DNA of 27,474 nucleotides, taken from IMG/VR virus record IMGVR_UViG_3300029319_000383, positions 1-27,474 of that record. One strand, 5' to 3'. The notes beneath the pieces are model-generated. The model saw only the letters and a list, made by a program, of their open reading frames with translations. It did no database searches and was not told where the DNA came from. This stretch comes from a virus. Made by a program: the position numbers and the translations under genes. Shown piece by piece: positions 1 through 27,474 of the stretch (position 1 is the first letter of the stretch; every line of letters begins with the position of its first letter).

Positions 1-2
1 AT

Positions 3-266
3 GATATTGAACGAGTGCAAAACGAGTTAGGCAGAAGCTTCCCTTGGTTTTCGGATCTTGATGAAGCTCGACGTGACGCGATGATTGATATTGCATTCAA
101 CCTTGGTCTGACCAGACTGCGAAGTTTCGTAAACGCTTTGGAAGCCATGGCGCACGGCCAATATGAGATAGCTGCTAACGAGTTCATGGACAGCAGGTGG
201 AGTCAGCAAGTTGGAAACAGGGCCGTGGAAGTCACCGAAATGATCCGTACAGGCGAGTATCAGTAA
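3..266 (+). CDS. Endolysin, T4-lysozyme-like (GH24), C-terminal part
   Basis: This is the C-terminal part of a muramidase that would cut peptidoglycan at host lysis. The frame is open to the window edge, so the true start and the N-terminal Glu/Asp/Thr catalytic residues lie outside. Visible are the helical stretch DAMIDIAFNLGLTRLRSF and the ending SRWSQQVGNRA...RTGEYQ. The ending follows the T4 lysozyme C-terminus closely (SRWYNQTPNRA...FRTGTW). The stop TAA shares a base with the ATG of the next gene, so lysis and tail genes are co-transcribed. A GTG at 15 is an internal codon, not the start. The family call is strong; activity cannot be judged without the catalytic half. Confidence 0.9.
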   Translation, partial: DIERVQNELGRSFPWFSDLDEARRDAMIDIAFNLGLTRLRSFVNALEAMAHGQYEIAANEFMDSRWSQQVGNRAVEVTEMIRTGEYQ

Positions 267-2143
267 TGGCACTATCTAAGTTCCTTTTTAATCCTGGAAT
301 CAATAAGGAAGCAACTGCTTATTCTACTGAAGGAGGGTGGTTTGATGGGAATCGTGTTCGTTTTAAACAAGGTTTTCCAGAAAAAATAGGCGGTTGGGAA
401 AAATTTGATGCTGAATCTTTCACTGGAAAAGGGAGAAAGATTCACGGTTGGACAAGTTTAATTGGAGAGAAGCTCTTAGCTTTAGGTACGACTTCAAAAT
501 TATATCTTCGTTTGGGGGACACTTTCTCCGATAGAACCCCGATACGTTCAACTACCTCAGCAGGGGATGTTACTTTTTCTGCTTCAAACGGCTCCTCTAC
601 AATTACAGTAACTGATACTAATCATGGCTGCAATGTTAATGATTTTGTTACTTTTTCAGGAGCAGCGAGTCTAGGCGGCAATATTATTGCTTCTGTTTTA
701 AACCAAGAATACCAAGTTGCCAGTATTACCAGCACGTCTGTGTACACTATCGTAGCGAAAGACACATCAGGAGACACAGTTACCGCAAATTCTTCTGATT
801 CAGGCAACGGTGGAAGTTCAGTTGTTGGAGCTTATCAGCTTAGTGTAGGGCTAGATGTTTCTGTAACAGGAACAGGTTGGGGAGTTGGGTCTTGGGGAGA
901 TGGAGCGTGGGGAACAACCAACTCTCTTTCTCCTAACAATCAACTTAGACTCTGGAGTCTTGATAATTTTGGTGAAGACTTACTCGCGTGCCCAAGAGCA
1001 GGAAGTATTTATTACTGGGATAATTCTACTCAAAGTGCACGAGCGGTAGAACTAACCTCTCTCAATAACGCAAATTTAGCACCTACTAGAGGGCTACAAG
1101 TTTTAGTTTCAGATGTAGATCGGCATGTCATTGTGCTAGGTGCAGATCCAATAGAAAACGGGACTAGAAGCCAAGAAGTAGATCCGTTGTTAATTGCGTT
1201 TTCTAGTCAAGAAAGTGTTACTGATTGGGAGCCAAGAGCAACTAATACCGCAGGGTCTTTAAGATGTTCTGCAGGATCTCAAATAATTTCAGGATTAAGA
1301 GCAAGACAAGAGACACTGATATGGACAGATACCGCTATATATAGCCTTCAGTTCATTGGTCCTCCGCTTACCTTTGGATTAAATCTTATTAGTGAAGGAG
1401 TGAGTGTTATTGGTCCTAATGCTGCGGTGAATACTCCTGCTGGCGTATTCTGGATGGATAGGAAAGGGTTTTTTGTATATAACGGTTCTATAAGTTCTGT
1501 TCCCTGTAGTGTCCATTCTTTCGTTTTTGCTGATTTAAATGAAGGGCAACAGTTCCAGGTTTTTGGTTTTTTAAACACAGAATTCTATGAAGTAGGATGG
1601 TTCTATTGTTCAAACGGTCAGACTTTAGTAGACAAATATGTAACCTACAATTACTTAGAACAAACTTGGTCTATTGGAGAACTTTCGCGCACTGCTTGGC
1701 TTGAACAGGGTTTCGAAGCTAAACCTATAGCAGCAGGGGTTTCAGATGGCTCAAATTATCTGTTTAGCCATGAAACAGGTAATGATGATGATGGTTCTCC
1801 AATGTCAAATGTTTTTATCGAAAGCGCAGACTTTGATATAGGTGAAGGAGAACAGTTTCAGTTTATCCGTAGAATGATTCCTGATGTGAAGTTTAATGGG
1901 GATGGATCAAACCAAACTCTAAATGTTGTTTTAAAAACAAGGAATTATCCAGGAGATTCTTTAACCTCAGATCAAACAACAAGTTTTACGGCAACAACTA
2001 CTAAAATAGACATGAGAGCAAGGGCTAGGCAAGCCGCGCTTAGGTTTGAATCTGATGACGACGCTGACACAGGAGATCGTTTAGGGGTTGGTTTTGTTAT
2101 TGGTGCAACGAGATTGGATCTACAACCGAATGGAAGACGATGA
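266..2143 (+). CDS. Large tail/nozzle-type virion protein (P22 gp10-like guess)
   Basis: The protein has about 625 residues. The start is the ATG at 266 inside the previous gene's stop (TAATG); the longer upstream frame would run deep into the lysozyme and is not credible. The N-terminus (KFLFNPGINKE, then a GGWFDGNRVRFKQG-type segment) and the GWGVGSWGDGAWG motif near residues 210-222 are typical of a large beta-rich protein common in marine podovirus structural modules. It contains repeated short beta-strand patterns and no membrane segment. By family memory it resembles packaged-DNA stabilisation/tail nozzle proteins (P22 gp10 or T7 gp12 role), but no search supports this. A receptor-binding role is less likely, because it lacks a fibre-like C-terminus. 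Confidence 0.7.
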   Translation: MALSKFLFNPGINKEATAYSTEGGWFDGNRVRFKQGFPEKIGGWEKFDAESFTGKGRKIHGWTSLIGEKLLALGTTSKLYLRLGDTFSDRTPIRSTTSAGDVTFSASNGSSTITVTDTNHGCNVNDFVTFSGAASLGGNIIASVLNQEYQVASITSTSVYTIVAKDTSGDTVTANSSDSGNGGSSVVGAYQLSVGLDVSVTGTGWGVGSWGDGAWGTTNSLSPNNQLRLWSLDNFGEDLLACPRAGSIYYWDNSTQSARAVELTSLNNANLAPTRGLQVLVSDVDRHVIVLGADPIENGTRSQEVDPLLIAFSSQESVTDWEPRATNTAGSLRCSAGSQIISGLRARQETLIWTDTAIYSLQFIGPPLTFGLNLISEGVSVIGPNAAVNTPAGVFWMDRKGFFVYNGSISSVPCSVHSFVFADLNEGQQFQVFGFLNTEFYEVGWFYCSNGQTLVDKYVTYNYLEQTWSIGELSRTAWLEQGFEAKPIAAGVSDGSNYLFSHETGNDDDGSPMSNVFIESADFDIGEGEQFQFIRRMIPDVKFNGDGSNQTLNVVLKTRNYPGDSLTSDQTTSFTATTTKIDMRARARQAALRFESDDDADTGDRLGVGFVIGATRLDLQPNGRR

Positions 2144-2171
2144 CTAAATTATTACTTAGTCGTCTTCCATT
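2129..2171. repeat. Inverted repeat across tail-gene stop/start junction
   Basis: AATGGAAGACGA (2129-2140) pairs perfectly with TCGTCTTCCATT (2160-2171). CTAA (2144-2147) and TTAG (2156-2159) extend the stem, leaving the 8-base loop ATTATTAC. The bulged TGA (2141-2143) is the stop codon of the tail gene, and the ATG of the next gene (2140-2142) sits at the bulge. Possible roles are control of translational coupling or RNA cleavage. Confidence 0.8.
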
Positions 2172-2481
2172 AGCGGTAACTCCTAGCACAGGGCCAGCGG
2201 TCAGTGCTGAGATTTATAATAAAACGGTTCGATTATTAGAGTTAAGTTTAGATTCATTTGACCCAGACACAACACTACAGTTCACTGCCTCTAGGAGAGA
2301 TGAACTTAATTTTTTAGTTGGAACTATTATTTGGAATACAACAGAGTCTGTTTTGCAAGTGTATGTTGGAGAAGGTTCCTGGGAAAACCTCTCTGTTCCA
2401 GAAACTTCTGGATTAAGTGCTACGGCTAGTGTTGGAGCAGTACAGGTTGTCACCAATGGTAATATCGTTGTACAGGTTTAG
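2140..2481 (+). CDS. Small virion-type protein, tail-fibre-like motif
   Basis: The protein has 113 residues and its start overlaps the previous stop (ATGA), implying translational coupling. The central segment GTIIWNTTESVLQVYVGEG followed by SWENL matches the short beta motif (G-T-I-x-x-N-T-x-x-x-x-L-Q-V-Y, then W-x-x-L) seen in many phage tail-fibre and appendage proteins. The rest is Ser/Thr/Val-rich and likely beta-structured. It lies between the large tail protein and the small basic proteins, so a minor structural or attachment role is likely. A long inverted repeat (2129-2171) covers its first ten codons and may affect its translation. The exact function is unknown. Confidence 0.65.
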   Translation: MTKLLLSRLPLAVTPSTGPAVSAEIYNKTVRLLELSLDSFDPDTTLQFTASRRDELNFLVGTIIWNTTESVLQVYVGEGSWENLSVPETSGLSATASVGAVQVVTNGNIVVQV

Positions 2482-2483
2482 TT

Positions 2484-2699
2484 ATGGCTAAAAAGAAATC
2501 TAATAAAGTCCCACAGAAGTATTTAGCAGGACTTTCTAAAAGCGAAAAAGAAAAACGCAAAAAAGAAATAGCTAGGAATAAAAACAAAGCTGCTGATGAT
2601 CCCTCTGCGTACAAATTTGCGACTAATAAGAAAAATGGAGTGCAGAGAAAAACTGTTGAGTCTAGGTACACAAGAAGATATAGGGAGATGTACACATGA
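2484..2699 (+). CDS. Small Lys/Arg-rich conserved phage protein
   Basis: The protein has 71 residues and is strongly basic throughout. It begins MAKKKSNKVPQKYLAGLS, contains KSEKEKRKKEIARNK and ends RYTRRYREMYT. Similar Lys-rich proteins with a 'Y-x-x-G-L-S/K' opening occur beside structural genes in marine phages, but I know no function. The charge suggests binding to packaged DNA or other nucleic acid. The next gene overlaps its stop by ATGA, and a good Shine-Dalgarno for that gene (AGGGAG) lies within its last codons. No catalytic motif is visible. Confidence 0.7.
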   Translation: MAKKKSNKVPQKYLAGLSKSEKEKRKKEIARNKNKAADDPSAYKFATNKKNGVQRKTVESRYTRRYREMYT

Positions 2700-2947
2700 G
2701 TCTTTCTGCAAAAACTAAAAAGGCTTTGGCTAATAAGGCTAAAGAGGCACGTGATAAAGGTAAAAAAGTAACCGCTGGTCAATTAGGTCGCGTTTACAAA
2801 CGTGGTTTAGCAGCCTATAAAACAGGCCACCGTCCTGGAACTACTCAACACCAGTGGGCTATGGCGAGAGTGAATTCTGTGCTTACTGGCGGAAAAGCAG
2901 CTAAAGTTGACAAAGATATTATGAAAGGCACGAGCCGAAATGCGTAG
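2696..2947 (+). CDS. Small basic conserved phage protein (RGLAAYKTGHRPG motif)
   Basis: The protein has 83 residues and is basic. The centre reads VYKRGLAAYKTGHRPG, followed by TTQHQWAMARVNS, a block recalled from cyanophage and other marine phage small proteins of unknown function (a DUF5824-like family; the number is from memory). The N-terminus is a Lys-rich helix. It overlaps the preceding gene by 4 bp and the following one by 8 bp, so the three are coupled. The pairing with another small basic protein suggests a shared role, perhaps on DNA inside the head, but this is inference only. Confidence 0.7.
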   Translation: MSLSAKTKKALANKAKEARDKGKKVTAGQLGRVYKRGLAAYKTGHRPGTTQHQWAMARVNSVLTGGKAAKVDKDIMKGTSRNA

Positions 2948-3800
2948 ATCTAATTTTAGTAGCCAGATGAAAGAGGCTATAAATGGCGGTCTTTCAGATT
3001 TATTGCGCTCTCGTAAGAGACCTACTCGTTTTGAAGACGGCGGAGAGACCAATGCTGTTAAGTTTGTAGAACAAAACCGAGAGATTGGGTTGTCTCCAGA
3101 TTTTACAATGAACCTCTTAAACCGCTACGGGACATATGGAGCAAATACAGGGATTGGTGCTTTAGGAGGGAATCGTCTAGTTGACGCTCTAAATGAAAAC
3201 TATAGAGATAAAATAGACGCTAAACTACCGCAGAACACAGGTTCAAGAGAGATGTTCCTTGGAGGGATAGCAGGATTAGGTGAACTGCTATCTTCAATTC
3301 CCGAAATTACGGAGGGGATGGGTAGTGCAGTTATAGACGCTATAAATAGCCCCCATGTTATTGAGCAGATGGCTGAAGCATCAGAGGGATTTGGTCCTTC
3401 TTTAATTGATAAAATTAAAACATTTCTTGAAGACGAAGATAATCAAAAAAAGTTAAGTTTAGGGGTAGATCTCGTAGAACAAATCATCAAAGCTAAATCC
3501 ATAGATGATGCAGAACCCGCTCCAGTTAGGGCCGCTCCGTATCGTGGCCCTAGACCTTCCCGAGTTAATATTCCAAGAATAGGTTATGCTGCAGAAGGGG
3601 GAAATTCCTCAATATTAGGGCGTAAACTGTTTATTGGGGGAGGGGAAGTAGACGGCCCCGGAGGACCAAAAGAAGATATGGTCCCTATTTGGGCGAGTGA
3701 TCAAGAGTATGTTGTTTCGGCAGATGCAGTAAAGAAACTAGGAGGCGGTAGTCATTCACGAGGAATTGCCGCCCTTGATAAACTAAATTTTGGTAAATAA
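2940..3800 (+). CDS. Virion-associated protein with C-terminal VPIWASDQEYVVSADAV motif
   Basis: The protein has 286 residues. The C-terminus carries GGGEVDGPGGPKED, then MVPIWASDQEYVVSADAVKK and LGGGSHSRGIAALDKL. This is a version of the 'G-x-D-x-x-P-A-x-L-S-x-G-E-Y/F-V-x-x-A-x-x-V' motif found at the end of many phage internal or tail proteins. The middle is helical and acidic (residues 150-190), and the rest is Gly/Pro-rich. The start at 2940 lies inside the previous gene (8 bp overlap). Position between small basic proteins and larger internal proteins supports a virion role. It lacks the length or regularity of a tape measure. Confidence 0.65.
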   Translation: MRRSNFSSQMKEAINGGLSDLLRSRKRPTRFEDGGETNAVKFVEQNREIGLSPDFTMNLLNRYGTYGANTGIGALGGNRLVDALNENYRDKIDAKLPQNTGSREMFLGGIAGLGELLSSIPEITEGMGSAVIDAINSPHVIEQMAEASEGFGPSLIDKIKTFLEDEDNQKKLSLGVDLVEQIIKAKSIDDAEPAPVRAAPYRGPRPSRVNIPRIGYAAEGGNSSILGRKLFIGGGEVDGPGGPKEDMVPIWASDQEYVVSADAVKKLGGGSHSRGIAALDKLNFGK

Positions 3801-3802
3801 TT

Positions 3803-5158
3803 ATGTCGGAACAAGCATATAGTTCTCAGCTACCCGACGAACTCCTCTATAACCTTCTTACCGGAAGAGAGGGTCGTCTAGGGCTTTTTCCAGAGGTTGA
3901 GGCTTATTTTAAGTCTCAGCTAGAGAATTTAGGCCGTCCCGATAGCTCTCCGTATACTTATACAGGGGACCGGATAGCAGACTTCTCGCCTCGTGAAAGA
4001 TTGGCGATGCAATATGCTGATCAGGGAATAGGGTCTTTTATGCCTTACCTTGCAAGAAGCAAGGGGCTTACTGAGGAGGCTCTAGCTACTTTAGCAGGTG
4101 GAACCTCTGAAGCGAAATCTCAACTCCTTCGTTCTTTACAACAAGGCGAAGATTACACTCGCGCAGGAATAGATATAGGACGAAGTGCAGTAACTGCACA
4201 AGAGCCATATATTAGAGAGGCGCTACAAAGAACACGGAGGAGTACAAGAGGGTTTGATCCTTCTACCGATATATCTAAGTACATGGATCCTTATGAGGAT
4301 GCTGTTGTACAACAGGTAATGAAGGATATCCGTGATTCACAAGCAACAAGTGACGTTGCGAGAAGAGCTGCCGAAGTAGGGGCAGGTGGTTACGGTGGCG
4401 CTAGGTCAGGGATTTCCCAACAGGAGTCTGATAGACAAACGACCCGTGGGTTAGCAGAATCTGTAGGCGCAATTAGAAGTCGTGGTTATGAAAATGCGCG
4501 GCAGGCTGCTATGTCAGAGTTTGCTAGACAGCGAGCTGCTGATGCTTCTGCAGCCGGAATGACTGCAGGATTAGGCTCGCAGGTTGCGGGAGCTAGATCA
4601 GGACTCGCTTCCTTAGTAGGGGGCGCAGGTCAACAATTGTATGGTATGGGAACTGGAGCTTCTTCAGGACTCGCGAGTCTCGCAGGACAATTAGCGGGTG
4701 GAATGACAGGAGGAGCGGGAGCGTACAGTTCACTTGCTCAGTTAGATCCTCAGCTTCGTCAAGGAGATATTAACACTCTAATGAATATTGGAGCTATGAA
4801 TCGCGCGAGAAACCAAGCGGGACTTGACTTAAATTATCAAAATTTTGTAGGGCAATATAATCTGCCTCAACAACTGCTTGGAGGATATGCAAACTTCTTA
4901 ACCGGAGCAGGGCCGTTAGCTGGAGGCGTAGGATATTCTGGACCAGCATATGTTGGTCCGGGCACTGTTTACGGAAGCACAGGAGGGGAAGCCTCTGATC
5001 TCAAGTCTATTCCTCCAGAGAAAAAAGGATTACTAGCCCTTGCCAAACGAGCACCGGAAGCGGTTAGAAAGATGGGGTATCAGGCTGCTAAAAAAGGACA
5101 CGGAGGAGGGCTATCCTCTGTTCGTTTTCCGATGGCAACCAGAAAACTGAGGCAATAA
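3803..5158 (+). CDS. Putative internal virion/ejection protein, Ala/Gly-rich
   Basis: The protein has 451 residues. Near residues 160-235 it has YMDPYEDAVVQQVMKDI followed by a GAGGYGGARSGISQQE-type stretch. This is the 'Y-M-N-P-Y-x-x-x-V-x-x...G-A-F-G-G-S-R' motif widely seen in marine podovirus structural proteins. Residues 240-320 are Ala/Gly-rich with a repeated SGLASL unit, compatible with membrane-interacting helices of a DNA ejection protein. The start ATG follows the previous stop by 2 bp with no clear Shine-Dalgarno. The role (ejection versus tail) is not settled. Confidence 0.65.
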   Translation: MSEQAYSSQLPDELLYNLLTGREGRLGLFPEVEAYFKSQLENLGRPDSSPYTYTGDRIADFSPRERLAMQYADQGIGSFMPYLARSKGLTEEALATLAGGTSEAKSQLLRSLQQGEDYTRAGIDIGRSAVTAQEPYIREALQRTRRSTRGFDPSTDISKYMDPYEDAVVQQVMKDIRDSQATSDVARRAAEVGAGGYGGARSGISQQESDRQTTRGLAESVGAIRSRGYENARQAAMSEFARQRAADASAAGMTAGLGSQVAGARSGLASLVGGAGQQLYGMGTGASSGLASLAGQLAGGMTGGAGAYSSLAQLDPQLRQGDINTLMNIGAMNRARNQAGLDLNYQNFVGQYNLPQQLLGGYANFLTGAGPLAGGVGYSGPAYVGPGTVYGSTGGEASDLKSIPPEKKGLLALAKRAPEAVRKMGYQAAKKGHGGGLSSVRFPMATRKLRQ

Positions 5159-5161
5159 AAA

Positions 5162-7228
5162 ATGGCCAATGGTAGAAACAACTATGGCTTTAATGTTGTA
5201 GGGGCACAGGGTCTCCCTTCTTTAATCTCAACTCCTCAGATACAGCCCTCTCGAGGACTGAATATTCCTGTTCCTGCTATAAGAAAAGAACGTCAGTCTG
5301 GTAGAGATACAACTCGTGCCGCTCTCCTTGGTGCTTTGGCTCCTAGTCTTGCAGGAGCGGCATTGAAAGGACTTGCTGAGATTCCAGCATTAGAAAAATT
5401 CATTTATGAAGCTAGGGAAGACAAACCAACTGCTGCAGAAGCAGACCTCTCTGGCCCAATAACTGACCCTAGATTAGCTGAATTACAACAACGTCGCGCA
5501 GAGCTAGATAAACAATATCCTTCTTTAGAATTGCCCCAAACAAAAACGAACTTTGGCAATCTTTTAGAAAATATTCTTACTTATGCTCCTGGACTAGCGT
5601 TAGGAGATGAACCGGGAACGGCTAAAGCCTTCTTAGGAACTGCACAAAGTGCAAGAAAATTATCTGATACGCTTAGAGCGACTAGAGCAGCTGCTGCTGC
5701 AGATCGTGAGAAAACGAAGTTTACAAAACTGCTAGAACTAGATGATTTTGAAAGAAAGATCACGAATAGTTCTGTTCTTATGACAGATCCTAAAACTGGA
5801 GCTGTAACTGGCTTTCAACCCTTTCAACGTGAAGTTTTAGTCTCTCCAACTAAAGAAAGAGTGTATATTCAAAGCAGGGGAGATAAGAATATTGACTATG
5901 TCAATGTGGACGATAGCCCAGAAAACATTCCCGTTCCTGCAGGGCAGTACTACATTAAACCTGAATATGTTTTATCCGACGCTGATCTTAAAGATCCTGA
6001 ATTTAAACCAGTAATAGAACAAAATTCGAATGATCCTAGCACGGCTAGGATTTCCACTATTATTGGTCCTGACGGTCGTAAAAGGCGGGTATTCGAAGTT
6101 ATCAACGAAAAGGGGGAATGGGAGACATTAGAATATTTACAAAGAAAAGGAGAGAATTGGTTAATATCTAAATCTATAGATCAGGCAACGCCCCCTCCCG
6201 TTGGCGATAAACCAAACCAAGCAGTGCTTAAAGATTTTGAGGATCAAATAGACAGAATTAACACTAACCTTGCGTTTGCACAAACTGCACTACCCTTGTT
6301 AGAACTATTAAACGAGGCTGATAGAAAGGGTGTCACAGACTTAAAAACTGTCACTGGAGGTATCTATAAAGGTATAGATAGGTTTTACAGTGAACTTTCT
6401 ACAGCTATGAGCTTCCTAGGAATCAGAAGAAACTTTGGATTTGAAACAAATACAAGTTCACGTGTTTTAGATCTTGTAACCAGACAAGCTGAACTTAATA
6501 ATGATGACACCGCAACTGAAGAGCAACGAAAACGTAATGCTCGAGCGTTAGCTAGTCAAATACAAGAACTAAAAACGGAACAAGGAAGACCTATAAAAAA
6601 GCTTTTTGGCATGGATGTAGGTTCGGATGAATTTATCGACACAATTTCAGATAGAGCTTCTATAAGAGCAGGACAAATAAGACTCGCTTACGCTTATGCT
6701 GCAGCAAAAGGACAAACCGGAACTGCTCTTTCAGATAGGGACGTTACTAATGCACTAATCACTGTTGGTGAAGAAGAAACTAACCCATATTCAATCGGCC
6801 ATTTGATATCAGGACTTGTGCAAGAAAGTATTGACGGTGTTGATGCTGCACCGTTTAGTACTTATAAAGGCAAAAACTCTGATGATTATGAGTTTAGATC
6901 TTATTTAACATCAGTGCTGGGTGTTTCTAAGGAAGATTTTGAAGCTCTTGAGAAGGAGGGTATTACTCCAGAGCAGAAAGAGGCGATTCTTAAAAGCATC
7001 TATGACCAAATGATGAGTGCAACCAGTGGTAGGTCAAACATTAATTTCAAAATAATTGATGACAAAATTGGTTATTTCTCTTTCGAAGATTTATTAAATC
7101 GAAATTTCCCGAGAGCAAATACATCTTTCTTCGATCTTTTAGATTACTTCAAAAATGCAAGAAAGACTGATGCTCCAGACGGAGACGGTGGGGGCTTAGA
7201 GCCTGGAAGAGCGGGGCCAATACAATGA
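5162..7228 (+). CDS. Putative internal virion protein, 688 aa
   Basis: Not recognised by family. It is mainly helical and hydrophilic. An Ala/Leu stretch at about residues 55-75 (RAALLGALAPSLAGAALKG) could contact a membrane. Charged helices follow at 165-200 and 390-500, and the C-terminus is Gly/Pro-rich (GGGLEPGRAGP). It sits between the ejection-like protein and the 1161-residue protein, with a 3 bp gap before it and an ATGA overlap after it. Podovirus structural modules commonly have several large internal (ejectosome) proteins in this position, so that role is the best inference. No lytic transglycosylase or protease motif was seen. Confidence 0.6.
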   Translation: MANGRNNYGFNVVGAQGLPSLISTPQIQPSRGLNIPVPAIRKERQSGRDTTRAALLGALAPSLAGAALKGLAEIPALEKFIYEAREDKPTAAEADLSGPITDPRLAELQQRRAELDKQYPSLELPQTKTNFGNLLENILTYAPGLALGDEPGTAKAFLGTAQSARKLSDTLRATRAAAAADREKTKFTKLLELDDFERKITNSSVLMTDPKTGAVTGFQPFQREVLVSPTKERVYIQSRGDKNIDYVNVDDSPENIPVPAGQYYIKPEYVLSDADLKDPEFKPVIEQNSNDPSTARISTIIGPDGRKRRVFEVINEKGEWETLEYLQRKGENWLISKSIDQATPPPVGDKPNQAVLKDFEDQIDRINTNLAFAQTALPLLELLNEADRKGVTDLKTVTGGIYKGIDRFYSELSTAMSFLGIRRNFGFETNTSSRVLDLVTRQAELNNDDTATEEQRKRNARALASQIQELKTEQGRPIKKLFGMDVGSDEFIDTISDRASIRAGQIRLAYAYAAAKGQTGTALSDRDVTNALITVGEEETNPYSIGHLISGLVQESIDGVDAAPFSTYKGKNSDDYEFRSYLTSVLGVSKEDFEALEKEGITPEQKEAILKSIYDQMMSATSGRSNINFKIIDDKIGYFSFEDLLNRNFPRANTSFFDLLDYFKNARKTDAPDGDGGGLEPGRAGPIQ

Positions 7229-10200
7229 CAACGTCATCGTATGCACAAAAAATGATGAACCGTCCTTACAGTTTTGAAGGTCAACAAACTACAGAAAACC
7301 TTGGAGACCTTTTTCAAAATAAACCTGCATTAAAAAACTACATAGATATTTACTATGAGTACGATCTAGCTGATGCTGAAAACAGATCGCCTAATCTCAC
7401 TGAAGAACAACGCCAATTCGCTAAATCTTATGATAGATATTTAAGAACTTATCTTGCAAATCAAGAAGCGGTAGATAAAGCAAAAGCTGAAGTTTCAACA
7501 ACTGAAGCCTTTGAAGCAGATTACTACTACCCGCGTCGAGAATACGAAGAAGGACCATTCAGTACTTTCAGAAAATATGTTGCTGATCCGGCAAGCGATC
7601 TATTTGAAGCAGGGAAGTACTATACAGCTAAAGCTCTTCAAGGAAGGCAACTTGAGCAGTATAACAATCTTACAATAACACAAAGAAACGAGGCTGAAGT
7701 TGATGATCTTGCTAGGCGAGGAATAAACCCAAACAAGTATTACTCATTTAGATTTTCTAATTTGCCGACAGATCAAAGACTTTCTGACTCTCTTGAGTCT
7801 TTGATAGAAGATTTGGAAGGAAAAAGACTTACAGGGTCTGATGAAGCAGAACGCCGCCAAACTCTTCAGGGTCTTCGTCTTCAACAACAGAAACTGAACC
7901 GGGAAAACTTGTTGGGGAATCTTGCTCCCGGCCCAATGGTTAGTCGTTTTTTCCAACCTATAAGTATGACCCCTAGCGAAGGAAAATTCTTTTTAAAAGA
8001 CATTTCCCCTAACGCAGAAGTGCGGTACATCGACCCTAAAGATCCAACAAGAGGGTTAGCTGTTCGTGATGAAAACACTAACGGAATGTTTGAGCCATTA
8101 GATCCTCAATTTGGAACAGCTTTTCTATCAAATGAACTTATAAATCTTTTAGGACAAGAAGCCAGCACTATATTACTTGAGGTGGGTGGCCTCAAAGGAT
8201 TAGACAAGGTTTTTAGGCCAGCCCTAGAGAACTCTAGTATTGTTCAAAAATTTTATAGGGGGTCAGGTAATGTGGGAGTAGCTGGTTTGTCAGCGGGGAT
8301 AGGCAGGTTTGCGCAACTTACTCTCGGGAAAAAGCTTGGTTACAACAACATCACTTTTGAAAGAGCTTATGACGATGCTTTTGATTCAGCTTTATGGGCG
8401 GCGGGAGGAACGGCTGTTATAGGAAGTACCCTTTCTGTACTTAGTAGAGTTTGGAATTTAGTAGCAGGTGAAACAGTTCCTGCAAATATGCTGTTAGAAA
8501 TCTCTCGTAAGATAGGAGACGCAAAAAAAGTTGGAACAGGGGAAGAGTTTTCTACAGAAGAATTGAAGAAAAGGCTTGAAGAGGTTACTGGTAATTTGTA
8601 TTCCCCCTCTGCAGGAGAGCTAACTTCAGATGCAGAACTAAATGCTTTGATGATGTCTTTACTTGTTGAACTTGGTAATGACACCAAAGGTGTCCAGGCT
8701 TATAAAGCACTTTTGCAAAACGACGCTGAAATAGCCACAGATTTTTGGGACTTCCTTACTAAAAACGATGAATCGTGGGAAGGAGTTGATTTTGCAAGTT
8801 TTAGGAAGTATCTAAATATAGAACAACAGAAAAGCTTGGAAGCTGAAAAACTTCTGTTATCACAAGAAGAAGAGGCGCTTAGAAAAGGATTAGATGAAGA
8901 GTTAAGAACGCTCACTACTGTAGATGGAGATGCAAGTAAAATTGCTGAAAGAGTTTTAGAACGATCACAGCAAGGGGGATTTATTGACCCACGCAGCTCT
9001 CCTACGGTGCTCGCTGAGTATGATGAAAAATATAATTTGGCAACTGAAACAGTTAAAGAAGAACTTGAAAAATTAAGTAACGAGATCCCTGCTTATGCAG
9101 GTATGAATAAAAACCAAGCGTTTGCTAGATTCGAAGAATTTCTCTTCCCTGCCTTCCGAAAAATTTTCGGAGCCATCGACGAGGGAGAGACAGCAGAAAT
9201 TATGCGCTCTCTAGGGGATGTAGAAGCCTCAAGAATTATTAAAGACATGATTCCCATGCAAGATGGGACGAGCATGATTAAACAATTAATGGGGCAAAGA
9301 GTAGATGACGAAGGCAAACTTTTAAAGTTAGGCAATTACGGTTTGGGGCAGTTAATAGGAATGCGAGAGGCTCTAAGTGAGCTGTATATAGCCAACTCTA
9401 AACCCAATGTTAGAAAAACTGTCAATGAGTTACGAAACGCGGTTAGTGATCAAATAGATGATTTAGTATTGCACGAAGCTCGATATAGGTTAGCAGACGA
9501 AGGAAATGAAAATCCTATTCCAGCTGTCTTGAGAGAGAAGGTTAATGAAATAATCAATCCTTTAAATACAGCTCAGGAAGCATTGCAAGAGGTTCGAGAT
9601 GGAGTTGAAAGAAAATATATAAAAGAGCTAACTAGCAGACAACCTGAAGACATAGCTGGTTTCGTTTTAGGCTCTACCCCTCGTCAAGTACGTCAATTAG
9701 TTGACGAAATGCTTATAACTCCTGATTCTACTTCTCGTTTACAAGCTGTACAAGAACTTGTTCTTTTAACCATAAGAGAAACGATAGGAGAGGATGGATT
9801 AGAGGGACAAGCTAAAAAATTCGATAAGTTCCTAAGTGAAAACAGTAGACAATTATCAGAGTTATTTGGTGAAAAATTTGATGATTTGCGTAGTTTCAAA
9901 GAGTTGCAAGAGCAGGGGCTTGCTGAAATAGAAGGGCTTAAAAAAGCAACTCAAGAGTTCGAAGCAAGGTTCGACAAAGAACCAACTAATTTTATTAGAG
10001 ACCTTTTAATGCAAGGAAGAATTAATGTTCTTGCAGGAGACAAGGCTAAAGCAGAAGATTTTCAAAAACTTATATCGGAAGAATATCCTGAACTGCGTCC
10101 TGTAGTTGTCGCACTAACAAAAGATTTTTTAAGAACCAATTTTATTGGTACGAAATATCCTTACGGTCCTGGGTTTAGAGAAGCTGGCGCGATATATGAA

Positions 10201-10710
10201 CCGGGAGGTTTTGACCTCAACGGGTTCATTACTTTTGTGAACTCCGCTAAAGATTTAAATGCATTAAGTAATGTTTTTATTCCATTATTTGGCGAAGAAG
10301 TAGGGAAGAGATACGCTAAAGATTTGAGAATATTGTCTCAACTTATACAAAGAACTAAAAGGCCACAAATAGAAGGCGCATCGACTGATCAAGCTAAACA
10401 GACAGTAAGGGATTGGACTTCAAAAGTTCAGTTTAGTTTTAGAATGATGGTTCCTCCTCTTACCCAAACAGGTCGTCGACTTAATGCTTTAACAGATTTA
10501 TGGAGAACACGAACTAAAAGACACCTTTTAGAAATCTTGGCAGACCCTACGAAACTAAACGAATTACTCAAAGATAGAAAAAGAAACATAACTTTTAAAC
10601 AATATCTTAGTTTTCTTGGGGGACTAGCGACAGCTAGATACAATGTTTCGGAAGATAGGCTAGAGGAAGAAGATCTGGCTGAAATTGAGGCGGTGCTTGA
10701 TGAAAATTAA
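7225..10710 (+). CDS. Largest internal virion protein, 1161 aa
   Basis: This is the longest gene in the window. The protein is hydrophilic and predicted helical for most of its length, with many Glu/Lys/Leu heptad-like stretches (for example residues 440-620 and 700-900). A small Gly/Ala segment around 350-400 could be amphipathic. The size and position resemble large podovirus ejection proteins (T7 gp16 and the similarly large proteins of marine podoviruses), which are expelled into the host during DNA entry. No transglycosylase motif was seen near the N-terminus. The gene overlaps the preceding stop by ATGA, and its own stop is overlapped by the next start. Confidence 0.6.
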   Translation: MTTSSYAQKMMNRPYSFEGQQTTENLGDLFQNKPALKNYIDIYYEYDLADAENRSPNLTEEQRQFAKSYDRYLRTYLANQEAVDKAKAEVSTTEAFEADYYYPRREYEEGPFSTFRKYVADPASDLFEAGKYYTAKALQGRQLEQYNNLTITQRNEAEVDDLARRGINPNKYYSFRFSNLPTDQRLSDSLESLIEDLEGKRLTGSDEAERRQTLQGLRLQQQKLNRENLLGNLAPGPMVSRFFQPISMTPSEGKFFLKDISPNAEVRYIDPKDPTRGLAVRDENTNGMFEPLDPQFGTAFLSNELINLLGQEASTILLEVGGLKGLDKVFRPALENSSIVQKFYRGSGNVGVAGLSAGIGRFAQLTLGKKLGYNNITFERAYDDAFDSALWAAGGTAVIGSTLSVLSRVWNLVAGETVPANMLLEISRKIGDAKKVGTGEEFSTEELKKRLEEVTGNLYSPSAGELTSDAELNALMMSLLVELGNDTKGVQAYKALLQNDAEIATDFWDFLTKNDESWEGVDFASFRKYLNIEQQKSLEAEKLLLSQEEEALRKGLDEELRTLTTVDGDASKIAERVLERSQQGGFIDPRSSPTVLAEYDEKYNLATETVKEELEKLSNEIPAYAGMNKNQAFARFEEFLFPAFRKIFGAIDEGETAEIMRSLGDVEASRIIKDMIPMQDGTSMIKQLMGQRVDDEGKLLKLGNYGLGQLIGMREALSELYIANSKPNVRKTVNELRNAVSDQIDDLVLHEARYRLADEGNENPIPAVLREKVNEIINPLNTAQEALQEVRDGVERKYIKELTSRQPEDIAGFVLGSTPRQVRQLVDEMLITPDSTSRLQAVQELVLLTIRETIGEDGLEGQAKKFDKFLSENSRQLSELFGEKFDDLRSFKELQEQGLAEIEGLKKATQEFEARFDKEPTNFIRDLLMQGRINVLAGDKAKAEDFQKLISEEYPELRPVVVALTKDFLRTNFIGTKYPYGPGFREAGAIYEPGGFDLNGFITFVNSAKDLNALSNVFIPLFGEEVGKRYAKDLRILSQLIQRTKRPQIEGASTDQAKQTVRDWTSKVQFSFRMMVPPLTQTGRRLNALTDLWRTRTKRHLLEILADPTKLNELLKDRKRNITFKQYLSFLGGLATARYNVSEDRLEEEDLAEIEAVLDEN

Positions 10711-12238
10711 ACTATTCCAACCTTCCGTTATTATGAATGCGCCTCGTCGTGCTCGAGGAGGCTCAAACAACAATTTAGCACCAGTATATAGGTTAAATCC
10801 TGATGGCACGGAAACATTAGTAGAGGACACAGTCACTACTATCCCCGAAAGATCTGCAGCATCTGATGCGGCGGACGCGCCTGTACAAGATGAAAATAAT
10901 GCAGGTAGTCCTCCTGCAGACTTAAATCTTGTCGATTATTCAGCTCAACAACTTCCTGTTATGACAGGCGGTCAAAGCGGCCCTGCTCCAGATCAACTTC
11001 CAGGGGGATCTCAAGAGATTCCAGCAGACGTTCTTGATGCTCAGCTTCAGGACCAAATAAATCAAGATCAACTTTTTGAAGATTTACTTGCAAGGTTCAG
11101 AGAGGGGGAGTATGTCACAAGTGAAGAAGTTGATGACCTAATAAACTCTAATAGATTGAGTAGAGAAGATGTTCAGAGATTAATAGGTGAGCATACATTT
11201 ACCGAAGAACAATATGCCTCTTTATTTTCGCAGGGGTTACTCACCAGAGAAGAAATTGAAAATCTTATAGCTGGTTCACAACAGCTTATACAGGAAGAAC
11301 AAATTTCTCTAAGTAATCGTTTAGATGAATTACTGGAACTGGGTCTTACTAGAGACGAGGCTATTGCTCAGTTGTCAGAAGAGTTCAATTTATCTATTGA
11401 AGATATTTTAGAGCAATTAGCAGCGTTAGAGAGTCAAGTAGAAAGTGAAGTAGAAGGTGAAGTAGAAGGGGAGTTAGACCAAGAAACAATAAATCAACTT
11501 CTACAAGACTATACGACGCAAGCACAGTTACAGGATGCTTTAGCAGGATACGCAACGCAAGAACAACTTGCTGGACTTGAGTCAGCTTTTCAAAATAGGT
11601 TGACTCAAGAAGATTTAGAGGCTTATTTAGCAAATACTGATCAAGGGTATCTTACTCAAGAAGATTTAGATGCTTACAGCGAGTCTCAAGATTATGGAAT
11701 ATCTGAAGAAGACTTGAGCGACTCTGCTGTTATACAAGAGCTTGCTGATCGTTTGGATAATTTAACAGAACAATATGCAGACGTTACCTCTCAGTATGAA
11801 GCAGATGCTGTAAATCAACAAATAGAAGATACTAAACAAGAGCTGAGCGATTATATGTCTAGTACTAGCCCCACTGGTCCTAGAACGGGGTCTACATCTG
11901 TATTTGAATCAGGAGCCTCTTTCCTCCCAGGAGGAAGCCCAATGGCTAACCTTATACAGGGACAAAGAGAAGGAATGGGACAAGATCCGTTTAGCACATA
12001 CTTGAAAACATTTACTCCTACCTATGCAGAATACGAAGAACCTTACACTCCTGAGGAGTATGGGGAGATTGCAGGAAGCACTGTTGATATGAATTATCCT
12101 AATCCGTTTACTGGTGGAGTTGCACAGAGGGCAGAGGGCGGAAGAACCTCTAACGGTATTATGGATATGCTTAATTACAATACGAACGTGGCTCCTTTCC
12201 AAAACGCATTTAGACCTAACAGAACGAGGAATATGTGA
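10700..12238 (+). CDS. Acidic repeat/coiled-coil structural protein
   Basis: The ATG at 10700 is chosen over a TTG at 10685: it has GAGG about ten bases upstream and overlaps the previous stop by 11 bp. An ATG at 10733 is a second possibility. The protein is very acidic. Residues about 135-200 hold a repeated helical unit of roughly 20 residues (TSEEVDDLI, SREDVQRLI, TEEQYASLF, TREEIENLI). Another copy set with LTQEDLEAY and LTQEDLDAY lies at about 300-330, and between them is a Glu-rich EVEGEVEGEL tract. The C-terminus is Gly/Asn-rich. It may be a scaffold-like or internal virion protein; no enzyme motif was seen. Confidence 0.6.
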   Translation: MKIKLFQPSVIMNAPRRARGGSNNNLAPVYRLNPDGTETLVEDTVTTIPERSAASDAADAPVQDENNAGSPPADLNLVDYSAQQLPVMTGGQSGPAPDQLPGGSQEIPADVLDAQLQDQINQDQLFEDLLARFREGEYVTSEEVDDLINSNRLSREDVQRLIGEHTFTEEQYASLFSQGLLTREEIENLIAGSQQLIQEEQISLSNRLDELLELGLTRDEAIAQLSEEFNLSIEDILEQLAALESQVESEVEGEVEGELDQETINQLLQDYTTQAQLQDALAGYATQEQLAGLESAFQNRLTQEDLEAYLANTDQGYLTQEDLDAYSESQDYGISEEDLSDSAVIQELADRLDNLTEQYADVTSQYEADAVNQQIEDTKQELSDYMSSTSPTGPRTGSTSVFESGASFLPGGSPMANLIQGQREGMGQDPFSTYLKTFTPTYAEYEEPYTPEEYGEIAGSTVDMNYPNPFTGGVAQRAEGGRTSNGIMDMLNYNTNVAPFQNAFRPNRTRNM

Positions 12239-12621
12239 TGATCCCAGATCGTTTAGACATGCTTAGAGAAACGGCTAGTGCCTCCGCAGCTCCTCCAATG
12301 GAAGAACCTGCAGGACTTGCTAGTCTTAACAACCCTGCTCCAATGCCCCCTGCCTCTCTCCCGACTGGGCAGATGGAGACCCTCTCTGGCTTAGAGGATA
12401 TTATTGAGCCAGAGGGGGTTATGTCTGAAGAGCCTGAAGTAGATTCAGAAGACGGAGCCTCTATGATTGCAATGGCTGCAGTTAATGCAACAGGTTCAAC
12501 AGACGCAGCTATTAATGCGCTACAAGAGGCAATTAACGTCTTAGAATCTCAACGCGCAGAAGAAGAAACGATGCCTGAAGATTCTGGAAGACTAGAAGAT
12601 CTCTTAATGGGAATGACTTAA
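12238..12621 (+). CDS. Small acidic protein at end of structural block
   Basis: The protein has 127 residues from the ATG at 12238, which overlaps the previous TGA; a GTG three bases earlier is also possible. The first half is Pro/Met/Ala-rich and probably disordered. The second half is acidic with a helix (DAAINALQEAINVLESQ). No known family was recognised. It is the last plus-strand gene of the structural block, and its stop shares bases with the stop of the convergent helicase. A strong inverted repeat (12379-12419) lies within it and may act on mRNA. Confidence 0.55.
   Translation: MIPDRLDMLRETASASAAPPMEEPAGLASLNNPAPMPPASLPTGQMETLSGLEDIIEPEGVMSEEPEVDSEDGASMIAMAAVNATGSTDAAINALQEAINVLESQRAEEETMPEDSGRLEDLLMGMT
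12379..12419. repeat. Strong inverted repeat in last structural gene
   Basis: ACCCTCTCTGGCT (12379-12391) pairs with AGCCAGAGGGGGT (12407-12419) over 13 positions with one T-G wobble, loop of 15 bases. It is rich in GC for this genome, and no T-run follows. It lies about 200 bases before the convergent stops and might slow transcription or protect the mRNA end. Confidence 0.65.
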
Positions 12622-14060
12622 TTAAGCCAGTCTTTCCATTTTTCATCGCCTAAGACTTCTTGAGCAAGGTCTAGTTTGGCTCTTAGGGCAGAGACAATTT
12701 TTTCATCTATGGTGTTTTTACAAACCAGATCAACATAGGTTACTTTGTTCTCTTGCCCTATGCGGTGTGCTCTGTCTTCCGACTGAAGTCTTTTCTCAAG
12801 ATCAAAGTTATTAGAGTAATAGACCACGTTCTGAGCTTCAGTTAACGTGATTCCATATCCTCCTGTTTGGGTGTTCCCTACGAAAAACTCTAACGGGGAG
12901 TATGGGTCTTGGAAGTCTCTAATTATCCTTTCTCGTTCATCAGGATGGGTATCTCCAAAATATGCAGCCACTGATTTAGCACCTACTAAACCAGCTAAAG
13001 TATCAACAATCTCTAGTATGTTCTGTCGGTAATTAGCCCAGATGATGACTTTACCTTGCATCTCTGAAAGGACTTCTAGTAAAGCGTCTATCCGATTATT
13101 TTCTACGGGAGTCTCTGTACCGTCATCACTCTTTATGTGGCCACACACTATCTGGTGTAGTCGTAATAGTTGAGTCAATACATTAGTTACGGAAACTTGT
13201 TCTTGGTTAGACAGAAAAGCAATCGCGTTGGCTTTTAACTCTGCATAAAGTTTTTTCTGTTCCGCAGTAAGCTCTACATCTCGTTTCATGTAGACTTTAT
13301 CAGGAAGATCTATGCAATCTTTCTTTAAAACACGGTAGGAGAAAGTGTCTAGTCTCTCAGTAAGTTCTTCTAGATTTCTGAAACCTACTACTGTTCGTAC
13401 TTTCCGGCCTCCGAAATACTTATCTACCACCTCTCCGTAATGGTTCTGAAAAGAATAGAAAGAGCTATACCCTAATAGAGAAGGAGCGAGAACCTCCGTT
13501 TGACTATACAAATCTAAAGGGGACTTAGTTATTGGAGAACCTGTCAAGACTCTACGGAAGCGAGTATGTTTAGCGAGTTTGAGAATATTCTTAGTTCTCG
13601 CTGCCTTGGGGTTTTTTATCGTAGTTGACTCATCTATTGCGAAAAGAGTTTCGTGACTCATGATGAAGTTTTCTGTGAACTTTACGCCCTTACTAGTGCT
13701 AAACGCCTCTACATTAATGATCAGTATCTTTAGTGCGTCTTTGACGTCAAAAAGACCTAGAAGTGCTTCTTTTTCTTTTTTACGTGGAGAGGGACTCCAG
13801 ACCGCTATGTGAGTCTCAACATGGTCTGGTAGATGGGAGGGTATCTCTCTACTCTCCCAGTTCTTATACACACCTTTTGGAGCAACTATGACTGCCGCAT
13901 TTATAGCGCCCTTACCGTAAAGTATTCCGATAGTATCAATCAGAACTTTAGATTTGCCTGTACCCATCTCCATAAAAAGAGCGTACTCAGTTTTATTCCA
14001 AGAACGGGTTAAGGCTTCTTTTTGATGGACGAAGGGGTCCGTTTTGAATTCGTATTTCAA
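12618..14060 (-). CDS. SNF2-type (SF2) DNA helicase/translocase
   Basis: This ATP-dependent DNA translocase has 480 residues. Visible motifs are a Q-motif-like HQKEAL (12-17), Walker A MGTGKS (32-37), Walker B DEST (143-146), motif III LTGSP (172-176), and a C-terminal RecA-like half with motif V GGYGITLTEA and motif VI QSEDRAHRIGQ, the signature of SNF2 proteins. The start is a TTG: reading leftwards on the minus strand, AAAGGA stands six bases before it and an in-frame TAG blocks extension. It is the only minus-strand gene. Phage SNF2 proteins usually serve in replication or recombination; the substrate here is unknown. Confidence 0.93.
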   Translation of the reverse strand: MKYEFKTDPFVHQKEALTRSWNKTEYALFMEMGTGKSKVLIDTIGILYGKGAINAAVIVAPKGVYKNWESREIPSHLPDHVETHIAVWSPSPRKKEKEALLGLFDVKDALKILIINVEAFSTSKGVKFTENFIMSHETLFAIDESTTIKNPKAARTKNILKLAKHTRFRRVLTGSPITKSPLDLYSQTEVLAPSLLGYSSFYSFQNHYGEVVDKYFGGRKVRTVVGFRNLEELTERLDTFSYRVLKKDCIDLPDKVYMKRDVELTAEQKKLYAELKANAIAFLSNQEQVSVTNVLTQLLRLHQIVCGHIKSDDGTETPVENNRIDALLEVLSEMQGKVIIWANYRQNILEIVDTLAGLVGAKSVAAYFGDTHPDERERIIRDFQDPYSPLEFFVGNTQTGGYGITLTEAQNVVYYSNNFDLEKRLQSEDRAHRIGQENKVTYVDLVCKNTIDEKIVSALRAKLDLAQEVLGDEKWKDWLN

Positions 14061-14362
14061 CAGTAGTCCTTTCTAAGCTCTAGTAATAAGTATAATAGAA
14101 ATATATAAAAAACAGAAAATGTTTTACTTTGCTCGTGGCCTATCTAATAGTTCTAATAGTTTCTATTACTTTTCACTCTGTTTAATTTCACTATAGAAAC
14201 AACCTCTTAAGTATAAAATTATTAGTTCTATTACTCTATTAGACGATTCTGTAAATTTTTTTAGAAAAAATAATTTTTTAGATATAGCTAATACAAGAAT
14301 AACCGCTTTACTTTCAAAATCGTTATAAGGTAAGGTGTATTTCTATAAAGGAGAAATTAGAA
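14061..14362. other. Divergent AT-rich intergenic region, possible origin/early promoter region
   Basis: This 302 bp gap separates the minus-strand helicase from the plus-strand early genes. It holds repeated CTAATAG/CTATTAG motifs at 14144-14150, 14153-14159 and 14236-14242, with near copies CTATTAC at 14163-14169 and 14228-14234, and a TAATAG-TTT-CTATTA inverted repeat at 14154-14168. A long T/A-rich tract runs over 14254-14280. A promoter-like repeat follows at 14305-14336, and a weaker copy starts at 14123. On the minus strand a TATACT box lies near 14090-14095. No ORF is evident. The layout suits divergent promoters and perhaps an origin; neither is proven. Confidence 0.6.
14305..14340 (+). 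promoter_or_regulatory. Promoter-like repeat, copy A
   Basis: The 19 bases at 14305-14323 are identical to those at 19090-19108, and the GCTTTACTTTC core recurs at 25744. TTTACT (14307-14312) could be a -35 box, with an 18-base spacer and TAAGGT (14331-14336) as a weak -10. It stands about 25 bases before the first early gene, whose Shine-Dalgarno AAAGGAG is at 14347-14353. It could instead be a binding site for a phage regulator or phage RNA polymerase. Confidence 0.55.
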
Positions 14363-14695
14363 ATGACCGTATACATCGTGCAAGAGGTGTCGGGTAGGAA
14401 TTTACTCCCTGCCAGGAAGTTTGGTGAGCTAGAGGTTTTACTACCTGAGCGCACTAACTTAATGCTCTCCACGGGTCCAGAGATTGCTAAACTCAAAAGA
14501 AAGCTAATGAATTTTAGTGACGAGGATTACTTATTACTTATAGGTGATCCTGCTGCTATCGGTATCTGTTGTGCGATAGCGGCCATGTTTAACGGAAACT
14601 TTTCCGTACTGAAATGGGATAGACAGGAGATGACATATTATCCTGTTAAATTTTTATTGAGGAATCAAGAGGATCTAGGAGTATTAAATGTCTGA
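14363..14695 (+). CDS. Conserved small phage protein, first gene of early operon
   Basis: The protein has 110 residues; the start has a strong Shine-Dalgarno (AAAGGAG) nine bases upstream. The C-terminal half reads LLLIGDPAAIGICCAIA, then LKWDRQEMTYYPVKF. This pattern ('G-D-P-x-A-I-G' then 'K-W-D-R-Q-E-x-x-Y-x-P') is recalled from small proteins widespread in tailed phages, always of unknown function. It directly follows the promoter-like repeat and is translated first in the replication operon, so it may be needed early. No catalytic motif was seen. Confidence 0.7.
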   Translation: MTVYIVQEVSGRNLLPARKFGELEVLLPERTNLMLSTGPEIAKLKRKLMNFSDEDYLLLIGDPAAIGICCAIAAMFNGNFSVLKWDRQEMTYYPVKFLLRNQEDLGVLNV

Positions 14696-15260
14696 CACAC
14701 CATTGTCATTCGAGGAACTTACAGGCTCCGCTTCTGCAGAGCAGTGGAATAGCGAAACTTTAGATAGCGAATACGCTGCTATTAGCTCTAAAGCTCAGGA
14801 GATGGAGGATTTGAAAGACGAGCTTTCTAAGCTCGAGGAGCAGGTTAAAGCGACGAAAGAACGGCTACGTTTAGTAGAAGAACAGGAGCTTCCTGAAGCT
14901 ATGCAAGCAGCTAATCTTGCAGAGATAAAACTATTAAACGGTTCTAAGATCTCTGTGTCCCCTTTCTATAAAGGATACATCTCCGAGAAGAATAGAGAGG
15001 AAGCTCATGAGTGGTTAAAACAGCACGGCCATGAGGGGATTATTAAAAACGAGATAACTGTCCGTTTCGGTAAGGACGAGTTCGAGAAAGCAGAGCATGC
15101 TAAAAGTACACTTTTACAGCAGGGCTTAACACCTGCTGTAAAACAAGGAGTTCATTCACAGACGCTAAATGCTTTTGTGAAAGAGCAGCTGACGAGTGGG
15201 AAAGACCTTCCCGCTGACTTATTCGGGGTATACGTCGGATCCCGCGCCAAAATAAAGTAG
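14688..15260 (+). CDS. Conserved phage coiled-coil protein (DUF7173-like)
   Basis: The protein has 190 residues and overlaps the previous gene by 8 bp; Shine-Dalgarno AGGAG lies eight bases before the ATG. Residues 30-70 form a clear coiled coil (Lys/Glu/Leu heptads ending in EEQELPEAM). A conserved domain follows: KISVSPFYKGYI, REEAHEWLKQHGHEGIIKNE, and the C-terminal ELFGVYVG-type ending (here DLFGVYVGSRAKIK). This matches a common phage family that sits beside SSB-like and primase genes; its function is unknown. A replication or recombination accessory role is inferred from position. A perfect 12 bp inverted repeat lies inside the gene at 15112-15143. Confidence 0.75.
   Translation: MSDTPLSFEELTGSASAEQWNSETLDSEYAAISSKAQEMEDLKDELSKLEEQVKATKERLRLVEEQELPEAMQAANLAEIKLLNGSKISVSPFYKGYISEKNREEAHEWLKQHGHEGIIKNEITVRFGKDEFEKAEHAKSTLLQQGLTPAVKQGVHSQTLNAFVKEQLTSGKDLPADLFGVYVGSRAKIK
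15112..15143. repeat. Perfect 12 bp inverted repeat inside a replication gene
   Basis: TTTTACAGCAGG (15112-15123) and CCTGCTGTAAAA (15132-15143) are perfect reverse complements around the 8-base loop GCTTAACA. It lies inside the coiled-coil protein gene. No T-run follows on the plus strand, so a terminator is unlikely; an RNA processing or protein-binding site is possible. Confidence 0.8.
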
Positions 15261-15270
15261 AGAGGCACTT

Positions 15271-16053
15271 ATGGCAGAGAAAAAAGAAGTAGTGGCGGCT
15301 ACAGACAGCCACGTAGTACCCATCGTCTACGACAGCGATATGTTGTCTCAAGGCACTGGGTTAGAAGAAGCAGGAGCTGGGGACTATGCGATACCTTTTT
15401 TAAGAGTATTGCAGAGCATGTCTCCTCAGCTTAAAAAGAGTGACGGTCAGTACATTCAAGGAGCAGAGGAGGGAAACCTGTATAACACAGTAAGCGGAAA
15501 TGTTTACGACGGTAATACAGGCGTTGAGATAGTTCCCTGTGCCTACAAGAAAAAGTTCATAGAGTGGGTCACGCGAGAACAGGGTGGAGGGTTCGTTACG
15601 GACGAGCACAGTGCGAATGATCTTAAGAGTTGTACTAAAGATGACTCCGGTAGATTTATTCTTCCAAACGGTAATCAGTTGTCCGAGACTGTTGAGTATT
15701 ACTCGTTGGTCTGCGAGAACGAGCACGCACCGGAGGAGGTTCTGTTGAGTTTAACTTCTTCCGCTCTAGGTTTTTCTCGTCGTTGGAATACGATGATGAA
15801 CACTACCCGTGTTATGGATAGTGAGGGTAACGCAGTTCAGGCTCCGATGTTCGCTTATATATACAAACTCACGACAGTGCCTGTATCTAACGATCAGTAC
15901 TCCTGGATGGGACTCTCTGTTGAGAAAGCACGTCCTACGCCTCCTCATCTTGCGAAAGACGCCTTATCCTTTATGAAGGCTGCGAGAGCAGGAGACGTAC
16001 AGGTAAGACAAGAGCAAGAGGGAGTTTCGGACTCTGAGGATGTTCCATTTTAA
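15271..16053 (+). CDS. SSB-like protein with acidic DVPF tail
   Basis: The protein has 260 residues; Shine-Dalgarno AGAGAGG precedes the ATG. The conserved part starts AIPFLRVLQSMSPQLKK and contains NTVSGNVYDGNTGVEIVPC, recalled from phage proteins that sit between the coiled-coil protein and primase and are sometimes labelled single-stranded DNA-binding. The end is acidic and finishes SDSEDVPF. This resembles the C-terminal tip of bacterial SSB (DDDIPF), which binds partner proteins. Taken with the neighbouring primase and helicase, this supports a single-stranded-DNA coating role at the fork. No classical OB-fold signature can be proven by eye. Confidence 0.7.
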   Translation: MAEKKEVVAATDSHVVPIVYDSDMLSQGTGLEEAGAGDYAIPFLRVLQSMSPQLKKSDGQYIQGAEEGNLYNTVSGNVYDGNTGVEIVPCAYKKKFIEWVTREQGGGFVTDEHSANDLKSCTKDDSGRFILPNGNQLSETVEYYSLVCENEHAPEEVLLSLTSSALGFSRRWNTMMNTTRVMDSEGNAVQAPMFAYIYKLTTVPVSNDQYSWMGLSVEKARPTPPHLAKDALSFMKAARAGDVQVRQEQEGVSDSEDVPF

Positions 16054-16070
16054 AGTGGTTAGGGTGAGCA

Positions 16071-17594
16071 ATGTCATTAGTAGAGCAGTTTGCCCACCGT
16101 TTCGCGGGGTTAAGACACGGGTATAGTGTCTTTTCCCCGACGAAAGAAACACGGGAAGATGGGAAGACGAAAGGAAAATACTTAACCATTTCTCAAACTT
16201 TAAATCAGAAAGAGTTGTTTGCAGTTTGGGACGAGCATCTAAAAGGAGAAAAGAGTTTAGGCATCGTGCCTATTGATGAGCACAATACTTGTGTTTGGGG
16301 CGCGATAGACATTGACGACTATCCCTTGGATCTGAAAGGGTTAGCTAAGAAGATAAAGAAGCTCAAGTTACCATTAGTGGTGACTAGATCAAAGAGCGGT
16401 GGGGCGCATATATTTTTATTTGTATTCGACCCAGTTCCCTCTTCTACGATGCAGAGGAAACTTAGGCAGATTTCAGCGGCTATCGGATTCGGACAGTCAG
16501 AGGTTTTCCCTAAGCAGACGAGTTTGCTGTTAGATAGAGGGGATCGCGGAAGCCCATTACAGATGCCATATTTCGGTGGAGAGGATTCACTTAGTTATGC
16601 GTTTAGTCCCACCGGAAACGTATTTACCCCAAAAGATTTTTTAGATTACGCAGACAGTATTGTTCTTACCGAGCAGGAGTTAGAGAGCTTAGAGGCGACC
16701 CCAGTTATAGAAAACTCGGAGTGGCTAGAACAGTCTCCTCCCTGCTTAGAGCATTTAGTTGCTCAAGGCTTTCCAAAGGGAATGCGTAATTCTGGGCTAT
16801 TTAATGTCGGTGTTTTTCTGCGTAAGAAGTTCCCTGACGATTGGGAGAGGCGACTTGAGCAGATTAATCATGCTCACTTTACTCCTCCTTTGAGTGCTTC
16901 AGAAGTACTTGGGATAGCCAAACAGTTACACAAAAAAGATTATTTTTATAAGTGTAATGATCAGCCTATCGCGGGACACTGTAACAGTCCTCTCTGTAGA
17001 ACTAGGAAGTTTGGTGTAGGAGCTTCCGGTGGCACTCCCTTGTTCAGTAATTTAACGAAACAGAACAGTGACCCGCCCATATGGTTCTTAGATGTCGAAG
17101 GGGGACGGTTAGAGTTAGAGACAGAGGAGCTTCTAAATCAGACTCGTTTTCAACGAAAATGTATGGACAGTTTGAACATCATCCCTCCTAAAGTAAGGGA
17201 CGCTACTTGGAGACAGATTATCCAGCAGCTACTAGATAATCTGACTATTATAGAAGTTCCTAAAGACGCTTCTACGGAAGGACACTTTAATGAGTTGTTG
17301 GAGACGTTTTGCACAGAGCGTCCAGCGAGGGAGCGGGATGAGTTGCTACTGGGTAAACCTTGGTCAGACAAGGGACGCACTTATTTTAGATTGGCTGATC
17401 TAATGGATTTTTTACATAGAAAGAATTTTAGGGACTACCCTCGTAATAAGCTCACTGCTAAGTTGAAGAACCTAGGAGGAGAGTCTCACTTCTTTAACAT
17501 AAAAGGCAAGGGAGCTAATGTCTGGCACATAAGCGAGTTTGAGGCTCAGTCTGAGCCACACACGTTGCCAGATTTTAATGATAGTGTTTTATAA
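16071..17594 (+). CDS. Archaeo-eukaryotic-type primase (AEP/PrimPol-like)
   Basis: This primase has 507 residues and would start DNA strands with RNA or DNA primers. Visible are the metal-binding motif AIDIDDY (Asp80, Asp82), the SKSGGAHIF motif with His113, and the third element GSPLQMPYF. These are the AEP superfamily hallmarks, closest by feel to phage and TOTE-type primases. A C-terminal domain carries GMRNSGLFNVGVFLR and a Cys/His cluster (KCNDQPIAGHCNSPLCRTRK) likely binding zinc. No Walker A motif is present, so it lacks its own helicase; the next gene supplies one. The start ATG follows an AGGGTGAG Shine-Dalgarno. Confidence 0.85.
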   Translation: MSLVEQFAHRFAGLRHGYSVFSPTKETREDGKTKGKYLTISQTLNQKELFAVWDEHLKGEKSLGIVPIDEHNTCVWGAIDIDDYPLDLKGLAKKIKKLKLPLVVTRSKSGGAHIFLFVFDPVPSSTMQRKLRQISAAIGFGQSEVFPKQTSLLLDRGDRGSPLQMPYFGGEDSLSYAFSPTGNVFTPKDFLDYADSIVLTEQELESLEATPVIENSEWLEQSPPCLEHLVAQGFPKGMRNSGLFNVGVFLRKKFPDDWERRLEQINHAHFTPPLSASEVLGIAKQLHKKDYFYKCNDQPIAGHCNSPLCRTRKFGVGASGGTPLFSNLTKQNSDPPIWFLDVEGGRLELETEELLNQTRFQRKCMDSLNIIPPKVRDATWRQIIQQLLDNLTIIEVPKDASTEGHFNELLETFCTERPARERDELLLGKPWSDKGRTYFRLADLMDFLHRKNFRDYPRNKLTAKLKNLGGESHFFNIKGKGANVWHISEFEAQSEPHTLPDFNDSVL

Positions 17595-19088
17595 GTGCTG
17601 TCCTCTCGTGTTCAAGTAATTCTTGGTCCTCCTGGGACGGGTAAGACAAGCACTCTTCTAGGATTGTTAGAGGAGGAGTTAGAGCGAGGTACAGCGCCAG
17701 AGCATATAGGGTTTTTTACTTTCACTAAGCAAGCAGTGCAAGAAGGTAAGAGCCGCGCTATGGCCTCGTTTGAGATTAGTAATCTTCAGCTGCCTTATTT
17801 CAGGACACTCCACTCTCTTTGTTTTTTACAGCTGGGTCTCTCGAAAGAGAGTGTTATGGGATCTTCCCATATTCACGATTTAAATGAGAAGCTCAACCTT
17901 AGACTCACAGGATCTATTAATTCTGAGGAGGGACATGTCTCTAGTGTGTCTAAAGATGATCGTCTACTGTTTATAGAAAACCTATCTCGTATGCGACAAA
18001 CAACACTCACCGAGCAGTGGCATGACTCTGATGAGGCGGTTGGATGGTTTGAGTTAGAACGATTCTCTAAAGGTCTAAAGTTGTTTAAGGATGATCGTCT
18101 TCTAGTTGACTACACTGACATGCTCCAGCTTTTTCTCAATCGTGGAAGAGCACCAAAATTAGATGTTATGTTCGTAGACGAGGCACAGGATCTATCCCCT
18201 TTACAGTGGGCCGTGGTTCGTAAGTTATGTGATTCTGCAGATCGTATCTACATTGCAGGGGATGACGATCAGGCTATTTATCGGTGGGCGGGAGCGGATG
18301 TAGATTATCTAATCCGTAACTCTAAAGACGCGATGGTCCTCCAGCAGTCTTACAGGATTCCTAAATCTATTCACACATTGGCTGAAAGATGTATTGGACA
18401 AGTTGTATCTCGTGTCCATAAGAAATGGAATCCTAGGAAAGAAGTAGGGCACGTGTCTTGGGAACCGTCTTATGAATCTATAGACATGGAACACGGTGAT
18501 TGGTTAGTCTTAGCTCGGACTAATTACTTGTTAAATTCTATTGAAGAACACTGTCGCTCAGAGGGATGGTTCTACAGAAGTAAAAACAAACCCTCTGTTT
18601 CGGATAGAAAGATAAAAGCAGTACAGAATTGGGAGGAGTTTAGGAAGGGGACTCCAATACCTCTCGTTGACCTTACCAAAATCTTAAATTATATAAAGGT
18701 TCGCGCACCCTCGTCCCTGAATAAAAAAGACTTTGATACCTCTATCTCATATGACGAGGCGCTACAGTTTATTCCGCAGTTGAAAAATGAGTATTGGTAC
18801 GATGTATTCACAGGCATTAGTGTTTCTGAGAGAAGTTACATAAGAGCCATGTTGCGCAGAGGAGAAAAGATAACTAAAGATCCGAGAATCAAGTTATCAA
18901 CTATCCATGCGGCTAAGGGTGGGGAAGCTGACAATGTCATCTTACTGACTGATCTCTCTAACAGAATCTATAAGTCATACCAAAGTAACCCTGACGATGA
19001 GTCACGGGTTTTCTATGTTGGGCTGACTAGAGCAAAAGAGAAGCTGTTTTTAATCGAGCCTCAAACGCAGAAGTATTTTCCTATTTAG
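17595..19088 (+). CDS. UvrD/Rep-type superfamily 1 helicase
   Basis: This helicase has 497 residues and starts with GTG immediately after the primase TAA, so translation is coupled. SF1A motifs are in order: GPPGTGKT (11-18), FTFTKQA (Ia), DEAQD (II), GDDDQAIYRWAGAD (III), LQQSYRIP (IV), STIHAAKGGEADNVIL (V) and VFYVGLTRAKEKL (VI). It is shorter than E. coli UvrD (720 aa), with reduced 1B/2B insertions. It probably unwinds DNA 3'-5' at the fork with the primase and SSB-like protein, though repair or recombination is also possible. Its TAG stop lies inside the second promoter-like repeat. Confidence 0.93.
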   Translation: MLSSRVQVILGPPGTGKTSTLLGLLEEELERGTAPEHIGFFTFTKQAVQEGKSRAMASFEISNLQLPYFRTLHSLCFLQLGLSKESVMGSSHIHDLNEKLNLRLTGSINSEEGHVSSVSKDDRLLFIENLSRMRQTTLTEQWHDSDEAVGWFELERFSKGLKLFKDDRLLVDYTDMLQLFLNRGRAPKLDVMFVDEAQDLSPLQWAVVRKLCDSADRIYIAGDDDQAIYRWAGADVDYLIRNSKDAMVLQQSYRIPKSIHTLAERCIGQVVSRVHKKWNPRKEVGHVSWEPSYESIDMEHGDWLVLARTNYLLNSIEEHCRSEGWFYRSKNKPSVSDRKIKAVQNWEEFRKGTPIPLVDLTKILNYIKVRAPSSLNKKDFDTSISYDEALQFIPQLKNEYWYDVFTGISVSERSYIRAMLRRGEKITKDPRIKLSTIHAAKGGEADNVILLTDLSNRIYKSYQSNPDDESRVFYVGLTRAKEKLFLIEPQTQKYFPI

Positions 19089-19121
19089 TGCTTTACTTTC
19101 AAAATCGTCTTAAGGTAAAGT
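19084..19121 (+). promoter_or_regulatory. Promoter-like repeat, copy B
   Basis: Bases 19090-19108 are identical to copy A, and 19084-19100 are identical to copy C at 25738-25754. TTTACT (19092-19097), an 18-base spacer and TAAAGT (19116-19121) fit a sigma-70-like promoter. It overlaps the TAG stop of the helicase and lies upstream of an AAAGGAG Shine-Dalgarno and the ATG at 19149. It probably starts a second early/middle transcript covering the nucleotide-modification and polymerase genes. Confidence 0.55.
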
Positions 19122-19148
19122 ATTAAATACCCGTAGAAAGGAGAAGTT

Positions 19149-19658
19149 ATGAATATTTTTGTCACGGACGTTTGTCCAGAGATTAGCGCACGCACTCAGT
19201 GCGATAAGCATGTTGTAAAGATGGTTTTAGAGTCTGCCCAGATGTTGTCGACCGCTTGGCGTATTTGCGCTCCCGAGGAGGCAGAGCGTAGACAGTTGTA
19301 TAAGGCAGCGTATATGAAGCATCCCTGTACCCAATGGGTTCAGCAGTCTGCAAAAAATTACCGCTGGCTCTACGACCACTTCGTAGCGTTGTGCGATGAG
19401 TATTCGCATCGTTATAAAAAGACACACTCTTGTGCACGACTCCTCTCTGCCTTAGACGATATTCCTTACAGGGCTTCTTATTGTTCAGATTGGGGGTCTA
19501 AGGGAATCAAGTTGACCCCCTTCGCACAGGCCATGCCTGATCAGTACAAGAATGATTGCGCGTACACGGCGTACAGAAATTACTTAGTAGCAGAGAAAAG
19601 TCACTTCGCTAAGTGGGAAAAAGACCCCTCAAGAAAACCAACATGGTGGAATAACTAG
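19149..19658 (+). CDS. Conserved phage protein of unknown function (MNIFVTD...CDKHVVKM)
   Basis: The protein has 169 residues with strong Shine-Dalgarno AAAGGAGAAG. The N-terminus MNIFVTDVCPEISARTQCD, followed by KHVVKMVLESAQMLSTAWR, with later HPCTQWVQQSAKNYRWLYDH and the ending RKPTWWNN, is a family seen in many marine and Vibrio phages as hypothetical. Size and the 'R-x-P-T-W' ending distantly recall T4 endonuclease V (pyrimidine-dimer glycosylase, ending RPTWYKYYG), but the active-site arrangement is not convincingly present. It opens the transcript that also encodes base-modification genes, so a DNA-base-related role is possible. Function stated as unknown. Confidence 0.75.
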   Translation: MNIFVTDVCPEISARTQCDKHVVKMVLESAQMLSTAWRICAPEEAERRQLYKAAYMKHPCTQWVQQSAKNYRWLYDHFVALCDEYSHRYKKTHSCARLLSALDDIPYRASYCSDWGSKGIKLTPFAQAMPDQYKNDCAYTAYRNYLVAEKSHFAKWEKDPSRKPTWWNN

Positions 19659-20513
19659 ATGGCCTCTATTAGAAAGACGCTCGAAGAGAATATAAACGAC
19701 AGTAAAAATACCCGCATGGATATTGCGGGAGGGAATATGTTGGGTAACTGGCGTCCCGATGAGATTGCGCATATGACGCGCTACGACAAGTTGTCTTCAC
19801 TCTGTATTGAGGAAGCTAAAAAGTTGAACAGACCCATACATGTCCTAGAGGCGGGATGTGGACAGTGCTGGGTTCTAAGGAATCTGTATAAGGCATACAC
19901 CGTTAAAAAATCTGACGTTATTGGCAGTTACTTAGGAGTCGATATAGACCCTGCTGTTTTAAATGAGATTCCTGGATACCACAGTCCTACTGGGAAAATT
20001 ACAGAGTCTGCTTGGTTCAGTAATTTTTCAGGATCAGTAAACATTCAAGATTTAACTACGTCTCCTAGATTCCACTTACCTGACCAGAGCATAGACTTTT
20101 TCTGGACGACAGAAGTTATCGAGCATATGGGCAAAGAGTTTGTTCCTGCATGGCTAGACGATGTAGACAGAGTTCTACGTCCAGGAGGACTGGTGTATGT
20201 CTCCACTCCGAATCACGACGGGTCTAACGATAAATTACCAGAGGACCACGTGTATGAGTGGGGGTTCGAAGAGTTAAAACAAGAACTCACCTCCAGATGG
20301 AGGCTGCAGTCTGTCGTAGGAACATTCTGTCAGTTACCGAAATTAAGGAAGGCGATGAGAGAGGACGAACAAGTTACAGGGGAACTCTGGGGTCCGGAGC
20401 AGTTTGAGATCTTAGAGGAAAGGTACGGTCGTCAATTTCTAAGAGTGGTCGCAGCTATTTTTTATCCAGAGGTTTCTAATAATTGCGCTTGGATTCTTAG
20501 AAAAAATGGATAA
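19659..20513 (+). CDS. Class I SAM-dependent methyltransferase
   Basis: The protein has 284 residues and begins directly after the previous stop. The SAM fold is clear: motif I VLEAGCGQC (62-70), acidic motif II GVDID (93-97), a post-II region ending IDFFWTTEVIEHM (145-157), and VLRPGGLVYVSTPNH (172-186), as in UbiE/Methyltransf_11-type enzymes. The DPPY/NPPY motif of adenine-N6 or cytosine-N4 DNA methylases is absent, as is a PC motif for cytosine-C5. The substrate may therefore be a small molecule, a modified base or a glycan. Its place next to a thymine-hypermodification protein makes a modified-base substrate worth considering. The next gene overlaps its stop by 8 bp. Confidence 0.85.
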   Translation: MASIRKTLEENINDSKNTRMDIAGGNMLGNWRPDEIAHMTRYDKLSSLCIEEAKKLNRPIHVLEAGCGQCWVLRNLYKAYTVKKSDVIGSYLGVDIDPAVLNEIPGYHSPTGKITESAWFSNFSGSVNIQDLTTSPRFHLPDQSIDFFWTTEVIEHMGKEFVPAWLDDVDRVLRPGGLVYVSTPNHDGSNDKLPEDHVYEWGFEELKQELTSRWRLQSVVGTFCQLPKLRKAMREDEQVTGELWGPEQFEILEERYGRQFLRVVAAIFYPEVSNNCAWILRKNG

Positions 20514-21447
20514 GAGCAGCATCTTCATCGAGCAAGAATTACAAAGATACATGTACTGGATAAGAGAGCGGGAGCAGATCAGGCTTAGAAAGGAGGAACT
20601 AAAACAGGAGCCTCCTTGGACCCAAGACGAGATTCTCGAGAAGTTTAAATTCTGCCAAGTATTTAGAGAGGACGACAGGACCACACGTTGGTTTAGGTCG
20701 CATATCCGTGACCCTCTAAAAGATAGCCCTGATGTTCTGATGGCGACAGTGGCTTTTAGATTTTTCAATCTAATTGAAACTGGTCGCACTCTGTTAGAAC
20801 ACGGACTACATATAAATTGGGATAGAGAAAAAGCTATCCAAGAGGTTAGGAAACAACCTCAGTGGGTAACAGGAGCTTACATCGTAAAAACCCCTAATAG
20901 GCTGGATAAGGTAAATGGAGTTGCAGAGTGTGTGAGCCATGTATGGGGCGCTAAAGAACGGATAGTCGAGGAACTCGAGAACATTACTTCTTTAGCTGAG
21001 GCATGGCGTTATCTTCTGCAGTTTCCATACATAGGCCCGTTTGTGTCTTACGAGCTGGTTTCTGATCTTAGGCACACTTATCTTTTAAGGGACGCAGAGG
21101 ATATTTGCACATGGGCTAATGCTGGTCCTGGAGCGATGAGAGGGCTTAACAGACTTACAGGTAGAGACCTAAATTTTAGTAAACGTAGTTGGGACTGGAA
21201 CGGAGAAATGCAAGCTCTATACCAGTGGTGTAACGAGTACTTAGATTTTAGTGAGTTTCATAGACCTTTTGAAATGCGAGAAGTAGAAGGAGGTCTGTGC
21301 GAGTTTGACAAGTACTCTCGTATTTACTACGGGCAGGGACGCACTAGAAGCGTGTATAACTATTCAGAGAAAGACCGTCCTCTAATCGAGGACATAGAGA
21401 AAGGAGAGAGCAGATGGGCACACTCAAACAAGAGCTTATCAACCTAG
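20506..21447 (+). CDS. Thymine hypermodification family protein (HMUDK-helical/ADDT type)
   Basis: The protein has 313 residues. It shows the family's ordered landmarks: QRYMYWIREREQIRLRK, FCQVFREDDRTTRWF, a helix-hairpin-helix-like FPYIGPFVSYELVSDL, WANAGPGAMRGLNRL and the C-terminal CEFDKYSRIYYGQGR. These belong to the glycosylase-fold families that Iyer and colleagues linked to alpha-glutamyl/putrescinyl-thymine synthesis, later split into 5-hmdU DNA kinase helical domain and amino-acid:DNA transferase. No Walker A is visible, so this protein cannot itself be the P-loop kinase. It likely recognises or processes a modified thymine in DNA. The thymidylate-synthase-like gene nearby supports this. 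Which of the two families it belongs to is unresolved. Confidence 0.75.
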   Translation: MDKSSIFIEQELQRYMYWIREREQIRLRKEELKQEPPWTQDEILEKFKFCQVFREDDRTTRWFRSHIRDPLKDSPDVLMATVAFRFFNLIETGRTLLEHGLHINWDREKAIQEVRKQPQWVTGAYIVKTPNRLDKVNGVAECVSHVWGAKERIVEELENITSLAEAWRYLLQFPYIGPFVSYELVSDLRHTYLLRDAEDICTWANAGPGAMRGLNRLTGRDLNFSKRSWDWNGEMQALYQWCNEYLDFSEFHRPFEMREVEGGLCEFDKYSRIYYGQGRTRSVYNYSEKDRPLIEDIEKGESRWAHSNKSLST

Positions 21448-21647
21448 ATAGTACGACAACAGAGTTTGTTCTATCAGAGTATGGAGAGTTTTTAGTTAGG
21501 TGTATGAAAGATCACTCTATACCTAACAGCTGGAGGGATGCCATAAATTCTATTTATCAGGCATCTAACATCTCAGGGAAGAGTCTCACTAAACTTCAGA
21601 TTGAATTTATTCTTTTTGAAAACACAGAAAGTCTATACGAGGAGTAA
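21414..21647 (+). CDS. Small hypothetical phage protein, 77 aa
   Basis: The ATG at 21414 follows a good Shine-Dalgarno (AAAGGAG, seven bases away) and overlaps the end of the previous gene by 34 bp in another frame. The protein is mildly acidic and predicted helical (EFVLSEYGEFLVRCMKD; SLTKLQIEFILFENTESLYEE), with no known family. Its last codons carry the GGAG that could serve as Shine-Dalgarno for the thymidylate-synthase-like gene eight bases downstream, so it may act partly as a coupling ORF. It is real on the strength of its ribosome site and operon position; function unknown. Confidence 0.55.
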   Translation: MGTLKQELINLDSTTTEFVLSEYGEFLVRCMKDHSIPNSWRDAINSIYQASNISGKSLTKLQIEFILFENTESLYEE

Positions 21648-21654
21648 GAAAACA

Positions 21655-22713
21655 TTGTTTGTTATTAGAGGAGAGAATGTTAACGACGTTTTTCTAAGAG
21701 GAGTGGACTTCTTTAAAAGTGAAGTTAATTACAGAACCCAGCCTAGTCGGAACGGACTGACGAGAGAAGCATTAGAGCCAGTAACCACTGTTTATTCAAG
21801 ACCATGGCAGCGGGTTCTTTTTAATGAAGCTAGAGACGCTAATCCATTTTTCCATCTGTACGAGGCTATTTGGATGTTAGGGGGGTCCGAGGATTTGAGA
21901 AAGCTCACGCATTTTAATTCAGGCATGGCTAATTTTTCTGACGACACTCTTACTTTGAACGGAGCTTACGGGTATCGCTGGAGAGACTACTTTCTGACAG
22001 ACCAGTTAAAAACAGTCATACAGGTTTTAGAAAAAGATCCAGATTCGAGAAGAGCGGTCGTTCAGATGTGGGACTGTAATAATGATCTAGACAGTAATAG
22101 CAAAGATATCCCTTGTAACACGCACATCTATTTCAAGATAAGAGACGACAGACTTAACATGACGGTCTGTAATAGATCGAACGATATGATTTGGGGAGCT
22201 TATGGAGCTAACGCGGTCCATATGTCCGTCTTGCAAGAATTTATTGCATCCTCACTCAATGTCGGCATGGGGACTTACCACCAAGTGAGTGATAGTTTTC
22301 ATGTTTATGAGAATGAGCAATGGGACAAGGTTAAACATCTTGGTATCAATGCTTTTCACTGGCCAGCAGAAAATGAGCCGTACCCCGTTTTGAGTCATTA
22401 TCCTCTCGTTAACAAGCCCGATTGTTTTTTAGATGAGTGTTCCGCTTTTCTCGATCAGATTCCTCCGAGAAGGATTTCTGGTGTTCCAGAGGAGGTTGAC
22501 ACTTGGGGTCCGATATTAGTTGATGACTACATGAACTATTTTTTCCCAGAGGTATTAATTCCAATGGTTCATGCATATTTACAACACAAAAAGAGAAAGT
22601 ATGAAGACTGTTACAAGTTTCTGGCGCAAATTAAAGCGAAAGATTGGCAGAGAGCCTGTGTTGAGTGGGTCACTAGAAGAGAGACCGCTTGGAGAAATAA
22701 GAATGGAAAGTAA
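21655..22713 (+). CDS. Thymidylate-synthase-fold enzyme, likely dUMP hydroxymethylase
   Basis: The protein has 352 residues from a TTG at 21655 (GGAG 11 bases upstream); a TTG at 21601 is less likely because it overlaps the previous gene. The thymidylate synthase fold is plain: YEAIWMLGG (Glu70), NGAYGYRWRD, DPDSRRAVVQMWD (Arg132/133), catalytic Cys154 in DIPCNTHIY, VCNRSNDMIWGAYGAN with Asn186, and SDSFHVYE (His216, Tyr218). Asn rather than Asp at the base-recognition site favours dUMP over dCMP. The one-residue shift around YGAN and the spacing before His216 differ from ordinary ThyA, as in phage hydroxymethylases. It probably makes 5-hydroxymethyl-dUMP or dTMP; the neighbour favours the former. 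Confidence 0.85.
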   Translation: MFVIRGENVNDVFLRGVDFFKSEVNYRTQPSRNGLTREALEPVTTVYSRPWQRVLFNEARDANPFFHLYEAIWMLGGSEDLRKLTHFNSGMANFSDDTLTLNGAYGYRWRDYFLTDQLKTVIQVLEKDPDSRRAVVQMWDCNNDLDSNSKDIPCNTHIYFKIRDDRLNMTVCNRSNDMIWGAYGANAVHMSVLQEFIASSLNVGMGTYHQVSDSFHVYENEQWDKVKHLGINAFHWPAENEPYPVLSHYPLVNKPDCFLDECSAFLDQIPPRRISGVPEEVDTWGPILVDDYMNYFFPEVLIPMVHAYLQHKKRKYEDCYKFLAQIKAKDWQRACVEWVTRRETAWRNKNGK

Positions 22714-23095
22714 GTGGGGCGAAATACGGGATATCGCTCAAAATGATATTCGTAGCCTAATCGAGTCCGAAAAATCTTACGGGGATTCTTGGAAGCGTAG
22801 AGGCGGCACCGGAGCTTTTATGATGCTGGCCCGTAAGTTCGACAGGATCGAGCAGCAGAGTGAAAAGTGTAACTACGATGTTTTTACAGCCGCATCGACG
22901 TTTACGGGAGAGGAGGGGTTACTAGATGACATTGGAGATCTGCGTAGATACTTATTGTTAGTAGAGCACCATATCCGATATACCCAGATCATTCCTACTA
23001 GAGAAGAGATAGTACACGCTTTGCAGAGCATAGAATCTCAAGAGGAGACGACAGGAGATGGTCCAACAGATCCCCTTGATACAGCCAGAGGTTAA
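22703..23095 (+). CDS. Conserved phage protein (YGDSWKRRGGTGAFMML motif)
   Basis: The protein has 130 residues from the ATG at 22703, which overlaps the previous stop by 11 bp. A longer reading frame upstream would lie entirely within the thymidylate-synthase-like gene and is a shadow. The block SYGDSWKRRGGTGAFMML followed by ARKFDRIEQQ is recalled from many phage hypothetical proteins; no function is known. It is alpha-helical (DDIGDLRRYLLLVEHHIRY). It is encoded between the nucleotide enzyme and the polymerase, with a 38 bp overlap into the polymerase gene, so a replication or nucleotide role is plausible. Confidence 0.65.
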   Translation: MESKWGEIRDIAQNDIRSLIESEKSYGDSWKRRGGTGAFMMLARKFDRIEQQSEKCNYDVFTAASTFTGEEGLLDDIGDLRRYLLLVEHHIRYTQIIPTREEIVHALQSIESQEETTGDGPTDPLDTARG

Positions 23096-24923
23096 TTGGA
23101 GTCCTCCGTCCGTTCTACCTCATTTTAGTGAACACGAAACGATAGCTGTCGACTTAGAAACGTATGACCCTAATTTGAGAAAACGTGGTCCTGGATGGGC
23201 TACCTCGGACGGGTTTATTGTTGGAGTTGCTCTCGCTACTAAAGACTGGTCAGGCTACCTTCCCATGAGACATGAAGGGGGAGGGAACTTAGACGAAGAG
23301 ATAGTTATTCGCTGGATGAAAAAGACTTTAGGAGGCCACAAGGGAACTTTAGTTTTCCATAACTCTTTGTACGATGTTGGATGGTTGCGGAGAGAGGGCA
23401 TAGAACTAAGTTGCCGCATCCGTGACACGATGTTCGCTGCTCCTTTGTTGAACGAAAACAGACGTTCTTATTCTCTCGATAACCTAGGCAATGATTATTG
23501 TGGAGAGAAGAAGGATGAGTCTTTGTTGCGTTCAGCTGCTACCGCTTGGGGGCTAGATGCTAAGTCACAGATGTATGCATTACCCGCGTACTATGTGGGA
23601 GAGTACGCTGAACAAGATGCAGTATTGACCCTAAAGTTGTGGGACATTTTAAGTGAGCAGATTTGTGCTGAAGGGTTACAAAAAATCTATGACCTAGAGT
23701 GCGATTTAATTCCTCTACTTATCGAGATGCGTTGGAGAGGAGTCAGAATAGATATTGACAGAGCTGAGGAAGTTGCCGAGGAGCTTTCTAAAAGAGAGCA
23801 ACAGTTATTAGTCGAGTTTAAGAGAAGGTTTGGAATCTCCGTAGATATCTGGGCGAGTGCTTCGATACAGAAAGCCTTCGACGCTAATGGGATCTGGTAT
23901 CCACATACAGAGAAGGGGTCTCCTAGTTTCCAGGCTCAGTGGTTAGAGAATCACGACCACGCTCTCCCTAAGACCCTAGTAGCCGCTAGAAGGCTAAATA
24001 AGGCTCGAACTACCTTTATAGAGGGGATGGTCCTAGAACACGCTGTAGACGGGCGTATACACGCTGAGGCGCACCCTTTAAGGAACGATCTAGGTGGGAC
24101 GGTAACGGGGAGGTTTAGTTACTCGAATCCGAATCTACAACAGGTTCCTGCGAGGGATCCAGAGATAGGTAAGTTGATTCGATCTCTCTTCTTACCGGAG
24201 GAAGGAGCAAGGTGGGGCGTGTTTGACTATTCCCAACAAGAGCCTCGAATCACTGTCCACTACTCCTCGATCTTAGGACTCCAAGGAGCGGATGAGGCGG
24301 TTCGGGCCTACTCGAATGAAGGAGCTGATTTTCACCAAATAGTTGCAGATATGGCGGGGATTCCTAGGAAGCAAGCTAAGAATATAAATCTAGGACTCAC
24401 CTACGGGATGGGGCACAAGAAACTTGTGAGTGAGTTAGAAGTTAGTGAGGATGAGGCGCAAGCTCTTCTGCAGATCTATCACGATCGAGTTCCTTTTATT
24501 AGACAGATACAGGACAACTGTAAACGTGTCGCGGAGCAGCGGGGGCACATAACGACCCTCGGAGGAAGAAAGTGTCACTTTAACTTGTGGGAACCTGTAT
24601 GGTCAGAAGGCAACGCGAAGACTCCGTTTCCGGAAGAAAAAGCCAAGGAGGAATATGGATCGAACTTAAAAAGATCATTTACTTATAAGGCACTTAACAA
24701 ACTGATACAGGGATCGGCTGCGGACATGACGAAACTCGCAATGCGAGACCTCTGGAAAGAAGGGATGGTGCCACATTTACAAATTCATGATGAACTTGAT
24801 TACTCGATCTTTAACGAGGATCAGGCACAGTTGGTGATAGATCGGATGTCTAATTGTGTAGAGATGAGGGTGCCATTAGTAGTCGATTACGAATCTGGAG
24901 AAACTTGGGGGGACGCCGAATGA
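23058..24923 (+). CDS. Family A DNA polymerase with 3'-5' exonuclease
   Basis: This replicative polymerase has 621 residues. Exonuclease motifs are intact: VDLETYD (Asp32, Glu34), HNSLYD (Asn102, Asp106) and YAEQDAVL (Tyr183, Asp187). Polymerase motif A is DYSQQEPR (Asp390), motif B is RKQAKNINLGLTYG (437-450), and motif C is HDE (577-579). In the O-helix, Leu445 takes the place of E. coli Phe762 or T7 Tyr526, while Lys441 and Tyr449 are kept. There is no 5'-3' exonuclease domain. Start ATG at 23058 follows AGAGGAG at ten bases. It is likely the fork polymerase, working with the upstream primase and helicase. Confidence 0.96.
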   Translation: MVQQIPLIQPEVNWSPPSVLPHFSEHETIAVDLETYDPNLRKRGPGWATSDGFIVGVALATKDWSGYLPMRHEGGGNLDEEIVIRWMKKTLGGHKGTLVFHNSLYDVGWLRREGIELSCRIRDTMFAAPLLNENRRSYSLDNLGNDYCGEKKDESLLRSAATAWGLDAKSQMYALPAYYVGEYAEQDAVLTLKLWDILSEQICAEGLQKIYDLECDLIPLLIEMRWRGVRIDIDRAEEVAEELSKREQQLLVEFKRRFGISVDIWASASIQKAFDANGIWYPHTEKGSPSFQAQWLENHDHALPKTLVAARRLNKARTTFIEGMVLEHAVDGRIHAEAHPLRNDLGGTVTGRFSYSNPNLQQVPARDPEIGKLIRSLFLPEEGARWGVFDYSQQEPRITVHYSSILGLQGADEAVRAYSNEGADFHQIVADMAGIPRKQAKNINLGLTYGMGHKKLVSELEVSEDEAQALLQIYHDRVPFIRQIQDNCKRVAEQRGHITTLGGRKCHFNLWEPVWSEGNAKTPFPEEKAKEEYGSNLKRSFTYKALNKLIQGSAADMTKLAMRDLWKEGMVPHLQIHDELDYSIFNEDQAQLVIDRMSNCVEMRVPLVVDYESGETWGDAE

Positions 24924-25135
24924 TGAAAATCAAAAGCCTGTCTGCGAAACAAATACAAATAAACGAGCGTTTTTACAAGAAGGTATGGAGCATGTATCTT
25001 CGAGGAATAAAGCAAGTAAAAATCGCCTCAGAGGTAGGAGTGACAAAACAGAGAATTTGTCAGATTATTTCAAGAATGAAAGAGGGGGAGGGAGATTATT
25101 ACTATAAACATAGACAAAGAAACACTTCTGAGTGA
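24920..25135 (+). CDS. Small helix-turn-helix DNA-binding protein
   Basis: The protein has 71 residues; the ATG overlaps the polymerase stop (ATGA), and a second ATG follows at once. Residues 28-53 (RGIKQVKIASEVGVTKQR, then ICQIISRMKEG) form a clear helix-turn-helix of the sigma-70 region 4/winged type, with 'I-A-x-x-V-G-V-T-x-x-R-I-x-Q-I'. The rest is basic. It is probably a transcription regulator or a sigma-interacting factor acting on phage promoters such as the repeated GCTTTACTTTC sites, though that link is only inference. The protein is too small to be a full sigma factor. Confidence 0.8.
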   Translation: MMKIKSLSAKQIQINERFYKKVWSMYLRGIKQVKIASEVGVTKQRICQIISRMKEGEGDYYYKHRQRNTSE

Positions 25136-25136
25136 G

Positions 25137-25349
25137 ATGTTTGCTCAGCTAAAGGGAGCACTCGAGGAACTCGAGATCGACCCTGAGATCGATCCTGTGA
25201 GAACTGCTGAGTTTTTACTTTTCTTTTCAACATTGAACTTACTCGAGTCATTGGACTATGACATTGAAGAAATGGAGAGACAGGTCTCCCTTATTGTTCT
25301 ATGGGCGAAAGAAACTTTCGAAGATGATGAATCAGCCACCAGACATTAA
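25137..25349 (+). CDS. Small acidic hypothetical protein
   Basis: The protein has 70 residues from the ATG at 25137, one base after the HTH gene. It is acidic and helical (EELEIDPEIDPVRTAEFLLFF; YDIEEMERQVSLIVLWAKE). The frame is open further upstream, and the sequence ITINIDKETLLSE just before the ATG, preceded by the strong Shine-Dalgarno GGGGGAGGGAG at 25084-25094, looks like a natural beginning. That would need an ATT start near 25095-25098. No family was recognised. It may be a partner of the HTH protein or the nuclease. Confidence 0.5.
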   Translation: MFAQLKGALEELEIDPEIDPVRTAEFLLFFSTLNLLESLDYDIEEMERQVSLIVLWAKETFEDDESATRH

Positions 25350-25355
25350 GTACCT

Positions 25356-25742
25356 ATGGCGAAAGAAGCAGAGCTTTGGAAACTAATAAGAAAGAACTTT
25401 CCTAAAGAGGCTCATGTACAACGGATCGAGACAGGGGGGACAGGAAGAGGTGTCCCCGATGTAAACTATTGTCAAGAAGGGAAAGAGATATGGATCGAGC
25501 TTAAATCAATCAAGGGAAACAAACTGACATTAAGCCCGTTTCAGATGACTTGGATTCACAACAGGATAAGAAGCGGCGGTAACTGTGCAATAGTAGTGAG
25601 AAAGGATAAAACGATAAAAGTTTTCATACCCGAAGGTCTTGAAGAAATACAAGAGCTTACTTGGAACAGTGATGCACAGTTAAATTTAGATTCTCCCTAC
25701 GACTGGCCAGTATTGTTTAATTTTCTGTTATCGTCTTTTTAG
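25356..25742 (+). CDS. PD-(D/E)XK nuclease (VRR-NUC/resolvase-like)
   Basis: The protein has 128 residues. Visible active-site pattern: Glu5 in the first helix (AKEAELWKLI), GTGRGVPD with Asp35, WIELKS with Glu48 and Lys50, and LSPFQMTWIH with Gln63. This is the PD-(D/E)XK core of VRR-NUC and Holliday-junction-resolvase-like phage nucleases, with two metal ions. It may process branched or damaged DNA during replication and packaging. The start ATG follows the previous stop by six bases with a weak ribosome site. The TAG stop overlaps the third promoter-like repeat. Confidence 0.85.
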   Translation: MAKEAELWKLIRKNFPKEAHVQRIETGGTGRGVPDVNYCQEGKEIWIELKSIKGNKLTLSPFQMTWIHNRIRSGGNCAIVVRKDKTIKVFIPEGLEEIQELTWNSDAQLNLDSPYDWPVLFNFLLSSF

Positions 25743-25804
25743 TGCTTTACTTTCGCGTTGGTCCTAGGTACCTTATAAAAGGTAGCGCGGTAACGAGAAG
25801 CACT
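25738..25804 (+). promoter_or_regulatory. Promoter-like repeat, copy C, with nested hairpin
   Basis: Bases 25738-25754 are identical to copy B at 19084-19100; similarity then falls, though TAGGTA resembles the TAAGGTA that ends the other copies. Here the region also folds as nested inverted repeats: AGTGCTT (25741-25747) with AAGCACT (25798-25804), CGCG (25754-25757) with CGCG (25786-25789), and TACCTT (25769-25774) with AAGGTA (25779-25784). It sits between the nuclease stop and the DUF932 gene, with Shine-Dalgarno AGGAG before 25841. It may combine a promoter with a structured leader. Confidence 0.5.
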
Positions 25805-25840
25805 ACCAGAAAGCAGAAAGAAACTAACTAGGAGACCATT

Positions 25841-26839
25841 ATGGTTGCAAATATAGATTCGTTTGCCTACACAGGCGAAATGCCTTGGCATAGAGAAGGG
25901 GTCCAAGTAGAAAATGACCTCACCCCCCACGAGATGATGAAGGCTGCAAAGCTAGATTGGACGGTAAGTACTTACCCCATAGCTGCTCTTCTGCCTGACC
26001 CACAGGAGGAGGGTAGTTACAGTGAGGCGGTAATGCACCCTAATCGTGTTGCTCTTATGCGAGACGATAGAGAGGCAGCATTTCTTGGTATCTGTTCTTC
26101 AGATTACAAGCCTATACAAAACGAGCGCATCTTCGACTTCTTTAAGAAGTTCTCTGAGTATGCAAACATCACGATGGAGACCGCAGGTAGCCTACGTGAC
26201 GGTAGAGACATCTTTGGTCTTGCTAAGTTGAACGATAACTTTGCACTTCCTGGTGGCGACGAGCTAAAAGGTTATGTGTTATTTCACCAGCCCCACGAGC
26301 CTGGATACGCTATGTCTATACGAGACACAGAGGTACGGGTTGTTTGCTCTAACACCTTACAGTTTGCGTTATCAGGAAACGCTACCAGCCAGTACAGGAT
26401 GAGTCACCGTTCAGTATTTGACTCTGTGCGTGAGGAACAGGCGCTTAAGACGATGGGCGCTGTATATGAGCGTCGTAAAGAGTTTAAGGAAGCCGCTGAG
26501 TTCTTGTCTAAGACCAAGGCTAAACACGATAACGTCGTTGACTTTGTTGCAAAGTTGTATAACCCGAAAGCTCTTGAGGACTATAACCCTAAAGAGGGAC
26601 CGCTCGTTGACTTCCTTAACCCCACCGCTAAGACGGTGCTAGAAGCCCTTGAGAGTGCTCCTGGAGCCGAGACCAAGTCTGCTAAAGGAACGTGGTGGGG
26701 CGCAGTTAACGCCGTGACTTTCCTAGAGGATCACTTACGTGAGGGTGAGAACAAAGTTTATAACGCTATGTTCGGTAACACCTCAGCAGCTAAAAACAGA
26801 GCACTTGATCTTGCTATTACTTATGCGAAAGCAGCGTAA
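25841..26839 (+). CDS. DUF932/TIGR03299 family phage protein
   Basis: The protein has 332 residues with Shine-Dalgarno CTAGGAG before the ATG. Family landmarks include the N-terminal FAYTGEMPWHREG, VALMRDDREAAFLGICSSDY, YKPIQNERIFDFF, and RVVCSNTLQFALSG followed by YRMSHRSVFD. The DUF932 (phage/plasmid-like TIGR03299) family is common in phages and plasmids; its function is not known. It begins a new transcript after copy C of the repeat and is visibly richer in G+C than the structural genes. The next gene starts on the last base of its stop (TAATG). Confidence 0.88.
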   Translation: MVANIDSFAYTGEMPWHREGVQVENDLTPHEMMKAAKLDWTVSTYPIAALLPDPQEEGSYSEAVMHPNRVALMRDDREAAFLGICSSDYKPIQNERIFDFFKKFSEYANITMETAGSLRDGRDIFGLAKLNDNFALPGGDELKGYVLFHQPHEPGYAMSIRDTEVRVVCSNTLQFALSGNATSQYRMSHRSVFDSVREEQALKTMGAVYERRKEFKEAAEFLSKTKAKHDNVVDFVAKLYNPKALEDYNPKEGPLVDFLNPTAKTVLEALESAPGAETKSAKGTWWGAVNAVTFLEDHLREGENKVYNAMFGNTSAAKNRALDLAITYAKAA

Positions 26840-27108
26840 TGGCGGAGTTGCATAAGTTGAAAAATGCTGTTGTCCTCGACAGAGAGCTGATCAGTGACGT
26901 GTGGTATTTTTTGCATCGACTCAGCGATCCGGATTTACTTAATAAAGAGTTATCGGATTTCGAGTCTTTGCAAAAGAAGGGGCAGGACATTTGTGTTGCC
27001 CTTTCCCACCGCATGGCACAACAAGAGTGCCCACTTTCCGATACTACTAGAGCTTGGCAGTGGGTTCAAAAACTAGAGACAGAGGGTAATAATTATGTCC
27101 CCGAATGA
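26839..27108 (+). CDS. Small hypothetical phage protein, 89 aa
   Basis: The ATG shares a base with the DUF932 stop, so translation is coupled. The protein is helical and hydrophilic (ELHKLKNAVVLDRELISDVW; RAWQWVQKLETEGNN). No family was recognised. It overlaps the next gene by 14 bp, and the AGAGGG before that gene lies in its final codons. The operon position after DUF932 is all that hints at a role. Confidence 0.55.
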   Translation: MAELHKLKNAVVLDRELISDVWYFLHRLSDPDLLNKELSDFESLQKKGQDICVALSHRMAQQECPLSDTTRAWQWVQKLETEGNNYVPE

Positions 27109-27424
27109 AGAAGAGTACCTCGAAGAGTTTGTAGTGGAATACGATATTCCACTGCCTACGGATATGCGTTCAAATTTCAAGTACCCGTGGCACCGACTAG
27201 ATAAGGTCGGTGCCACTGTGTTTTTTACACCTAGCGGTGAACAAGACACTACTAAGAAACTCAAGAACAGACTCACACAATCTTTGAGTACTTATAAATC
27301 CAAACACGCAGATTTTAATTCTGTCTGTCGTGTTGTGTTAGAAAACGAACGAAGTGGAGTACGAGTATGGAGAATACCGACACAGACAGCTTCCGTCAAG
27401 GATGGAGCGTCGAAAGACAGTTAA
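27095..27424 (+). CDS. Conserved small phage protein (VWRIP ending domain)
   Basis: The protein has 109 residues. Residues 17-92 read IPLPTDMRSNFKYPWHRLD, then KVGATVFFTPSG and a C-terminal SGVRVWRIP. This matches the pattern of small marine phage proteins ('Y-P-[WF]-x-x-[LM]-x-V-G-x-[ST]-x-F', ending '[GV]-x-R-V-W-R') with unknown function, recalled as DUF7303-like. Two perfect inverted repeats, 27133-27153 and 27187-27216, lie inside this coding sequence; the second is followed by six Ts. The next gene begins within this one. Confidence 0.65.
   Translation: MSPNEEEYLEEFVVEYDIPLPTDMRSNFKYPWHRLDKVGATVFFTPSGEQDTTKKLKNRLTQSLSTYKSKHADFNSVCRVVLENERSGVRVWRIPTQTASVKDGASKDS
27133..27153. repeat. 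Perfect 9 bp hairpin inside a coding sequence
   Basis: AGTGGAATA (27133-27141) and TATTCCACT (27145-27153) flank CGA. It lies in the gene at 27095-27424, 33 bases before a second, longer inverted repeat. The role is unknown. Confidence 0.7.
27187..27226 (+). repeat. Terminator-like inverted repeat inside a coding sequence
   Basis: GTGGCACCGAC (27187-27197) and GTCGGTGCCAC (27206-27216) are perfect reverse complements with an 8-base loop; six Ts follow at 27221-27226 after a 4-base gap. The stem is GC-rich, resembling an intrinsic terminator, yet the reading frame runs through it. The gap weakens the terminator case. Confidence 0.6.
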
Positions 27425-27474
27425 AAGAAGAAACTAAACGTCTTCGATTCGAGTTCATGGCGATACACGATGCG
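27367..27474 (+). CDS. Hypothetical protein, N-terminal part at window edge
   Basis: An ATG at 27367, preceded by GTGGAG at 10-15 bases, opens a frame that runs 36 codons to the window end without a stop. The visible part (MENTDTDSFRQGWSVERQ, then LKEETKRLRFEF) is charged and likely helical. It overlaps the previous gene by 58 bp. This overlap is large for this genome, so the start may be internal, but the open frame and ribosome site support a gene that continues beyond the window. Confidence 0.5.
   Translation, partial: MENTDTDSFRQGWSVERQLKEETKRLRFEFMAIHDA

Follow-up and report, generated by a model that had tools for sequence, protein, structure and literature searches.

The window analyzed here is a whole IMG/VR virus record of 27,474 bases, which is itself a genome fragment. 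It contains structural-type genes followed by a replication block with a helicase, a methyltransferase (MTase), a protein of the HMUDK_hel family, an enzyme of the thymidylate synthase (TS) fold and a family A DNA polymerase (PolA). All genes described below lie on the plus strand. A UvrD-like helicase (17595..19088; Pfam UvrD-helicase, E 2.4e-28) forms the upstream border of the cassette and is followed by the pyrimidine-dimer-glycosylase-like protein Pyr_excise (19149..19658; PF03013, E 4.5e-12; phrog_624, E 1.6e-61). Next come a class I SAM-dependent MTase, our proposed tailoring enzyme (19659..20513; Pfam Methyltransf_23, E 1e-11), the HMUDK_hel / aGPT-PPlase1 protein of 313 amino acids (20506..21447; PF18723, E 1.9e-43), an ORF of 77 amino acids (21414..21647) and a TS-fold enzyme of 352 amino acids (21655..22713), which on the basis of homology and its residue signature is a predicted dUMP 5-hydroxymethylase. 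A conserved 130-amino acid protein with a YGDSWKRRGGTGAFMMLARKFDRIE motif (22703..23095) precedes PolA (23058..24923; Pfam DNA_pol_A, E 7.7e-58), the downstream border.

The frames between 19659 and 24923 mostly overlap or lie a few bases apart: the MTase and HMUDK_hel genes share 8 nt, and overlaps or short gaps also join HMUDK_hel to the 77-amino acid ORF, the TS gene to the 130-amino acid ORF and the latter to polA. This arrangement fits an earlier reading of the sequence alone, which had placed the MTase and a further ORF in one transcript. The order MTase – HMUDK_hel – (77-amino acid ORF) – TS – 130-amino acid ORF – PolA is constant in the relatives. Promoter-like sites were fewer in the window than in shuffled sequences and are uninformative.

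Pyr_excise is accessory and occurs in 51 of 99 loci among the matches listed, and the 77-amino acid ORF, present in 41 of these 99, is confined to part of the clade. Neither this ORF nor the 130-amino acid protein has a confident family in the libraries searched. The string ASNISGKS in the 77-amino acid ORF was considered as a Walker A motif and judged a chance occurrence, because the pattern stands alone in a short ORF that matches no family. The 130-amino acid protein adjoins HMUDK_hel-TS in kinase, glycosyltransferase and MTase cassettes alike, and its homologue in phage Pam3 is annotated as "nucleotide modification"; a relationship to PaMx11 gp53 or M6 gp61 was tested and no link was found.

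HMUDK_hel and its partner enzymes

The 313-amino acid protein matches PF18723 with 149.3 bits (cut-off 25) over profile positions 4–275 of 281 and phrog_2396 with an E value of 1.2e-57. By BLASTP it shares 35% identity with M6 gp55 and 39% with PaMx11 gp50. The family residues RExD, Y-GPF-YE--D, GPG-RG and CE-DKY are shared by the window, M6, PaMx11 and the majority of the ∼100 loci compared, and the landmarks quoted earlier for this protein (FREDDRTTRWF, PGAMRGLNRL, CEFDKY) are present in its translation. The sequence-only reading had called it "HMUDK-helical/ADDT type". The first half of this label is correct, whereas the second has to be abandoned: PF18724, the ADDT family, gives no match, and the two are separate families. 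Assignment to an unrelated family, which would have spoken against the reading as a whole, is not what we found, as the PF18723 match and the homology to M6 and PaMx11 place the protein in the expected one.

Comparison of the HMUDK_hel sequence with the PDB returned chance matches only (E 0.03). The structure-based search proposed earlier was run on its predicted structure (pLDDT 93). VIA-align gave a Z score of 11.3 to the 8-oxoguanine glycosylase MjOgg (rmsd 3.6, 187 aligned). The model scored Z 11.2 against the queuine salvage enzyme DUF2419 and Z 10.7 against PaMx11 gp46, whose PDB entry names it a 5-phosphomethyl-dU (5-PmdU) glycinyltransferase; the Foldseek match was weak, with an E value of only 0.07. 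The model thus lends moderate support to a helix-hairpin-helix DNA glycosylase-like fold. The likeness to DUF2419 would also allow a nucleoside hydrolase, which we do not favor.

We compared HMUDK_hel loci from the best 80 matches per scan, of which 101 were left after deduplication at 93% identity, and in most of them 8–10 kb on each side were examined. Among the matches listed, 54 loci carry an MTase, 28 a P-loop kinase (19 of them together with ADDT), 10 a TET-associated glycosyltransferase (TAGT) and six a GT1 glycosyltransferase paired with an FkbM methyltransferase (GT1+FkbM). No tailoring gene was seen in the other three, one of which lies at a contig edge and one is ViI. These sets are mutually exclusive, with no mixed class in the 101 loci among the matches listed. 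In the HMUDK_hel tree, the MTase set is essentially one clade, so its perfect linkage to HMUDK_hel represents one evolutionary event and not many independent ones. The kinase and TAGT modules were probably swapped repeatedly, because the tree, many of whose deep branches are weakly supported, needs 10 label changes for each.

Thirty HMUDK_hel residues are kept at a level of at least 90% in all three classes, and no positions were found that separate MTase-type from kinase-type proteins. The simplest reading is that HMUDK_hel would have the same job in all cassettes, independent of the kinase. Since the tailoring sets exclude each other and the same 30 residues are retained, HMUDK_hel appears to be a 5-hmdU-DNA partner at the service of various tailoring enzymes.

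The methyltransferase and the search for a kinase

Judged by its sequence and model, the MTase is a class I SAM-dependent enzyme with a Rossmann-like fold and a SAM motif. Its motifs GCG and DID-P are invariant in 29 relatives, and the predicted structure (pLDDT 84) matches AtmM, TleD, RebM and other class I MTases. METTL6, CmoM, RebM and cap MTases lie close together in Z, with natural-product, tRNA and cap types about equal; because the fold is generic and so many types match about equally well, the structure names no substrate. A scan anchored on the MTase identified 81 loci among the matches listed, which were not deduplicated and overlap strongly with the HMUDK_hel-anchored set, and in 80 of these 81 HMUDK_hel lies directly downstream. 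The only exception is a Maricaulis MAG contig that ends just past the MTase. This MTase was not found in M6, PaMx11 or Ab18, and it occupies the place of the kinase and transferase in every close relative of sufficient length.

These observations bear on an alternative in which the base stays 5-hmdU or is changed by HMUDK_hel alone, and the MTase acts on tRNA, a small molecule or a host factor. A precedent exists in SPO1, whose DNA carries plain 5-hmU (PMC5977210), and the generic fold of the MTase and its slight similarity to tRNA methyltransferases (phrog_4752, E 0.0011) would agree with a target elsewhere. However, among the matches listed the MTase never occurs without HMUDK_hel-TS where the contig continues, its frame runs 8 nt into that of HMUDK_hel, and loci devoid of the MTase usually have a kinase or glycosyltransferase beside HMUDK_hel-TS. 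We consider this alternative unlikely and favor the MTase as the tailoring enzyme of the cassette.

In M6 and PaMx11, a P-loop kinase (PF18748 or AAA_33) and ADDT (amino acid:DNA transferase, PF18724) are encoded close to HMUDK_hel. The sequence-only reading had noted no P-loop kinase in the window, and indeed the only credible P-loop protein is the UvrD helicase; the PaMx11 kinase as query gave no match in the window either. Such an absence proves little, because the window is a fragment. The search for a P-loop 5-hmdU kinase beyond its borders, suggested at the time, was run in the relatives. Whole-record searches revealed neither PF18748 nor ADDT PF18724 in any of 23 close relatives, including seven of 52–82 kb, and the window likewise lacks a PF18748 match. 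M6, PaMx11 and Ab18 were positive controls for both families, and ADDT also matched in one viral contig. AAA_33 (PF13671) was absent from the 11 close relatives searched for it, and a Walker A scan of all ORFs of 11 relatives returned UvrD and a few lone matches, some of them glycine-rich and none kinase-like by context, in searches that could overlook a kinase with another fold. Near-complete status was judged by length and gene order, and no end repeats were found in the near-complete relatives. Because the absence is seen in near-complete relatives with full synteny, it is much stronger evidence than absence from the window. The earlier suggestion that the final base may differ from the known ones gains from this result, as the seven relatives of 52–82 kb are devoid of kinase and ADDT and have the MTase instead.

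The same data weigh on a hypermodification of the M6/PaMx11 type. In this scheme, 5-hmdU in DNA would receive a phosphate and an amino acid, and the genes for kinase and transferase would be divergent or lie in the half of the genome outside the window. HMUDK_hel and the TS-fold enzyme have homologues in M6 and PaMx11, and the Pfam name links HMUDK_hel to a kinase. But no protein of PF18748, PF18724 or AAA_33 was detected in near-complete relatives while the controls responded, the small Walker A ORFs of the relatives come down to UvrD and chance matches, and in other phages kinase and ADDT adjoin HMUDK_hel. We regard this route as improbable, and a cassette that works with the MTase and without the kinase remains our preferred reading.

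The TS-fold enzyme and a proposed route

The TS-fold gene starts with TTG, preceded by AGGAG at 21640–21644, 10 nt upstream. Its product matches phrog_5131 over the full length (E 2.5e-107) and is 41% identical to the M6 TS, again over the full length. In an alignment with E. coli ThyA, T4 gp42, SPO1 gp29 and the M6 and PaMx11 enzymes, Cys154 and Asn186, which had been named with exactly these numbers for the enzyme downstream of HMUDK_hel, align with C146 and N177 of ThyA. N186 corresponds to the Asn tied to dUMP rather than dCMP specificity in the TS family. The enzyme has D151, C154-N155 (PCN), RSND and N186, as in SPO1 gp29 (annotated as dUMP hydroxymethylase), M6 and PaMx11, whereas E. 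coli ThyA carries L143, C146-H147 (PCH) and RSCD at the matching sites. By this signature, which is of the SPO1 gp29 and not the ThyA type, we infer a dUMP 5-hydroxymethylase and not a true ThyA, the assignment that would have counted against the earlier reading. An ordinary thymidylate synthase supplying dTMP, with neighbors unrelated to base modification, is very improbable: the enzyme does exceed the Pfam thymidylate synthase cut-off (E 1e-23), which cannot separate ThyA from hydroxymethylases, but it stays below every NCBIfam thymidylate synthase equivalog cut-off, its best solved-structure match is a CMP 5-hydroxymethylase (E 8.9e-26), and its active site is of the dUMP hydroxymethylase type.

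The sequences show the family memberships, the constant gene unit, the absence of kinase and ADDT from near-complete relatives and the exclusivity of the modules. In SPO1, M6 and phiW-14, 5-hmdU is made as a nucleotide and incorporated into DNA. By analogy to these phages, and by homology, we propose that the TS-fold enzyme would produce 5-hydroxymethyl-dUMP, as its residue signature and homology suggest, and that the nucleotide pool and the adjoining phage polymerase would carry 5-hmdU into DNA. HMUDK_hel could then recognize or flip 5-hmdU in DNA and present it to whichever tailoring enzyme the phage encodes, a step suggested by module swapping and residue conservation. Finally, the MTase, in view of its linkage and exclusivity, may methylate the hydroxymethyl oxygen, which would most simply yield 5-methoxymethyl-dU.

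The individual parts of this model differ in strength. Most likely, in agreement with the sequence-only reading, the cassette puts an altered thymine into the DNA of the window phage and of scores of uncultured relatives, and its end product is probably a base that still lacks a description. We think it rather probable that the cassette is independent of a kinase and uses the MTase for tailoring. More tentative is the full proposal of a new, SAM-derived 5-hmdU derivative, such as 5-methoxymethyl-dU, that forms without phosphorylation, with HMUDK_hel as a general 5-hmdU-DNA adaptor for interchangeable tailoring enzymes (kinase, glycosyltransferase, methyltransferase). As the specific product, 5-methoxymethyl-dU is a possible but somewhat doubtful candidate; a literature search combining methoxymethyl and hydroxymethyluracil in phage retrieved no report.

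If the proposal is true, a methylation route would be added to the known thymine chemistry of phages, and HMUDK_hel, to which Pfam gives the name of a kinase part, would be a module that functions without a kinase and together with several kinds of tailoring enzyme. Because the cassette is widely distributed among uncultured pelagiphage-related phages, it would bear on restriction evasion by common aquatic phages. It also offers a small set of proteins for direct assays on 5-hmdU DNA.

Comparison with known systems

The bases of M6 and PaMx11 are 5-NedU and Nalpha-GlyT / 5-NmdU, respectively. Like the window, the clusters of both phages combine homologous dUMP hydroxymethylase and HMUDK_hel genes near a family A polymerase. 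They add a P-loop 5-hmdU kinase, ADDT and PLP/radical-SAM or FAD enzymes, none of which was found in the window type, whereas the MTase of the latter is missing from M6, PaMx11 and Ab18. SPO1 gp29 shares the active-site signature D-PCN-RSND-N with the TS-fold enzyme of the window; SPO1, the phage with plain 5-hmU, is not known to encode HMUDK_hel or a tailoring cassette.

The IMG/VR cassettes with HMUDK_hel, TS and either TAGT or GT1+FkbM likewise consist of a kinase-free core and an adjoining tailoring enzyme. These are predicted to glycosylate, whereas the window has no such glycosyltransferase; TAGT (PF20691) was not detected in 11 MTase-type relatives, with G027 and G028 as positive controls.

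Among named phages, those with the PolA closest to that of the window are 023Pt_psg01, DSL-LC04 and HTVC023P. A pair of TS and aG/PT-PPlase1 was reported in 2022 for HTVC023P-type pelagiphages, some of which carry a glucosyltransferase (PMC9599517). The window has the same pair near PolA; in HTVC023P, 023Pt_psg01 and DSL-LC04 themselves, unlike the window, no cassette lies between helicase and PolA. That study makes no mention of a methyltransferase or of a missing kinase, and "kinase" refers there to histidine kinases only. The gene pair alone was therefore already known. Within the literature that was readable, to which neither the original reports on M6 and PaMx11 nor an earlier computational survey of these protein families belonged, its kinase-free, MTase-linked form and the module exchange around a common core appear to be new.

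Other genes in the window and a hint at the host

The HMUDK_hel and TS genes are adjoined in several cassette types by a conserved 130-aa protein (22703-23095 in the window; motif YG-SWK-RGG-GAFMMLARK-DRIE), to which no family was assigned and whose counterpart in phage Pam3 is annotated as "nucleotide modification". A pyrimidine-dimer-glycosylase-like protein (Pyr_excise, phrog_624; 19149-19658) is encoded just 5′ of the methyltransferase gene, a position it also occupies in about half of the relatives. On the minus strand, the sole large gene encodes an SNF2-type helicase (12618-14060), the position of which is conserved in every relative examined. One contig assigned to a Maricaulis MAG encodes a homologue of the methyltransferase (54% identity; locus L261:4262-5098), hinting that the hosts may be Alphaproteobacteria.

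Other HMUDK_hel cassettes

Some kinase-free HMUDK_hel cassettes contain a TET-associated glycosyltransferase (PF20691; L187:5568-6428, L242:9948-10751, L216:9784-10716 and L209:11857-12726), which suggests glycosylated 5-hmdU in these phages. At loci L200, L202, L247 and L254, a kinase-type gene is present without a nearby ADDT, and L202 encodes a radical-SAM/SPASM protein (10076-11122); end products of other kinds are therefore likely there.

The HMUDK_hel and TS cassette of locus L193 includes an FkbM methyltransferase and a GT1 glycosyltransferase (8822-9463 and 9750-11099), as do those of L190, L195, L196 and L198. Phages of the L193 type share a similar replication block with the window, but FkbM and GT1 replace its methyltransferase.
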